Shown: piece by piece, positions 1 to 64,000 of the stretch
Numbering within the stretch: position 1 is the stretch's first letter
Layout of the letters: each line of letters starts with the position of its first letter
Origin: Algoriphagus marincola HL-49
GTDB taxonomy: Bacteria > Bacteroidota > Bacteroidia > Cytophagales > Cyclobacteriaceae
NCBI GenBank assembly: GCA_001314815.1
Contig: LJXT01000005.1
Location: forward strand, 1 to 64,000
DNA: 64,000 nt
Reading direction: 5' to 3'
The notes under the pieces: model-generated
What the model saw: only the letters and a program-made list of their open reading frames with translations
Told to the model about the DNA's origin: nothing
Database searches by the model: none
Translations under genes and position numbers: made by a program

Positions 1-580
1 AAAAGCCCCCGTGGTTTTCGATCACAATATGGATGCCGTGGGGTTCGGCAAATTCACAGACCTTTCGGATGCCGTCGCTGACGAGCTTGGAAGCTTCGGC
101 CGCATCAGCTGGATTTTGGGACCAGGCGATATCAGAGTAGCCATTGACCCGGACGGTATGGCAACCTAGAAATTTGGCCGCCTCTATCCACTTTTTATGA
201 TTTTCTACCGCCTGCATCCGATCGGATTCTGATCGGGCGCCAAGCATTCCCTCCCGGTCCACCATGATGAGCACTTGGGTAATGTCTTCATTTTGGCAGC
301 GTGTGTTCATCTCTTTGAGATAATCCATGTCCTGAGCCTTATCCATAAAAAACTGGTTGACATACTCCACCGCGTGGATGCCATGCTTTTTGGTTTCCAA
401 AGGGAAATCTAAATGGTCCAGCTTTTTACCAAAAATCAGGCGGTTGACCGACCACTCGGCCAGGGAGATTTTGAAGGGAGGATCGGCGGGTTTCATAGCA
501 AAGGAAAATTGGGGTAAGCCCAAGCCGAGGGCTGCGGTGGCTAAGGTGGAGTTTTTGAGAAAATTTCTACGATTGGTCAT
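1..580 (-). CDS. sugar phosphate isomerase/epimerase (TIM barrel, secreted), 3' end cut by window
   Basis: Reverse strand from the ATG at 580 reads MTNRRNFLKNSTLATAALGLGLPQFSFA... then ...SLAEWSVNRL...HAVEYVNQFF...AAKFLGCHTVRVNGY...HGIHIVIENHGGF, typical of the AP-endonuclease-2-like TIM-barrel isomerases. It is absent from the ORF track because it runs off the edge. Confidence 0.8.
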   Translation of the reverse strand, partial: MTNRRNFLKNSTLATAALGLGLPQFSFAMKPADPPFKISLAEWSVNRLIFGKKLDHLDFPLETKKHGIHAVEYVNQFFMDKAQDMDYLKEMNTRCQNEDITQVLIMVDREGMLGARSESDRMQAVENHKKWIEAAKFLGCHTVRVNGYSDIAWSQNPADAAEASKLVSDGIRKVCEFAEPHGIHIVIENHGGF

Positions 581-830
581 GGAAGAATAGGTTTATGGGT
601 TATTGAGTGTTATCAAAACCCTCCAAGGCTTTTTGATCCCCTAGTGGGTTACTGAGAAACCAAGTTAATGATTTTGAGTGATAGTTATCTTGGAAAATAA
701 AGAAGAGCGTAATGCTTATTTCCTACGTTGTTGATTTTCTACATTATTGAAAGGATTGCTTCTCTTCATTTCCTCGGATCCACAATGATGGCAAAGACCT
801 ATGTTTGTCTAGTTGTTTGGAAGCGCTTTG

Positions 831-1955
831 TTATTTGAATAGTTTGATATAATCATCAAACCAATATTGTTTGCCTCTTTTTGCTCCTGTGATTTCTGTA
901 AGAATTCCGAGCTGTTCAAGTTCATCTACTAACTTGTATGCAGATGGAAGAGAAAGTTTTGTGAGGTCGGCAACTTTCTGAACGGTGATTAGTGGCCGTA
1001 AATAAAGTTGATTAATAACAGCTCTTGCATTACTTGTTCTTGCGCCTAAAGCTTGGATTTTCATATCCACTTCTTTTTGAAGCTTCATTATGCTATCAAA
1101 GGTATTTATACTACCCCTAGCAGTTTCAATGATTCCTACCAGAAAGAATTTAAACCATTGTTTAATATCGTTTGAGGATCTTACTTTCATTAAGTTGTCA
1201 TAATACAACTGTCTATTTCTCTCAAAAAAGTCTGATAAGTATAATACTGGTTTTTTTAAAATACCTTTTTCTACTAAATAAAGTGTGATCAAAAGACGAC
1301 CAACGCGTCCATTTCCATCTAAAAATGGATGTATTGTTTCAAATTGATAATGTATGATTGCAATTCTTAATAAATGAGGTAGTTTGATTTCTGTGTTATG
1401 TGAAAATTTCTCTAAATCTCCCATTAACCGACTAACTTCTTGATGTGGAGGAGGGATAAATGTAGCATCTGCAATCGAGGCTCCTCCTATCCAGTTTTGA
1501 CTTGTTCTGAATTGTCCTGGTATTTTATGTTTTCCACGAACTCCTTGAAGGGTAACTTTATGTGCCATTTTGATAAGCCTAGAAGATAGAGGGAGTTCAT
1601 CCAATGACTTGATGGCTAAGTTTAGGGCTTTTATGTAATTCTGAACTTCTTCCCAATCGTCTCTTTGTTCCTCCCGAATTTCTTCTCTTTCTTGAAGTGC
1701 TTCTTCAATATTGGTTTTTGTGCCTTCAATTTTACTTGATTGGGTAGCTTCTTTCACCACATGCATTGAAATAAATAAATCAATGTTTGGAGTGTGTTCG
1801 GAGTACATATCAAGCCGACCAAGTTGTCTGTCTGCCTGGCTTAATAGTTCTATAATTTCCATATCATCAAGTATCCAATCCCGATTAATCTCCTCAGGAA
1901 TAAAGCTTCTAAAGGTTCCTTGATTGATATAGTAGCCTGATTTAAAGTTTTTCAT
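831..1955 (-). CDS. Fic family protein (putative AMPylase)
   Basis: Fic core HPFLDGNGRVGR; upstream SSKIEGT resembles the inhibitory-helix motif; C-terminal winged-helix-like region. Confidence 0.92.
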   Translation of the reverse strand: MKNFKSGYYINQGTFRSFIPEEINRDWILDDMEIIELLSQADRQLGRLDMYSEHTPNIDLFISMHVVKEATQSSKIEGTKTNIEEALQEREEIREEQRDDWEEVQNYIKALNLAIKSLDELPLSSRLIKMAHKVTLQGVRGKHKIPGQFRTSQNWIGGASIADATFIPPPHQEVSRLMGDLEKFSHNTEIKLPHLLRIAIIHYQFETIHPFLDGNGRVGRLLITLYLVEKGILKKPVLYLSDFFERNRQLYYDNLMKVRSSNDIKQWFKFFLVGIIETARGSINTFDSIMKLQKEVDMKIQALGARTSNARAVINQLYLRPLITVQKVADLTKLSLPSAYKLVDELEQLGILTEITGAKRGKQYWFDDYIKLFK

Positions 1956-2189
1956 GCTTTCCTAATTAAGCGTCTTTCTAATTTAAGAAAAATCATGAAA
2001 ACTTAAATAAGAAGATCATATAATAAATTTTAATCTAAAATTCTTTAATAAAGTGGTTTGTTTTTAACTAAAAGGCAGACTCCGGGCAATCTAAGAAAAA
2101 GAATAGCTTTTTGGTTTTGGTTCTGGCAATACCGATGACGGATTAGAAAATTTCGAGATCTAGGCAAATAGCTTCCATTGGTTGTATCG

Positions 2190-2281
2190 GTCATGCCTAC
2201 GGCATTTATGGAAATCCATAGACTTCATGTTCCAGCCATTGAAATGGCTGGCTAATCAATGATTCATGCCTACGGCATTTC
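2190..2281. repeat. REP-like palindrome cluster (ATGCCTACGGCATTT x2 flanking CCAGCCATTGAAATGGCTGG)
   Basis: ATGCCTACGGCATTT at 2193-2207 and 2266-2280; hairpin CCAGCCATT..AATGGCTGG at 2232-2251, intergenic. Confidence 0.6.
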
Positions 2282-2445
2282 GACTAACAGAATTTCTCGA
2301 AAATAATTATCATTTCGTTTTGTGCATCTTGCTTCAATTTACTGACTCAAACATAGGATGACGCAACTGCAGACTGCCACAGCCAACTTTCAACTTTCTC
2401 ACTTTAGCTTTCTGCCTTTCCCGCCTACTGCCACTGCCTACTTTT

Positions 2446-3960
2446 TCACACTTCCCACCCCGCTCGATACTCCCGAGTCAGTAATTGATTCGCCGCTTCA
2501 TCATTGGTGATCTTCACCAGATTGGCATCGAAATCTACTTTTTTACCGGCACGTAAGGCGATCGCTCCTAGATTGATCGTATCAGTGATGCATTGAGCGC
2601 GGGTAAAACTACCGGGAGTTTGTCGCTTTTCCAGCATGGCATCAACCCAAGAGTCAGTTTTGCGATCCACTTCACGGGAATTGATCCGCTCGGAATCCCG
2701 ACCTGCCATCTTCGTACTTTCGGGCAGAAGCACTGGATTTTCCCCACGGAAACCGCCCAGAATTTTTCCTTTGGTACCTACGATCATCAAACCTTCCTCC
2801 GGCGTGTCCTTTCCATCCATTTCCAGTTCTTCAGGAGCAAAAGGCTTCATTCCGCCATCATACCAAAACAGGTCAAAAGCAGGAAGGGAGGCTTGGGCTG
2901 GGAAATTCCATTTGATGGTGCAACTCGCGGGGAACGCCACGTCATTTTTCACCCACTGATAAACCTGATTGACTTCCTCTCGGGTAGTCGTGCCAAAAGC
3001 CCGAGCTGAAACAGGACTTCGATCGATGCCCAAAGTTTCAAAAAGCGGAAACAAGCTGTAATGCCCCATGTCAGCAACCGATCCACCCCCGAATTCATAC
3101 CAGCCCCGAAAGACATTATGCGTGTAGTTTTTGTGGTAGGGCATATCAGCCACCGGTCCCAGCCAAAGGTCCCAATTCAATCCTTCAGGAACAGGTTGGC
3201 TTTCCGCAGGCCGCTTGGTCCACTGCTGCCAAACGGGCCGATAGGACCAGTTATGGATTTCCTGCAGTTCGCCGATCAGTCCGGCATCCATCCAGGCTTT
3301 GATCTGTCGGTATTCGGGTCGGTCGGACCAAGCGAGCAGGTGCGTAACCAATCCCGAGTCTTTTGCTTTTTGGATGACTTTTCTTCCTTCCAAAAGCCGA
3401 TTGGCGATCGGTTTGTGTGTCACCACGTGCATATTTTGATCCATGGCTGCCAAGGCAATCGGTGCATGGGTATGGTCAGGGGTCATGATTTTGACGGCAT
3501 CGATGCCTTTTTCCTTTGCAAAAAGTTCCCGGTAGTCCTCATAGCTTGCGCAGCCTTTGTATTTCCCGGAGGCTTGGTTTTGGGCGTAGTATTTTTCCAC
3601 ATATTCCTTTCCAATATCCCGCCCACCCGGGATTCCGGGCTTTCCTTCCCACCAGGTATCGTCTCCGATGGTTCTTCGGATATCATTTCGGATTCCGTAA
3701 GGAGACCAATCGATGTAATCCGTGGAGAATTTATTCACATCACATACAGCAACCACCCGCACTTTGGGATTTTGCAAAAGGCTTCCCATTTCCCGTAGTC
3801 CCTGCGTTCCACAGCCGATATTGGCTACAGTCAGCTGGTCCGAGGGAGGGATTTTGCCCAGTCCGGCGATTACTGAAGAAGGAACGATGGTAAATGAAGC
3901 AGCAAAAGTGGCTGCCGAAGCCAGAAAATCCCGGCGGTTGAGGTTATCAGGTAAAGGCAT
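2446..3960 (-). CDS. Gfo/Idh/MocA family oxidoreductase (Tat-type signal)
   Basis: MPLPDNLNRRDFLASAATFAASFTIVPSS... then NIGCGTQGLREMGSLL...VVAVCDVNKF...VKIMTPDHTHAPIALAAMDQNMHVVTHKP. The start at 3960 is preferred over the ORF-track start at 4110. Confidence 0.92.
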   Translation of the reverse strand: MPLPDNLNRRDFLASAATFAASFTIVPSSVIAGLGKIPPSDQLTVANIGCGTQGLREMGSLLQNPKVRVVAVCDVNKFSTDYIDWSPYGIRNDIRRTIGDDTWWEGKPGIPGGRDIGKEYVEKYYAQNQASGKYKGCASYEDYRELFAKEKGIDAVKIMTPDHTHAPIALAAMDQNMHVVTHKPIANRLLEGRKVIQKAKDSGLVTHLLAWSDRPEYRQIKAWMDAGLIGELQEIHNWSYRPVWQQWTKRPAESQPVPEGLNWDLWLGPVADMPYHKNYTHNVFRGWYEFGGGSVADMGHYSLFPLFETLGIDRSPVSARAFGTTTREEVNQVYQWVKNDVAFPASCTIKWNFPAQASLPAFDLFWYDGGMKPFAPEELEMDGKDTPEEGLMIVGTKGKILGGFRGENPVLLPESTKMAGRDSERINSREVDRKTDSWVDAMLEKRQTPGSFTRAQCITDTINLGAIALRAGKKVDFDANLVKITNDEAANQLLTREYRAGWEV

Positions 3961-4375
3961 GATTAAGGTTTTTTGGGTTAAACCTGAAATATGCATTAGA
4001 AAATCTACTACAACCTCAAAATGCTTTAAAATCAGTCGTCTTACTTCACTTTTCGATCTCAGCGTAGCGGTGCTATGCCTCAATCTCCAAAGTGACTGAT
4101 TTTCTTGCATTTTGAGTTTTCGCTACGAATTCTAATTCATAATCCAGGTTGGAAATGGAATTTAGGGAATTAAGCCAAAAAAGTGGATTTTGCTATCCAG
4201 TTTGTCTAAAAGGATTCTGACACTATTTTTTAGTATAACTGGATAAAATTTTTACTAAGGCTTTATTTTTTCTATTTCTGCTTCTTGCTATTGAAAGAAA
4301 TACTTGCTTATTTAACCGAACAGTTAAGTTATATGTCGCTATAACCCTTTTTCTTTCTTGACTAAAACTATTTAA

Positions 4376-5482
4376 ATGCGAAGATTTGCTATTCTACTTC
4401 TCTGTCTCATCGGATGTACTGAACCTACTCAAGAAGTAGTGGAACTCGGTGATAAAAAAATCGAAGATAAAATCTTGCTATCTACAATAGCTGAAGATAT
4501 TGAATATGTCATTCTAGACAATCAATCGGACCTGATCTATGGTGCGGATAAAATCATCTTTGAAAATAACCGATTCTTTGTTTTGGATAATTCCTACACC
4601 GAGACTTTGGCAGTATTTTCTGATACGGGGGAGCCTCTTTTTGCTTTGGAGATTGGTTTGGGTGGACCAGATGAGTTCGTAGAAATCACTGATTTTGATT
4701 ATTTCCCTGAGACGAAGGAGCTTTTTGTCTTCTCAGGATCTCAAAGAAAGATTTTTGTATATGATGAAAATGGTGAACCGCTTCGAGATTATCGAATTCC
4801 CCGATCATTGATTGTTCACGCTATAGGCTACTTGGGGCAAGATAAATTTGCCTTTTTTAGAGATATGGTGGAGGAGTCCAAGATGGATTTACCAAGCCAA
4901 CTCTTCACTTATGATTTTGAAACAGACGAAGTCATTGATCAAGCCATTCCGCTTTCAAAAAATGAATTGATTTTAGCACAGGATTACGCCCTAGTTCGAT
5001 CAGGAACTGAATTATTTGCCTCCAAAGTCTATGGGAACAGCATTTATTCTTTGGAAAGTGATGGTTCTATCAAAAAAGAGCTGAGTCTTTCGGACTTTAC
5101 CAATCTCAATGAGCGAGTTGATATCCTGGATGATGAAAGCTACAGAAGAGTAATGACCGAGGAAAGAGGGATTCTTTACTTAGGAGGTTGGATCGGAAGT
5201 GGGAGATCTCACATATTTTTCCTCAAAAAAGACCGAAAGGTAGCTATTCGTTGGAAAAGTGAATCTAGTGATGTATTGACAAAGAGCATTCTCAACGATT
5301 TAAGCCTACCCATTTTTTCCGCATACAAATACCTAAATGAAGAATATTTAATTGCCGTCTTGGACGAAGAAGCAATCGCTCTCTTGCAGGGAAACCCCAA
5401 GGGGCAAGAGTTTTTAAGAGAACTGAAACCAACCGGTGAGTTCTTGAGTCCTATTCTCGCCAAAATTAAATTGAAAGACTAA
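4376..5482 (+). CDS. 6-bladed beta-propeller lipoprotein
   Basis: Lipoprotein signal MRRFAILLLCLIGC; repeated propeller-like blades (FFVLDNSYTETLAVFSDTGEPLF, KIFVYDENGEPL). Confidence 0.7.
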   Translation: MRRFAILLLCLIGCTEPTQEVVELGDKKIEDKILLSTIAEDIEYVILDNQSDLIYGADKIIFENNRFFVLDNSYTETLAVFSDTGEPLFALEIGLGGPDEFVEITDFDYFPETKELFVFSGSQRKIFVYDENGEPLRDYRIPRSLIVHAIGYLGQDKFAFFRDMVEESKMDLPSQLFTYDFETDEVIDQAIPLSKNELILAQDYALVRSGTELFASKVYGNSIYSLESDGSIKKELSLSDFTNLNERVDILDDESYRRVMTEERGILYLGGWIGSGRSHIFFLKKDRKVAIRWKSESSDVLTKSILNDLSLPIFSAYKYLNEEYLIAVLDEEAIALLQGNPKGQEFLRELKPTGEFLSPILAKIKLKD

Positions 5483-6192
5483 TGAAAACGCTATTTCTAC
5501 TACTTCTTCTTTTTACATTTTCTCAGCAGAATCCTGAAAAAATGGTCTTGGTATCTAACCCAGACTTAGGCTATGATTTTTGGATCGATACCCATGAAGT
5601 GACCATGGCTGAATTCGAGCGATTTCAATTGGCAACCGGTTATCAGACCACCTGCGAAAGACGAGGCACCGGACCAAAAGCTACCGGGACCAGTCCTTCC
5701 GAGCTCTTCGAGGGCTTGAATTGGCGTCATGACCAAGATGGAAAGTTAATAGCCAAAAAATGGTATGATAAGCTCCCCGTTACCAGAGTTTCTTTAAACG
5801 ACATAAAGGCTTATGCCAAGTGGGCAGGAAAAAGATTGCCAACTGTTCGAGAATGGAAAATAGCCGCTGCAGGAGGGGTATGGCCTCCTATCTACAAATA
5901 CTCAGGATCCAATAAGGCAAACCGCGTGGGTTGGTTCGATAGTAATTCAAAAATGGAAATCCAACCCATAGGCACCTTGGAGCCCAATCAACTTGGGATC
6001 TATGATATGTCAGGGAATGTGGAGGAATTTGCATTATTAGAAAAGAACGGAGAGGTTTACAATAGAATAGGAGGTCGGTTCTTCAGTGATAAAGATCATA
6101 TGGCGATTGAGGACGACTACAGTTTTGATATCAAGGACCCTGAGTATTGCAGTGCTTTTTTTGGCTTCCGCTTGGTGAAGGATGTTGATTAA
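5482..6192 (+). CDS. SUMF1/formylglycine-generating-enzyme-domain protein
   Basis: DTHEVTMAEFERF, LPVTRVSLNDIKAYAKWAGKRLPTVREWKIAA, GIYDMSGNVEEF, FFGFRLVKD. The start overlaps the stop of the preceding gene (TAATG). Confidence 0.85.
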   Translation: MKTLFLLLLLFTFSQQNPEKMVLVSNPDLGYDFWIDTHEVTMAEFERFQLATGYQTTCERRGTGPKATGTSPSELFEGLNWRHDQDGKLIAKKWYDKLPVTRVSLNDIKAYAKWAGKRLPTVREWKIAAAGGVWPPIYKYSGSNKANRVGWFDSNSKMEIQPIGTLEPNQLGIYDMSGNVEEFALLEKNGEVYNRIGGRFFSDKDHMAIEDDYSFDIKDPEYCSAFFGFRLVKDVD

Positions 6193-6267
6193 TTCTTAAA
6201 ATTTATCCTCCTACTTCTCATAAGATTGCTAAACGATTTGAGCTTACCCATTTTTTCCTTTTGTTGT

Positions 6268-6590
6268 CCTGCTTCTCCAGAAGCCGGACTTTCATAGGTC
6301 TTCCCAACCCTCCAAGGGTTTTTCATCGGTCAGAAGAAAATTCAAATGGATTTCATGTAATTAAGATAGATTGATCCCTTGGAGGGTTTCTTTCTTTAAT
6401 TCGCTTTCCTGCTTCTCCAGAAGTCGGACTTTCATAGGTCCACATAACCCTCCAAGGGTTTTTCTCGGTCAGAAGAAAATTCAAATGGATTTTATATAAA
6501 TAAGATAACGGATCCCTTGGAGGGTTTCTTCTTTTAATTCCTTGTCCTACTTCTCCAGAAGCCGGACTGCTTAGTCCGTGGAAAGGAAAT
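6268..6590. repeat. intergenic tandem repeat, approx. 140-bp unit, about 2.3 copies
   Basis: Units begin CCTGCTTCTCCAGAAG(C/T)CGGACTTTCATAGGTC at 6268 and 6409; a partial third starts at 6546 (CCTACTTCTCCAGAAGCCGGACT). Each full unit contains AACCCTCCAAGGGTTTTT and GATCCCTTGGAGGGTTTC in inverted orientation. Confidence 0.85.
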
Positions 6591-6776
6591 CTTGCTTTTG
6601 TACAAACGGGATAAGCAGCATGAAACAAGCAGGAGGAAAATTACTTTTTATATAAAACTATTTTATCATTTTAATAATTAAAAAATATTAAACCTTTAGT
6701 ATAATCTTTCAGTTTGACTTTTTATTAGAAAAAATTCTTAAGTATAAATCTTCTTCAAAATTAAATTCTAGAAATT

Positions 6777-7775
6777 ATGAAAACATCAGAAAACATCAGA
6801 AAACATCAGAAAACATCATTTTCCCTTATCAGCTTAAGGAATCTATTTAGTTTGATTATGGCGGTGTGGTTTTTAGGATCTTGTCAGGAGCTCGAAGAGG
6901 AGCCCATGCAGCTGGAAGACTCAGTAGAGGAAAAGTTTAACCGTGATATGTTTTTAGCCAGCATACATAAGGCATCGCTAGAATATGCGGAAGGAATACG
7001 CAATCCCAAGAAGAATATAAATTTCAGGACTGTGTACGACTCAGATGTGGTGATTCATGATTATATAGAAAGTGTTGCTTCTAGCATGAATACCCCTGAT
7101 AATTATTTTAAAATAATTCCTGAGGAAACTTGGGATGATCCCTACCAAGGACATGTATTTACTCAAGAGGCTGATTTAAATAAAAATACCCTGAGCCCGA
7201 GAGTTCGGATGCATGTCGATCAATTCGAGAGTGTAGTGGATCAGATCGCAAACCGCTACGAAAGTGGACTAATCAATGAGGATCAAGTGAAGAGTCAGCT
7301 TAAATCTTTGCTACGGGCAATGGGGAATACAGTGAGCTTGGATTTTTCGATTCCCAGTCAGGAGCGAGGAGATATAGCGGATATTTTTTACACCTTGGAC
7401 GGAGCAACAGACGATATAGCTCTATTGCTACAAGATCCTGCTATATCCAATGCTTCTTTTTTCAAAAGGTTTGTTAGGGCTATTGCAAGAACATTATTAG
7501 TGGCCGCAGTTTCAGCGATTATTGTTTATACCGGGGGATTTGCGGCTAGTATTATTAAATATAAAGCCGGTGTAGCTGTCGCTCATAAGGCTGGGTTAAA
7601 GGCCTCTGGTATTCTAGCCTTGACCAAAAAGACATCTATTGGTGCATCTGGAAAACTCTATTCAGGATTATATTATGGACTAGGTAAAGGAACCATAGAA
7701 GCGGTGCAAAAATGGGATAAGCCCTGGGAAGGAATAAAAAAGGAAGCAAAATATGCAGTTAAAGCGATATGGTGA
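6777..7775 (+). CDS. hypothetical lipoprotein with a 10-bp tandem repeat at its 5' end
   Basis: ORF of 332 aa; hydrophobic stretch and lipobox-like WFLGSCQ; C-terminal hydrophobic helices. Confidence 0.6.
   Translation: MKTSENIRKHQKTSFSLISLRNLFSLIMAVWFLGSCQELEEEPMQLEDSVEEKFNRDMFLASIHKASLEYAEGIRNPKKNINFRTVYDSDVVIHDYIESVASSMNTPDNYFKIIPEETWDDPYQGHVFTQEADLNKNTLSPRVRMHVDQFESVVDQIANRYESGLINEDQVKSQLKSLLRAMGNTVSLDFSIPSQERGDIADIFYTLDGATDDIALLLQDPAISNASFFKRFVRAIARTLLVAAVSAIIVYTGGFAASIIKYKAGVAVAHKAGLKASGILALTKKTSIGASGKLYSGLYYGLGKGTIEAVQKWDKPWEGIKKEAKYAVKAIW
6779..6818 (+). repeat. short tandem repeat (GAAAACATCA)x4
   Basis: ATGAAAACATCAGAAAACATCAGAAAACATCAGAAAACATCATTTT read directly. Confidence 0.95.
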
Positions 7776-8526
7776 TATGAGAACCGGATTTGTAATTATC
7801 ACAATAGTCTTGATGACCCAAGTTTCAATGGCACAGACTATTTTCTCGGCGCCGCCCTTAGACAGAAATGAAGATTTTGATCGGGGATTTGCACTTTCTC
7901 TTGTAATACCTTCATACATGACCTCGCCTCATAGTAATATGAGTCGGTTACTCGTTCAAAATGGTTATCCTCCCATCCCAAGAGGCAGTCTAAGTTTTGG
8001 TTTGGGCTTGGCCTACCGATTCAAAAAATGGGAACCTGGATTTGATGTAACTCTTGGAAACCAAGTAGTAACCAACTATGACCAAGGGTCTGAAATTCTT
8101 AGAAGGCCTTTGAATTCAACAATTTTTGTCAAATACCATTTAATTAGAAAAGGATATTTCACTTTCTTTCCTATTGTGGGATTATCCATATCTGATACGA
8201 ATTTGATCGCATCTAAGCAGTCTTCGGTAGATGATGTCAATCAACTACTGCAAGATCCTGGTACATCAGTTAATATGCAGCATTTATCTGCAGGTCTTTT
8301 GACAGGGGTCGGGGTGGCCAACTCTCAGTTTTGGGAAGAATTTCCAGGAGTAATAAGGTTGAAGTTCACCTATAGAGTTCCTTTTGGTGAGGGTTATGCC
8401 TGGGAGTCTCTGTTTGCAAATATTGAATCTACCAGCCCATTAGACAATTTTCCTTATTTCTCTATACAACTAGAAATAGGGGGAATGATGAACTGGAATA
8501 AAAACAATCCACCTTCCATGGATTGA
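7753..8526 (+). CDS. hypothetical outer-membrane beta-barrel protein (tandem paralog 1); start may be the ATG at 7777
   Basis: Signal peptide MRTGFVIITIVLMTQVSMAQ; beta-barrel-like alternating strands; strongly similar to the 8644-9432 product. Confidence 0.65.
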   Translation: MQLKRYGDMRTGFVIITIVLMTQVSMAQTIFSAPPLDRNEDFDRGFALSLVIPSYMTSPHSNMSRLLVQNGYPPIPRGSLSFGLGLAYRFKKWEPGFDVTLGNQVVTNYDQGSEILRRPLNSTIFVKYHLIRKGYFTFFPIVGLSISDTNLIASKQSSVDDVNQLLQDPGTSVNMQHLSAGLLTGVGVANSQFWEEFPGVIRLKFTYRVPFGEGYAWESLFANIESTSPLDNFPYFSIQLEIGGMMNWNKNNPPSMD

Positions 8527-8554
8527 TAAATTTTAGATTGAAGTTCTATTAAGA

Positions 8555-8583
8555 CCTGAACTAGAAGCTTCTTCTAGTTCAGG
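8555..8583 (+). terminator. intrinsic-terminator-like hairpin
   Basis: CTGAACTAGAAG..CTTCTAGTTCAG hairpin after paralog 1. Confidence 0.5.
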
Positions 8584-8643
8584 CTTATAATAATGCTTAG
8601 GAATAAATGGGAAAGCTTTAGTAAAAAAATGTAAAGAACCTTA

Positions 8644-9432
8644 ATGAGTATAATGAACATGCAGTTAAAGCGGTTTGGTGATATGAAAGCAACAGCCATT
8701 AGTTTGCTTCTGTATTTAGTCTACAGTAGTGTTTCAGGACAAAATTTATTTTCTGATCCACCGGAAGATTGGAGAAAACTTGATAGGGGTATGTCCTTGA
8801 CGTTAGTAATCCCTTCTTTTATGACTTCGCCCCATAGTAATATGAGTCATTTCCTTGTACGAAATGGCTATCCTCCCATCCCCAGGGGTAGTTTAAATTA
8901 TGGTTTAGGCTTAGCATACAGAATTAAGAGGTATGAGTTTGGTGGTGATTTCTCTGTAGGCAGTCAGTATTCCACGAATTATGATCAGAGGTCGGAAATT
9001 TTGAGAAGACCTATGACAGTAAACCTTTTTCTGAATTATCATCTGTTTAGGAAAGGCTCATTTACATTTTATCCCATTCTGGGCTTATCCATGACAGATA
9101 CGAATTTGATTGCTTCCAAGCAGTCATCGGTCACTGATGTGAATAGTCTTCTAGAGAGTCCGGGAACTTCGGTAAACCTTCAGCATTTTTCAGGTGGGTT
9201 ATTAACGGGATTTGGGGTTGCCTTAGCGGAGCATTGGGTTGAAAGTACATGGATCTTTAGGTTAAAATTTGCCTACCGGGTTCCTTTTGGAAAGGGCTAT
9301 GGCTGGGAGTCCTTTTTTGCGAATATCGAACCAAGCAGTCCCCTTGATAATTTTCCTTTTTTCTTTATTCAATTTGAGATGGGGGTTTTGGCAAATTGGA
9401 AAAAAGGAGATCCATGGATGGATAAATTCTAG
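8644..9432 (+). CDS. hypothetical outer-membrane beta-barrel protein (tandem paralog 2)
   Basis: Shares MTSPHSNMS.*NGYPPIPRGSL, LIASKQSSV.DVN.LL and SPLDNFP with paralog 1. Confidence 0.65.
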   Translation: MSIMNMQLKRFGDMKATAISLLLYLVYSSVSGQNLFSDPPEDWRKLDRGMSLTLVIPSFMTSPHSNMSHFLVRNGYPPIPRGSLNYGLGLAYRIKRYEFGGDFSVGSQYSTNYDQRSEILRRPMTVNLFLNYHLFRKGSFTFYPILGLSMTDTNLIASKQSSVTDVNSLLESPGTSVNLQHFSGGLLTGFGVALAEHWVESTWIFRLKFAYRVPFGKGYGWESFFANIEPSSPLDNFPFFFIQFEMGVLANWKKGDPWMDKF

Positions 9433-9455
9433 AGTATCCAATGAAGTAATTTTTA

Positions 9456-9494
9456 AAGCCTGAACTTGGGGTTAATTCCAGTTCAGGCTTTTTT
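9456..9494 (+). terminator. Rho-independent terminator
   Basis: AAGCCTGAACT ... AGTTCAGGCTTTTTT. Confidence 0.75.
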
Positions 9495-10440
9495 ACTTTT
9501 TCAACAAGCTCCAAAACTCTTCCCGCATCTTATCCGCATCGATCTCGGTATAGACCTGCACCACTCTCGGGGTGTTTTCCGGAGGAGTCATGACAGGAGA
9601 AACCGTCGCCCATTCGGGATGCATGTAAGCCATCACCAATGCTAAATCCCACATCACCCGGGTTTTGTCCTGTGGGTTGTGCACTCGCCAGCGATCTGAT
9701 AAAATCTTTTCGATCGCCACGTTTTCATCCAGTCTCGCATAGGTCTCATCCCGATCAAACTTCAAAGCAAAGGAAGTCGTCGTGGTCATGATGGTGAAGT
9801 CCAATCCCTCAAGATTAAGTAAGTAATCAAAGGCATTTAGGTCACAGCGGATATTGAATTCACTTTTGTTCCAAGCCCGAGACTCAGGAGTGTACCAGGA
9901 TCCCAAGGAGAAAAGTCGGATTTTATCTTTGATATCCGGCGCCAAGATCAATGCTGTGGCCACATTAGTCATGGCCCCAAGTGTCAGGACATGGAGTTTT
10001 TCTTCTCCTTTCATCTTTCGGGCTTCGGCGATAATGGCTTGGGCTGCCGGAGAATCTCTCGGGTCCTGCTGTCCCCATGCCCTTCCGATCTGTCGATCGG
10101 CACCCAAGGGATGTGGGATATCCATTCGACCCATGGCGGTAAGAATCTCCTCATTGAGACGCTGACTTTCTTCGACAGGCTTGAGCGTTGCGGTTTCGTA
10201 GGCATTCCACTTTTCGAAGACATTCAGATCGGCATTATTGAAGTGAGCCGAACTCAGCCCGATCAGATCAATTCCCGGAACTTTGACCAAATAGGCAATG
10301 GCATAGAGGTCGTCCATTTCATTGCCAGTGTCGGAATCCAACCACACTTTTTGCTGGGCGAATGAAATGCTTTGAAATAGACAAAAACAGTAAATAAGTA
10401 GGAAAAAGGGTTTGTTCATAAGTTTCTTTAGGTTTAGCAT
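9493..10440 (-). CDS. nucleoside hydrolase family protein (secreted)
   Basis: KVWLDSDTGNEMDDLYAIAYLVK active-site-like motif; signal peptide MNKPFFLLIYCFCLFQSISFAQ (alternative start 10419). Confidence 0.88.
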   Translation of the reverse strand: MLNLKKLMNKPFFLLIYCFCLFQSISFAQQKVWLDSDTGNEMDDLYAIAYLVKVPGIDLIGLSSAHFNNADLNVFEKWNAYETATLKPVEESQRLNEEILTAMGRMDIPHPLGADRQIGRAWGQQDPRDSPAAQAIIAEARKMKGEEKLHVLTLGAMTNVATALILAPDIKDKIRLFSLGSWYTPESRAWNKSEFNIRCDLNAFDYLLNLEGLDFTIMTTTTSFALKFDRDETYARLDENVAIEKILSDRWRVHNPQDKTRVMWDLALVMAYMHPEWATVSPVMTPPENTPRVVQVYTEIDADKMREEFWSLLKK

Positions 10441-10522
10441 CCAAGATAAAAAGATTGTCTGAAAAAGGGTAGGCTAGCTAATTTCCAGAAAAGCTTATCT
10501 TAAGCGAATAAATCATTCCGCC

Positions 10523-12166
10523 ATGCAAAAGCTTGTTCTATTCCTTCTCCTTGGCTTTTTTCTTTTCTCCTGCCAGGAAAAAACTCCCCAATCCGAACAA
10601 ATCATCTATCCTGAGCGACCCAATATCGTCTGGATCGTCGTGGAGGATATGTCACCGGAGCATTTGGAAACTTACGGGGGCACAGGTGGTAAAACTCCAA
10701 ACTTGAATGCCTTGGCAGCCGAATCCCTGCAATATCAAAATGCCTTTTCTACTGCGGGTGTTTGTGCACCCAGTCGGGCGGCTTTGATCACGGGGGCTTA
10801 TCAAACTTCCATCGGAGCCCATCACATGCGTACCACGGGCATGTCAGCAAATGCCTTGGATGCTTATCCCCCTGGTTTTAAAAGTTACAATGTGGTCTTG
10901 CCTGAAGGGATGATTCCTTACCCCATTCATTTGAGGATGGCGGGCTACTATGTGAGTAATAATGTAAAAGAAGACTACCAGTTTGCCAGTCCGGTTTTTA
11001 TGTGGGATGAAAGCAGCAGAAATGCCCATTGGAGAAATAGAAAAGATCCCGACCAACCTTTTTTTTCGATTTTCAATTTTACTACCACCCATGAATCCCA
11101 GGTTTGGGCTCGGGAAGGGAAAGACAGCCTCTTGGTAGATCCAAAGGAAGTGACTGTGCCGCCGGTTTACCCAGATGATTCGCTTACCAGACGGACCATT
11201 GCCCGCTTTATTACCAATGTGATGCGAATGGATGATCAGGTGGGGGAAGTGATTGCGCAGTTGAAAGAGGACGGACTGTATGACAATACCATCATTTTCT
11301 TTTACTCCGACCATGGGGATGGGATGCCTTATTTCAAGCGGGAATTGTACGACCGGGGTTTGAAAGTGCCTTTGCTGGTCAAAGCTCCTTGGCTGAAAGG
11401 AGGGACAAAGACGGATGAACTGGTCAGTTTTGTGGATTTTGGTCCAACACTTCTTTCTCTGGCGGGAATTCCCATTCCGGAAAGCATGCAGGGACAGGCC
11501 TTTTTGGGTGAGCAAAAGGCCGAGCCTCGGAAATATATTTATGCCGCCCGGGATCGGATGGACTCAGAATACGATCGGGTACGAGCCGTTTCGGATGGCA
11601 GATTTAAATACATCCGAAATTACATGCCCGAAATGCCGAATTACCAAAATATCCAATACCGGCTTCAAAATCCCCTGATGGAACATCTTTTGGAACTGAA
11701 TGAAAATGGTGAGCTTAATGAAAATCAGGCCCGCTGGTTTGCTCAAAGTAAGCCTGAGGAGGAACTCTACGACACCCAAAGCGACCCTTGGGAGTTTAAC
11801 AATCTGGTTGAGAATCCAGAATATTCCGAAAAGGTAGAAGAACTGCGCAAAGCCCATGAAGACTGGGTCGCTGAGTACGGAGACAGAGGAGCGCTCAATG
11901 AAATGGAGATGGTCAAAAGCTGGTGGAATGGAGGGGAAAATCCTCCCGTCACTGCGGAAGCTGCCGTGAGTTTTGCCGAAGGCAAAGTCACTTTAAGTTG
12001 CCCAACTTCTTCAGCTCTGCTCGGCTGGAGAAAGTCCAGCTCAGAATCCTGGAAAATCTACACCGGACCTTTTGAAGCAGTGGCAGGAGATTCATTATAT
12101 GTGAATAGCCATCGAATCGGGTTTGAGGCTTTGGAGGTTTCCATGAAATTGGGTAGTAGGGATTGA
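10523..12166 (+). CDS. sulfatase (arylsulfatase type)
   Basis: RPNIVWIVVEDMSPEHLETYGG; formylglycine motif CAPSRAALITG; FFYSDHGDGMPYFKRELYDRG. Confidence 0.93.
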   Translation: MQKLVLFLLLGFFLFSCQEKTPQSEQIIYPERPNIVWIVVEDMSPEHLETYGGTGGKTPNLNALAAESLQYQNAFSTAGVCAPSRAALITGAYQTSIGAHHMRTTGMSANALDAYPPGFKSYNVVLPEGMIPYPIHLRMAGYYVSNNVKEDYQFASPVFMWDESSRNAHWRNRKDPDQPFFSIFNFTTTHESQVWAREGKDSLLVDPKEVTVPPVYPDDSLTRRTIARFITNVMRMDDQVGEVIAQLKEDGLYDNTIIFFYSDHGDGMPYFKRELYDRGLKVPLLVKAPWLKGGTKTDELVSFVDFGPTLLSLAGIPIPESMQGQAFLGEQKAEPRKYIYAARDRMDSEYDRVRAVSDGRFKYIRNYMPEMPNYQNIQYRLQNPLMEHLLELNENGELNENQARWFAQSKPEEELYDTQSDPWEFNNLVENPEYSEKVEELRKAHEDWVAEYGDRGALNEMEMVKSWWNGGENPPVTAEAAVSFAEGKVTLSCPTSSALLGWRKSSSESWKIYTGPFEAVAGDSLYVNSHRIGFEALEVSMKLGSRD

Positions 12167-12237
12167 AAAAAAATAGACAAATCATGAACTACTGAAAAGT
12201 AATCAGTTCTTTTTTCAGTGAAACATGTTCATAAGGA

Positions 12238-13020
12238 CTATTTGTCATGCCCTATCAAAGGATATAATAAGAAAAGTCCAAAATTCAAGGTTCGGACCTT
12301 AATTGTATCCTCGTAGGTTACTGATTGACTACCTCCTGGACTTGTACGGGGAAATATAGAGTAGTCAAAATCAGCCCGTTGATAACTGACTTCCAAGCCT
12401 AATTGAAATTTACCAATAGCCCTGGATACTTGCAGATTTCCTCCTACGGTAATAGAGGATAAACTGGGTCTAGAGCCGGCATGTGCCCATGTTAGAGTTT
12501 CATTACCCACTACCCTAACCATCTCGTAATAAGGGTAGTTGATCTGTCCGTAGCCTAGAAATATTCCCGTTCGATATTCCCAACTTCCTTTTTTCAAGAA
12601 ATATCCTAACCCAGGAGTGATTGATAGCATGTTGTTATTTTCATGAGAAAAGCGAAAATCCAATCCGTAAAGATCATTGACGAAATCTTCCATTTCGACA
12701 ACAGAGATCGGATTGTTTGTTACACCTGATCTAAGAAATACATAAAAGTTACTGGCGAAATGATAATTAAGGGTTCCGTGAATAGAGTAGCCAACTTTTG
12801 CGAATCCATTGCTAGCCTTGGAAATACTCGCAAGATTGGGTACACTAGAATCTGGAAAATAAACGGCAGCATTTTCCATATTTTTTCCTCCGAATACACC
12901 CACTGGAATGGCAGGGCCTGCACTGATGGATAATGAGAATCTCCGGGGTGGATTTACTTGAGAAAAGGAAGATTGAAGCGTAAAGCCAAAGAATAAAACC
13001 AGCAGTATTAAATTTTTCAT
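12238..13020 (-). CDS. hypothetical outer-membrane beta-barrel protein
   Basis: Signal MKNLILLVLFFGFTLQSSFSQ; beta-strand pattern; resembles the 20484-21311 product (GPAIPVGVF / GLALPVGHF). Confidence 0.6.
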   Translation of the reverse strand: MKNLILLVLFFGFTLQSSFSQVNPPRRFSLSISAGPAIPVGVFGGKNMENAAVYFPDSSVPNLASISKASNGFAKVGYSIHGTLNYHFASNFYVFLRSGVTNNPISVVEMEDFVNDLYGLDFRFSHENNNMLSITPGLGYFLKKGSWEYRTGIFLGYGQINYPYYEMVRVVGNETLTWAHAGSRPSLSSITVGGNLQVSRAIGKFQLGLEVSYQRADFDYSIFPRTSPGGSQSVTYEDTIKVRTLNFGLFLLYPLIGHDK

Positions 13021-13026
13021 TAGGAG

Positions 13027-13230
13027 CTATTTTGAAAGGATTAATCGTTCTTGATGAATCATTTTCCGTTTGAAATTAGCACCCACGTGGCAATCAGAAA
13101 GTTTTTTAGACCCATACAATGATTCGTTTATTTTCCAGAAACTGTTACTTTGATTAGAAAAGCATACTGCCTGAGAAAAACCATAATTCCAACTAAGGAA
13201 CATTGAAAGAACCAATAGGAGTTTTTTCAT
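13027..13230 (-). CDS. small secreted hypothetical protein
   Basis: MKKLLLVLSMFLSWNYGFSQ signal peptide; 67 aa, just upstream of the 13020 start. Confidence 0.4.
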   Translation of the reverse strand: MKKLLLVLSMFLSWNYGFSQAVCFSNQSNSFWKINESLYGSKKLSDCHVGANFKRKMIHQERLILSK

Positions 13231-13376
13231 TTCAAGATCATTTTAGAGAATTTATTAAAATTAATTGAGATACCCAATAAGAGACCTAAAATTTTCATAA
13301 AAGAATTAGATTTCTTGGTTCTTGAAAAGTAAAATACTTTAACTAAACCACGCCCAAGAAGATTAAATCACGCAAT

Positions 13377-13657
13377 ACGATGACAGTGGAGCCCTCAATG
13401 ATATAGAAAAGGTCAAAAGCTGGTGGAATGGAGGGGAAATTCCTCCGGTCACGGCATCTGCTGAGCTGAGTTTTTCCGAGGGCAAAGTCACTTTAAGCTG
13501 TCCGACTTCTTCTGCTTTGATGGGTTGGAGAAAGTCCAGCTCCGATTTCTGGAAAATCTACACCGGGCCTTTTGAGGCGGTGGCAGGAGATTCGCTCTAT
13601 GTCAATGCCCATCGGATCGGGTATGAGGCGGCGGAGATGGGCTATGTTTTGGATTAG
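13377..13657 (+). pseudogene. 3' fragment of a sulfatase gene (duplicate of approx. 11880-12166)
   Basis: GGTCAAAAGCTGGTGGAATGGAGGGGAAA(T/A)TCCTCC...GGGCAAAGTCACTTTAAG...GAAAATCTACACCGG(G/A)CCTTTTGA... shared with the intact sulfatase C-terminus; no 5' portion. Confidence 0.85.
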
Positions 13658-13710
13658 AATGATGAAAAAAGCTAAAAAAACCCCGTTTTTCCATACATGA
13701 CCATCCTATA

Positions 13711-13753
13711 AAAAAAGATCGAGAGACCATTATCAGCCTTCTCGATCTTTTTT
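13711..13753. terminator. bidirectional Rho-independent terminator
   Basis: AAAAAAGATCGAGA ... TCTCGATCTTTTTT. Confidence 0.75.
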
Positions 13754-13771
13754 CTAAATAAATGCTATCCA

Positions 13772-14344
13772 TCAAAAGGAATACCCGACTCCTATTCGCA
13801 GCCAGTTGCTTTTATACCTTGAGATCTGGAAGCCATGTGCTACGGCGGGTATGAGTTGTAGATTTTTGGTTAGAAAAATCCGTGCCTTTAGCTGTACTCG
13901 AGCCGTTTGATCCCTGATGGTTCCTGTCTCCCGTATGATCAGGCCTCCGGATTCCAGCTGACTGATGAGCTCCTGGGTGCTTTGCCGCATATACGTGATT
14001 TCTCCAGATAGGACAAAGCGTTCGGTCTGTACCACATCATAGCCTACTCCTAGGTTGAAAGCTCTCATATTGATAAAATCCATTTCTTCAGGCTCCAAAA
14101 AGAAAATACTGTTTCTTCCTTCAAAATGGTACAAACCATAAGAGATGGTTCCAAAGAAACGCTTTTTAAAATACCTTTCATAGCTTAAATCGATCCCTTG
14201 TGCAGATATATCACCTCCAGAAAAATGGCTTGATTCGTAGAACGAATAACTCGATGATATACTATTTTTATATCCATTCTGTCCTTTAGAGACTAAAGAG
14301 GATAAAAATAGGCTTAACGATATAATTATTATTTTGTAAGACAT
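13772..14344 (-). CDS. hypothetical outer-membrane beta-barrel protein
   Basis: Signal MSYKIIIISLSLFLSSLVSKGQ; C-terminal LRIGVGYSF. Confidence 0.6.
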   Translation of the reverse strand: MSYKIIIISLSLFLSSLVSKGQNGYKNSISSSYSFYESSHFSGGDISAQGIDLSYERYFKKRFFGTISYGLYHFEGRNSIFFLEPEEMDFINMRAFNLGVGYDVVQTERFVLSGEITYMRQSTQELISQLESGGLIIRETGTIRDQTARVQLKARIFLTKNLQLIPAVAHGFQISRYKSNWLRIGVGYSF

Positions 14345-14349
14345 ACTGG

Positions 14350-15681
14350 TTAAAGGCTTTCTAAAGTAAAATAAGTTCTCACATTACCAAATGCATAAAC
14401 AGGAAAGCGGGTGCTTCCATAATATCCGTACCCTTGATTAGTTTCATTGATATTATTGGCTATGGTAAAACATTTATCAAATGATAGGGCTGATACCAAT
14501 TCCACGCTGTTACGAATAGCGACTTTTACTTTTGCTTCTCCCGAAACACCTGTTTTGGATGCTTTGACTCCTCCTTCTACATCAATATTTGTTTCAGTTC
14601 TGGTACACCCCCATACTAAATACATATTATCAGCTTCTGGTTTCCAAGCAGAAATAATAAAGGAGGTGTTTGACAACTTCCATCTTTTTATATTAGCTTC
14701 CTTTCTAGTGATGGTAAATCTTGCTAAAGGCATATTGACATCAGAAGAAATTTTAGGGAGTCCGTCTGATCCAAGTTCGATATCGTTTGCAAATGCAACC
14801 CATAAATACATTTCATTTGCACTAGGCCATCTTCGAATGTTATCTTCAAGACGCAGTGCAGGCATTCGCACAATTATATTTTGATTTGCTTTGTCATTTG
14901 TATCGCAAAGCTGTACCGGGCTGCCAGTCATATTCGCTGAAAATGCATTGGTTTCCATTTTTAAATTTCCATTAATCTGATTAACGTCAAATTCGTGGTC
15001 AGGAAAGGAACCAAGTACAATGGTAGGGTTTTTTAATGCCCACTCATCATTTGCGAGAAAGTATTCAAGGTTTTCAGCTTCGTTTTCATTGGTAAGGGAT
15101 ATTTTTATTGCTTTAGTTGCACCTTTCCAATCTTTATTCAATGCTAGCTGTTCATTTTCAAACTCCAGTGTCCACCAGGATAAAGTTAAATCCTTAATCT
15201 GATTAGGATCAAAATCTTCTGCCAGATAAGGCGCAACTATAGAAATCTCGTTGTCTTTGATAAATTGAATAAGTTCGTCAAGATTAATTTTAGAGTTTAA
15301 TCTATTTCTTTTGTTTGACTGTGCAGTAAATGCGGATACGATTGCTGAGCGCTTTTTGTAAAGTGGATGCTCGCCTTTTTCGAACAATTCCTTGAGGCTG
15401 TAATCAATGTCGTCCCTTCCTTCGTTGATTTCAGAAAAAGAAAACAATTCTGTCCTTGCTGCCGGATCCTTTAGAACTTCGCCGAAAATGAGCGTAAGAT
15501 TTTTTAAATTTTCCTCATATTCGGATAATGCGGTTGAAGAAAGGATGGTTTGCTCTTGGTCCACCTTCGGTAAATTCTCCTCAAATTCTGAACAAGAAAA
15601 AGTGATAAAGATTGCCATAAAGAGAAGGCTGAAATTTTTGGCCTTCTTTAGGTGGAGTAGTTTTTTGCCAGATATAATCAT
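14350..15681 (-). CDS. hypothetical lipoprotein
   Basis: KNFSLLFMAIFITFSCSEFEEN lipoprotein signal; start 6 nt upstream of the 13772-14344 gene, so likely an operon. Confidence 0.6.
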   Translation of the reverse strand: MIISGKKLLHLKKAKNFSLLFMAIFITFSCSEFEENLPKVDQEQTILSSTALSEYEENLKNLTLIFGEVLKDPAARTELFSFSEINEGRDDIDYSLKELFEKGEHPLYKKRSAIVSAFTAQSNKRNRLNSKINLDELIQFIKDNEISIVAPYLAEDFDPNQIKDLTLSWWTLEFENEQLALNKDWKGATKAIKISLTNENEAENLEYFLANDEWALKNPTIVLGSFPDHEFDVNQINGNLKMETNAFSANMTGSPVQLCDTNDKANQNIIVRMPALRLEDNIRRWPSANEMYLWVAFANDIELGSDGLPKISSDVNMPLARFTITRKEANIKRWKLSNTSFIISAWKPEADNMYLVWGCTRTETNIDVEGGVKASKTGVSGEAKVKVAIRNSVELVSALSFDKCFTIANNINETNQGYGYYGSTRFPVYAFGNVRTYFTLESL

Positions 15682-15832
15682 TATAAAATTAGTTGGTTTT
15701 ATTTCGGGGGCAAAGGTAGACCAAATATTTCAGTAACCAGTATTTTTTTAAAAAAAGCCGTGATAATCAAAGACGAATTGGTAATTGGCTTCGATTGATT
15801 GCCAGAACAGGAAAATAGGTCATGAATTTTGG

Positions 15833-16985
15833 TCATCTTTTTTCCCGATATTCTAACAATTGAAAGCGCATTTGATCCTCTTGATTATCCGGATTGAGCG
15901 GGTGATTGGTCGATAAGTAAAGGCCTTTTTCTGTGATAAAGTATGAGAAAGGATGATACTGACCAGCAGGAAATGCCGTCTCGGAGACCAGGTCGAGGTT
16001 TTCATCGAAAAGTTGGATAGAAAAAGGGCCGCTATGATTTCGCCAGCCCTGAACAGGGATGGAATCATCTGCCTCCGTTTTATGAAAAACAAATCGAAAA
16101 AAGAACTTACGGTAAGGGTCATAATCTAAACTTTCATAATGTGGACTATAAAAGGACTACTTTCTGAAATCCAATCCATTTCCATCGATGGGTAGGTAAG
16201 GAAGTGAAGCCGGAAGATAATCACTCTTAGCCTCCTTGCATTTCAAGGTGTCCCCCCAATCCTCAACATAGAAAAGCCGATGGTCTCCAAATAGCGAGTA
16301 CACCTTTTTTCCTCCGCCTGAAGCAATTGATGCTTCAAAAAGTTTTAATCCATCAGGCATGTAACCTTCTGGAAACTTAAAGTCCAAAAAGCGAGTAGCC
16401 CCAGATTTCAGATCAATTTCATAAACCAACTCTTTTTGTACCAATTGATCTTGAGTCATGGCTTGTAAAGGGCCATAGAAGTGGGTTTTCACAATCATTT
16501 TATCTCCCTGAAGGAGTGGTGGACTGGTGAAATAGGCATTGTGAATAAAAGCGGGACTGTATTGATCGGGACTTTCATAGGCAAACCGGCTGCGTATTTG
16601 CCCTGATGTATCAATCATGGTAAGCTCCCCTTCGAGCTGGTTGAAGAGAAATATGCTATCCAAGCTATGTGGATAGATCCCCATGATATCCAATACCCCA
16701 TTTGGTCCCTCATAATCAAATCTGAGCTCTTTTACCTTCTTTTCAGAGTCTAGGTCATAAATCTGTATGCTGTTTTGCATCCAGTTTAGACTAAAAAGCA
16801 GATTGCTTTGCGCATGGTAAGTCAGACCGTCAGAGATGTTGGAGGTACTATCATCTATCGGAAGAAGTAGAAATGTGTCAGATGCTTTTAATTCTAAAGC
16901 TTGGGGTGGTTCAAAGGAGGGTTGACAGGAAAAAAGACTGAAAAGGACGAATCCTAGAAGGTAGAAGAAAAAGAGTGATTTTTCA
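15833..16985 (-). pseudogene. DUF4221-like 6-bladed propeller lipoprotein, disrupted
   Basis: The reverse strand is one continuous reading frame from the lipoprotein signal (SLFFFYLLGFVLFSLFSCQP...) to ...LLEYREKR*. It has an in-frame TAG at 16155-16157 (DFRK*SFYSPHYESLDYDPYRKFFF) and a 1-nt shift in the poly-A after the ATG at 16985 (ATGAAAAATCAC). Confidence 0.7.
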
Positions 16986-17010
16986 TGGTGCTAATTTAGA
17001 AATTAGAGAC

Positions 17011-17037
17011 AAAAAGCGGGAGATTGTCCTCCCGCTT
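17011..17037 (-). terminator. intrinsic terminator for the small peptide gene
   Basis: Reverse strand AAGCGGGAGGACAATCTCCCGCTTTTTGT. Confidence 0.7.
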
Positions 17038-17076
17038 CGATTATTATTGTTCACCTGGACATTTCCGGGCACAGCT

Positions 17077-17223
17077 TCAAAATCCTTGCGGATCACAGTA
17101 TCTGGAAGGATAGGTAACATCATAGGCATTATCGCAAGCTGCCTCAGCCTGTGGTGTCGGGATAAAAAAGGCCATTCCGAAAGTGAAAAGACCTGCAATG
17201 GTAATCTTTTGAAGAAGTGTCAT
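17077..17223 (-). CDS. small secreted peptide, 48 aa, Cys-containing C-terminus (possible readthrough or extension to 17044)
   Basis: MTLLQKITIAGLFTFGMAFFIPTPQAEAACDNAYDVTYPSRYCDPQGF, then TGA, then in-frame SCARKCPGEQ before TAA and the terminator. Confidence 0.5.
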   Translation of the reverse strand: MTLLQKITIAGLFTFGMAFFIPTPQAEAACDNAYDVTYPSRYCDPQGF

Positions 17224-17404
17224 GTTTTTTGAAAATTTAAATTTGGAAAAACTTTCGGCCAAAAGTGACTGATTAAACAATCAGTTCATCAAGAATATTA
17301 TTATTATTATGCAAGAGTGAGGTGGAAAAAAATTGAAAAACTTCAAGCTTGCGTCTTACTATTCAAGTTTTGCTCCAAATAACAGATAACCAATTTATGA
17401 ATCA

Positions 17405-18910
17405 TTACTCGAGGACAGGCAAACAAGGAATCTCTTTGACAGAACCAAAAGGAGGCCGAATTCGGTATTCTTCGATTTGCTTTTGCCAGTCAATATCCTT
17501 CATCTGATAGTCGGGAGTGTAGCGCAGTTCATCCCAATAAGTTGATTTGGGGTTTTCGAATCTCGGGTCACCCGTTTTCTCCATCCAAGCCAAGAGTTCC
17601 TTTCTCATTTCTTCCTTGACGCTTGCAAAACTCGGATCGCTTGCCAGGTTATTGAGTTGAAAGGGGTCTTTTTCTACATCATAGAGTTCCTCTTCCGGCC
17701 TAGAACCAAAGGCCAATTGAAAGTAATCCGGTTTTCCTGCTTGAGCTTTTCCCTCCAAAGCCATCATCAAAAACTTGGTAATGGAATGATCCACATCTCC
17801 ATATTGCCCAACGGACTGATGGACGCTCGGGTCACCGGCAGGATTTCGCTCAGGCATGGGATTCCAGATGTAGAGGTATCGATGAGTTCGAATCGCCCGC
17901 ATGGGATAGCTCAGATCGCCCTTTCTGACATTGGCATGCCGCTCCCGCTCTAGAAAGACCTGATCCCGATCTTGTTTTTCTCCATCTAAAAATGCCCAAA
18001 GGGATTGCCCGCTCATATTTTTAGGAGTTTTTCCGGCTGCTTCCAAAAAGCTCGGCGCAAAATCCACAAAATTCACAAAGTCATGAACCACCGTTCCTGA
18101 CTTGACTTTTTTGGGCCAGCGTATCGCCAAAGGCATTCGGGTGCCGTAGTCATAGAGATTGGCTTTGGCGCGGGGAAAAGGCATGCCGTTGTCACTCGTC
18201 ATCACAATGATGGTATTTTCCAGTTCGCCCATTTCCTCCAGCATGGCAATGAGTTGTCCGCATTCCCGATCAAAGCGCTCGATCTCGAAGTAATAATCCA
18301 GGATATCATTTCGCACGCAGTCATTATCCGGGAAAAAGCCAGGAACTACCACGTCTTCTAGTTTCATCCCAGCCTGAATTCCCGTGTTTGCCACGTATTC
18401 CCGATGCGGGTCCGAACTCCCAAACCAAAAGGTAAATGGGGCTCCATCCGGTCTATTGGCCAAAAAATCGGCAAAATCCGAGTAGCTTTTCCCGGCAGGA
18501 TTGTGTTCCAAACCTGAAACTTTGAAGTCCCCCGGTCCCCAGCCTTTTCGTGTCGAACCTGTGAAATAGCCCATTCCCTCCAGCAAACTCACATAGGTAG
18601 GATATTGGGCCGGCCATTCCGACCAAAGATTTCCACCGCTTTCGTTTTCGTGGGGATAGCGCCCGGTGAGGATACTGGCCCGGGATGGGGAACAAGAAGG
18701 AGAAGCCGTGTAGGCATTGGTGAAAAGTGCCCCCTCCGCTGCCAATCGGTCAAAAGTGGGTGTTCTGACTTCCTTGTCTCCATAAACTCCCGCGTGCGGA
18801 AAAGACCAATCATCGGCGATCAAAAAGAGGATATTGGGTTGTTTACTTTTTGCTTTTGAAATAAAAAAGCTGGCGAAAAAAACAGTAAATGCAAGTAGGA
18901 GGCTTCTCAT
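17405..18910 (-). CDS. sulfatase
   Basis: KQPNILFLIADDWSFPHAGVYG; CSPSRASILTGRYPHE; VMTSDNGMPFPRAKANLYDYG. Start at 18910 (MRSLLLAFTVFFASF) preferred to the ORF-track start 18958. Confidence 0.93.
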   Translation of the reverse strand: MRSLLLAFTVFFASFFISKAKSKQPNILFLIADDWSFPHAGVYGDKEVRTPTFDRLAAEGALFTNAYTASPSCSPSRASILTGRYPHENESGGNLWSEWPAQYPTYVSLLEGMGYFTGSTRKGWGPGDFKVSGLEHNPAGKSYSDFADFLANRPDGAPFTFWFGSSDPHREYVANTGIQAGMKLEDVVVPGFFPDNDCVRNDILDYYFEIERFDRECGQLIAMLEEMGELENTIIVMTSDNGMPFPRAKANLYDYGTRMPLAIRWPKKVKSGTVVHDFVNFVDFAPSFLEAAGKTPKNMSGQSLWAFLDGEKQDRDQVFLERERHANVRKGDLSYPMRAIRTHRYLYIWNPMPERNPAGDPSVHQSVGQYGDVDHSITKFLMMALEGKAQAGKPDYFQLAFGSRPEEELYDVEKDPFQLNNLASDPSFASVKEEMRKELLAWMEKTGDPRFENPKSTYWDELRYTPDYQMKDIDWQKQIEEYRIRPPFGSVKEIPCLPVLE

Positions 18911-19221
18911 GGGTTTAAAGGGTTTCTTGAATTTAGGTCGCTCTTTGTTCGATTCCAAGATTTATAGGAATGGGAAAGCAATTCTTCTCTTTCTGCCATT
19001 CGCAGAATAACAAAACAGTCCTGAACTAACCTTAAAAATCGATTATTTTGAGGTGAAGTAATTCTCAGGCCTTTATGTTGAGGTCAAATGTACTTCCCAC
19101 ATTAAAATTCAAAATATTAAGGTCAAGTATTGAAGAAGGCTTTGCAGATCAGTTCATTGGAAATTACAGTTCCGGGAAGTTCAAGTTTTCGTTTCAGTAC
19201 AGGATTATTCCTTTATTCCAT

Positions 19222-20022
19222 TCAAGGCATTTTCAACTTATGGAGTTGAAATCTTCCTCCTCGTAGGATGTTGAGATCAATATATTCCCCAATTCCTTCC
19301 AGACTGCCTTTTTCAGAAAATTGCCAGATGACCCAGTTTTCAGTTTCTGGCTCATCAATTGAATTGTAATTGGCTACCCAAATCGGATATTCGTCAAAGC
19401 CTTGGTCATGAAGCACTTCCCAGAAAAACCGATCTCCGGTGTAAATCATAGGCTTGACCCCATAATGTGCCTCTACCAAATTGAGCCAGTTTTTGATCCC
19501 TTGCCTCAAGCGATCCCTACTTTGAATAGTGCTATGTTTTTCAATATCCAAAACGGGAATTAAATCCCCGGATTGAAGCTGAACTGTTTGGATGAAGTTT
19601 TTAGCCTGTTTGGTGCTGTTTTCATTTAGGCGATAATAATGGTAAGCCCCTTTAAGAATAGAATGGTTTTTTGCTGCTTCCCAATTTTGTTTGAATCTAC
19701 GATCCAGACCATCCGAACCCATAGTCGCGCGGATAACCACAAATTCAATTGGGCGATTTTGAAACTGAAATTGAAGTTTTGAAAAATCGACTTTGCCCTG
19801 ATATTCTGAAATGTCAATGCCGAGAATCCCGTCCGGGAAGTTTTCAAAAGCCTTTTCGAATTTGAAAGATTCGTTCCATTTTGGACTTGGGCCGGTATAG
19901 TCTGACAATTCTCTTTTGATCCATTTAGAATACCAAATGGTAAAATAAACTCCACCGATTAAGGTCAGGGAGATGAAAATTATTACCCATGTCCAAGCAA
20001 TGGACTTTTTCTTCTGAGGCAT
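19222..20022 (-). CDS. GH25 family lysozyme (N-acetylmuramidase)
   Basis: GILGIDISEYQGKVDF, FVVIRATMGSDGLDRRFKQNWEAAK, LKGAYHYYR, LIPVLDIE, PIWVANYN; N-terminal TM anchor. Confidence 0.92.
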   Translation of the reverse strand: MPQKKKSIAWTWVIIFISLTLIGGVYFTIWYSKWIKRELSDYTGPSPKWNESFKFEKAFENFPDGILGIDISEYQGKVDFSKLQFQFQNRPIEFVVIRATMGSDGLDRRFKQNWEAAKNHSILKGAYHYYRLNENSTKQAKNFIQTVQLQSGDLIPVLDIEKHSTIQSRDRLRQGIKNWLNLVEAHYGVKPMIYTGDRFFWEVLHDQGFDEYPIWVANYNSIDEPETENWVIWQFSEKGSLEGIGEYIDLNILRGGRFQLHKLKMP

Positions 20023-20323
20023 TGTTCAATTCACATCGGAATGCAAAATGAAGAAATCAAGGTAAACCCTGAAATTCTATTTTGACCTTAAAAAAGTAAA
20101 AAATTGAGGTAAACTCAGTTATTAACCTTTCGGTTATGGTTTATTACTTAGGCTAACATTAAAAATTCAAATTTTAATACCTAATACTAAAATATGCCTT
20201 GCAATTAAGGTCAGTTTTCCTACCTTAAATTAAAAAGTAAAATTTTTAATGTCAGGCCAGCGCTACCGAATCAATCCCGACCGGACTATCCCTTGAATAA
20301 TCTGTCTAAACTCCCATTGCCCC

Positions 20324-20491
20324 ATGGATTTGGAGATCATTCCTCTATCTATGAGCGGCAAAATTCTAGGATTTAAGATCACTGCTGATGAAAAAGTGGA
20401 TATCCAGGATCTTCCAAATGGAGATTACCTTGTCAGAGTGAAAATAGGTGAGGATGTGGTTTTGGAATCTAGATTGATAAAAAATGAATAA
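20324..20491 (+). pseudogene. orphan T9SS type A sorting domain (C-terminal remnant)
   Basis: In-frame MDLEIIPLSMSGKILGFKITADEKVDIQDLPNGDYLVRVKIGEDVVLESRLIKNE*, matching the Por_Secre_tail pattern (xxDLPxGxYxVRV...); overlaps the start of the next gene. Confidence 0.65.
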
Positions 20492-21311
20492 GGCTCCTCT
20501 ATTGTTTATAATCCTTTCAATCTTATCAGCGGAAGCTTTTTCACAACAGAAATTCTTCGAAAAAATTGAATTAGGTTTTTCGGGTGGGCTGGCTTTACCA
20601 GTTGGTCATTTTAAGGAAATTTCTATCGTTCCATCCTTGGAACCTGTCCCACCGGGCTCTAGTCCAGAGAGATTTCAGGGATTTCTCAAAAATGAAGGTG
20701 GGCAAGCAGAACTGGGCTACAGCCTGGGACTAAACCTGACCTATCATCTCACACCTTCGGTTTTTATTAGCCTAAATTATCTTAATACCCAACATTCCAT
20801 AGATACCCATCCACAACAGACTTTTTACGATGCCAATTTTAAATCTGAAATTGATTTAAACGAATTACCATTTGAAGTTCCGGGAAGACTGGAAAGCGAT
20901 CCTTATCGCGCTAATCTCTTTTACATAGGAATAGGGTATCGCGTGCCTATTCATCGCCTGGAGGTTAGGTTTACTGGATTAGTAGGGATGAATAACCTGG
21001 AGTTTCCTTTTTATTCCTGGACCTATCAGATTTCAGAGACCACAGCTATTCCCCTTAGGCCATTTCCTGTAGATGGACCAGTGCCGACTAGCTTAAGGGA
21101 ATTTGCTTATGGACTCGAAACCAAAGTAGCCTACTCGCTGTCTAAAAAGTTCAATATGAACCTTTCAGCCACCTATCTTCGTTCTGACCATCCCTATGAC
21201 TATTGGACCAGTTTGCAGGCAGCATCTATTGGTTATAAAATTCAGGATGAAATTCAATATAGAAATATTGCGGTTCAATTTGGGATTTCTTATCGGTTTG
21301 GGGGTGAGTGA
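20484..21311 (+). CDS. hypothetical outer-membrane beta-barrel protein
   Basis: Signal MNKAPLLFIILSILSAEAFSQ; barrel pattern; C-terminal VQFGISYRFGGE. Confidence 0.65.
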   Translation: MNKAPLLFIILSILSAEAFSQQKFFEKIELGFSGGLALPVGHFKEISIVPSLEPVPPGSSPERFQGFLKNEGGQAELGYSLGLNLTYHLTPSVFISLNYLNTQHSIDTHPQQTFYDANFKSEIDLNELPFEVPGRLESDPYRANLFYIGIGYRVPIHRLEVRFTGLVGMNNLEFPFYSWTYQISETTAIPLRPFPVDGPVPTSLREFAYGLETKVAYSLSKKFNMNLSATYLRSDHPYDYWTSLQAASIGYKIQDEIQYRNIAVQFGISYRFGGE

Positions 21312-21503
21312 AAAGTGAAGAATCAGAGGAGGTAATTATTTTTTGAATTTGGAGTTGTATTGGATTTTGGGGAGTTGATAAGGACCTTATTTTTTCCGGA
21401 CTTGGCTTTTCGGTAGGTTGTATAATCCGTGCAAAGTCGGAAAGCTGCATAGATGTGAAATCTAATCCTTTGCGTTTCTTCGTGTTCTTCTTGGTTCACA
21501 TTT

Positions 21504-23363
21504 TTACTTCACCTCAAACGCCGCCGATTCCCAAGGTCCCAATTCCAAACCGATCTCTGCCCCATTATCCGTCACTCGTAGTTTGGTCTTCTTTTTCCCA
21601 AACATGACTTCCTGAATTTCCCGCTCACCTTTTTCCAAATTCCATTCCTTGAGCAATTCCGGAGAAAGCTTCAGCGTTGTTTTCACCGATTGGAATTCAT
21701 CGAAGTTGGTCACCACGACCAGCTTTTGGCTTTCATCCCAGCGTGCAAAAGCAAAGGCTTTGTCGGTATAGGCTGGGTTTTGGGATCGGTTGGAGGTATG
21801 AAGCTCCAAATATTCCCCCATCAAGGCCGAACTGTTTCGGGTAAAGTTCAGGACTTCGGAATAGTAGTTTCGCAACGCTTTTTCATTTTCCGAAAGTTGC
21901 CCTCCGTCAAACTTCCCTCCATTCATCCACTTCTGATGCTGAGGCACGCCGATATAATCGAATATGGATGTCCGGCTCGGATCTCCAAAACCTGCATCTT
22001 CTGCTCCCGGTTCGCCGACTTCCTGCCCAAAATAAATCATCGTCGGAGAAGTGGAAACCGTCGCAGAAACCACCATGGCAGGCATGGCTTTCCAAGGATT
22101 CCCGGCAAACTCCGGACTGGCAATTCGCTGCTCGTCGTGATTCTCCAAGAAATGAAGCATATGGTGCTCAATGTCTTTCAATCCTTCCAAAATCGGCACC
22201 AGGTTATCGGTCGAACCGTGACCTTGCATGATATGCTTCAGGGTGTCGTACAGCTCCACCTTATCGTAGAGGTAATCCATTTTTCCCTTGTGGATATAGT
22301 CTCGATACAAGCTGGGATTATAGACCTCTGCCAAAAGGAACGCCTCGGGATTGGTGCTTTTGATGTGTGAATTCAAATAAGACCAAAACTCCACCGGTAC
22401 CATCTCAGCCATATCGAAGCGGAAACCATCCACGCCCTTACCCAACCAAAATTGAGTGATATCCTTGAATTTTTTCCAGGAATCCGGCACTTCTTTCCCT
22501 TGCCAAAAATCATAATGCGCTTTCCAATCCAGAGAATCTGCTCCCGCTGGTAATTCGTCAAAATCCTTGCTCCCGTCTGGTTTGATTCCATAATTGATCT
22601 TTACTGTCTCGTACCAATCGTAAAAATCGGGTTGAGCCAATCGGGAACCGTTCCCCGTCCATTTGGCCGGGTTTTCATCAAACTTCCCATCGGCCAAGGG
22701 ATGTTTTTCTCCGCCTAGAGGTTGGTAACCATTTTTGGGTTCGGGAACCTGAAAAGCCTCTCCGGGGATATAGTAAAAGTTATTATCCCGTGCATATTCA
22801 ACAGAAGTATCATCATCCGCCCCAAAGTCTTTTACTCCTTCAGGATTGTTTTTCCCTTCATAAAAGCGGGACACATGGTTGGGTACAATGTCAATGATTA
22901 CCTTCATTCCGTGCTTGTGCGTACGGGCGATCAAAGCTTCGAATTCCTCCATCCGCTTAGTCACATCCACCGCCAAATCTGGATTGACCTGATAGTAATC
23001 CCGAACGGCATAGGGAGACCCAGCCCGGCCTTTGATGACATCCGGATCATCCGAACTCACACCTATCTCAGGAAAATCCCCGATCACTCCATGATGAGGC
23101 ACTCCCGTGTACCAAATGTGGGATACGCCCAGTTTTTTGATTTCTTCCAAAGCAGTATCCGTGAAATCGTTGAACTTGCCGACACCATTTTCCTCCTTGG
23201 TTCCCCAAGGTTTGTTGGTGGTATTCGTATTGCCAAAAAGGCGGGTAAAGACCTGGTAAACGACTATTTTCTGGGGTTTCATAGGCTCGGATTCTTGGGA
23301 CTTTGGAGTTTGGCAGGAAAGGGCTGCCGCTACCAAAACCGCAGGGATTAAAAATTTTTGCAT
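21504..23363 (-). CDS. alpha-amylase family glycoside hydrolase (GH13), lipoprotein
   Basis: GMKVIIDIVPNHVSR, GVDGFRFDMAEMVP, AFLLAEVYN, HFLENHDEQRIASP. Confidence 0.95.
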   Translation of the reverse strand: MQKFLIPAVLVAAALSCQTPKSQESEPMKPQKIVVYQVFTRLFGNTNTTNKPWGTKEENGVGKFNDFTDTALEEIKKLGVSHIWYTGVPHHGVIGDFPEIGVSSDDPDVIKGRAGSPYAVRDYYQVNPDLAVDVTKRMEEFEALIARTHKHGMKVIIDIVPNHVSRFYEGKNNPEGVKDFGADDDTSVEYARDNNFYYIPGEAFQVPEPKNGYQPLGGEKHPLADGKFDENPAKWTGNGSRLAQPDFYDWYETVKINYGIKPDGSKDFDELPAGADSLDWKAHYDFWQGKEVPDSWKKFKDITQFWLGKGVDGFRFDMAEMVPVEFWSYLNSHIKSTNPEAFLLAEVYNPSLYRDYIHKGKMDYLYDKVELYDTLKHIMQGHGSTDNLVPILEGLKDIEHHMLHFLENHDEQRIASPEFAGNPWKAMPAMVVSATVSTSPTMIYFGQEVGEPGAEDAGFGDPSRTSIFDYIGVPQHQKWMNGGKFDGGQLSENEKALRNYYSEVLNFTRNSSALMGEYLELHTSNRSQNPAYTDKAFAFARWDESQKLVVVTNFDEFQSVKTTLKLSPELLKEWNLEKGEREIQEVMFGKKKTKLRVTDNGAEIGLELGPWESAAFEVK

Positions 23364-23367
23364 CAGC

Positions 23368-24657
23368 TTATCGGGTCAATCGGTACAGTAAAATTGTATT
23401 TCTTTTGATCAAATCGGGGAATTGCTTCATGTTGATCGTTTCTCCGGGGGCATGTGCTCCGCGTCCTGAAGCTCCCAATCCATCCAAGCCCGGTAGAATT
23501 TCGGCCACAAATGCAATATCAGCAGCTCCCCGACTTCCTGGGTCACCGGGTTTCACTTCGCCCAATCCCATATCCAAACTTACCTGATTGAGTGTAGCGG
23601 CCAAAGCATAATTTTCATCGGTTGGGGCCATCGAAGGAATATAATCGTTGAAAATGATCTCTGCTCCGGTTTGAGGAAGGTTTTTGGCGACGATTTCTCT
23701 CATTTTTGCTCTTGCAGCCTCTTTTTGAGCTTCGCCTAAGAAACGTAGATCCCCCGTGACGACTGCTTCTCGGGCCACAATATTGGTTTTGCCCAAGGCC
23801 GTGCTTTTTCCGCTGATTTCATCCAAGCTCACATCAGAACCACCGACAAACTGTCCCGGATTGAAGGTCAGGTATTTTTCTCCTGCGAGCGCTTCGCGAA
23901 ATTCATTTAGGATTCGGCTGGCTTCATAGATTGCGCCGTAGCCTGCATTTTGACCGAAAACTCCGCTGGAATGACTCTGCTTTCCGTTGGTTTTTAATTT
24001 CCATCCACTTGCGCCTCTTCGGGCTACGGTGACGGTATTGAAGCCTTGCGCGGTTTCATAACCCAAGGCGATATCATGGGATTTTGCCCGCTCGATAAAG
24101 TCCCTGCGGGACAAATCCGGATTTCCCGAGCTCTCCTCATCACCCATAAAATACACCGTTACCGTACGATCATCGAGCATTCCCAATTCATGAAGGGCTT
24201 TAAGGCTGGCAAAAACCAACACATCCCCACCTTTCATGTCATTGGCACCTTGACCGGTGGCGGTGCTGTCGTTAAGCCAAGTGAAAGGGGTAAAGGGCAT
24301 GTCTTTTTCAAAAACCGTATCGATATGCCCAATGAGAAAGAGCTTTTTACCTTTATTTCCCTTTCGGGTAGCTACGAAATGTCCAGCTCGATTCACCTCA
24401 GCGGGTACTTCCACCCATTCTGTTTGGAAGCCGATTTTTTCAAATTCCCTGGCGAAAACCCGACCGACTTCCCGCACACCTTCCTTATTCAGCGAACCCG
24501 AATTGATGTTAATGACTTCCTCCAAAAGAGCGACAGTCTCTTGGTAGTTTTTGTCGATGTGTTCGATCAGTTTTTGTTCGTCATTATTGAGTTTTTGCTG
24601 CGCAAAGGTGAATAGCGGTCCAAAAGCCAGAATGAGGATCAGGGTGATTTTTTTCAT
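23368..24657 (-). CDS. M20/M25/M40 family metallo-hydrolase (glutamate carboxypeptidase-like)
   Basis: LFLIGHIDTVFE, GQGANDMKGGDVLVFASLKAL, FMGDEESSG, GRGAHAPGETI. Confidence 0.93.
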   Translation of the reverse strand: MKKITLILILAFGPLFTFAQQKLNNDEQKLIEHIDKNYQETVALLEEVININSGSLNKEGVREVGRVFAREFEKIGFQTEWVEVPAEVNRAGHFVATRKGNKGKKLFLIGHIDTVFEKDMPFTPFTWLNDSTATGQGANDMKGGDVLVFASLKALHELGMLDDRTVTVYFMGDEESSGNPDLSRRDFIERAKSHDIALGYETAQGFNTVTVARRGASGWKLKTNGKQSHSSGVFGQNAGYGAIYEASRILNEFREALAGEKYLTFNPGQFVGGSDVSLDEISGKSTALGKTNIVAREAVVTGDLRFLGEAQKEAARAKMREIVAKNLPQTGAEIIFNDYIPSMAPTDENYALAATLNQVSLDMGLGEVKPGDPGSRGAADIAFVAEILPGLDGLGASGRGAHAPGETINMKQFPDLIKRNTILLYRLTR

Positions 24658-24901
24658 AGGCGAAAAATAGGCGAAAATTTGGGTGGTGGCAAGGGGGATT
24701 TATAAACAGGGCAGTTGGGGTGAAGTTAAATACAGGTCGTGCCTGCCTGACCATGGGGCAGGCCGTTGGCACTTTTCCTATATTCCGGTTGAAATACCGA
24801 TAGCACTGAAGGCGCATTTTGTGTAAGCCCCAAATTCAATTTGGGGTTTAAAATTGGGAATGGATAAACCAGAGTCCTGAAGGGGCGATCTGTATTGATT
24901 T

Positions 24902-24980
24902 AATCCCAAACATACCTCTCATTTATTCTATCTGGAATATCTCTAAAAAACCTCCTGTATCCGGCTTGAAAGAACTAAAT
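24902..24980 (-). pseudogene. decayed 3' tail of tnpA (remnant 1)
   Basis: ATCCCAAACATACCTCTCATTTATTCTATCTGGAATATCTCTAAAAAACC... aligns to the antisense 3' end of the intact tnpA (ATCCCAAACATACCTCTCATCATATTCAATCTGATATTCATCCAAAAACC). Confidence 0.7.
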
Positions 24981-25124
24981 AGGACGTGCCTTTGGCACTT
25001 GTCCTATAATCTGGTTGAAATACCGATAGGCTGAAGGCGCATTTTGTGTAAGCCCCAAATTCAATTTGGGGTATCAAATTGGGAATGGATAAACTAGAGC
25101 CCTGAAGGGGGGATCTGTATTGAT

Positions 25125-25571
25125 TTAATCCCAAACATACCTCTCATCATATTCAATCTGATATTCATCCAAAAACCTTCGATACTCTGTTTGGAAATCA
25201 ATATTTCGATGATGCTCCTTCTGATTTTGGATATAATTTTTGACGGTTTCCAGTTTGGATTGAGAAACCGAAAATCCTCCATACCCCTTCTGCCATTCGA
25301 AATCTCGACGGATTAATTCCTTGAATTTGATCGAGCTGGAGATTTTTACATTTTTCACCAAATCGGCAATTGTAATTGTCCTGGGGAGGGTGCAAATCCA
25401 ATGAATATGATCTGGCATCATGAAGATCTCCATGGTGTAGCTTCCGAGATTAGACCCAAGCTTTACAAAATAGGCTTGGGCTTTGGGCCGGATTTCTTCT
25501 GTGATCATCGGGATTCGATTTTTGGTGGAAAAAATAATGTGGAGGTAAATTTTGGATAAGGACTGTGGCAT
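25125..25571 (-). CDS. IS200/Y1 family transposase, REP-associated (RAYT-like)
   Basis: IIFSTKNRIPMI, HUH motif MPDHIHWICTLP, catalytic-Tyr-like NYIQNQKEHH. Confidence 0.92.
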   Translation of the reverse strand: MPQSLSKIYLHIIFSTKNRIPMITEEIRPKAQAYFVKLGSNLGSYTMEIFMMPDHIHWICTLPRTITIADLVKNVKISSSIKFKELIRRDFEWQKGYGGFSVSQSKLETVKNYIQNQKEHHRNIDFQTEYRRFLDEYQIEYDERYVWD

Positions 25572-25842
25572 GGTATCAAAAATTTAATGTTGTGAAAAAT
25601 GGGTTACAGATCGTGCCTTTGGCACTCTTAAAATAAACAATTAACCCTAATACCCAGAATTGAATTCTGGCCTGCCTGCGGTAGGCAGGGCTTTTACAGG
25701 GCGTGCCTTTGGCACTTTTCATATATTCCGGTTGAAATACCGATAGCGCTGAAGGTGTATTTTGTGTAAGCCCCAAATTCAATTTGGGGTAACAATAGGA
25801 ATTCTAGGAATTGGAGCCCTGAAGGGGCGACCTGTAATAAAT

Positions 25843-25920
25843 CAATCCCAGACATACCTCTCATTTTATTCTATCTGGAATATCTCTAAAAACCTCCTGT
25901 ATCCGGCTTGAAAGAACTAA
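25843..25920 (-). pseudogene. decayed 3' tail of tnpA (remnant 2)
   Basis: ATCCCAGACATACCTCTCATTTTATTCTATCTGGAATATCTCTAAAAACCTCCTGTATCCGGCTTGAAAGAACTAAA, nearly identical to remnant 1. Confidence 0.7.
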
Positions 25921-26215
25921 AACAGGGCGTGCCTTTGGCACTTTTCCTATAATCTGGTTGAAATACCGATAGCGCTGAAGGCGCATTTTGTGTAAGCCCC
26001 AAATTCAATTTGGGGTATCAAATTGGGAATGGATAAACTAGAGCCCTGAAGGGGCGACCTGTCTTGCCTTAGGACTATTCAGCAGACCTCATCAAGATTT
26101 GACATGAATCAAAAGTCAATTCCTTTCTTATTTCAAATTTGAATTTTAGCTATTTTCGACGCAAACCAAGTTAGTAGCACTTCGTTATTCAACATAATCA
26201 CCAAATTCAATCAAT

Positions 26216-26647
26216 ATGAAAACCCTTTTCGCGAGCTTCGCCTTTTTTCTATTTACCGCTTTGACAATTCAGGCTCAAGATGCTGATGCCATTTTGGGAG
26301 TTTGGAACAATACCGAGAAAGACGGGCGGATTGAAATTTATAAAGAAGGAGGAGAATACTTCGGGAAAATCATTTGGCTGAAAGAGCCGACAGACAACGG
26401 CAAGCCTAAAACCGATGAAAACAATCCGGATGAATCGCTACAGGATAACCCTATTTTGGGCTTAGAGATTTTGGAGGGGTTTACTTTTGAAGATGGTTCC
26501 TGGGAAAATGGGACTATTTATGATCCTAAAAACGGAAAAACCTATTCCTGCGAGATGACCTTGAAGGACAGGGATGTTTTGGAGGTTCGAGGATATATCG
26601 GCGTTTCTTTATTTGGTCGCACGGTGGAATGGACTAGGGAAAAGTAG
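26216..26647 (+). CDS. DUF2147 domain-containing protein
   Basis: Signal peptide; ILGVWNNTEKDGRIEIYKEGGEYFGKIIWL; NGTIYDPKNGKTYSC. Confidence 0.9.
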   Translation: MKTLFASFAFFLFTALTIQAQDADAILGVWNNTEKDGRIEIYKEGGEYFGKIIWLKEPTDNGKPKTDENNPDESLQDNPILGLEILEGFTFEDGSWENGTIYDPKNGKTYSCEMTLKDRDVLEVRGYIGVSLFGRTVEWTREK

Positions 26648-26732
26648 TAGGCATTCTCCCTTTCGATCAGAAATTGACTGAGTATTCCATTGAAAAATTG
26701 GCTAATATTAGGCCTTCAACAGACCTATTCGT

Positions 26733-28439
26733 ATGGCTAATTTTAATATCGATGCCGACAAAAACCTAACCTACGACGCTATCGTCATCGGTTCTGGGAT
26801 TAGTGGAGGCTGGGCAGCAAAGGAACTTTGCGAAGCCGGACTCAAAACCCTAGTCCTCGAGCGGGGCAGAATCGTAGAGCATGTCGTGGATTATCCCACG
26901 ATGACTCTTGATCCCTGGGAGCATGAGCTCCGAGGCGGACTTACTCCCGAGCAGAAAGCTAAGCATCCCAAAGGCGGGCGTTCTGGATTTATCGGTGCCT
27001 TCAATGAGCATTTTCATGCCAATGATCTAGAGAATCCCTACACGGAAGTGAAGCCTTTCATGTGGGTGAGAGCTCACCAAATGGGAGGGCGATCCCTGCT
27101 TTGGGGAAAGCAAACCTACCGCTGGTCGGATCTGGATTTTGAAGCCAATTCCAAAGATGGGCATGGAGTTGACTGGCCGATTCGATACAAGGATATCGAG
27201 TCTTGGTACACCTATGTGGAGAAATTCGCCGGAATCAGTGGGGAGGCCATTGGTCTTCCACAATTGCCGGATTCCCACTTTTTACCTCCGATGGAACTGA
27301 ATTGTGTGGAAAAACACGTTAAGGAGCGTATCGAGAAAGATTTTAAAGGTCGAAATCTAATTATCGGCAGGGTGGCTCACTTGACCGAACCCTTGAATGG
27401 AAGAGGCAAGTGTCAGTTCCGAAATCGCTGTGATCGGGGCTGTCCTTACGGGGCTTATTTTAGCTCGAATGCCGTCACGCTTCCTGCTGCCAATGCGACT
27501 GGTAACCTAACCATCCGGCCTTTTTCTATTGTACAGTCTGTGGTCTATGATGAGCAAAAAGGGAAAGCCTCTGGAGTTCGGATTATCGATGCTGAGACCA
27601 GCGAGGAGATTGTTTATAAAGCCAAAATCATTTTTGTAAACGCATCTACGCTGAGTACCACCCAGATTTTAATGAATTCTACTTCCAGCCGATTCCCAAA
27701 TGGATTGGGAAATGACTCAGGAGAACTCGGTCACAATTTGATGGATCATACTTATAGAGTCGGGGCTATGGGTACCGTGGAAGGCTTTGAAGATCAATAT
27801 TACAAAGGCCGCAGACCGAACGGAATCTATATTCCACGCTATGTCAATCTTAAAGATGGACCTCAGTCGGATAAGTTTGTTCGTGGCTTTGGCTTCCAGG
27901 GTGGAGGAGGCCGAGCCGGTTGGGGTGCAGGCAGCAATCAGGAAGCTTTTGGAGGAGATTTTAAAGATGGTCTGATGAGGCCGGGACCTTGGGAGTTTTT
28001 CATCACTGGTTTTTCGGAATGCCTTCCTTACCATGAAAATCAGGTGTATCTCAATAAAGATGTGTTGGATAAATGGGGTCAACCTACCCTTTCCATCGAT
28101 GCGGAATGGAAAGCCAATGAATTGGCGCTAAATGATCAGGCCCGTCAGGATGCCAAGGAAATGCTCGAGCGAGCCGGGCTGAAAGATGTCATGGAATTTG
28201 ACAATAAACATGAGATGGGCTTTGGAATCCATGAAATGGGAACTGCCCGAATGGGTAGGGACCCAAAAACTTCCGTTTTGAATGGGAACAATCAGGTCCA
28301 TGGTTGTGAAAACGTATTTGTCACTGACGGTGCCTGTATGACCTCTTCTTCCTGTGTCAATCCTTCCTTGACCTACATGGCACTCACTGCCCGGGCTGCC
28401 AATCATGCCGTATCCGAACTCAAAAAAATGAATCTCTAA
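26733..28439 (+). CDS. GMC family oxidoreductase
   Basis: DAIVIGSGISGGWAAKELCEAGLKTLVLERG; HEMGTARMGRDPKTSVLNGNNQVHGCENVFVTDGACMTSSSCVNPSLTYMALTARA. Confidence 0.95.
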   Translation: MANFNIDADKNLTYDAIVIGSGISGGWAAKELCEAGLKTLVLERGRIVEHVVDYPTMTLDPWEHELRGGLTPEQKAKHPKGGRSGFIGAFNEHFHANDLENPYTEVKPFMWVRAHQMGGRSLLWGKQTYRWSDLDFEANSKDGHGVDWPIRYKDIESWYTYVEKFAGISGEAIGLPQLPDSHFLPPMELNCVEKHVKERIEKDFKGRNLIIGRVAHLTEPLNGRGKCQFRNRCDRGCPYGAYFSSNAVTLPAANATGNLTIRPFSIVQSVVYDEQKGKASGVRIIDAETSEEIVYKAKIIFVNASTLSTTQILMNSTSSRFPNGLGNDSGELGHNLMDHTYRVGAMGTVEGFEDQYYKGRRPNGIYIPRYVNLKDGPQSDKFVRGFGFQGGGGRAGWGAGSNQEAFGGDFKDGLMRPGPWEFFITGFSECLPYHENQVYLNKDVLDKWGQPTLSIDAEWKANELALNDQARQDAKEMLERAGLKDVMEFDNKHEMGFGIHEMGTARMGRDPKTSVLNGNNQVHGCENVFVTDGACMTSSSCVNPSLTYMALTARAANHAVSELKKMNL

Positions 28440-28442
28440 GCC

Positions 28443-29036
28443 ATGAACAGACGCGACGCACTCAAAAAATCCGCTCTGGCACTGGGAGCAGCTGCCGGAG
28501 CTCCTACTTTACTGAGCTTATTCCAATCCTGTGCGCAGCAGGACCGATTGACCTGGACTCCTCAGTTTCTATCAGAAGACCATGCGAGGTTTTTGTCCTC
28601 TTTTGTGGATTTTCTTCTCCCAAAAACCGAAACCCCGGGGGGCTTAGATGTCAAAGCTGATATTTTTATTGATCTGATGTATGCCAAAACCTATGACGAG
28701 GCGAGTCAGAAGCAAGTAGTGGCTGATATCGAAAAATTCAATTCAGATTGCAAGGCGAATTATGGAAAAGTCTTCGCCGATTTGTCTGAAGGGGATAAGA
28801 AAGCGGTTTTCGAAGAGCATGAAGCCAATTCGCCTAAATTTCCCAAGACTGTTTGGGGTGGAGCTGTTGGTCCTCGTGAACCAGTCGGTTTCTATCGAAG
28901 CTTAAAGTCCACGGTGCTTTGGGCCTATTTCAGTTCGGAAGAAATCGGAAAAAATTTCCTCAGTTATGATCCAATTCCAGGTGAATATCGAGGGTGTATG
29001 CCGCTTTCAGAGGTAGGAAACACTTGGAGTTTATAA
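28443..29036 (+). CDS. gluconate 2-dehydrogenase subunit 3 family protein
   Basis: Tat-like MNRRDALKKSALALGAAAGAP; follows the GMC gene by 3 nt; FLSSFVDFLLPKTETPGGLDVK. Confidence 0.88.
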   Translation: MNRRDALKKSALALGAAAGAPTLLSLFQSCAQQDRLTWTPQFLSEDHARFLSSFVDFLLPKTETPGGLDVKADIFIDLMYAKTYDEASQKQVVADIEKFNSDCKANYGKVFADLSEGDKKAVFEEHEANSPKFPKTVWGGAVGPREPVGFYRSLKSTVLWAYFSSEEIGKNFLSYDPIPGEYRGCMPLSEVGNTWSL

Positions 29037-29041
29037 AAATT

Positions 29042-29063
29042 AAAGCCGGGTTTTCCCGGCTTT
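29042..29063. terminator. bidirectional intrinsic terminator
   Basis: AAAGCCGGGTTTTCCCGGCTTT between convergent genes. Confidence 0.75.
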
Positions 29064-29073
29064 GGTTTTCTAG

Positions 29074-29493
29074 TTATTCTGTGCCTGATTTTTCCATCAG
29101 TTTTTGGAATACCTGCATTCCGTATCGCTGACCGATTTGCATGGTCTCTCCTGATAGTTGAGGGGTGATTTCCAAAGTTTTCTTTCCGATAGGAGAGGAG
29201 TAAAACTCAATCAGCTGAAGCATTTCTTCCTCTGTGTAGTATTTTTTGTAAACTTCTGCGACTTCGGCGATGAGTTCGTCGGAAGTTATTTCCGCTTTGA
29301 ATTCATCCCAAAAATCTGCCGGTACAGATGAAGAGAATGCTGGATTTTGCTTCATCATGTCCACCATTCCACTCATGGACTCAGATATTTGCATGACTTC
29401 CATCAATCGGTTGACGGTTTCATTGGATTGAGCCTTTGAGATGTTTGGTAGTATTAAACAGAATAAGGCAAGGGAAAAGACTAGTTTTTTCAT
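29074..29493 (-). CDS. DUF2059 domain-containing protein
   Basis: Signal peptide; EVYKKYYTEEEMLQLIEFYSSPIGKKTLEITPQL. Confidence 0.88.
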   Translation of the reverse strand: MKKLVFSLALFCLILPNISKAQSNETVNRLMEVMQISESMSGMVDMMKQNPAFSSSVPADFWDEFKAEITSDELIAEVAEVYKKYYTEEEMLQLIEFYSSPIGKKTLEITPQLSGETMQIGQRYGMQVFQKLMEKSGTE

Positions 29494-29587
29494 AGATAGA
29501 ATGTTAAAAGATCGGTGTAATTAGATCGGCTAATTACCGAAAAACTTTTAAATTCTAAAGAATAAGTTTGAAAATTTTTCTAGGCCT

Positions 29588-30904
29588 TTATTCACCTGCC
29601 ACTCCCGGCTGAATCTTTTGGGTTGACGCTAAAGTCTTTTCCGATTCACCTTCCAAGGATATCGCTGCCAAAACTTGAATAGCATCTCTTTTCACCAGCT
29701 CAAAAGCATCCTTATTTTCTGCAAGAATAGGTTCGGATGGTGGGATTTTTTCGCGTAGCCAATCTACTTGCTTTCCATGCTTCCAAAAACGGAAACAAAG
29801 ATGCGGGCCTGTTGCCAAACCTGTGCTTCCCACATATCCGATCACCTGACCTTGACGAACTCTACTCCCTTTTTTGATGCCATTACCAATTTTGGACATG
29901 TGGAGGTACTGAGTAGAATAGGTGCCATTATGTTTGATTTTGACATAATTGCCATTTCCTCGGCTATAGCCCGCTTCGACAACTGTACCATCGCCTACAG
30001 TTCGGATTTCTGTGCCTCGAGGCGCTGCATAGTCTGTGCCTAGGTGTGGTTTGTAGCGTTTTTGTACCGGATGGAATCGTCTAAGATTGTATCGTGAGCT
30101 TATTCGGGAATACTTCAAAGGATCGCGAAGAAAGGCCTTTTTTAAGCTGTTGCCCTCCTGATCAAAGAAGTTCATCTCTCCATTTTGCTCGAAAGGAATG
30201 GCATGATAAGGTTCGCCCATGTGCTCGAAATAAGCTGTTTGAATGCCTATTACTCCGACGGATTGATCTTCCACAAATTTTTCATCAAAAACGACCTTGA
30301 ATTTATCTCCTTTCTGCAAACGCTGAAAATCGACAGACCATCCGTATAAATCTGCGAATAAGTCGATCAGATCTGGGCCGACACCTTTTTCGATCATGTC
30401 CACATAAAGCGAAGTTTGGATCACCCCGCCAATCTCACGGGTACGGATTTCCGCCGGCTTTTCCTTTTTGTAGATTTCCAAGCTATCCAAGTCAAAGACT
30501 ACATATTCCGCAGCATTGGGTTCGTAAATAAAATACCGAGGCTTTATAGAAGTGGAATCATCGGCTGTAATCAGCTTGAAATTCTTATTGAAAGCGATGT
30601 TTCTTACATCAAAAATTTCTTTGGATTTTTTGGCTAGCTCATCGATGATTTGATAAGGTACTTCAAAAGGCGAAAGAATGCTGCCGAGTGTCTGATTTCT
30701 GGCTACAGTACCTTCTATGATATTGAGCCCTGTGACGTCTATTTCGTAAAGAAATTTAGCATTTGGGTCGATGGTTAAGCTGTCTGCTTCTGAGATTTGA
30801 TCCTCGAGGCTAGTGTCGATGTCTGTATTGGATCGGTCTGAAAAGTAATAGAATGCCGATAAAATTATTGCAAGTCCGAGAAGTCCGAGCCATTTATTGT
30901 TCAT
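29588..30904 (-). CDS. M23 family metallopeptidase (murein endopeptidase-like)
   Basis: HLGTDYAAPRGTEIRTVGDGTVVEAGYSRGNGNYVKIKHNGTYSTQYLHMSKI...GYVGSTGLATGPHLCFRFW. Confidence 0.93.
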   Translation of the reverse strand: MNNKWLGLLGLAIILSAFYYFSDRSNTDIDTSLEDQISEADSLTIDPNAKFLYEIDVTGLNIIEGTVARNQTLGSILSPFEVPYQIIDELAKKSKEIFDVRNIAFNKNFKLITADDSTSIKPRYFIYEPNAAEYVVFDLDSLEIYKKEKPAEIRTREIGGVIQTSLYVDMIEKGVGPDLIDLFADLYGWSVDFQRLQKGDKFKVVFDEKFVEDQSVGVIGIQTAYFEHMGEPYHAIPFEQNGEMNFFDQEGNSLKKAFLRDPLKYSRISSRYNLRRFHPVQKRYKPHLGTDYAAPRGTEIRTVGDGTVVEAGYSRGNGNYVKIKHNGTYSTQYLHMSKIGNGIKKGSRVRQGQVIGYVGSTGLATGPHLCFRFWKHGKQVDWLREKIPPSEPILAENKDAFELVKRDAIQVLAAISLEGESEKTLASTQKIQPGVAGE

Positions 30905-31111
30905 GAGGGGAAATTTGGGGGTGAATAGAATGCTATCCGAAGGAAAACAAATGATGTATTTTCTCCAAGTCTTTTAACAAAAACTATTCCTTTTGCGGAT
31001 GGTTTTGCTAAATTTTTCCAATCCTTTGGCTATTTAGCGCGAATCTCTCGAAATCTTTCAGTCTTGGCCCTGATTCTCATCAAATAGATGATAGGCGAAA
31101 GCACAATTTTT

Positions 31112-31119
31112 TATCTTTG
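31112..31119 (+). promoter_or_regulatory. Bacteroidota -7 box (TATCTTTG) upstream of aspS
   Basis: TATCTTTG matches TAnnTTTG; no clear -33 box. Confidence 0.35.
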
Positions 31120-31141
31120 GCGTCCAAAACCAAATTTTGCT

Positions 31142-32896
31142 ATGTATAGAAGTCACAACTGCGGCGAACTTCGCCTAGACCATGTCAATACTCAAGTCAC
31201 TCTTGCTGGGTGGGTTCAGCGAGTAAGAAATAAGGGAGGCTTGATTTGGGTGGATCTTCGGGACCGTTATGGATTGACGCAGTTGATTTTTGAAGAAGGC
31301 TCTACTGCCAAAGAACTGCTTGATAAAGCCGGGTCCCTAGGCCGTGAATTTGTCATTCAGGCAACAGGTACCGTGATCGAGCGGACATCAAAAAATGATA
31401 AAATCCCAACGGGTAGCATTGAGGTAAAGGTAGTGGAGCTCGAGGTCCTGAATCCGGCCAAGCTTCCACCGTTTTTGATAGAGGATGAAACTGACGGTGG
31501 GGATGATCTTCGGATGAAATACCGATACCTGGATTTGCGCCGGAATGTAATCAGGCAAAAGCTTCAATTACGCCACCGCATGATGCAGGAGACTCGGAAA
31601 TACATGGATGCAGCGCAGTTTATCGAAGTGGAAACACCCGTTTTGATCAAATCCACCCCAGAAGGGGCTCGAGACTTTGTTGTGCCAAGCCGTGTGAACC
31701 CCGGTGAGTTCTATGCGTTGCCCCAATCTCCTCAGACTTTCAAGCAGCTTTTGATGGTTTCGGGTTTTGACCGGTATTTCCAAATCGTCAAGTGTTTCCG
31801 CGACGAGGATCTTCGGGCAGATCGACAGCCTGAGTTTACTCAAATCGACTGCGAGATGTCTTTCGTGACACAAGAAGATGTGCTTTCCATGTTCGAAGGG
31901 CTTACCAGGCACTTATTCAAAGAGGTAAAGGGAGTAAAATTGGAGGAAGTCGGAAGAATGACCTTTGCCGATGCGATGCGATTTTACGGGAATGATAAGC
32001 CCGACCTTCGCTTCGATATGCGATTTGTGGAATTGAATGACCTTGCAAAGGGCAAAGGCTTTGGGATATTCGATCAGGCTGAGTTGGTAGTAGGTATCTG
32101 TGCCAAGGGAGCTGCAGAATACACCCGCAAGCAATTGGATGCCTTGACTGAATGGGTGAAAAGACCTCAGATCGGAGCCAAAGGCATGGTCTATGTCAAG
32201 TATAACCCAGATGGGTCTTTGAAGTCCACAGTGGATAAGTTCTACGGTCAGGAAGATTTGACTGCTTGGGCAGCAGCATTTGGTGCGGAGCCCGGCGACT
32301 TGATGCTCATTCTAAGCGGGGATACGAAAGTGGTGAGAAAGCAGCTTTCTGAGCTTAGATTGAAAATGGGAGAAGATTTGGGGCTTCGTGACAGAACGGT
32401 CTTCAAGCCTCTTTGGGTCGTAGATTTTCCTTTACTAGAATGGGATGAGGAGACGGAGCGATATCATGCCATGCACCATCCATTCACCTCTCCCAAGCAA
32501 GAGGATATCCCGCTTTTGGATTCCAATCCAGGAGAAGTGCGGGCCAATGCATACGATTTGGTCATCAATGGGGTAGAAATAGGTGGGGGATCGATTCGAA
32601 TCCATGACCGAGCCACGCAGCAATTGATGTTCAAACATTTAGGCTTTAGCGATGAGGAAGCTCAAAAGCAGTTTGGATTTTTGATGGAGGCTTTCGAGTA
32701 TGGAGCTCCTCCTCATGGTGGCATCGCCTTCGGTTTTGACCGTCTTTGCGCCATTTTCGGAGGCTCTGATTCCATCCGGGACTACATAGCCTTCCCGAAA
32801 AATAATTCAGGCCGAGATGTCATGATTGACTCACCTAGTACCATAGCTGATGAGCAGCTACAAGAACTTTCTATTCAGCTAGCTTTGAAGAAATAG
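31142..32896 (+). CDS. aspS: aspartate--tRNA ligase
   Basis: [93 protein letters not shown]. Start moved to 31142 from the ORF-track start 31088. Confidence 0.97.
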
Positions 32897-32900
32897 ACTT

Positions 32901-33647
32901 TTATTCAGGTCTGAGGATGTAGGATCGGATTCCCATGACGATGAGTAATTGAGCAATCACATAGCTGCCCATGATCATGATTCCAGCTTCGGGAAATTCA
33001 AAATAGAATTTGTTGATAGCGATCATGCCATCCGAGACAAAGAAAAAACAAGCCCCGACAAATACCTGCCAAAAGGACTCAGGGTTTACTCTTTTAAATC
33101 GTTCACGAGCGGTAGTCACCATACTCACGATGATGATAATGTAGATGACAACGGGGATTTTTAGCGGACCAAGATTATTGTGAATCAGGAAATAGACAAA
33201 AGCTGCAGCAATGTAAATGGGCAGGTTGAAAAAGAAGGTTCGGATGAAATTCACATTAAAAATCCGGTTTGGGTTTCGCTGTGAAATCTTAAAAGCGATG
33301 ATGTAACAAACCTGAGCCAAAAGGAAGGCCCCTAATCCGTAAATGAACAAATTTTCCCATAGTAGCAGGACATCTCCAATGAGTGAAAATATCAGTGCTC
33401 CCATCATGGCTTTAGAAAGTAATGTCCAAGAAATTGGCTTTGTGATTAGGTAAAAATAGATGATCAAACTTGTGACTATCAATGGTTTGGAATAAACTCG
33501 TGCCTCATCTAGGCCTTTGATGATCAGTGCAAAGTCTGCCATCGATGTGAACAAAAAGAGGTAAAGCCAGATTATGTTTTTGTTTTTCAAGCTAGGGGTT
33601 GATTTTGGGTTAGAATTCGTTGTCGTGAAATTAGGAAATAAGTCCAA
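32901..33647 (-). CDS. lysoplasmalogenase (YhhN family)
   Basis: Eight-TM-like hydrophobic protein; LLSKAMMGALIFSLIGDVLLL, FFVSDGMIAINKF. Confidence 0.85.
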   Translation of the reverse strand: MDLFPNFTTTNSNPKSTPSLKNKNIIWLYLFLFTSMADFALIIKGLDEARVYSKPLIVTSLIIYFYLITKPISWTLLSKAMMGALIFSLIGDVLLLWENLFIYGLGAFLLAQVCYIIAFKISQRNPNRIFNVNFIRTFFFNLPIYIAAAFVYFLIHNNLGPLKIPVVIYIIIIVSMVTTARERFKRVNPESFWQVFVGACFFFVSDGMIAINKFYFEFPEAGIMIMGSYVIAQLLIVMGIRSYILRPE

Positions 33648-33920
33648 AACGGGAGAATGTCAATTCAAAAAATATTATTTGACGCATAAATCAATAAGCC
33701 GAATATTAATTTGAAAAAAAACAAATGATGAAATAAAAAACTTAAATATTCTAAGAATTAGGATTCGGGCAAATGTTTGTTCTGTTCGTATGTTAAGTAA
33801 ATGTTAATAACTGCTAAAATTGTGTATAAAAAATTAACCTAAAGTACCCCGCAAAGAAGTATGTCAAAATTACCTTTGCGCTGTAATTGATAAAACCAAC
33901 TTTTACTAAACCAAAAAAAC

Positions 33921-36900
33921 ATGAGGCAAAATTTACTCAAAAACTTAGTGACGGTTCTCTTGCTGGTATTAAGCAGCACTTGGGCGATGTCGCAAGGTGT
34001 GACTACTTCCAGTATGAACGGGACAGTAGTGGATGAAACTGGTGCTGCCCTCCCGGGAGCAAACGTGGTGGCGACGCACACGCCATCAGGTACTCGCTAT
34101 GGAGCAGTGACAAACTTGGAAGGAAGATTTTCTATTCCAGGGATGAGAATTGGAGGACCTTACACAGTTGTAGCTTCATTCATTGGCTATGAATCTCAAA
34201 CCGTCGAAGGTATCGTGTTAAATCTTGGTGCAGTTTCTACAGTGAACTTTGCCATGAATGATTCAGATTCTGAACTCGAAGAGGTCTTAGTGACAGCTGA
34301 TCGAAACTCTGCTTTTAGCTCAGATAGAACTGGAGCAAATACTGCGGTAAGCAATGAACAAATATCCACTTTGCCGACAATCTCCAGAAGAATCAATGAT
34401 TTTACTCGACTTACTCCTCAGGCTTCTGGAAACTCTTTTGCAGGACAGGATGGTAGATTGAATAATATCACAGTAGATGGATCTTATTTCAATAACTCCT
34501 TCGGACTAGGTTCTCAGCCTGGAGATCGTACGGGAGTTGCTCCTATTTCATTGGATGCGATCGATCAAATTTCGGTAAACATTGCCCCTTATGATGTAAG
34601 ACAAGGTAACTTTACCGGAGCTGGAGTGAATACTGTAACTCGAAGCGGAACAAACAATGTGGAAGGTTCTGCTTATTATTTCTTTAGAAATCAAGACAAT
34701 GTAGGTACTCAAGCAGGAGATAATACCTTCGATCCAGGAGAATTCAACTATAGACAAGTCGGTTTCCGTGTTGGTGGACCAATCGTAAAAGATAAATTAT
34801 TCTTCTTCGCAAGTTTTGAAGATGAGAAGACCACCGAGCCTGGGACGAATTTCCGTGCTAATAATGGAAATGATCCTATTGGTGGAAATGTCACGCGAGT
34901 TTTGGCCTCTGATTTGAACCAATTGAGCAATTATCTAAGAACAAACTTTGGCTATGAAACAGGACCTTTCCAAGGTTATGATCATAGTACCGAAGCGACC
35001 AAGTTCTTGATTAAATTGGATTACAACATCAACGACAAGAATAAATTGAGTCTACGATATAATCATTTAGATTCTTTTACTGATGTATTGGCATCCAACT
35101 CTTCTTCCCTTGGATTTGGAAGTAGAAGAAGTAATGTGAATGCACTTAATTTCCAAAACACGAATTATCAGATTTTGGAAAATATTCGCTCAATCATTGG
35201 TGAATTAAACACCCGGATTAGCAACAACATGACCAATAATTTGATCGTTGGTTACACATATCAGGATGAAAGCCGTGACTCCAGAGGTGATTTTTTCCCA
35301 CTCGTGGATATCCTTCAAGACGGTAGAACATATACTTCATTCGGATTTGAGCCTTTTACTCCTTTCAATGAGTTGAGATATAGTACGTTTCAATTGCAAA
35401 ACAACCTACAGCTATTCAAAGGAAAGCACACCTACACAGCTGGTGTTACCTTGCAAAGATATGAGTCTGAAAACGTATTTTTCTTTGGTTCACAATCTGC
35501 TTATGTCTACAATTCTTTGGACGACTTCTATGCAGATGCCGATGCTTACCTAGCTGATCCCAATAGAACAACGTCTGACATTGATCTACGAAGATTTCAA
35601 GTTCAGTACAGCAATATTCCTGGTCAAACAAAACCAATTCAGCCTTTAAAGGTAACCTATGCAGGAGCCTATATCCAGGATGAAATCGCAGTGAAACCCA
35701 ATCTGAATCTTACAATTGGACTGAGAGCAGACGTGCCTTTCTTTGGAGAGACTGGATTTAGAAACCGCGAGGTAGAATCTTTGAGCTTTAGAAATCCTGA
35801 TGGCGATCCTGTTCAGTTTAGAACAGACAAACTTCCCAACGCAAGAATTCTTTGGTCCCCAAGAGTTGGTTTCAATTGGGATGTGAACAGTGACAAAACG
35901 CTTCAGGTGAGAGGTGGAACAGGTATATTCACCGGACCTCCTGCATATGTTTGGATCTCAAACCAAATTGGAAATAATGGTGTGTTGACTGGTTTTGAAC
36001 GATTGGACAGTAGAGATAATGCTCCATTGCTCAATAGACCATTCAATCCTGATCCGGATCATTACAAACCAACTGACGTAACTGGTGATCCTGCTGACCG
36101 TTATCAGCTCGCACTCACTGATCCTGACTTTAAGTTTCCTCAAGTGTGGAGAACAAATATTGCTGTAGATAAAAAATTGCCTTGGGGTATTACCGCTACG
36201 GCAGAATTCATCTACAATATGGATGTAAACGGCGTCAATTATTACAATGCAAACTTGTCGCAACCTGATGCATCTTACACTGGACCTGACTCTAGACCTC
36301 GCTGGACATCAGGAAACAGAATAAACCCTAACATCGATAATGCAATCGTATTGTCCAATCAAGCTTTGGGTAATTCTTATGTTGCCTCGATCTCTCTTGA
36401 GAAAGCTCTTTCTAATGGGTTTTATGCCAAAGCATTCTACAGCTACGGCGGAGCAAGAAGCACAGTAAACCCAGGTTCAATCGCTGGTGGTTCGTATTTT
36501 AACAATCCACATCAAGGTGATCCGAATAATCCGGGAGCTGGCTTCTCCAGCAACTTCCTAGGCCATAGAGCTGTTGCAGTATTAAATTATTCAGATGATA
36601 TTTTCAGCTTCGGTAGAACTTCATTCTCATTATTCTGGGAAGGAAGAACGATCGGAAATGCTAGCTACACTTACTCGTCTGATTTTAATGGTGATGGTGG
36701 TTTTAGAAATGATCTAATCTATATTCCAGCTAATGCGAATGAGATGAATTTCGAGGAATTTACTTCCAGCGGAACCACCTTTACCGTGGCTGATCAGATT
36801 GCTGCATTTGAATCATTTATCGCTCAAGATAAGTACCTTAGCAAAAACAGAGGGAAAATTGCAGAAAGAGGTGGAGTGATCATGCCGATGGTTTTCAGAG

Positions 36901-37187
36901 CTGATTTCAGCGCTTCACAGACCTTGGTTACTACTTCAGATAAAAGTTTCTTGGAATTCCGAGTGGATATATTGAACGTGGGTAACTTGTTGAATCCTAA
37001 TTGGGGAATTGGTAAAACATTCACCACTACCAGCCCACTAAATCCAAGAGGAACCGATGCTTCTGGAAACCCTGTATTCAGATTGGCTAATCTTGGACCT
37101 AACTTGATCTCTGAAACTTATCAGCCTACAGCTGGCGTTAGTGATGTTTACAGAATTCAGTTCGGTTTGAGATTTACTTTCAATTAA
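33921..37187 (+). CDS. TonB-dependent receptor with N-terminal carboxypeptidase-regulatory-like domain
   Basis: GTVVDETGAALPGANVVATHTPSGTRYGAVTNLEGRFSIPGM; plug region; C-terminal FGLRFTFN. Confidence 0.93.
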   Translation: MRQNLLKNLVTVLLLVLSSTWAMSQGVTTSSMNGTVVDETGAALPGANVVATHTPSGTRYGAVTNLEGRFSIPGMRIGGPYTVVASFIGYESQTVEGIVLNLGAVSTVNFAMNDSDSELEEVLVTADRNSAFSSDRTGANTAVSNEQISTLPTISRRINDFTRLTPQASGNSFAGQDGRLNNITVDGSYFNNSFGLGSQPGDRTGVAPISLDAIDQISVNIAPYDVRQGNFTGAGVNTVTRSGTNNVEGSAYYFFRNQDNVGTQAGDNTFDPGEFNYRQVGFRVGGPIVKDKLFFFASFEDEKTTEPGTNFRANNGNDPIGGNVTRVLASDLNQLSNYLRTNFGYETGPFQGYDHSTEATKFLIKLDYNINDKNKLSLRYNHLDSFTDVLASNSSSLGFGSRRSNVNALNFQNTNYQILENIRSIIGELNTRISNNMTNNLIVGYTYQDESRDSRGDFFPLVDILQDGRTYTSFGFEPFTPFNELRYSTFQLQNNLQLFKGKHTYTAGVTLQRYESENVFFFGSQSAYVYNSLDDFYADADAYLADPNRTTSDIDLRRFQVQYSNIPGQTKPIQPLKVTYAGAYIQDEIAVKPNLNLTIGLRADVPFFGETGFRNREVESLSFRNPDGDPVQFRTDKLPNARILWSPRVGFNWDVNSDKTLQVRGGTGIFTGPPAYVWISNQIGNNGVLTGFERLDSRDNAPLLNRPFNPDPDHYKPTDVTGDPADRYQLALTDPDFKFPQVWRTNIAVDKKLPWGITATAEFIYNMDVNGVNYYNANLSQPDASYTGPDSRPRWTSGNRINPNIDNAIVLSNQALGNSYVASISLEKALSNGFYAKAFYSYGGARSTVNPGSIAGGSYFNNPHQGDPNNPGAGFSSNFLGHRAVAVLNYSDDIFSFGRTSFSLFWEGRTIGNASYTYSSDFNGDGGFRNDLIYIPANANEMNFEEFTSSGTTFTVADQIAAFESFIAQDKYLSKNRGKIAERGGVIMPMVFRADFSASQTLVTTSDKSFLEFRVDILNVGNLLNPNWGIGKTFTTTSPLNPRGTDASGNPVFRLANLGPNLISETYQPTAGVSDVYRIQFGLRFTFN

Positions 37188-37204
37188 TTATTTATCTAGT
37201 CTAT

Positions 37205-37327
37205 TCGATTTATACATTGGATACAGTTCCTGGTACATCAGACTTCCCAACCGAGACATTCCGTACCACCACTTCATTGGGTGATACTTGGAGAATGCAG
37301 GTGGGTGTGAGATACATATTCAATTAA
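37205..37327 (+). pseudogene. 3' remnant of a second TonB-dependent receptor
   Basis: In-frame SIYTLDTVPGTSDFPTETFRTTTSLGDTWRMQVGVRYIFN*, an OM barrel C-terminus with no upstream ORF. Confidence 0.65.
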
Positions 37328-37343
37328 TAAATCAAAATAATTT

Positions 37344-37374
37344 TTGAAAAGCACTCCGAAAGGGGTGCTTTTTT
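37344..37374 (+). terminator. Rho-independent terminator
   Basis: AAAAGCACTCCGAAAGGGGTGCTTTTTTTT. Confidence 0.8.
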
Positions 37375-37406
37375 TTATTTTCGGAAATCAACTCAGATTT
37401 CTTGTA

Positions 37407-38474
37407 ATGATTAAAAAAATTAAGGCCCTTCTTATTTTTTTTCTATTATCAACTCAGATTTTCTCTCAGACTGATTCATTGATATTCAAAAATCAAAATC
37501 TAATTGTCGGGGAGGTAAAAAGAATGGATCGGGGCGTCTTGACTTTTAAGACAGACTATTCTGATAGCGACTTTAAAATAGAGTGGGAGGAATTGATATT
37601 TATTAAGTCAAACTCCAATTTTCTAATTACCCTTTCCGATGGCAGAAGGTATAATGGAAGAATAGAGAGTGTTTCGGATTCTCAAGTGATTATTTATCCT
37701 TACAATCCTGAGGCTTTAATAAGGTTGAGGAAAGGAAAAAACAGGGACAGTCCAGAAAAAGAAGAAAGCCTCATCGTTAGGATAGAGGAAATAGTTTTTT
37801 TAAACACTCTTGATGAAGGTTTCTGGAGTAGACTTTCTGCGAGTATAGATTTTGGATGGAGCCTGACTAGAGCCAATAATCTTCAGACTTTCAATCTCAG
37901 GAGTAGTGTAGGATACTTGGCAGATCGGTGGAAGTTTGGATCATCATTCAATGGTCTTCGGTCTGACCAGGAAGGTATTGAGGCAGTACGGAGGACTGAC
38001 GCTAATCTATCCTATGTGTATTTTCTGCAAAATGATTACTTTTTGCTTTATGATCTGACGTATTTATCCAATACTGAGCAGCGTATAGCCTCCCGAGTCG
38101 GTAATAAAATTGGTATAGGTAAGTATGTGGTCAGGACTAATAAATCTTATTTTGGATTTCAGGTAGGTGCAAATTTGAACAATGAACAATTTTTGGACGA
38201 AAGTCCGGGTAAAAGATCCGGAGAGTCTTTTTTAGGAGCTGAATTGAGTCTTTATGATATTGGAGATTTGAAATTGCTAAGCAATCTGACTACCTATCCT
38301 AGCTTGACTGAAGCAGGTCGTTTTCGGGCCGATTTTAAGCTGGATGTCAAATATGAATTTTTGTCTGATTTTTATATAAATCTTGGAACTACACTCAACT
38401 TTGATAATCAGCCAGTGGAATTAGCCACCCGGCTGGATTATATTATACAGACTACCGTGGGTTGGAGTTTGTGA
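37407..38474 (+). CDS. DUF481-like outer membrane protein
   Basis: Signal MIKKIKALLIFFLLSTQIFSQ at 37407; the ORF-track start 37344 lies inside the terminator. C-terminal barrel. Confidence 0.65.
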   Translation: MIKKIKALLIFFLLSTQIFSQTDSLIFKNQNLIVGEVKRMDRGVLTFKTDYSDSDFKIEWEELIFIKSNSNFLITLSDGRRYNGRIESVSDSQVIIYPYNPEALIRLRKGKNRDSPEKEESLIVRIEEIVFLNTLDEGFWSRLSASIDFGWSLTRANNLQTFNLRSSVGYLADRWKFGSSFNGLRSDQEGIEAVRRTDANLSYVYFLQNDYFLLYDLTYLSNTEQRIASRVGNKIGIGKYVVRTNKSYFGFQVGANLNNEQFLDESPGKRSGESFLGAELSLYDIGDLKLLSNLTTYPSLTEAGRFRADFKLDVKYEFLSDFYINLGTTLNFDNQPVELATRLDYIIQTTVGWSL

Positions 38475-38653
38475 TTTACTGAATTCATTGACCTTTTCTA
38501 CGTTATTGTTTCATTAGGAATCAATAAATATCCTTGATTTTTTCCTTTAGTCGAAGCCATCTACCTCCAGTATGTTTTTAATGATTTATTCTATCTGATT
38601 GTAGATACTTTTGAGTATATGAACCAAGCTAGGTCTATCTGAGTTTAGCCTTC

Positions 38654-39436
38654 ATGTTGCATTACAAAAGATATCCGAACCCCAAATCCGAAGAATGGGT
38701 GGTCTTCATTCATGGGGCCGGAGGTTCTTCAGTGGTCTGGTATAAGCAGATTAAGGATTTTCGTGAAGAGTTTAATCTACTTCTGATTGACCTGAGAGGA
38801 CACGGGAAGTCTACCAATTTTCCGCAGGCCATTTATCAAAAGGAGTACACTTTTGAAGATGTGACTCAGGATGTTATCGAAGTCTTGGATCATTTGAACA
38901 TGCCCCCAGCGCATTTTATGGGAGTTTCACTGGGCACTATTCTGGCAAGACAATTGGCAGAAATGGAGCCTAAGAGAGTAAAATCACTGGTTTTGGCAGG
39001 TGCCGTGACTAGGCTTAATGCAAAGTCAAGGGTTTTAGTATTCTTGGGAAATACATTTAAAAAAGTAATCCCATATATGTGGCTTTATAGTCTATTTGCC
39101 TATGTGATTCTTCCCAGAAAGCAGCATTCTGAATCACGAAATTTATTTATCCGGGAAGCCAAAAAGCTTTGTCAAAAGGAATTTATCCGATGGTTTAAAT
39201 TGACCGCTGACATCAATCCTCTTCTTCGGTATTTTAAAGAGGTAGAAATAAAAATTCCTACGCTTTATGTGATGGGAGATCAGGATATCATGTTTTTGGA
39301 ACCTGTGAAAAAAATCGTCAAAGAACATAAAAATGCCAGTCTCAAGATACTCCAAACTTGCGGACATGTAGTGAATGTGGAGCGCCCTGCAGAATTTAAT
39401 CAGCACTCCATGGCTTTCATTAAGAGTATAAACTAA
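38654..39436 (+). CDS. alpha/beta hydrolase
   Basis: VVFIHGAGGSSVVWYKQI, LIDLRGHGKS, FMGVSLGTILARQLA, TCGHVVNVERPAEFN. Confidence 0.93.
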   Translation: MLHYKRYPNPKSEEWVVFIHGAGGSSVVWYKQIKDFREEFNLLLIDLRGHGKSTNFPQAIYQKEYTFEDVTQDVIEVLDHLNMPPAHFMGVSLGTILARQLAEMEPKRVKSLVLAGAVTRLNAKSRVLVFLGNTFKKVIPYMWLYSLFAYVILPRKQHSESRNLFIREAKKLCQKEFIRWFKLTADINPLLRYFKEVEIKIPTLYVMGDQDIMFLEPVKKIVKEHKNASLKILQTCGHVVNVERPAEFNQHSMAFIKSIN

Positions 39437-39460
39437 TAATCATATCCAGTACTTTTCTGT

Positions 39461-40543
39461 ATGAACAAGCAGACGAAAATCATCCTTTTTGTAGTCATTC
39501 TTCTCGTAGTGGCTGCAGCAATCTTGTACCCGAGACTTGATGTCAGAAAGTCAAATGAGTCCTCTGTGGCGTCTGAGAGTGCAGGTCCTGATCAGCCTTC
39601 TGCCCTACCTGTGAAGGTGGTCAAGCTACAAAAAGAAACACTCCGAAATCAGCTTTCGGTGACGGGAACGATCATCCCAAATGAATCAGTAAATATCCGG
39701 ACAGAAGTATCCGGACTGATCCAGCGAATCGCTTTCAAAGAAGGTCAATATGTGACTAAAGGAACTCCAATTTTATACTTGGATGATGATGAGCTTCAGG
39801 CGCAATTTCAGCGGTTGGATTACACCCAAAAGCTTTTTGAATCTCAGGAAAATCGTCAAAAGCAATTGTTGGAGCGAGAGGCGATCAGTCAGGAGGAGTA
39901 CGATATCGTGCTCAATGAATTTAACACCACGCTGGCTGACATCAAACTCGTGGAAGCCCAACTTTCCAAGCGGGTCATCAGAGCTCCTTTCAATGGCGTA
40001 CTGGGCCTGAGACAAGTTTCTGAAGGGAGTGTAATCGCGCCTACTGACATCATCGCCAGCATAGTAAACCTTGACCCGATAAAAATCGAATTTTCTATCC
40101 CTGAGCGCTACGCAACCGTAGCCGAGGTAGGGTCAAAAATTTACTTCTCCAATGACGCCTCTACCGAAGAGGTAGAGGGCGAGGTTTACGCATTTGAGCC
40201 GCAGATCGATGCAGCTACTCGTACACTTAAACTTCGGGCACTCAGTCCCAATAAAGAGGGGAAATTTCTTCCGGGAATGTTTGTCAGGATTCGTTTTGTT
40301 TTGGAGGAATCAGAAGATGCTTTGCTTGTTCCTTCTGAGTCAATTATCCCCGAATTGGAGGGATACAAAGTATACATCGTAGATGAAGATGATAAAGTGC
40401 AGGAGCGAAAAGTAGAAATCGGCACTCGGACAGACACCCAGGTTCAAATCCTGGAGGGATTGAATGAGGGTGATTTGGTATTGACCACAGGGGTTTTACA
40501 AGCTAGGCCGGGAATGGCCGTATCATACACGCAAATCAATTGA
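39461..40543 (+). CDS. efflux RND transporter periplasmic adaptor subunit
   Basis: TEVSGLIQRIAFKEGQYVTKGTPILYLDD, RAPFNGVLGLRQVSEGSVI. Confidence 0.95.
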   Translation: MNKQTKIILFVVILLVVAAAILYPRLDVRKSNESSVASESAGPDQPSALPVKVVKLQKETLRNQLSVTGTIIPNESVNIRTEVSGLIQRIAFKEGQYVTKGTPILYLDDDELQAQFQRLDYTQKLFESQENRQKQLLEREAISQEEYDIVLNEFNTTLADIKLVEAQLSKRVIRAPFNGVLGLRQVSEGSVIAPTDIIASIVNLDPIKIEFSIPERYATVAEVGSKIYFSNDASTEEVEGEVYAFEPQIDAATRTLKLRALSPNKEGKFLPGMFVRIRFVLEESEDALLVPSESIIPELEGYKVYIVDEDDKVQERKVEIGTRTDTQVQILEGLNEGDLVLTTGVLQARPGMAVSYTQIN

Positions 40544-40544
40544 G

Positions 40545-43500
40545 ATGGCGAGTTTATCAAGTTTAAGTATCAATAGGCCGGTATTGGCCATCGTGATGTC
40601 TTTGGTTATTGTCCTGTTTGGGGCGATAGGTATTTCACTTTTAGGAGTTCGGGAATTTCCGAGTGTGGATCCCCCGGTGATCAACGTGAGGACAAATTAT
40701 GTCGGCGCCAATGCCGATGTAATCGAAGCTCAGATCACTGAGCCACTGGAAGAGGCCATCAATGGTATTCAAGGAATCAAGTCGCTGACTTCGACTAGTA
40801 ATGACGGTTCTAGTAGCATTACTGTTGAGTTTGACGTGGGAGCTGATTTGGAAGCTGCTGCCAATGACGTGCGAGATAAAGTAGCCGGAGCTCAGCGAAA
40901 CCTACCTCCCGATGCAGATCCACCCGTGGTTTCCAAGGCGGATGCAGATTCGCAGCCGATTGTTTTTTTGAATGTCAAAAGTGACGAGCGCAGTCTCCTG
41001 GAGCTTTCAGATATAGCTGATAATATTTTTAAAGAAAGACTACAGACCATTCCTGGAGTAAGTAGAGTTCAGATTTGGGGTGAAAAAGAATATGCGATCC
41101 GACTTCGGATGGATCCACTGAAAATGGCCTCCTATGGGGTTACTCCTTTAGATGTCCTGCAAAAAGTGCAATCTGAAAATGTAGAGCTCCCCTCGGGACG
41201 GATTGAGGGAGAAACCATCGAGTTATCAGTACGGACCAAGAGTAGACTTGCCACTCCTCAGGAATTCAATCAACTGATCATCAAAGAGGATCAAAATAAT
41301 ATTGTTCGCTTTCAGGATGTAGGGAAGGCGGAATTGGCAGCACTCAATGAGCGTACGGTGCTCAAGCGGGATGGAATTCCAATGGTGGGCGTTGTTTTGG
41401 TTCCCCTTCCAGGCTCCAACAATATCGAGATCGTCGATGAGTTTTATAAACGCCTAGAATTTATCAAAAAAGACCTGCCGGCCGATGTAGGCTTGCAGAT
41501 TGGTTTTGATTCTACCCAATATATCAGGGATTCGATTTCGGAGGTACAGGAGACGATTATCACGGCTTTTATCCTAGTGGTAGCGATTATTTTCCTTTTC
41601 CTGAGGGATTGGCGGACTACTTTTATTCCGGTATTGACGATTCCGATTTCCCTGATTGGGGTCTTTTTTATCATGTATTTGATGGACTTTTCGATCAATG
41701 TTTTGACACTGTTGGGGATCGTATTGTCCATTGGGTTGGTGGTGGATGATGCTATTGTGGTCTTGGAAAATATCTATGCCCGAATAGAAAAGGGCGAAAA
41801 GCCACTAGATGCTGCAGCTAAAGGGACAGAAGAAATCTTTTTTGCGGTAATTGCCACCACAGTTGCCCTCGCGGCAGTATTCTTGCCAGTGATTTTTTTG
41901 ACGGGTACGACCGGTCGGCTTTTCCGTGAATTCGGAATCGTAGTGGCTGGCTCGGTGATTATCTCCTCTTTTGTAGCCTTGACCATGACTCCGATGTTGA
42001 GTGCAAGGTTTCTGAAGAGACGGGAAAAACAAAATTGGTTTTACGAAAAATCCGAACCGGTTTTTATCTGGCTCAATGATCAGTACGATAGTCTGCTAGG
42101 CAAATTTATGAAGGTGAGAGTAGTCGCTTTTGGTCTGGTGTTGGCAATGGCTGGAGGGATTTATCTTTTGTTCAATGAGATTCCTACCGAACTGGCGCCT
42201 GTCGAAGACCGAGGTGAAATCCGAATCAATATGTCCGGACCGGAAGGAGCTACTTTTGGCTACATGGATCGGGTGATTGACGCGATGGTGAAGGATTTTC
42301 GGGAAACTTTGCCAGAGGAAGAACTTGACGGTATGATTTCCGTCACTTCGCCGGGTTTTGGTACGGCAAGTACAAATTCGGGTTTCGTTCGATTAATTCT
42401 TTCAGATGCCGAAAACCGAAACCGTTCCCAGCAGGAGATTTTTTCGCTGGTCAATCAAAAGTTGAAAGATTATACTTCTGTGAGAGCATTTGCCTCGCAA
42501 GCCCAATCCATTGGTGACCGCAGAGGTGGTCTCCCTGTCCAATACGTGCTTCAAGCCCAGACTTTGGAAAAGTTAAAGGAAAAGATTCCAGATTTTATGG
42601 AGGCAGTCAATTCAAGTGATAAATTCATCTTTGCCGATATCAACTTGAAATTTACCAAGCCGGAACTGGAGATCGAAATTGATCGGGAGAAGGCCAGAAA
42701 TATTGGTGTTTCGGTTCAGGAAATTGCCCGAACCTTGCAGCTTTCCTATTCCGGACAGCGATTTGCTTATTTTATCATGAACGGAAAGCAATATCAGGTG
42801 GTAGGAGAAATGCAAATCGAAGACCGAAACGAGCCGATTAATTTGAGAATGCTTTACGTGCGGGCTGAAGATGGTCAGCTGGTCCAATTGGATAATTTGG
42901 TTTCTGTCGTTGAGAAATCCACACCGCCGCAACTTTATCGATTCAATCGATTTGTCTCGGCTACCGTTTCAGCAAACCTTGCGGATGGATACACCATCGG
43001 AGATGGCTTGGAAGAAATGGACCGAATCGCCGCAGAAGTGCTGGATGACTCATTTACCACAGACGTGTCAGGACCTTCCAAGGAATTTAGAGAATCTTCC
43101 AACAGTTTGATTTTCGCCTTCATCTTTGCCTTGGTCTTGATTTATTTGGTGCTTTCTGCCCAGTTTGAGAGTTTCTTGGATCCATTGACGATTATGTTTA
43201 CGGTTCCGTTGGCCTTGTTTGGTTCACTCTTTACCTTATGGATATTTGATTTCACCTTGAATATTTTCTCCCAGATCGGGATTATTATGCTTATCGGATT
43301 GGTGACCAAAAACGGGATTTTGATTGTCGAATTTGCCAATCAGCGAAAAGCCCAAGGCATGAATGTGAACGAAGCAATCTATGGAGCTGCGGTAGCTCGA
43401 TTTAGACCGATTTTGATGACTTCCCTTTCCACCATATTGGGTATTTTACCAATTGCGCTTGGATTGGGTGCAGGGGCAGAGAGCCGTGTGCCGATGGGAG

Positions 43501-43607
43501 CGGCCGTAATCGGAGGGTTGACCTTTGCCACCATTTTGACTTTATTTATTATCCCGGCTATTTACACATATCTCACTTCCAAGGAAGGAAGATTAGCAAG
43601 AACATAA
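40545..43607 (+). CDS. efflux RND transporter permease (AcrB-like)
   Basis: 1020 aa; SINRPVLAIVMSLVIVLFGAIGI, GLVVDDAIVVLENIYARIEKG, GLVTKNGILIVEFANQ. Confidence 0.97.
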   Translation: MASLSSLSINRPVLAIVMSLVIVLFGAIGISLLGVREFPSVDPPVINVRTNYVGANADVIEAQITEPLEEAINGIQGIKSLTSTSNDGSSSITVEFDVGADLEAAANDVRDKVAGAQRNLPPDADPPVVSKADADSQPIVFLNVKSDERSLLELSDIADNIFKERLQTIPGVSRVQIWGEKEYAIRLRMDPLKMASYGVTPLDVLQKVQSENVELPSGRIEGETIELSVRTKSRLATPQEFNQLIIKEDQNNIVRFQDVGKAELAALNERTVLKRDGIPMVGVVLVPLPGSNNIEIVDEFYKRLEFIKKDLPADVGLQIGFDSTQYIRDSISEVQETIITAFILVVAIIFLFLRDWRTTFIPVLTIPISLIGVFFIMYLMDFSINVLTLLGIVLSIGLVVDDAIVVLENIYARIEKGEKPLDAAAKGTEEIFFAVIATTVALAAVFLPVIFLTGTTGRLFREFGIVVAGSVIISSFVALTMTPMLSARFLKRREKQNWFYEKSEPVFIWLNDQYDSLLGKFMKVRVVAFGLVLAMAGGIYLLFNEIPTELAPVEDRGEIRINMSGPEGATFGYMDRVIDAMVKDFRETLPEEELDGMISVTSPGFGTASTNSGFVRLILSDAENRNRSQQEIFSLVNQKLKDYTSVRAFASQAQSIGDRRGGLPVQYVLQAQTLEKLKEKIPDFMEAVNSSDKFIFADINLKFTKPELEIEIDREKARNIGVSVQEIARTLQLSYSGQRFAYFIMNGKQYQVVGEMQIEDRNEPINLRMLYVRAEDGQLVQLDNLVSVVEKSTPPQLYRFNRFVSATVSANLADGYTIGDGLEEMDRIAAEVLDDSFTTDVSGPSKEFRESSNSLIFAFIFALVLIYLVLSAQFESFLDPLTIMFTVPLALFGSLFTLWIFDFTLNIFSQIGIIMLIGLVTKNGILIVEFANQRKAQGMNVNEAIYGAAVARFRPILMTSLSTILGILPIALGLGAGAESRVPMGAAVIGGLTFATILTLFIIPAIYTYLTSKEGRLART

Positions 43608-44944
43608 TGAAGAAAATTTTGATAGGCCTGATTTTAGGCCTGATGACACAGCCTTTACTAGCACAAGACCAAGAACCGCTGGATTTGGAAAAAGCCATTC
43701 AGCAAGGATTGGAGAATAATTTTCAGGTCAAAATTGCCGTGGAGACGATCAGTCTTCGGCAGGGTGAAATTGGCTTGGGATGGTCTGCTTTCTTTCCGGT
43801 GGTGGATGCGATTTATACACGCAACTTTGCCAATGAGGATGTGACCCAGACATTCGTTAGTGATCCGGAGACGCCTCGAGAGATTCTCGGAGCGAAATCC
43901 CGCTCCGAAAATTTTACCGTAGCTGCTATCTATGGCTTTAGACCAGAAGCAGTGGTTGCTGTAAAGCGGCTTGGCCAATTGGCAGAAATATCAGAGTTGG
44001 ATGCAAAAGTTGCGGTGGAAAATACCGTGGCAGCGATTTCTACAGCCTATTATCGATTGGTTTTGGAGCTTCAGCGTTATGAAGTTTTGGAGCGAACGCT
44101 CGAACTCAGTCAGGCAAGATTGGATATTGCGCAAGCCCAATATGAATTGGGTGGAGCAGGAAAAAGAGATTTTCTGACAGCAGAGGTCGATTACAACACT
44201 GATTTGAGTCTACTGAAAAGTCAATCCCAGGTAATCGAAGCAGCCCGGATTAATCTCAATGAACTGATGGCTCTTGAGCCCGGCGTTAAATTTTTCGTCA
44301 ATGACACGATTACGGTGGGTGATGAATTGAGATTGCTGGATTTGGAAGAAAATGCTTTGCTTCAAAACAAGCAGTGGCTTATCACCCAGCGACAGGAAAA
44401 CGTAGCCTTCCTACAGCTCCGAGAGCTTCAAGTCGCAAGACTACCAGCGATCAACCTGAATGCCAACTATGCAAATAACACCTTCAATTCAGATGCGGGA
44501 TTTTTGATTCAAAACCAACGATCCGGTTTTAATTACGGGGGTGATATTTCCTTCAATCTCTTTTCTGGATTTGCACTCAACCGTCGGATTCAAAATGCCA
44601 AGGTGCAGCAACGAATTCAGAATTACACGGTGGATCAATTCGAGATTCAGCTGAAATCAGACCTCTACCGGGCATTTAATACCTATATGAACAATCGGGA
44701 GCTTCTGGAAATCGAGCAGCGAAACTATGCCGTGGCCAAGGAAAGTAGCGAGATAGCATTGGAGCGGTTTCGATTGGGTATAGCATCGTATTTGGAGTTT
44801 CGGGATGCTCAGGTCAATTTGTTGACAGCAGAAAACAGATTGATCACCTCCATTTACAATATCAAAGAGCAGGAAATTGAGCTCATGCGTCTTTCAGGGA
44901 AAATTTATTTTGAAAACAGCTCTGATCAATTGCCTCTGAACTAA
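43607..44944 (+). CDS. TolC family outer membrane protein
   Basis: Overlaps the RND permease stop; DLEKAIQQGLENNFQVKIA; SFNLFSGFALNRRIQNAK. Confidence 0.94.
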   Translation: MKKILIGLILGLMTQPLLAQDQEPLDLEKAIQQGLENNFQVKIAVETISLRQGEIGLGWSAFFPVVDAIYTRNFANEDVTQTFVSDPETPREILGAKSRSENFTVAAIYGFRPEAVVAVKRLGQLAEISELDAKVAVENTVAAISTAYYRLVLELQRYEVLERTLELSQARLDIAQAQYELGGAGKRDFLTAEVDYNTDLSLLKSQSQVIEAARINLNELMALEPGVKFFVNDTITVGDELRLLDLEENALLQNKQWLITQRQENVAFLQLRELQVARLPAINLNANYANNTFNSDAGFLIQNQRSGFNYGGDISFNLFSGFALNRRIQNAKVQQRIQNYTVDQFEIQLKSDLYRAFNTYMNNRELLEIEQRNYAVAKESSEIALERFRLGIASYLEFRDAQVNLLTAENRLITSIYNIKEQEIELMRLSGKIYFENSSDQLPLN

Positions 44945-45027
44945 TTTTTAAACTTCATCGGTATCCGCGTACAGGTGGCCAAATTGTATTTTGGCATACC
45001 ATTTGACTATCAGGCTTTTCGAACCAA

Positions 45028-46443
45028 ATGAGAGTTGATCTCTCTTGTATGTACAAAGCCTTTCGAATCATTAGTACCTTTCTAATTCTCAGCTTATTTG
45101 GGGTTCAGTGCACCTTTTTAGAAAAGTATTTTCCTTCCCCTGAAGATGAGCCATCTTATTTTTTAGATCTCAAGGGGATCAAAAATCGAGGAACTTTACG
45201 GGTTGCTGTTGATAATAATTCGACGGGATACTACATCTACCGAGGTAGAATGATGGGGTACGAGTATGAGATGCTTCGTGATCTTAGCGAAGAATTGGAG
45301 CTGGGTCTTGAAATCAAAGTCCTCACTGAAATTGATGAAGCCTTTGATCAATTGAATTCCGGGGGAGTTGATTTGATCGCCATGAATCTGGAGTTTGATT
45401 CCCTGAGGTTTGAAAAAGGGAATTTTTCATCGCCACTAGGGACAATCAATACCGTCTTGGTGGGCTCGACGAATTCGCCTCGTATTCAAAGTTGGGAAGA
45501 CTTGGAGGGGGACACCATCTATGTCAGACAAGGAACTATCTACAAGTCTCAGCTTTGCAAGATAAAGGACTCCCTGAATGTGAATTTCACCATTGAAGAG
45601 TCCCGATTGCATGAGGAATCGCTCATTGAAAAGGTGGTGTCCAAAGAAATCCGTTGGACCGTAGCAGATCAGAATATTGCCAGAGCCAATGCAACGTATT
45701 TTGATGGGCTGAATATTGCTTGGAAAGTTTCTGAATCTAAGGAAGTGGCTTGGCTCGTACGCAAAAATTCTCCACAGCTTCTCGAAGCCGTGAATACTTG
45801 GATAGAAGAAAATGAAAAAAAGCTCATTCCTATTCTTTATTCCAAATATTTTCTCAATTCAAAAAACAGCTACTATCGCTCTACCAGTCCATTTTCCTCT
45901 GTAGTAGGAAATCGTATTTCGGTCTTTGATGATTTTATCAAGGAAGGCGCCCGAGAATTGGGATGGGACTGGAGGCTTTTAGCATCGCTGGTTTACAAAG
46001 AATCCCGCTTCGATACTGCCGCTACTTCCTATGCCGGAGCCCAAGGCTTACTTCAGTTGATGCCTGTGACCTTGGAGCGATTTGGCGTAGAAAACCCGAA
46101 TGATCCGATCGAATCTTTAAGTGGAGGAGTTCGATACTTGAGGTATTTGGATAAGTTTTGGCTGGAGCGAGTCCCTGAGGTAAATGAGCGGATCAAGTTT
46201 ATTCTAGCCAGCTACAATATCGGTCATGGACACGTCGAAGATGCCTGGAGACTAGCGCTGAAATACGGAGCCAATACCCAGACTTGGGAAGAGGTAGCAG
46301 AATACTTAGCCCTCAAAAGCGATCCGGAATATTACTTGGATCCCTTGGTCCGAAGTGGCTTTGCCAAGGGGCATCTAGCCGTAAACTATGTCCGGGACAT
46401 TTTAAGTGTATTTGAATCCTACAAGGCTTTGGTTGAGCCTTAA
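45028..46443 (+). CDS. MltF-like lytic transglycosylase (solute-binding domain plus SLT domain)
   Basis: RGTLRVAVDNNSTGYYIYRGRMMGYEYEML; WRLLASLVYKESRFDTAATSYAGAQGLLQLMPVTLERFG. Confidence 0.92.
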   Translation: MRVDLSCMYKAFRIISTFLILSLFGVQCTFLEKYFPSPEDEPSYFLDLKGIKNRGTLRVAVDNNSTGYYIYRGRMMGYEYEMLRDLSEELELGLEIKVLTEIDEAFDQLNSGGVDLIAMNLEFDSLRFEKGNFSSPLGTINTVLVGSTNSPRIQSWEDLEGDTIYVRQGTIYKSQLCKIKDSLNVNFTIEESRLHEESLIEKVVSKEIRWTVADQNIARANATYFDGLNIAWKVSESKEVAWLVRKNSPQLLEAVNTWIEENEKKLIPILYSKYFLNSKNSYYRSTSPFSSVVGNRISVFDDFIKEGARELGWDWRLLASLVYKESRFDTAATSYAGAQGLLQLMPVTLERFGVENPNDPIESLSGGVRYLRYLDKFWLERVPEVNERIKFILASYNIGHGHVEDAWRLALKYGANTQTWEEVAEYLALKSDPEYYLDPLVRSGFAKGHLAVNYVRDILSVFESYKALVEP

Positions 46444-46444
46444 C

Positions 46445-46912
46445 TTACTCTTTTAGCTCAAACAGCGCCTCAATTTCTACAGGGATATTATCGGGCAATG
46501 ATCCCATTCCCACTGCAGAACGAACCCCAATTCCATTATCTTCTCCCCAAATTTCTGCGAAAAGCTCACTACATCCATTGATGATATAAGGGTGCTTTTC
46601 AAAGTGCGGTACGCAGTTGACCATACCCAAGACTTTGATCACGCGCTTTACCCGGTCCAGACTTCCCAAATTAGCTTTGATCGTGGCAAGCATAGCTAGA
46701 CCAACTTGTCTTGCTGCTAGTTTTCCCTGCTCGGTATCCAAGTCTTCACCCACTCTGCCGATAATTAAAGTGCCGTCTGATTTGACTGTGCCATGACCGG
46801 AGAGATAAAGGTATTTGCCATCAATCAGACAAGGTTTATAAACCCCTAAAGGCTTTGGAGCAGGGGGTAAGATTAATCCAAGTTTTTCAAAATTGCTTTC
46901 TGCAGAATCCAT
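46445..46912 (-). CDS. RidA family protein
   Basis: VRSAVGMGSLPDNIPVEIEALFEL; YLYLSGHGTVKSDGTL. Confidence 0.88.
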   Translation of the reverse strand: MDSAESNFEKLGLILPPAPKPLGVYKPCLIDGKYLYLSGHGTVKSDGTLIIGRVGEDLDTEQGKLAARQVGLAMLATIKANLGSLDRVKRVIKVLGMVNCVPHFEKHPYIINGCSELFAEIWGEDNGIGVRSAVGMGSLPDNIPVEIEALFELKE

Positions 46913-46925
46913 AATTAAAATTGGT

Positions 46926-48239
46926 TTAGATAAAGATATCCAAAATCAACACGCCAATCAAGCCGACCACGGCTACCAAAGTCTCCATTACCGACCAGGT
47001 TTTGATGGTGTCTTTGATGCTCACGTTGAAAAATTCCTTGTACATCCAAAATCCGGCATCGTTGAAATGTGAAAACATCAAGCTCCCTGCCCCTATAGAT
47101 AAAACCAAAAGATTGGGATCTACATTCATAGTGGTGACAAGCGGCGCGATGATACCCGCTGTAGTCAATCCTGCTACTGTGGCCGATCCCACACAGACCC
47201 GGATGATCGCTGTAATCGTCCAAGCTAAAACGAGGGGATGAACATCCCAGGTTTTTAATCCCTCAGCAATCGTCAGACTGACTCCCGTATCGGTGAAAAT
47301 TTGCTTTAATGCCCCTGCACCGGCCACGATCAGCAGAATCATGGCAATATCCTTGGTGGCATTGGTGTAGCGGTCCATGAGTTCTTTCATAGTAAACCCA
47401 CGTAATAAACCCAGCGAGAAGGTGGCGTAGAGTACCGATACGATCATCACCACGCCGGGATTGGAGATGAATTTTACCAGGGGACCAAAAGTCAAATCTT
47501 CACCTGCCTGTAAGCTCAATGCAGTAGTTCCCACCAAAAGAAAGACAGGCAAAAGAGCGGTGAAGAGACTGTTTCCTATTCCGGGTAATTCTTCCTCAGG
47601 CTTGATTTCGGCCTGAAAGGTTTTGAGTGGTTCGGCCTTTACATTTTTCAGAAATTTGGCATAAAGCGGTCCTGCAATGATAACGGTCGGAATCGTCACC
47701 AAAAATCCGTAGAATAGCGTCAATCCCATATTGGCGCCAAACTGGGAGACCAAGGCGGCAGGAGAAGGGTGAGGAGGCAAAAATCCATGGGTGACCGAAA
47801 GTGCAGCCAATAGCGGGATGCCCACGTAAACAGCCGATATCCGGTATTGATAGGCCACCGTAAAGGCCAAGGGAACCAGCAAAACAAAGCCCACATTATA
47901 AAATAACGGGATTCCCACGATCAAACCGGTCAAAGCCATTGCCCAGGTGATGCGTTTTTCTCCAAAAATCTTCATCAGAAAACCGGCAATTCGCTGAGCA
48001 CCTCCGCTTTCAGCCACCAGTTTGCCCAGCATGGCACCCATCACGATCACGATGACCAAGTCGCCGAGTAGATCGCCCATGCCCTTTTGGACGGAACCGG
48101 CAATCTGATCTGCGGGGAGTCCCAGTAAAAATCCGGCAGTGATGGAGGAAATCAAAAAGGCCAGAAAAGGATTGAGCTTGGCCCAAACGATCAAAATCAC
48201 CAATAAGGCTATGCTGATCAGGACGAGAAGGATGGTCAT
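46926..48239 (-). CDS. gluconate:H+ symporter (GntP family)
   Basis: AKLNPFLAFLISSITAGFLLGLPADQI; LGKLVAESGGAQRIA; GFLPPHPSPAALVSQFGANMG; FSHFNDAGFWMYKEFF. Confidence 0.94.
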   Translation of the reverse strand: MTILLVLISIALLVILIVWAKLNPFLAFLISSITAGFLLGLPADQIAGSVQKGMGDLLGDLVIVIVMGAMLGKLVAESGGAQRIAGFLMKIFGEKRITWAMALTGLIVGIPLFYNVGFVLLVPLAFTVAYQYRISAVYVGIPLLAALSVTHGFLPPHPSPAALVSQFGANMGLTLFYGFLVTIPTVIIAGPLYAKFLKNVKAEPLKTFQAEIKPEEELPGIGNSLFTALLPVFLLVGTTALSLQAGEDLTFGPLVKFISNPGVVMIVSVLYATFSLGLLRGFTMKELMDRYTNATKDIAMILLIVAGAGALKQIFTDTGVSLTIAEGLKTWDVHPLVLAWTITAIIRVCVGSATVAGLTTAGIIAPLVTTMNVDPNLLVLSIGAGSLMFSHFNDAGFWMYKEFFNVSIKDTIKTWSVMETLVAVVGLIGVLILDIFI

Positions 48240-48331
48240 AGGTTTATGCTAGGTTGGAATTTCAAGATAGGAAATATCTATTTTTTGAAAATACCGATCA
48301 AAAAATAGATGACTTGAACATCCATCAAACA

Positions 48332-50650
48332 TTATTTTCTAATCCATCTAAAATTCAGTTGAAGTTCGCTTGAGCTGATTTGGATGAAATAGAGCCCTGG
48401 CCTAAGCCGTTTCAAATCTGAGATTACCCGAGGAGACTTTAAGCGTTCTTGGATTAGGGATAATCCGTTTTTACTGAAGACCTTGATCTCTGCAGTCTGA
48501 GGGTCAATTTCGGGAGGAAGTTTCAGGTGTAATGGACCTGTTGTATAAGGGTTAGGATAAATAATACCATTCTCCGGGATCGAATTTATTGGCTTTAACC
48601 TGACTGTGGTAGACCAAGAGATCAGATCAGTCGTTTCTTCCACATGCTTGATTCGGTAAAAATAGGTCTTAAACTTTTTTGCCGTCACATCCTGCCAATT
48701 GTATCTGCCTTGCTTCTCAGGATCCGATTCAACCACACCTAAGAGATTCCATGTTTCTTTTGGATTTTCACTTCTGTAAACTTCAAACTGCCCAGCTTTT
48801 TCATCTCTAACCTTCCATCTAATTTCCGGAGCGGATTCTTTCCAACTTGCATCGATATCAAAGAACTCAATTGGAAGAATACTTAAGGTTCGGAAACTGC
48901 CAATTGTGAAATTGATACCAGAAAAGTCATTTATAGGAACCTCTCTTCTTGCCCAAAGTCTGACAGGGTCGAGGCCCGAAATATTATTTCCAGGTGCCGC
49001 ATAGCCAGTTCCAACAATCCGAAGGTCATCTACATCATCTACGATCAATTGATCTGCTGAAATTCGAAGCTCCAATAAGTTTGGGCTAGGGTTAAATCCC
49101 GAAAATTGGAAATAGGAAAATAAGCGATAGAGAATGTCAGTCCCATCTGTATCCTGAAATCCTGCATTGAAATCGGCTCCTTCAAATTCGGTGAAGGTAA
49201 TTTCTAAATCACCTCCGGCCGTTGTACCCAAAAGCTGCACTAGCCTTTCTCCTCCGTTGGCCACATCTTCAAATGGGAAGGTGCCATTTGTAGAAGTAAG
49301 TGTATTGGGTAGATTGGAGTAAATAAATGAATTGGCATTTTTCCATGTTCCGCCGGAATAGTTGATACCACCGATTCCGGAAGAGTTTACTGTTAGGGTG
49401 TTTCCATTAAGATCTAGACTTCCACTTTGTAAAAAAAGTGTCTCGGTCACATTCAAGTCACTTTCCACTATCAAATCGCCAGCGAGTTTATTGAGAGACA
49501 TGTCTTGAGTGGTCAGTGAAAAGTTTTCGATTTGCTGGTCTCCATTTCCTGTAAAATATAAGTGCGAACTCGCTGCTATGATTTCCCCTGTTCCGCTTTG
49601 TCGAAGATCTCCAAGGATGAAAAGTTCGGAAGGCAAGGATAAATCTTCAGACCCTTGTAATTCGAGGTTGCGAATCGCATTTGGAATAGCTGCATCGGGA
49701 TAGGTAGAAGTTAGAAATGTTTTGGTGCTACTTCCGCCACGATGGATTATGGTGCCGTTCAGTTGAAAGTTTGCCGCTTCGATTTCTGGGTTTTCACCCT
49801 CCAGGATAAGTTCTCCACCATTTTGAAGGATAAACTGCAAGGCGCTGATGGAGCCTGAACGGAAAAGAATCCCGTCATTGCATTCGGAAATCAACTGTGC
49901 TCCGGGCTCGATAATCAGATCTCCAAAGGGGCCAACTGCCACGGTTGGGTTTGTATTAAATGATAGTGATGAGCACCTAAAAGGCGTAATATTTGTGTTT
50001 AATCGTTGAAAAAGGGTTCCTGATCTGATGGTGAAGCTCATGGCTTTTATCGCCGTTTCAATCGTTAAAGTCTGCCCTGGTCCTGGATCAAAAATTACGC
50101 TATACCGACTATTGGTAGACTGTGCGCTCCATGCACCTTCTGGAAGAATTGTTCTACTACTTCCTCGAAACGTTAGGGTTGATGAATTGGAGTTTCCAAT
50201 CCAGTTTCCTGAGCTAAAAGAGCCAGTTGGAGTTCCTGGTGCGGGACCTGTAAAGGCCTGAAGAGTTCCATAAATATCTAAATTAAACCCATTCAGATTT
50301 AGCTTTTGATCTGCTCCGGCCTCGGCATTGATAAATAAGCTTTTGACCGATTCGTTTTGAGTAAGCGTGAGGGTGTGGGTTTGGTCGATGTAGATATCAT
50401 GGCTTTGACTGGGTAGAAAGCTGGCTGCCGCCCAAGTGCTGCCATCAAAGATTTCCCAAATGCTCAGATTGTTAAAATTTCCCGTGGAGATAGTGCGAAA
50501 TGCCCCAATTTCTTGGGCAAGGATAGAGGTGCAAATCAGGCATACCAATCCAAAAGCCGACATAAACCTGTATATTCGGCATAGGAAAAATATCCATAGG
50601 CACATCGTTTTGTCCCTCATATCCAAATAAAAAATGTTGAAAAAGGACAA
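48332..50650 (-). CDS. T9SS type A sorting domain-containing secreted protein
   Basis: Repetitive beta-solenoid-like body; C-terminal IYPNPYTTGPLHLKLPPE...LKRLRPGLYFIQISSSELQLNFRWIRK. Likely start near MSAFGLVCLICTSILAQ. Confidence 0.85.
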   Translation of the reverse strand: MSFFNIFYLDMRDKTMCLWIFFLCRIYRFMSAFGLVCLICTSILAQEIGAFRTISTGNFNNLSIWEIFDGSTWAAASFLPSQSHDIYIDQTHTLTLTQNESVKSLFINAEAGADQKLNLNGFNLDIYGTLQAFTGPAPGTPTGSFSSGNWIGNSNSSTLTFRGSSRTILPEGAWSAQSTNSRYSVIFDPGPGQTLTIETAIKAMSFTIRSGTLFQRLNTNITPFRCSSLSFNTNPTVAVGPFGDLIIEPGAQLISECNDGILFRSGSISALQFILQNGGELILEGENPEIEAANFQLNGTIIHRGGSSTKTFLTSTYPDAAIPNAIRNLELQGSEDLSLPSELFILGDLRQSGTGEIIAASSHLYFTGNGDQQIENFSLTTQDMSLNKLAGDLIVESDLNVTETLFLQSGSLDLNGNTLTVNSSGIGGINYSGGTWKNANSFIYSNLPNTLTSTNGTFPFEDVANGGERLVQLLGTTAGGDLEITFTEFEGADFNAGFQDTDGTDILYRLFSYFQFSGFNPSPNLLELRISADQLIVDDVDDLRIVGTGYAAPGNNISGLDPVRLWARREVPINDFSGINFTIGSFRTLSILPIEFFDIDASWKESAPEIRWKVRDEKAGQFEVYRSENPKETWNLLGVVESDPEKQGRYNWQDVTAKKFKTYFYRIKHVEETTDLISWSTTVRLKPINSIPENGIIYPNPYTTGPLHLKLPPEIDPQTAEIKVFSKNGLSLIQERLKSPRVISDLKRLRPGLYFIQISSSELQLNFRWIRK

Positions 50651-50663
50651 TTAAGTTAATACA

Positions 50664-51854
50664 ATGATTTTAAAAAAGAAAGTTCTCGGTCTGATAATTT
50701 TTCTATTAGTTGGTCAGGTCTATATCTCTCAAGCTCAGCTATATCGGATCAGTCTGCTGACCTGCGATCCGGGGGATGAACTCTACATGGCTTTTGGTCA
50801 TAGTGCCATCCGGGTGCTGGACAATATCAACGGCACCGATTATGTATTCAACTACGGTACCTTCAATTTCAATACGCCCAACTTCTACGGGAAATTTGCG
50901 GGCGGTAGGCTGGACTACATGCTCAGCGTGAGTACTTATGCGGATTTTGTGGCGACCTACAGCCGGGAGCAACGATCCATCCGCGAGCAAGTGTTGGATT
51001 TAAGCCTCGAGCAGGAAAAGTACATGGTGGAATTTCTTCAGGTCAATTACCTTCCTGAGCGGCGCTACTATCGCTATGATTTCTTTTTTGATAATTGTGC
51101 CACTCGAATCCGGGATGCCATGGATCTAGTACTAGGTGACAAATTGGTTTGGAATGATGAGGGTGCGGATAAATCCGAAAAGACCTTCCGAAACCTGATC
51201 GATGAATATGTTTTAAACATGCCTTGGGCAGACTTGGGGATAGACTTGGCTTTGGGTGCAGTGATTGATCGGGATGCTACGGCTCAGGAGGAGCAGTTTT
51301 TACCCGACTACATGGAAAAAGCCTTTGCGAGAGCCAGTATCGTTGGGGATGGTCCGACTAGACCATTGGTGAAGGAGAATCATGTCATTTTGGATTTTCC
51401 AAGGCAAAATGCAGCCATGCCAAGCCTGAATCCGTACTGGCTTTTTTGGTTGGTGGCAGTTGTATTTACCGTGATTACCTATGTCGGTTTCAAGCGAAAG
51501 CGCTTATTTGTCGGATTTGATATAGCCCTATTTTCGATTTTGGGGATCTTGGGAATAGTCGTCTTTTTGCTTTGGTTTGCTACTGAGCATTCAGCCACGC
51601 AGTGGAACTGGAATATCCTCTGGGCTTTTCCTGGGCATGTGATATTAGCTTTTGCCTTGCTTCGCAAAAAGCTAAAACCTTGGGTGCGTCATTACTTATT
51701 GGCAGCTTTGATCTTGGCCGATGCGGCTGTAGTTTTCTGGATTTTGGGATTTCAATCCTTTCACCCAAGTCTGATTCCTATTCTGCTTGTAGTGATTCTA
51801 AGGACGAATTATCTATACTACAATGTCGAAAAGTATAAAGCGATTTCTGCTTAA
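50664..51854 (+). CDS. DUF4105 / Lnb N-terminal periplasmic domain-containing protein
   Basis: ISLLTCDPGDELYMAFGHSAIRV; FDNCATRIRDAMD; C-terminal TM helices. Confidence 0.85.
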   Translation: MILKKKVLGLIIFLLVGQVYISQAQLYRISLLTCDPGDELYMAFGHSAIRVLDNINGTDYVFNYGTFNFNTPNFYGKFAGGRLDYMLSVSTYADFVATYSREQRSIREQVLDLSLEQEKYMVEFLQVNYLPERRYYRYDFFFDNCATRIRDAMDLVLGDKLVWNDEGADKSEKTFRNLIDEYVLNMPWADLGIDLALGAVIDRDATAQEEQFLPDYMEKAFARASIVGDGPTRPLVKENHVILDFPRQNAAMPSLNPYWLFWLVAVVFTVITYVGFKRKRLFVGFDIALFSILGILGIVVFLLWFATEHSATQWNWNILWAFPGHVILAFALLRKKLKPWVRHYLLAALILADAAVVFWILGFQSFHPSLIPILLVVILRTNYLYYNVEKYKAISA

Positions 51855-51904
51855 TTCAGATTTGCCCAAACTATTGTAGTCCCAAAAGGTGTTTGTAGAA
51901 AAGT

Positions 51905-53947
51905 ATGGAATTTAAAATCACATCAGACTATCAACCTACGGGCGATCAACCAAAGGCTATCCAAGAATTGACCAATGGGGTCAATCAGGGGGATGAGGCC
52001 CAAGTACTCTTGGGAGTGACGGGTTCGGGTAAGACATTCACGATTGCAAATGTCATTCAGGAGGTTCAAAAACCTACTTTGGTCTTGAGTCATAACAAGA
52101 CCCTTGCTGCCCAACTTTATGGGGAATTCAAACAATTTTTTCCAGACAATGCAGTCGAATATTTTATTTCATACTATGATTACTATCAGCCGGAGGCTTT
52201 TATTCCCAGCTCAGGCACTTACATAGAAAAGGACCTTTCGATCAATGAAGAGATCGAAAAATTGCGACTTAGTGCCACCTCTTCTTTGCTGACCGGGCGT
52301 AGAGATGTGATCGTGGTGGCTTCAGTTTCCTGTATCTATGGTATCGGGAATCCGGAGGAATTTGGGAAAAGTGTGATACGACTCCAAGAAGGAGATCGAA
52401 TTCCAAGAAATCAGCTTTTATTCAAGTTGGTGGATATTTTATATTCTCGGACGCAGCAGGAGTTGACGCACGGTACTTTCCGGGTCAAAGGTGATACGGT
52501 AGATATTTTTGTGGCTTATGCGGATTGGGGCTATCGGATTTTCTTTTGGGGGGATGAAATTGAGGCAATTCAGCGGATCGATCCGGCTAGTGGGAAAAAG
52601 CTGAACGATGAAAAGATCATTTCCATTTTCCCGGCAAATCTTTTCGTAACTGGTCGCGATACCATCAATAAAGCCATCCATGAAATACAGGATGACATGG
52701 TCGCTCAGGTTAATTTCTTCGAAAAGGAGGGGAAATTCATTGAAGCCAAGCGTTTGCAGGAGCGGACCGAATTCGATTTGGAAATGATCCGGGAGTTGGG
52801 TTATTGCTCAGGTGTGGAGAACTATTCCCGTTATTTTGATCGCAGGCAGCCCGGAATGCGGCCTTTCTGTCTTTTGGACTATTTCCCGGATGATTACCTG
52901 CTCGTGATTGATGAATCCCATGTCACGGTGCCGCAGGTGCGGGCCATGTGGGGAGGGGACCGGTCTCGTAAAGTCAATTTGGTGGATTTTGGTTTTCGTT
53001 TGCCCTCAGCTTTGGACAATCGCCCCCTGAAATTCGATGAATTCGAAAACCTGACCAATCAGGTCATTTATGTCTCAGCTACCCCTGCGGATTATGAACT
53101 TGCGAAAACCGAAGGGGTGGTCGTGGAGCAGATTATCCGTCCTACAGGCTTGCTAGACCCTACCATCGAAGTACGTCCGAGTCAAGACCAAATCGATGAT
53201 CTGCTCGAGGAAATTGATCAGACGATCAAGCAAGATGCAAGGGTATTGGTCACTACCTTGACCAAACGGATGGCCGAGGAACTGCAAAAGTACCTAGAGC
53301 GTGCCGGGGTGAAATCCCGCTATATACACTCCGAGGTGAAAACCCTTGATCGGGTAGAGATACTTCGGGAATTACGCTTGGGAATCTTTGATGTCTTAGT
53401 TGGGGTGAACTTGCTTCGGGAAGGGCTTGACTTGCCTGAGGTGGCGCTAGTCGCCATTTTGGATGCAGATAAGGAGGGTTTCCTTCGAAATGAGCGAAGC
53501 TTGGTACAGACGATAGGACGGGCTGCGCGTAACTCAGAAGGTCGGGTGATCATGTATGCGGACAAGATCACAGATTCTATGCAGATGGCTATTGATGAGA
53601 CCAAAAGGAGAAGATCTCTACAGATGGCCTATAACGAGGAGCATGGCATCACCCCAAAAACCGTCATCAAGTCCAGGGACAAAATCATGGGTCAAACCAA
53701 GGTGGCCGATTCGAAGAAAAATGCGAAAGTTTACGCCGAGCCAATGCCAGGTGAGGCAGCTATCGCCGCTGATCCGGTAGTACAATATCTAGGTAAAGAA
53801 AAGTTGGAAAAACTGATCGCTCAGACACAAAAGCAGATGGAAAAGGCAGCCAAGGAATTGAACTTCATGGAAGCTGCCCGTCTCCGTGATGAGTGGATGG
53901 CACTTAAAAATAGACTTGCTCAGCTGGAGCAAGGGCCGAATAAATAA
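51905..53947 (+). CDS. uvrB: excinuclease ABC subunit UvrB
   Basis: [75 protein letters not shown]. Confidence 0.98.
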
Positions 53948-53956
53948 AAAAACATC

Positions 53957-54592
53957 ATGACACTTCAAGAGGTCAAAAGACTTGCTGCTCAGGGCGAGGG
54001 GCTTCGACTGGAATTCAAAAAGAAGGTCGCCTTTCCGGAAAAAATTGTCCGGGAGCTTATTGCCCTTGCTAATACCGAAGGCGGTAAATTGCTATTGGGT
54101 GTCGATGATGATGGGACAGTCAGTGGGCAGCGTTTTATCGAAGAGGAAGTGTTTGTCTTGAAGCGGGCTATTCAAGATTATATTCTACCCAGTTTTGATT
54201 ACGAAGTGGATATGATCAAAATCAACGAAAAGAAGGGAGTGGCTATTTTTGATATACCAAAAAGTAATGGGACTGCACACTACTTAATGGATGGAAATCG
54301 GAAGAAAGCCTACATCCGGGTGGAAGATAGAAGCGTGCAGGCTAGTCGGGAAGTCTGGGAAATCCTCAAACGTCGACATCATCAGCGAGATATAGTTTTT
54401 ACTTACGGCCCAAAGGAAGAAAAGCTGATGCGGATTTTGGGAGAAAATGGAAAAGTAACCCTTCGCGAGTACATCAGGGAGGCGAAGCTTCCTAAATTTC
54501 TAGCCAGTAAGACCTTGGTGAGACTGGTTTTGGCAAATGTCTTGGAAATCCATCCGGAAGAGTCTGAGGACTATTTTACCTTGAAAGAGTAG
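53957..54592 (+). CDS. AlbA_2/Schlafen-like ATP-binding domain protein
   Basis: GEGLRLEFKKKVAFPEKIVRELIALANTEGGKLLLGVDDDGTVSG. Confidence 0.88.
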   Translation: MTLQEVKRLAAQGEGLRLEFKKKVAFPEKIVRELIALANTEGGKLLLGVDDDGTVSGQRFIEEEVFVLKRAIQDYILPSFDYEVDMIKINEKKGVAIFDIPKSNGTAHYLMDGNRKKAYIRVEDRSVQASREVWEILKRRHHQRDIVFTYGPKEEKLMRILGENGKVTLREYIREAKLPKFLASKTLVRLVLANVLEIHPEESEDYFTLKE

Positions 54593-55499
54593 GGAGCTTG
54601 ATTCCTGTCTGAAAAGTGAAACCTTCATTTCCCTGCAAGCCACCCGAGTGAATGGCTAAAATTTTTGAACCACTTGGGAAAAAGTCTTTTTCGATTAAGT
54701 CCCAAATTCCGGCAAGCATCTTTCCGGTGTAAATTGGATCAAGGACAATCCCAAAACTGTCAAAAAACCACCAAATAAACTCGATCAGGGATTGTCGGTA
54801 TTTGGCGTAGCCGCCAAAGTGGTAGTCGGTGAAAATCTGATGTTGGTTGCTAAGCTCTATGCCAAAAGTCTGGCTTAACTCAGCGACTTCTTGATGAATA
54901 AAATCCCCTTTCAGTGCTGAAAATCCCAAAACACTTTGATCAGGCCTTGCTGATTGAACCAAACCTAAAAATGTGCCCGCAGTGCCGATAGCAGTGCCGA
55001 TATGCGTAAAGCCGTAATCGTCTGCCGAAAGAATCTCACGGGTGCCTCGTATAGCTTCTGCATTGGTGCCTCCTTCCGGAATCAAGTAGAAGTCCCCAAA
55101 TTTTTCCTTCAGTCGCTGGATGAAATCTGCATCCTTTTTTTTACGAAAATCTTCTCGGTTCACGTAGTGAAGCTGCATCCCTTTTTCTGTAGCGGCTTTC
55201 AGGGTAGGATTTAACGGTAAAGTTTCTTCACCTCGAATGATACCAATAGATTTCATCCCTAAAGCAAATGCCGCTTGGGATACAGCATGAATATGATTGG
55301 AATAAGCACCGCCAAAGGTCAAGAGTGTATGATGGTCTTCAGCTTGAGCTTTTAATAGGTTGTATTTTAACTTGAAAAATTTATTTCCCGGTACCAATTC
55401 ATGGATCAAGTCCAAGCGTTTAATGGATAATTCAAGCCCTTTTTCTTCCAAAAGAGGATGATCTAAAGGCTGGTTAACAATGGGATTGGGGCTAAGCAT
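54576..55499 (-). CDS. 1-aminocyclopropane-1-carboxylate deaminase/D-cysteine desulfhydrase family (PLP)
   Basis: VPGNKFFKLKYNLLKA; LLTFGGAYSNHIHAVSQAAFALGMKSIGIIRGEE. Confidence 0.93.
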   Translation of the reverse strand: MLSPNPIVNQPLDHPLLEEKGLELSIKRLDLIHELVPGNKFFKLKYNLLKAQAEDHHTLLTFGGAYSNHIHAVSQAAFALGMKSIGIIRGEETLPLNPTLKAATEKGMQLHYVNREDFRKKKDADFIQRLKEKFGDFYLIPEGGTNAEAIRGTREILSADDYGFTHIGTAIGTAGTFLGLVQSARPDQSVLGFSALKGDFIHQEVAELSQTFGIELSNQHQIFTDYHFGGYAKYRQSLIEFIWWFFDSFGIVLDPIYTGKMLAGIWDLIEKDFFPSGSKILAIHSGGLQGNEGFTFQTGIKLPTLSR

Positions 55500-55507
55500 G
55501 CTTGAAT

Positions 55508-55541
55508 TTTGGGAAAGTTAAGGGAGTTCCGTGTATTTTTG
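55508..55541 (+). promoter_or_regulatory. Bacteroidota promoter (TTTG-N22-TATTTTTG) for the RluA-family gene
   Basis: TTTG 55508-55511 and TATTTTTG 55534-55541, directly before the ATG at 55546. Confidence 0.5.
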
Positions 55542-55545
55542 CAGG

Positions 55546-56583
55546 ATGAATCAGCAACCCGAGGAGGAATTTGAGGACGAGGAAGTAGTATCTCTTTATG
55601 AGCACTATCATATCAAGGTCGACAAAGGACAGTCTCCGATCCGTATTGACAAATTTCTTACCGAGAAAGTGGCTTTCGCTACGCGCAATAAAGTGCAGCA
55701 GGCCATAGACAATAGCTTTGTGCTTGTCAATGGCCAATCTACCAAAGCAAATTACAAGATTAAGCCACTGGATGAGATCCGAGTCATGTTTCCACAAGAA
55801 CCACGGGATACCGAGGTAATTCCTGAAAACATTCCCTTGGATATCGTCTACGAAGATATGGATTTGCTGGTAGTCAATAAACCTGCCGGAATGGTAGTTC
55901 ATCCAGCACATGGCAACTGGACGGGTACCCTAGTGAATGGGCTGGTTTATCATTTTCAGCAACTTCCCGAGATGAAAGGGAATGTGGGCCGCCCCGGATT
56001 GGTACATCGAATCGATAAGGACACCTCTGGCCTTCTGGTGATCGCCAAGAAAGAAGAGGCCATGACACAGCTTGCGGCGCAGTTTTATCACCATACTATC
56101 GAGCGAAAATACATAGCCTTGGTCTGGGGCGAGATGGAAGAGAAGTCCGGGACCATCACCGGACATGTAGGACGAAGTGCCAAAGACCGGAAAATAATGG
56201 ACGTCTTTCCGGATGGAAGCCAAGGGAAACATGCGGTAACCCACTGGGAAGTGATCAATAATTTACGCTATGTCAGTTTGATTTCCTGCCAACTGGAGAC
56301 TGGAAGGACCCACCAGATCCGAGCTCACATGAAATATCTGGGACACCCCCTATTCAGCGATGGGATGTATGGCGGAGATAAAATCCGGAAAGGGACACAG
56401 TTTTCTAAGTATAAGTCTTTTGTAGAGAATTGCTTTCAAATCATGCCGAGGCAAGCCCTTCATGCCAAGTCTTTAGGTTTTAAGCATCCCCGTACTGGAG
56501 AGAAAATGTATTTCGAAGCACCACTTCCGGAAGATTTTTCGGCTGTATTAGCTAAGTGGGAGCATTATGTGCAGTATGAATAA
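55546..56583 (+). CDS. RluA family pseudouridine synthase
   Basis: RPGLVHRIDKDTSGLLVIAKKEEAM; TGRTHQIRAHMKYLGHPLFSDGMYGG. Confidence 0.95.
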   Translation: MNQQPEEEFEDEEVVSLYEHYHIKVDKGQSPIRIDKFLTEKVAFATRNKVQQAIDNSFVLVNGQSTKANYKIKPLDEIRVMFPQEPRDTEVIPENIPLDIVYEDMDLLVVNKPAGMVVHPAHGNWTGTLVNGLVYHFQQLPEMKGNVGRPGLVHRIDKDTSGLLVIAKKEEAMTQLAAQFYHHTIERKYIALVWGEMEEKSGTITGHVGRSAKDRKIMDVFPDGSQGKHAVTHWEVINNLRYVSLISCQLETGRTHQIRAHMKYLGHPLFSDGMYGGDKIRKGTQFSKYKSFVENCFQIMPRQALHAKSLGFKHPRTGEKMYFEAPLPEDFSAVLAKWEHYVQYE

Positions 56584-56783
56584 AAGGAGAGTGTTTTGTT
56601 CAGAGCCTTTTCGCAGCCTACATTCTGTTTTAATACCCAAATACCGATTGAAAATAAGTCAAAAATAAGACTGGAATCAGATTCAAAATTAATGAATCGG
56701 TATATTTAAAACGATTTCATTAAATAATATGTAAATTTTTAATAAAATTTTTAGATTATTTTCAAAAAATAATCCTTTTGCTG

Positions 56784-56791
56784 TATATTTG
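56784..56791 (+). promoter_or_regulatory. -7 box (TATATTTG) upstream of tRNA-like copy 1
   Basis: Exact TAnnTTTG match approx. 36 nt before the acceptor stem; the -33 box is weak (TTTTC). Confidence 0.45.
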
Positions 56792-56826
56792 AAACAGTCA
56801 AACGGCTGAAAGTTCTAGTATCATAC

Positions 56827-56949
56827 TGTAGGATGTTGAAATTGGCAGACAAGCCCTCCTGTCTCGGGGGTGGGGATGAAAGGACAAAGCATTTATCGAG
56901 CTCGTGAATGCCTAACTTCCCCGTGGAGGTTCGAATCCTTCTCCTACAG
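56827..56949 (+). ncRNA. tRNA-like RNA copy 1: class-II-like, GUC anticodon loop, 54-nt variable region
   Basis: Acceptor TGTAGGA/TCCTACA plus C56826-G56949; D arm TTG-AAATTGGCAGA-CAA; anticodon arm CCCTC-CTGTCTC-GGGGG; V-arm GGGGA...TCCCC; T arm GGAGG-TTCGAAT-CCTTC; G73. Confidence 0.85.
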
Positions 56950-56980
56950 CAGGTTATTTTGGGTTTATTGTTAATTGATT

Positions 56981-57014
56981 AAAACCATGAAATTGTTTTT
57001 CATGGTTTTTTTTT
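56981..57014 (+). terminator. Rho-independent terminator of tRNA-like copy 1
   Basis: AAAACCATGAAA ... TTTTTCATGGTTTTTTTTT. Confidence 0.8.
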
Positions 57015-57178
57015 GCTCCTAGGTTTCAGGTTTTTTAGTTGGATTGAAGATTTGTTAATGAAGCTTTGATTTTAAGATGTTTCATTTTATAAAAAATATC
57101 AAAAAGACATATTTATTAAAAATAATGTAAAAAATTAGAAAAAAATTTGCAAAAAGGGTAATAAAAGGATCATTTTGT

Positions 57179-57186
57179 TAATTTTG
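57179..57186 (+). promoter_or_regulatory. -7 box (TAATTTTG) upstream of the copy-2 leader
   Basis: TAnnTTTG match; the nearest TTTG (57146-57149) is at non-canonical spacing. Confidence 0.35.
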
Positions 57187-57192
57187 AATCAT

Positions 57193-57343
57193 CAAGAGTT
57201 AGAAATTGAGCTATCGCAAAACGATGCGATTCATACTTGAAAAGCGGCGCGTAAGCAATGGAGACAGACGACTTTTTCGACTGTAAGTTATTCGCCGCTT
57301 CTTTTCTGAATTTAAACGACCCAAGGTCTCTAAGAAATAATCC
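57193..57343 (+). ncRNA. putative structured leader RNA upstream of tRNA-like copy 2
   Basis: Hairpin ATCGC..GCGAT; long stem AAGCGGCG (57242-57249)/CGCCGCTT (57293-57300) enclosing ACAG-A-CGA-CTTTT-TCG-A-CTGT; no terminator before copy 2. Confidence 0.5.
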
Positions 57344-57466
57344 TGTAGGATGTTGAAATTGGCAGACAAGCCCTCCTGTCTCGGGGGTGGAGGTAAAGGA
57401 AAAAGCATGGCTCAAACCGGACTATCGCCTAACTGCTCCGTGGAGGTTCGAATCCTTCTCCTACAG
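57344..57466 (+). ncRNA. tRNA-like RNA copy 2: class-II-like, GUC anticodon loop, 54-nt variable region
   Basis: D, anticodon, T and acceptor arms identical to copy 1; V-arm GGAG...CTCC; same 123-nt length; C57343-G57466 extends the acceptor. Confidence 0.85.
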
Positions 57467-57469
57467 CTA

Positions 57470-57496
57470 AAAGCAGCAAGAAATTGCTGCTTTTTT
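57470..57496 (+). terminator. Rho-independent terminator of tRNA-like copy 2
   Basis: AAAGCAGCAAGAAATTGCTGCTTTTTT begins 3 nt after the tRNA-like 3' end. Confidence 0.85.
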
Positions 57497-57540
57497 ATTT
57501 TTTAGAGCAGATTTAGTTATTTTTCACAAAATACCTCAGC

Positions 57541-60500
57541 ATGATCAAAGGAATCCGTGATAAACTCAGCCATCATCCCCGGCGCAAGCGGGTTTTGAGG
57601 GTTTTGATCTATTTGCTGCTCAGTCTTCTCTTTTTGGAGTTCTTTTTTTATTTCGGTTCCAACCTTCTGTTGCTCAATTGGGCGAGGACTAAAGTCAATG
57701 AAGCAACGGGCGGAGTCTATCAGGTAGAGTTTAATCGTTTGAATTTTTCACTGTTTCGTCGTGGCGTATTCCTAAATGGTATCGTCCTTCGTCCGGATCC
57801 CAATGCAGCTGCTAATCAAAATCAGGTTTTGTTTAATTTTCAATTGGATGAATTGGGAATTCAAAACCTCTGGTTTGACTGGGATCAGAAAATCCTCGAA
57901 GTAGGAAACATCAGGCTTGAGAATCCGGATCTTTCACTTCAACTTCCTCCCGATTTGGAAGAAAGCGATTCTCTGTACCAAGAGGAAGTGTCAGCAGTGC
58001 GCCGACTTGAAAATGAAATCAAAAAGAGTATCGATCAGTTGATCATTGGGGGGGTGATTATCGATGAAATCTTGATAACGGACGCAGACTTGTTCTTTTT
58101 TAACTTTCTTAGTAAAAAATCCATCAATGCCAAGAATACGCGGCTGCATATTTTTGATGTGAATTGGAGCGAATCGGGTGACTGGGACACCCCTTTCAAT
58201 GCCAAAGGCTTTGAGTTTGAGCTGGAAAAAGTGGAGTTCTCCTTGCCGGATAAGGTTCATACCATAGTTGCCGAAAAAGCATTTGTCACCTCGTTGGACA
58301 GTCGCATTTCGGTTGAAGAATTTTCCCTCAAGTCTGACAAAACTGTTGATGCGCCTGTTTATTATGAGCTTTTTTTGGATGAGTTGCGGATAGGGAATGT
58401 GGATTTAAATCGTGCATTTAGACAATCAGAGCTGGAAGTTGATGAGGTCATTCTAAATAAGCCCTCAGTGCAGGTGATCCGAAATGAGAATCTTACAAAA
58501 AGTGTCCAAAGGAGTGGTGACCTGAATGAATTGATCGAAGGCTTACTTAAGTCTATCTACATCAAAGAACTATCTGTCCGAGAGGGTGATTTTTTGACAG
58601 GGGGGCTTCTGGATAGTCTCCACAATCGGATAGAGGCTGGAAAAGTGGAGTTCAAAATGGTTGAGTTCTACCTGGGAGAGGATCAGAGTAGGAGGCAGAA
58701 TCAGTTTTTTTATGGAAAAGATGCTGCCATGGAACTTGGAGAGTTTGTGCTATACCTGTCGGATGATTATCACCTAATTCGAGGCGAAAAAGTCCTGGCC
58801 AGTTCCTTTTTGGAAAGAATCGAGGTGGAGGGATTTGAGCTGGTGGAAAGGCCGGAAATAAACCCTGAAATAGTTCCCAATCAGCGGTTTGATATCAAGC
58901 TTGAGACCGTGGAGATGGAGGCGGCTGAATTGAAAAAGCTCTATAACGAAGGGATATTGGATGTGGATAGGATTACCTTGCAAGCACCCGAAGTTGAAAT
59001 CACTGATCTGCGAAGAGCTACCTCAGTGGAAGTCGAAAAAGCGAGGAAGAATATATGGGAAGGCTATTTGACAGAAGCAAATATTGGGGTTTTTGATTTG
59101 ATTGATGGTCGGGTCCAATTCAAGAATGCAACAGGCTTACGCTCGGATGATGTAGCCTTTGAGCGGATCAGTTTGAGTTTGGAAGATGTCAAAGTGTCAT
59201 TAGATTCCGTGTTTGAAATTCAAGATGCCCTTCTAGCTGAAGAAGTGGTATTGAGTTTGGATAAGTATAGGCTCAAGCTTCGGGATAACCTTCACGTTTT
59301 TGAAGCGGGAGAGGTGATTGTCGATTCCAAACGTGATTTGATTGAGCTGAGAGACTTTACTTTAAGGCCTGAAAATCCCCAGAATATTTCTGGTGTTTTA
59401 GATGCCTACGGTAAAAGTGTAGTGCTGAATTTCAAGGTCCCCAGCTTTCAGGTGAGAGGAGTTGATATCAGGGCAGCCCTGCTTGAAGAGAGATTGGATA
59501 TTAGTGAGATTTTTGTCCTTGGCTCTGAGTTTGAATATAGAAAATATCGTAAAACCTCCGAATCTTCCAGGGGAGACGGGCCAAACTCCGTGGATGATTT
59601 TCAAGACCTTCTTTCTTCTTATTTCCGTTCAGTTTCCATCGATTCGGTCCGTTTTCAGGAGGGAAAACTCAATTTTTTTGATTTTTCCGGAAGGAGAGAA
59701 ATTAGTTTTTCCGAAGAGGATCTGTCTCTTTATTTGAAGAATTTTTACTTCGAAGAAGGAATGGTGAATGATACTTCCAAGACTTTCTTTTCGGATGAAA
59801 TTATTCTTGATCTGGCAGATTACTCCTTCAGTCTAGCCCAGGGTGACTATGATGTGAAGACTAATCACCTTCAGTTTGATACCAAGAAAAAGCGTTTGTC
59901 AATTGATACTCTTACACTCATTCCCGGACAGAATCTTTCCAGTAAAATTGCCTTGTCCCTGCAGCTGCCGATGGTGGAGTTGGATGGGGTGGATTTGGAG
60001 GATTTTTTATTCAATGATCAGTTGAACCTCCATCGTCTGAAGGTGAATGAAAGCTCGATTAATTTGGAGGTGAATCCGGATTATATTCGTAATGAAGGCC
60101 GGGAGGCTAGGAGAAATCAAAGGAGAAGTGAAAGGAGGGTCCTCAAGGAGGTAAGCATAGATGAAGTAATTGCGACTAATTCTAATTTTAACCTGCTCTA
60201 CCGCTATGGACAACGAGGGGAACAATCCATCAATACTGATTTTGACCTTTCTATTCAGGATCTGAACTTGGGTGAAGAAGTGGATTTGAGGCTTGATGCT
60301 TCACAACTCTTCGGGCAGTTGGCCATTTCTCTCAATAAGTTTCAATTCAATCTTCCGGATAGCATTCATCAGCTGGTATTTTCCAATCTCATTTTTGATA
60401 GTAAAAAAGATGAGACGGTTTTGTCTGGGATCACGATTTCTCCCATCGATCGCTCGAATAAAACGCCCTTTTTTCTGGAAGGTAGTATCGCTGAAATTGG

Positions 60501-61884
60501 TATTTCAAATAATGACTTGAGTCTTATTCAAGAAACTGGAGTGTTTGATATCGAAAAGCTCCGAATCTCCCGGCCGAAGCTGCGTGTCATCCGAGACAAA
60601 GAAGCACCTCGAATCAATAAAGTATCCCAATCAAATAATGCTGATTCGGTAGGTCTGATTCAGAAAATTCTCCTTCAATCAATAGAAATACAAGAAGGAC
60701 AGATAAAAATTGAAGATCTTTACAAGGGTGCGATCAATGGGCTAGGTTTTAATAAGGTCAACGCACAAATCAATGCACTTAATTGGGATCTGACTCAAAT
60801 GAGGGATGTAAAGATCCTCGAATCACTTTTAGAGGGGGATTCTTTTCTTTCCTTTGGAGATTATGAGATTTTCAGCAAAGATAGTATGGAGTCGGTGCGG
60901 GTGGATAAAGTGATCATCGATAGCGGGTCCTTTGAGCTGGAAAAAGCTCGCTATGCTCCGACGATGGGTCGGTACGAGTATTTGCGGAAAAAGGGGTTTC
61001 AGACCGATGCCTTGGATCTGACAATCGAGAACTTAAAAGTCGATGGGATCGATTACCCAGCCTATTTTGAAAAGGGTCTGATTAAAGCCAGAAAGTTTCG
61101 GGGAGACGAGTTTCGATTGGATGTTTTCAGAGACAAACGAATTCCCATGGCAGAGAATAATTACAAACCCATGCCTCAAGTTTTGCTGAGCCAAGCCCCT
61201 TTTTCTGTTCTTTTGGATACCGTTGTGTTGGAAAATGGTCGAATTCGTTATCAGGAATTTACCCAGGGTTCTCAACTTCCAGGGCAGATTGTCTTTGAGG
61301 GTGTAGCTGCAGGAATCGCACCGGCAGCTACCAGTACAGAGGGTTCATCCTATCCTTTAAAGGAGTTGGATTTGATTGCAACCGCTAAGTTGATGGGAGA
61401 GGGGGAGATCAATCTCCAAAGCCGTCTGTTTTTCGAAGATCCTTATCCTATGGATGTAACGCTGCAGCTTGGAGCCATGCCTTTGGAAAAATTAAATGGG
61501 ATATTGGCCAAAGCAGCATTTTTAAATACTCGTAAAGACGCCCGTGTGGTCATGGGGGATTGGAGTTTTCGGCTAGATGATGAGGAAGCTATCGGGAAAA
61601 TGCGTTTTCACTATGAGGATTTGAAAATTGATTTTCTTGACTCTCTGACTTTGGAAAAAGGAAAAGGCAAACTTGCCTTTATGAGTTTTCTAGGGAATAC
61701 TTTGATCAAAAATAATAATCCGCGAAAACTTTTTGGGAATACGGTTCTATCTGATATTTACTTCAAAAGAGACACATCTAAATTTATATTTAGTTCATGG
61801 TGGAAAGCAACACTAAGTGGTCTCAAGGGTTCGGTGGGACTAGGACAGCCAGCTATTCCGGTCCGGAAAGAAGAGGAGGAGTAA
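57541..61884 (+). CDS. very large AsmA-like/DUF748-type membrane-anchored protein
   Basis: 1447 aa; N-terminal TM (LRVLIYLLLSLLFLEFFFYFGSNLLLLNWARTKVNEATGGVYQVEFNRLNFSLFRRGVFLNGIVLRP); repeated beta-rich segments. Confidence 0.7.
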   Translation: MIKGIRDKLSHHPRRKRVLRVLIYLLLSLLFLEFFFYFGSNLLLLNWARTKVNEATGGVYQVEFNRLNFSLFRRGVFLNGIVLRPDPNAAANQNQVLFNFQLDELGIQNLWFDWDQKILEVGNIRLENPDLSLQLPPDLEESDSLYQEEVSAVRRLENEIKKSIDQLIIGGVIIDEILITDADLFFFNFLSKKSINAKNTRLHIFDVNWSESGDWDTPFNAKGFEFELEKVEFSLPDKVHTIVAEKAFVTSLDSRISVEEFSLKSDKTVDAPVYYELFLDELRIGNVDLNRAFRQSELEVDEVILNKPSVQVIRNENLTKSVQRSGDLNELIEGLLKSIYIKELSVREGDFLTGGLLDSLHNRIEAGKVEFKMVEFYLGEDQSRRQNQFFYGKDAAMELGEFVLYLSDDYHLIRGEKVLASSFLERIEVEGFELVERPEINPEIVPNQRFDIKLETVEMEAAELKKLYNEGILDVDRITLQAPEVEITDLRRATSVEVEKARKNIWEGYLTEANIGVFDLIDGRVQFKNATGLRSDDVAFERISLSLEDVKVSLDSVFEIQDALLAEEVVLSLDKYRLKLRDNLHVFEAGEVIVDSKRDLIELRDFTLRPENPQNISGVLDAYGKSVVLNFKVPSFQVRGVDIRAALLEERLDISEIFVLGSEFEYRKYRKTSESSRGDGPNSVDDFQDLLSSYFRSVSIDSVRFQEGKLNFFDFSGRREISFSEEDLSLYLKNFYFEEGMVNDTSKTFFSDEIILDLADYSFSLAQGDYDVKTNHLQFDTKKKRLSIDTLTLIPGQNLSSKIALSLQLPMVELDGVDLEDFLFNDQLNLHRLKVNESSINLEVNPDYIRNEGREARRNQRRSERRVLKEVSIDEVIATNSNFNLLYRYGQRGEQSINTDFDLSIQDLNLGEEVDLRLDASQLFGQLAISLNKFQFNLPDSIHQLVFSNLIFDSKKDETVLSGITISPIDRSNKTPFFLEGSIAEIGISNNDLSLIQETGVFDIEKLRISRPKLRVIRDKEAPRINKVSQSNNADSVGLIQKILLQSIEIQEGQIKIEDLYKGAINGLGFNKVNAQINALNWDLTQMRDVKILESLLEGDSFLSFGDYEIFSKDSMESVRVDKVIIDSGSFELEKARYAPTMGRYEYLRKKGFQTDALDLTIENLKVDGIDYPAYFEKGLIKARKFRGDEFRLDVFRDKRIPMAENNYKPMPQVLLSQAPFSVLLDTVVLENGRIRYQEFTQGSQLPGQIVFEGVAAGIAPAATSTEGSSYPLKELDLIATAKLMGEGEINLQSRLFFEDPYPMDVTLQLGAMPLEKLNGILAKAAFLNTRKDARVVMGDWSFRLDDEEAIGKMRFHYEDLKIDFLDSLTLEKGKGKLAFMSFLGNTLIKNNNPRKLFGNTVLSDIYFKRDTSKFIFSSWWKATLSGLKGSVGLGQPAIPVRKEEEE

Positions 61885-61922
61885 TCGTCCGTTTGGAGGA
61901 TCAAAAGCTTTTTTTGATAAAA

Positions 61923-61971
61923 ACAAATCCCGTTTTGAACAGAATTGGATTCCTGCCCAAAACGGGATTTT
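61923..61971. terminator. bidirectional Rho-independent terminator
   Basis: AAATCCCGTTTTG ... CAAAACGGGATTTT between convergent genes. Confidence 0.75.
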
Positions 61972-61990
61972 GCAGATTAAAAGAAATGCT

Positions 61991-63652
61991 TTAGTCCAGC
62001 TTTCCTTCGGTGTCTTTGAATTCTCCGATTACTCTTGCTCCGCTGTTGATTTGAACATCACCGTAAATAGTGATGACATTATCTTCACCGACAAACTCTA
62101 AGGTAGCTCCACTATTTAGTCTTAAATCGCCGTAGATTACCGTGCTTCCTGTCAATCGAAGTGTTGAATTACTATTAACATTGATGCTGGTGTTTTTACG
62201 ATACTTGCCAAAAGCAAAGGACCCTACCACATGCATCAGTCCATTGCTATTGATATTCAGGTTATTCTCAATTGCCAAGGATCCACAGAATAGAAACTCC
62301 CCGCCGATATTTACATTTTTCAATTGAGCAGAACCGCTATAAGCTGCTTTTTCATTTCCGTTTATATTGAGATTGGAGTTTCCCCGATAAGGATCCAAAC
62401 CTTCGCAGCTGACTCCTGAGCCTTCATCATCCTCATCGTCGTCATCATCATCGTACTTTTTGATTTTTAGGATTTGAATACCTCCATTTCCTGTGGCCAC
62501 GAAGATAAACTCATCCTCAAACCGGACGAAATTTGACGAACCGTCAAGATCCAAAACTCCATAAAGTTCTACGTCATCCTCATCGTCTACATCGGCGATA
62601 GAGATTCCTGCAGCCCCGTTTGCCATAAATAGCAACTCATCGTCCACAGAAACAGCATTTGTCACCACATCACCCGGCTCTACATTCTCTGGGTTGATGG
62701 GAATAGCAACTAGGCTTTCTTCCTGACCATTTGACATTCGATAGATACCTGCTCCATTTCTTCCCTTTGCGATGTATAGATACCCGTCTTCAATATCGAT
62801 AGTTCGCTTGGCTTGGGCCTCATCAGACTCGGTATTGATGCTACTTACTTCGCTCAATGAGTTGGCATTAAGAACTACAGCTCCCGACGTTCCGTCCAAG
62901 ATAGCAATGCGGTTGTCTTCATGGGCTACACTTCTCAGGTCTCCACTAGCACGCTCTTCAAGTTTGTCAAAGCTTCGGTCAAAAAGCGTCAAGGCTCCAT
63001 CGCTACCACTGACAATAGCGGTGAACTGGCTACTGGCAGTGACATCAGTGGCCACAAATCCAGGAACTGAATAATATCGGAAATCAGAGGTGAATTGTCC
63101 ATCAGAGACACTTACTACTCCGAGATTGGCAGGGCCATCGACATCCATCTGATCGATATCCATTCCCATGGCTAGGAACAATAATCCATCTCGGTATTCT
63201 ACTGCGCTGACATCGGCATGTCTAAAAATCACCTGAGAGACAATCTTTGGTTTATAGGCATCAGAGATATCGATGATTTCTACTGCGCCTAGAAATGTCG
63301 GTCCGGCAGTATTGTAAGCCACGTATGCGTAATCATCATCAATATCTACATGAGTAGCCTGCAGTATGTTGCCTTCATATTCTGGAGAGGAAGCCTGAGA
63401 CACAAGTACCAGTGATATTTTCTCAGCATCATCATCATCCAGAACTCTCCCTGAAGGATTAGATGGAGAAGTGATTCCAATTACGCCTCCGCCCTCAAGG
63501 CTCAGTCGTTGACTCAACTCATCGGAATTGGTATTGATCAGAACAGTCGGGTCTGCCGGGTTTTCAATCGAATCATTGCAGGCAAAAATCGTAGCTGTCA
63601 TAAACGCTGCGAGTAGCAAAGTATTTAATTTACTGTTATGTTTTAATTTCAT
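61991..63652 (-). CDS. LVIVD-repeat-like propeller lipoprotein with C-terminal beta-solenoid domain
   Basis: Lipoprotein signal FMTATIFACND; blades such as DIDDDYAYVAYNTAGPTFLGAVEIIDISDAYKPKIVSQ; linker KKYDDDDDDEDDEGSG; C-terminal NINGN/NINSN/NVNSN repeats. Confidence 0.75.
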   Translation of the reverse strand: MKLKHNSKLNTLLLAAFMTATIFACNDSIENPADPTVLINTNSDELSQRLSLEGGGVIGITSPSNPSGRVLDDDDAEKISLVLVSQASSPEYEGNILQATHVDIDDDYAYVAYNTAGPTFLGAVEIIDISDAYKPKIVSQVIFRHADVSAVEYRDGLLFLAMGMDIDQMDVDGPANLGVVSVSDGQFTSDFRYYSVPGFVATDVTASSQFTAIVSGSDGALTLFDRSFDKLEERASGDLRSVAHEDNRIAILDGTSGAVVLNANSLSEVSSINTESDEAQAKRTIDIEDGYLYIAKGRNGAGIYRMSNGQEESLVAIPINPENVEPGDVVTNAVSVDDELLFMANGAAGISIADVDDEDDVELYGVLDLDGSSNFVRFEDEFIFVATGNGGIQILKIKKYDDDDDDEDDEGSGVSCEGLDPYRGNSNLNINGNEKAAYSGSAQLKNVNIGGEFLFCGSLAIENNLNINSNGLMHVVGSFAFGKYRKNTSINVNSNSTLRLTGSTVIYGDLRLNSGATLEFVGEDNVITIYGDVQINSGARVIGEFKDTEGKLD

Positions 63653-63865
63653 ATCTTGTAAAATGTTTTTTGTAATTATATAAATGAAATATAAAATTCA
63701 ACTTTTTTATTATTGATTATTAATTATTTAAAATCGCTCGAATATAAACTATGTTTATTATATAATCCAAAAATTATTTTATATAAAAATTCAAATATTT
63801 AATCACTTATATGTTTCATAACTAGTATTTTGTTGTTTGTTGATAAATCAATGTAAATAAACTGC

Positions 63866-64000
63866 TTATTTGGATAAATCAACATTTTTTCCGGGATCCA
63901 GAAGCTTAAATCTCTTCCTTTTGTAATGCCATAGACGATTCTGCCCTAGATTTTCGGTCGGCGTAGACACAAACCGAGGCGGGAATAAATTTCCATTGTA
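63866..64000 (-). CDS. C-terminal end of an unidentified protein (runs off window)
   Basis: Open frame YNGNLFPPRFVSTPTENLGQNRLWHYKRKRFKLLDPGKNVDLSK* on the reverse strand. Confidence 0.35.
   Translation of the reverse strand, partial: YNGNLFPPRFVSTPTENLGQNRLWHYKRKRFKLLDPGKNVDLSK

Follow-up and report, generated by a model that had tools for sequence, protein, structure and literature searches.

The window, that is, the whole stretch of 64,000 nt of Algoriphagus marincola HL-49 DNA that was analysed, contains two tRNA-like RNA genes located between two protein-coding genes (Table 1). The upstream gene, for an RluD-type pseudouridine synthase, is considered a neighbour without a part in the system. 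Direct reading of both copies confirmed an earlier sequence-only reading, i.e. that two 123-nt elements have a complete tRNA core with the arms as claimed: both have U8, A14, A15, G18G19, A21, U48, TTCGAAT and G53-C61, and a 122-nt body followed by G73 and then C74. The copies are 86% identical, and both have a 54-nt variable region from position 44 through 48, as proposed. Moreover, the terminator claimed after each copy is present, and a TAnnTTTG box lies upstream of both, although the box of copy 2 is farther off than that of copy 1. The 3' tail of copy 1 (56951-56983, AGGTTATTTTGGGTTTATTGTTAATTG) is near-identical genus-wide, beyond what is expected of a spacer, and a GGTTTAT motif recurs in the element tails of another family.

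Table 1. Features of the locus in the window.
Feature	Position	Strand	Remarks
RluD-type pseudouridine synthase gene (upstream)	55531..56583	+	PF00849 and S4
TATATTTG, Bacteroidota-type -7 box 5' of copy 1	56784..56791	+
tRNA-like RNA copy 1	56827..56950	+	body 56827-56948, discriminator G73 56949, C74 56950; the 123 nt are 56827-56949
Anticodon-position loop CUGUCUC (G34 U35 C36 C38), copy 1	56859..56865	+
Variable region of copy 1, 54 nt	56871..56924	+	V stem, second helix, GGACAAA / CUAAC internal loop, distal hairpin
Terminator-like hairpin and T run 3' of copy 1	56984..57012	+	by inspection
TAATTTTG, probable -7 box of copy 2	57179..57186	+	~158 nt upstream; by inspection
tRNA-like RNA copy 2	57344..57467	+	body 57344-57465, G73 57466, C74 57467; the 123 nt are 57344-57466
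Anticodon-position loop CUGUCUC, copy 2	57376..57382	+
Variable region of copy 2, 54 nt	57388..57441	+	GGAAAAA / CUAAC motif
Terminator-like hairpin and T run 3' of copy 2	57470..57497	+	by inspection
Large AsmA-like protein gene (downstream)	57541..61884	+	AsmA-like by eye, without Pfam match; neighbour only

ARAGORN made no tRNA call for either copy in the window, and Rfam found nothing in the window at gathering score and no credible tRNA match in a permissive scan. Similarly, both copies are absent from the 36 matches to RF00005 above gathering score in their own genome. Single-sequence folding energies were no better than those of shuffled sequences (z -0.7 and -0.1). With unremarkable folding energies and no call by ARAGORN or Rfam, the evidence has to be comparative. 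A known Rfam RNA was ruled out for lack of any Rfam match, in agreement with the earlier claim that the layout fits no standard RNA family, and we found no account of such an RNA in the literature searched, a search that did not reach subscription papers and most preprints. As judged from these comparisons, the RNA family is new and absent from Rfam.

In a DNA search, homologues were detected in 83 of 99 relatives, mostly as two copies per genome in the genus of the window, and a pattern search of named genomes detected them in Algoriphagus, Echinicola, Cyclobacterium, Pontibacter, Chryseolinea, Spirosoma and others. Elements are present in many families of the Bacteroidia as well as in one family (f131) of another Bacteroidota class. 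A covariance model built from 27 sequences gave two groups of scores: ordinary tRNA-Leu, 80-86 nt long, reached 55-63 bits, whereas elements scored more than roughly 65-75 bits. The 5' half of the element was detected in 82 IMG/VR viral contigs; 59 of the 80 contigs examined (L338-L417) yielded the complete acceptor pairing with G73-C74 after it, and many of the IMG/VR elements sit amid phage tRNA genes, often within tRNA arrays. By blastn, plasmid and annotated phage records gave no match. The sequence-only reading had named an existing Rfam family and a lack of homologues as outcomes that would speak against it, neither of which occurred. Its suggestion of a constant insert length holds for the two window copies but not for the RNA family as a whole, in which total length varies from about 106 to 195 nt and the variable arm from a few tens of nt to more than 120.

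Several loci depart from the common form. The largest array seen has six tandem copies, of which the two outer differ from the four inner (L048 2031-3134, genome G093). In genome G073, a 75-nt variant lacks the variable arm (L241 2040-2114, minus strand) but retains U1-A72, G73-C74 and a CUAUCUC loop, and was called tRNA-Asp(atc) by ARAGORN. A divergent 185-nt element lies ~0.3 kb from an ordinary-looking tRNA-Asp(gtc) (L240 1701-2217, minus strand, genome G234) in a stretch that resembles a prophage. Finally, the D loops of L229 2125-2255 and of elements in families f55 and f59 are enlarged by T runs, in L229 by about 15 nt, suggesting that the D loop, like the variable arm, tolerates insertions.

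In the alignment of 27 sequences, 96% of the cells pair compared with 50-62% when the partner strand is slid, and both sides have changed in 17 of 28 pairs compared with 8.7 in shuffles. Mutual information across 101 non-redundant sequences recovered the acceptor, D, anticodon and V stems, as well as another V-arm helix, which immediately precedes an internal loop (GANAAA/CUAA) resembling a UAA/GAN motif; the distal V-arm hairpin can be reduced to GC-GAAA-GC (L043). The four stems are accompanied by U8-A14, R15-Y48, G18/G19, T54-A58 and G53-C61, as in tRNA. Widespread homologues with covarying stems thus bear out the proposed selection on both copies.

Pairing of the loop to the arm had no support in the mutual information of the 101 sequences, and pairing of the anticodon loop with the GGAUAAA motif, which would form a pseudoknot, was ruled out because of the absence of covariation. 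Mimicry of an anti-Shine-Dalgarno sequence by the stem CCUCC was rejected, the stem being CCCAC in L034 and CCCGC in L043, as was a kissing dimer via apical palindromes (6-mers in 47% of the bacterial copies compared with 54% in shuffles). Only in the phage copies are long palindromes enriched in the apical loops of the arm (8-mers in 66% compared with 22% in shuffles). The leader of copy 2 in the window (57235-57310) forms a GCGGCG...CGCCGC hairpin with a loop containing GGAGACAG, the exact complement of the CUGUCUC loop; this hairpin is kept in close relatives only, and pairing of the loop with GAGACAG of this leader was rejected as confined to a close clade.

A TAnnTTTG box within 70 nt upstream was detected for 126 of 199 first copies compared with 7 of 94 later copies. 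Tandem copies are spaced by 25-100 nt and lack individual promoters, and A is at position -4 in 258 of 293 copies; together, the A at -4 and the close promoterless copies point to processing of the kind seen for tRNA. The ordinary tRNA genes of the window's genome end in N73-C74, mostly without CA, and the element does likewise. We infer that the element is transcribed and that CCA is added to it.

The bacterial aspartate identity set comprises G73, G10, G34, U35, C36 and C38 (PMC9976931), and amidation of Asp-tRNA-Asn by GatCAB needs U1-A72, whereas G1-C72 and U20a impair it (PMC9976931, PMC4206432). Among the 101 non-redundant sequences, from an extraction pattern that partly fixed some positions, including U35 and the end bases, G73, U35, C36, C38 and G2-C71 occur in 100% and G34 in 90%. 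Counts from 114 pattern-free covariance-model matches are therefore safer for the ends; here, U1-A72 was found in 114 of 114 and G73-C74 in 112. Position 20a is A in 101 of 101 sequences, i.e. U20a is absent. Two features argue against charging by AspRS: the determinant G10 is rare (11%), and G1-C72, a pair that assists AspRS in positioning the acceptor end, occurs in 0%, with U1-A72 in its place. The invariants otherwise match the AspRS and GatCAB sets, suggesting a chimera loaded by AspRS and amidated by GatCAB; read in this way, they would amount to the loop and discriminator identity for AspRS combined with the amidation signal of tRNA-Asn.

Identity sets for LeuRS, SerRS, GlnRS, AsnRS, TyrRS and TrpRS were also compared, and charging by each was rejected as the sets do not fit. 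The base at position 73 is G in 112 of the 114 covariance-model matches and not the A73 of tRNA-Leu. The set for tRNA-Ser and tRNA-Sec (SerRS: G73, C72, C11-G24, long arm) is contradicted by C72 in 0% and C11-G24 in 13%. The GUU anticodon for Asn codons is precluded by C36 in 100%; in this respect the element departs most from the known GatCAB pathway.

The same 101 sequences have U33 in 76% and a purine at position 37 in 4%, in disagreement with canonical decoding, and the variable positions 33 and 37 are ones that AspRS is not reported to read. Given this lack of conservation at position 33 and the near-constant pyrimidine at 37, decoding is unlikely, and the tRNA-like RNA probably does not decode on the ribosome. 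With the RF00005 result added, we do not class it as a decoding tRNA. That the element is nevertheless an ordinary Asp or Leu isoacceptor that contains an intron or has an atypical variable arm would fit its complete core, the tRNA-Leu genes also picked by the covariance model and the ARAGORN call for the armless variant; however, G73 excludes a LeuRS substrate, which requires A73, a normal tRNA-Asp exists in the genome, the arm has covarying helices of its own and decoding with GUC by a GatCAB substrate would cause mistranslation. Together with positions 33 and 37, these observations make a decoding tRNA highly improbable.

Compared with the tRNAs of its own genome, the element has a loop one base apart from that of tRNA-Asp (CUGUCUC in the element and CUGUCAC in tRNA-Asp) and shares the U1-A72 and G73 acceptor end with tRNA-Asn. 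Unlike either, it merges both, lacks conserved U33, purine 37, G10 and G1-C72, and has a class II arm of 54 nt. With the class II tRNA-Leu it has in common a D arm with a 3 bp stem, U44 G45 and a long variable arm, but it differs in G73 instead of A73, U1-A72, a longer and structured variable arm, and another loop.

To score the presence of GatCAB, we searched for gatB in 80 genomes, whose choice by element and regulator status preceded the gatB search; searches for GlnRS and AsnRS marked the genomes in which translation does not need GatCAB. gatB was detected in 43 of 44 genomes with the element, compared with 15 of 36 without; the window's own genome has gatB (C176). Among genomes with both GlnRS and AsnRS, the corresponding numbers were 28 of 29 and 2 of 23 (p 3e-11). 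These counts are not from phylogenetically independent samples; however, the contrast is also seen within family f59 (14 of 14 with the element and 0 of 4 without) and within family f55 (10 of 10 and 0 of 2), which argues against simple clade confounding. The exceptions are the draft genome G443, which has the RNA without gatB, and G431, which has gatB without the RNA. One of the two element-free genomes with gatB, GlnRS and AsnRS (G109, family f33) encodes a 1120-aa GatB-AspRS fusion (L328 762-4121), possibly another route to Asp-to-Asn amidation; all genomes of f33, a lineage without the element, have the same weaker gatB score.

Outside loci of the Algoriphagus type, the commonest neighbour of the RNA is a divergent gene of the Lrp/AsnC family (96 loci, median distance 131 bp), and most of the RNA loci checked outside Algoriphagus are divergent beside such an AsnC-like regulator gene. 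The Algoriphagus copies, including those of the window, are not adjacent to it; the orthologue of the window's genome is on contig C98. The best NCBIfam match of the regulator is AsnC (PRK11179) with 157 bits compared with 48 for Lrp, which is below the cut-off of 227 bits, and the regulator is classed as AsnC-like only. By hand count, ~95 of 396 genomes of the class have a close orthologue of the regulator and ~71 of these have the element, which was detected in ~4 of the 301 genomes without the orthologue. In the ~24 of 95 genomes with the orthologue and without the RNA, the divergent neighbour is mostly not an asparagine synthetase gene. Inspection of the divergent position in 20 genomes with the regulator and without a detected element revealed asparagine synthase B in three (L290, L293, L304) and archaeal-type asparagine synthetase A in two (L291, L303), all above curated cut-offs, giving in these five loci the divergent asparagine-making gene of an E. 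coli-type asnC locus. The neighbour in L292 is AsnA-like by sequence, and those in the other 14 are unrelated. Thus, the RNA takes the genomic place of an asparagine synthetase beside the regulator gene.

We also searched for asparagine synthetases of the AsnB family with TIGR01536; since TIGR01536 also matches polysaccharide amidotransferases, the matches were typed. In six genomes with the element, including the window's own, the one AsnB-family protein typed per genome scored 245-315 bits against an asparagine synthase B cut-off of 499, and the best match of four of the six is the XrtA/EPS amidotransferase model. By contrast, AsnB proteins from four genomes without the element scored more than 900 bits for asparagine synthase B. 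Among the matches listed, AsnB of canonical length was found only in genomes without the element, and an AsnB-family match above cut-off was absent from five genomes with it; most genomes with the element hold AsnB-family proteins of putative function.

The main rival to a role in asparagine synthesis is a regulatory one, in which the RNA would mimic a tRNA and signal asparagine availability through its Asp/Asn charging state, with the AsnC-like regulator, mRNAs or AspRS as the recipient, instead of being a carrier for bulk synthesis. The conserved divergent pairing with an amino-acid-sensing regulator, the predicted small independent transcripts with terminators and a variable arm free to diverge would all suit such a role. 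We consider it unlikely, as regulation alone leaves unexplained both the retention of gatB beside GlnRS and AsnRS and the position of the same regulator opposite asparagine synthetase genes in genomes that lack the RNA.

Staphylococci have non-decoding tRNAs that feed cell-wall synthesis, a precedent for the element as a carrier for another amidated or Asp/Asn-dependent product, with an unknown transferase passing Asn or Asp to a peptide, lipid or wall target. The identity and gatB evidence would support this equally; however, no transferase gene is conserved beside the loci and free asparagine is the product suggested by the exchange with asparagine synthetase; we regard this alternative as quite improbable. 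The staphylococcal non-proteinogenic tRNA-Gly resembles the element in being a tRNA whose task lies outside the ribosome, but it carries another amino acid, is without an oversized arm and feeds peptidoglycan instead of amino-acid synthesis.

Altogether, we consider it likely that the element is a chimeric non-decoding tRNA that is charged by AspRS, on which GatCAB amidates Asp to Asn and from which Asn is released, replacing an asparagine synthetase. This reading of function comes from the follow-up tests; the sequence-only reading offered none. The loop (G34 U35 C36 C38) and G73 would let aspartyl-tRNA synthetase load aspartate, and the tRNA-Asn-like U1-A72 end would let the amidotransferase GatCAB turn the bound aspartate into asparagine. 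The loss of decoding features, and perhaps also the large variable arm, would keep the RNA off the ribosome. On the ribosome, the asparagine-charged RNA would place Asn at Asp codons; kept off it, the RNA would therefore release its asparagine, which would supply AsnRS. In this way, the RNA would stand in for asparagine synthetase under the control of an AsnC-type regulator.

The element would work like tRNA-dependent asparagine synthesis, in which a non-discriminating AspRS and GatCAB act on tRNA-Asn, e.g. in Bdellovibrio (PMC4206432), but via a separate non-decoding RNA. Common to both are the loading of Asp on a U1-A72/G73 RNA, here predicted, followed by amidation by GatCAB, and the apparent absence of a canonical asparagine synthetase, here as judged by the AsnB-family screen. 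Unlike in that pathway, the carrier has an Asp-type loop, so that AspRS need not be non-discriminating, and AsnRS is still present, for which the released asparagine would be the substrate. E. coli AsnC activates the divergent asnA, and asparagine counters this (PMC8707732). As in E. coli, an AsnC-family regulator is divergent from what would be an asparagine-making function; by contrast, the divergent partner in element loci is an RNA gene and not an enzyme gene, and the regulator, although AsnC-like, is below the AsnC equivalog cut-off.

A wider reading, which we put forward as tentative and rather doubtful, is that, in much of the phylum, a biosynthetic enzyme has given way to an RNA gene, with a dedicated chimeric tRNA as the carrier for asparagine synthesis. 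The elaborate variable arm would itself enforce exclusion from the ribosome and release of free asparagine, for which RNA-promoted deacylation or a scaffold for AspRS and GatCAB are possible means, and the phage copies would serve to raise host asparagine.

If the proposed mechanism is correct, a widespread RNA family that ARAGORN and Rfam miss in the window would be a tRNA that serves metabolism and not decoding. Its combination of an Asp loop with an Asn cargo would be dangerous in decoding, making the way in which it is excluded from the ribosome directly testable. Moreover, it would explain why many Bacteroidota retain GatCAB despite having GlnRS and AsnRS, and how asparagine is supplied in genomes without a canonical asparagine synthetase.

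Follow-up and report, generated by a model that had tools for sequence, protein, structure and literature searches.

A previously unlisted tRNA-like gene family with aspartate identity elements in Cytophagales bacteria and their viruses

The 64,000 nucleotides that open contig LJXT01000005.1 of Algoriphagus marincola HL-49 (forward strand; hereafter the window) carry two copies of a tRNA-like gene belonging to a previously unlisted family found in Cytophagales bacteria and their viruses. Comparison of its members shows a conserved, duplicated RNA that has an acceptor stem, a full tRNA elbow, and a 3′ end encoded in the manner of tRNA genes. Its body plan is derived from tRNA-Leu, and it bears the aspartate identity set recognized by aspartyl-tRNA synthetase (AspRS). 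Its end pair is U1-A72, and it lacks U20a. From these sequence features, we give an even chance to a model in which AspRS charges the element, GatCAB turns the bound Asp into Asn, and the RNA would serve asparagine supply, not decoding.

The anatomy of both copies is given in Table 1. The original prediction, made from the letters of the window alone, had described an Asp-type loop on a Leu-like body at 56859-56949. The loop is real, and the letters given for it, for the D arm, for U10 (in place of G10), for the G2-C71 pair, and for G73 are those of the sequence, but the span given starts at C32, partway through a molecule that extends over 56827-56949. Beyond the view of that prediction lay the longer, duplicated gene, the very large variable domain, the U1-A72 end pair, and the tie to GatCAB. 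The second copy is 86% identical to the first, and these two are the only ones in the window's own genome. Since C74, but not CCA, is encoded in most of the genome's tRNA genes, the 3′ end of the element fits the local tRNA convention. Neither copy was detected by ARAGORN or matched in Rfam 15 at gathering or permissive thresholds; no tmRNA match was found in the window with Rfam or ARAGORN either, the best tmRNA score being 5.8 bits. Extending the acceptor to 8 bp through C-1:G73 was rejected for lack of conservation at position -1. Pairing between the V-domain loop and the anticodon-like loop, sought by eye, was also set aside, as the GAC/GAG motifs present in several V types do not track changes at positions 33 and 34.

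Table 1. Positions of the features discussed in the text, in the window and in phage loci.
Feature	Sequence	Positions	Strand	Remarks
aspS, bacterial-type aspartyl-tRNA synthetase	Window	31142-32896	+	TIGR00459, 711 bits
tRNA-like RNA, copy 1	Window	56827-56949	+	123 nt; sequence, covariance model match (137 bits), covariation
Copy 1 acceptor stem TGTAGGA/TCCTACA	Window	56827-56833/56942-56948	+	7 bp
Copy 1 D arm TTG-AAATTGGCAGA-CAA	Window	56836-56852	+	3-bp D stem, tRNA-Leu-like D loop
Copy 1 anticodon-like arm, stem CCCTC/GGGGG	Window	56854-56870	+	5 bp
Copy 1 anticodon-like loop CTGTCTC (C32 U33 G34 U35 C36 U37 C38)	Window	56859-56865	+	Sequence
Copy 1 large V domain	Window	56871-56924	+	54 nt; covarying stems
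V domain, outer stem	Window	56872-56875/56919-56922	+	Covariation
V domain, inner stem	Window	56880-56882/56916-56918	+	Covariation
V domain, hairpin	Window	56889-56911	+	Plus A-rich internal loop opposite (C)UAA
Copy 1 T arm GGAGG-TTCGAAT-CCTTC	Window	56925-56941	+	Canonical
Copy 1 discriminator G73	Window	56949	+	Sequence
Encoded C74 after G73 of copy 1	Window	56950	+	As in most tRNA genes of the genome
Intrinsic terminator of copy 1	Window	56981-57009	+	
tRNA-like RNA, copy 2	Window	57344-57466	+	Same body; V domain differs, outer stem compensated
Intrinsic terminator of copy 2	Window	57469-57494	+	
Second phage family	L136	7683-7830, 6143-6262, 6478-6616, 7947-8052, 8137-8251		
Second phage family	L240	5065-5185, 5270-5412		
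Second phage family	L371	4588-4706, 9980-10112		
Second phage family	L143	4907-5049		
Second phage family	L235	10005-10162		

The flanks of copy 1 have features of their own. Upstream, TATATTTG at 56784-56791 fits the Bacteroidota -7 promoter motif TAnnTTTG; no such match precedes copy 2. Downstream, the 64 nt at 56950-57013, terminator included, are conserved at ~87 to 97% in the loci of ~40 relatives. This exceeds the needs of a terminator, and the segment is possibly a trailer RNA or an attachment site.

The fragment first described folds no better than its shuffles (z -0.5) and the whole element modestly better (z -1.75); the structure is proven by comparison, not by folding of a single sequence. 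In the 43 relatives from which a covariance model was built, 97.4% of cells are paired and both sides have changed in 20 of 29 pairs, values matched by none of 500 shuffles that leave relatedness in place. Sliding of the partner strand, used as a further control, lowers pairing to ~52 to 63%. Both the 7-bp acceptor and the 5-bp T stem covary. The first sequences were gathered with a D-loop pattern, and D-arm invariance among them is thus a product of ascertainment; matches to the covariance model do show covariation of the D stem (TTG/CAA, ATG/CAT, ACG/CGT, and GTG/CAC).

To separate fixed from drifting positions, 277 unique members were parsed and reduced to 56 bodies sharing <92% identity. 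G2-C71, G73, U35, C36, and C38 are invariant in all 56, as are the general tRNA positions, in a parse that demanded U35, C36, and C38. The viral sequences and the first genome sequences had been gathered with patterns covering TCTC or portions of the D loop, but around 100 covariance-model genome matches that were not loop-selected all read U35-C36-Y37-C38. G34 is kept in 53/56 bodies and absent from 10 of the 277 unique members. The positions that do not vary, or in the case of G34 rarely do, are the very AspRS identity positions named in the original prediction, and they coincide with the published aspartate determinants, of which G73, G34, U35, C36, and C38 are strong and G2-C71 is minor (PMC9976931). 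G10, said to be missing, is indeed absent from most members (present in 15/56 bodies), and the non-purine at position 37 recurs throughout, as T or C in 56/56. U33 is found in 46 bodies and replaced by G, C, or A in the other 10. Variable loops among relatives, which the prediction had held to count against itself, occur only at the non-identity positions 32 and 33, rarely at 34.

At the other end of the molecule, the end pair is U1-A72 in 273 of the 277 unique members and A-U in four, and none of the 277 has a U directly after G18-G19, i.e., U20a is missing. GatCAB uses U1-A72 and is kept off Asp-tRNA-Asp by the antideterminants G1-C72 and U20a (PMC9976931, PMC4206432); the element has both substrate features, U1-A72 and the lack of U20a. 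The G1-C72 pair is described as strictly conserved in bacterial tRNA-Asp and, for E. coli AspRS, as helping to place the 3′ end (PMC9976931); charging might therefore be weaker with U1-A72. A normal tRNA-Asp(GUC), whose presence had been singled out as worth checking, exists in the window genome (L255), with G1-C72, GGTTAG, and a CTGTCAC loop from which that of the element differs only at position 37. Against a canonical tRNA-Asp, the element has the AspRS determinants and lacks G1-C72, a kept U33, and a purine at 37; against a canonical tRNA-Leu, it has the Leu-type D arm and V-arm junction, both agreeing with the genome's Leu tRNAs, and lacks A73.

Covariance models place the family in most Cytophagales genomes, in some other Bacteroidota, and in phage tRNA arrays. 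An order-wide search with the 43-relative model gave some match in 290 of 292 sampled genomes, a number that includes matches of ~84 nt with E values around 1e-6 to 1e-15 that are mostly tRNA-Leu cross-hits. Long members (E < 1e-19) occur in most of the order, in several other families of the class, and in one family outside the class. Tandem copies are common and reach about eight in a genome. Members from one genus measure only 76 nt, with a V region of 7 nt and without the large variable domain, and still score 85 to 88 bits with the R2 model versus ≤51 for background tRNAs; the V domain is thus not essential to the core. ARAGORN labels these short-V members tRNA-Asp.

On phage contigs, the element is often separated by a few bases from the tRNA genes of an array, the largest such array counting 26 genes. 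Some phage loci hold the element without any other detected tRNA, and some arrays hold both it and a normal tRNA-Asp. Named phages and plasmids gave no BLAST match to the element. No general partner gene and no conserved adjacent transferase gene were found beside it in phage contexts, the neighbors being diverse phage genes. Several phage members (L341, L350, L368, L373, L387, L388, L407, and L409) have an extra hairpin of ~10 to 20 nt in the D loop. In tandem copies of one genome (L308:1674-1805 and 1854-1985), a palindromic insert, ATCCCGATAGCTATCGGGA, replaces the end of the D loop and the 5′ anticodon strand; these copies are probably decaying or invaded by a repeat. A second phage family, with several copies per phage, combines an AGTCAGG/CCTGACT-A73 acceptor and Leu-like D and T arms with an insert of 50 to 110 nt that stands in place of the anticodon and variable arms and differs between copies.

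The prediction concerning GatCAB was fixed before the genome searches. The GatB gene is intact in the window genome, and among sampled genomes of the class GatB is present in 38/38 element-positive genomes versus 3/61 element-negative ones. Two of these three carry GatB-AspRS fusions (G202, with a 1,116-amino-acid ORF, and G154, with a similar ORF), and the third (G041) is without GlnRS. A strict rule fails within Cytophagales, where many element-negative genomes keep GatB. Those tested for GlnRS all lack it save one (G445), and absence of GlnRS makes GatCAB necessary for Gln-tRNA, so that GatB is kept without the element. GlnRS-less genomes retain GatB with or without the element, and the element is absent from several close relatives. 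Among genomes with both GlnRS and AsnRS, which could otherwise do without GatCAB, GatB is found in 16/16 element-positive genomes and 1/11 element-negative ones (Fisher p 1.3e-6, a value that overstates the case because the genomes are related). On the AspRS tree, five independent contrasts are supported, of which four are concordant, none is opposed, and one is neutral (p = 0.125). The neutral one is G445, where GlnRS and GatB are present and the element was not detected, while its close relative G250 has the element. AsnRS was present in 63/63 tested genomes. We regard the link between element and GatB as likely but not established.

The fusion in G202 lies in a gatC-gatA-gatB::aspS operon (contig C26; L526:1622-6676), in which GatB is joined to a full bacterial-type AspRS in a protein of about 1,110 amino acids; L527 and L528 hold ORF pairs like those of this operon. 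Such a protein is apparently a one-chain transamidosome; no element was found in the Bacteroidota that carry it. The fused enzyme has His where the window AspRS has Lys31.

The presence of aspS in the same window as the element is probably incidental. In the anticodon-binding region of AspRS, positions 31 and 84 have the same kinds of residue in element-positive and GatB-less genomes. A relaxed AspRS is said to be always accompanied by an amidotransferase (PMC6523644). Together, these two points suggest that element-positive AspRS enzymes do not charge tRNA-Asn, in which case the U1-A72 substrate bearing Asp would be the element. As for asparagine synthetases, AsnA was found in 4 of 41 sampled element-positive genomes (G274, G072, G166, and G162), and three genomes with both the element and GlnRS (G321, G190, and G250) have neither AsnA nor any asparagine synthetase above the NCBIfam cut-off. 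The shorter AsnB type, recognized by its characteristic split match, is present in 8/10 GatB-less genomes and 0/27 element-positive ones. A general absence of asparagine synthetase from element-positive genomes was considered and is not claimed because longer paralogues are common, most of these genomes having paralogues above the cut-off.

Invariant identity positions, together with a loop that keeps neither U33 nor a purine at 37, lend support to the earlier suggestion that the RNA may be aspartylated for a non-ribosomal use. The suggestion of a decoy or regulatory tRNA mimic found no evidence, and the tie to GatCAB points instead to Asp-to-Asn conversion. The element would be transcribed and processed in tRNA style, as its anatomy indicates, and charged with Asp by AspRS, as the invariant positions suggest. 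GatCAB, accepting U1-A72, would then amidate the bound Asp to Asn, a step to which the end pair and the co-retention with GatB point, and would refuse the true tRNA-Asp owing to G1-C72 and U20a. The loop, free at 33 and never with a purine at 37, would bar the Asn-charged element from reading Asp codons. Asn would be released or handed on, after which AsnRS would charge the ordinary tRNA-Asn. The variable domain may be accessory, perhaps an enzyme docking site or a bar to ribosome use, and phage copies may raise or restore the same asparagine supply.

Some of the evidence would suit an ordinary, if unusual, tRNA-Asp that AspRS charges and that reads GAC/GAU beside the standard one: the Asp identity positions are kept, with G34-U35-C36 in most members, ARAGORN calls the short-V members tRNA-Asp, and phages hold the element inside tRNA arrays. 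We consider this unlikely given the replacement of U33 in 10/56 bodies, the consistent lack of a purine at 37, and the normal tRNA-Asp already present in the window genome and some element-bearing phage arrays; nor does it account for the GatB link or for U1-A72 in place of the strictly conserved G1-C72. A carrier that is aspartylated but never amidated, or a decoy for AspRS, passing Asp to a non-ribosomal transferase or controlling AspRS, would agree with the identity evidence, with a loop not kept for decoding, and with multi-copy genes that have their own terminators. It leaves U1-A72, the missing U20a, and the co-retention of GatB all unexplained, phage contexts show no conserved transferase neighbor, and we hold it to be quite improbable.

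GatCAB could also serve tRNA-Asn charged by a relaxed AspRS, with the element doing something else and their co-occurrence reflecting shared ancestry. Such a route has been proposed for bacteria having AsnRS, GlnRS, and GatCAB, some Bacteroidetes genera among them (PMC4206432). The tRNA-Asn of the window genome has U1-A72, and the independent contrasts are few. However, gains and losses of the element track GatB in 4/5 of them, the element-positive AspRS is not visibly unlike that of GatB-less genomes, the GatB-AspRS fusion differs at position 31, where it has His, and the determinants for both AspRS and GatCAB sit on the element itself, which makes this reading improbable as well. Charging by SerRS or LeuRS, as a class II tRNA used for recoding like an allo-tRNA, is very unlikely. 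The long variable arm and G73 are what SerRS needs, the D arm and V-arm junction are of Leu type, and allo-tRNAs with GUC anticodons exist (PMC7609411), but the acceptor branch is 7/5 rather than 8/4 or 9/3, the genome's Leu tRNAs have A73, and positions 35, 36, and 38 are invariant though SerRS ignores the anticodon. Members as short as 76 nt, with their 7-nt V region, further argue against either enzyme.

In the literature covered, which leaves out most subscription journals, we found neither this family nor any separate RNA for Asn formation described; it does describe tRNA-dependent synthesis of Asn on tRNA-Asn, along with allo-tRNAs and other unusual tRNAs. The proposed amidation resembles the former, in which a non-discriminating AspRS and GatCAB act on tRNA-Asn (Bdellovibrio, Deinococcus, and Staphylococcus), in that Asp is amidated on a U1-A72 RNA in hosts that also have AsnRS. 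The proposed carrier differs in being a separate RNA whose identity set is that of Asp rather than Asn and whose loop is not kept for decoding. The element shares G73, G2-C71, G34 U35 C36, C38, and the loop CTGTC-C with bacterial tRNA-Asp(GUC), from which U1-A72, pyrimidine 37, a free 33, the missing U20a, the lack of a fixed G10, the Leu-type D arm, and the large V domain set it apart. Bacterial tRNA-Leu (class II) has the same D-arm sequence, V-arm junction (T44 ... GT), and overall body, but not the G73, the Asp-type loop, or a V domain of up to 123 nt. Allo-tRNAs and selC-like tRNAs have a long variable arm, G73, and an anticodon unrelated to the body, as the element does, whereas its 7/5 acceptor branch, single fixed loop type, and lineages are different; some allo-tRNAs are not usable in E. 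coli translation (PMC7609411). The proposed biosynthetic use, while differing in amino acid, enzymes, structure, and lineage, is like that of the tRNA-Gly of staphylococci. There, a non-proteinogenic tRNA-Gly is kept for cell-wall synthesis and altered to avoid translation.

Taken at its widest, the model describes a tRNA family outside the genetic code, Asp-charged, amidated, and non-decoding, that would replace asparagine synthetase in much of Cytophagales and be spread by phages, a tentative reading whose chances we put slightly short of even. A widely distributed RNA gene family has escaped ARAGORN, short forms excepted, with the window copies below Rfam 15 thresholds. If the proposal is true, it would provide a role for GatCAB in bacteria having both GlnRS and AsnRS, which the literature covered leaves open, and would add a class of tRNA conserved for charging and amidation, not for decoding.
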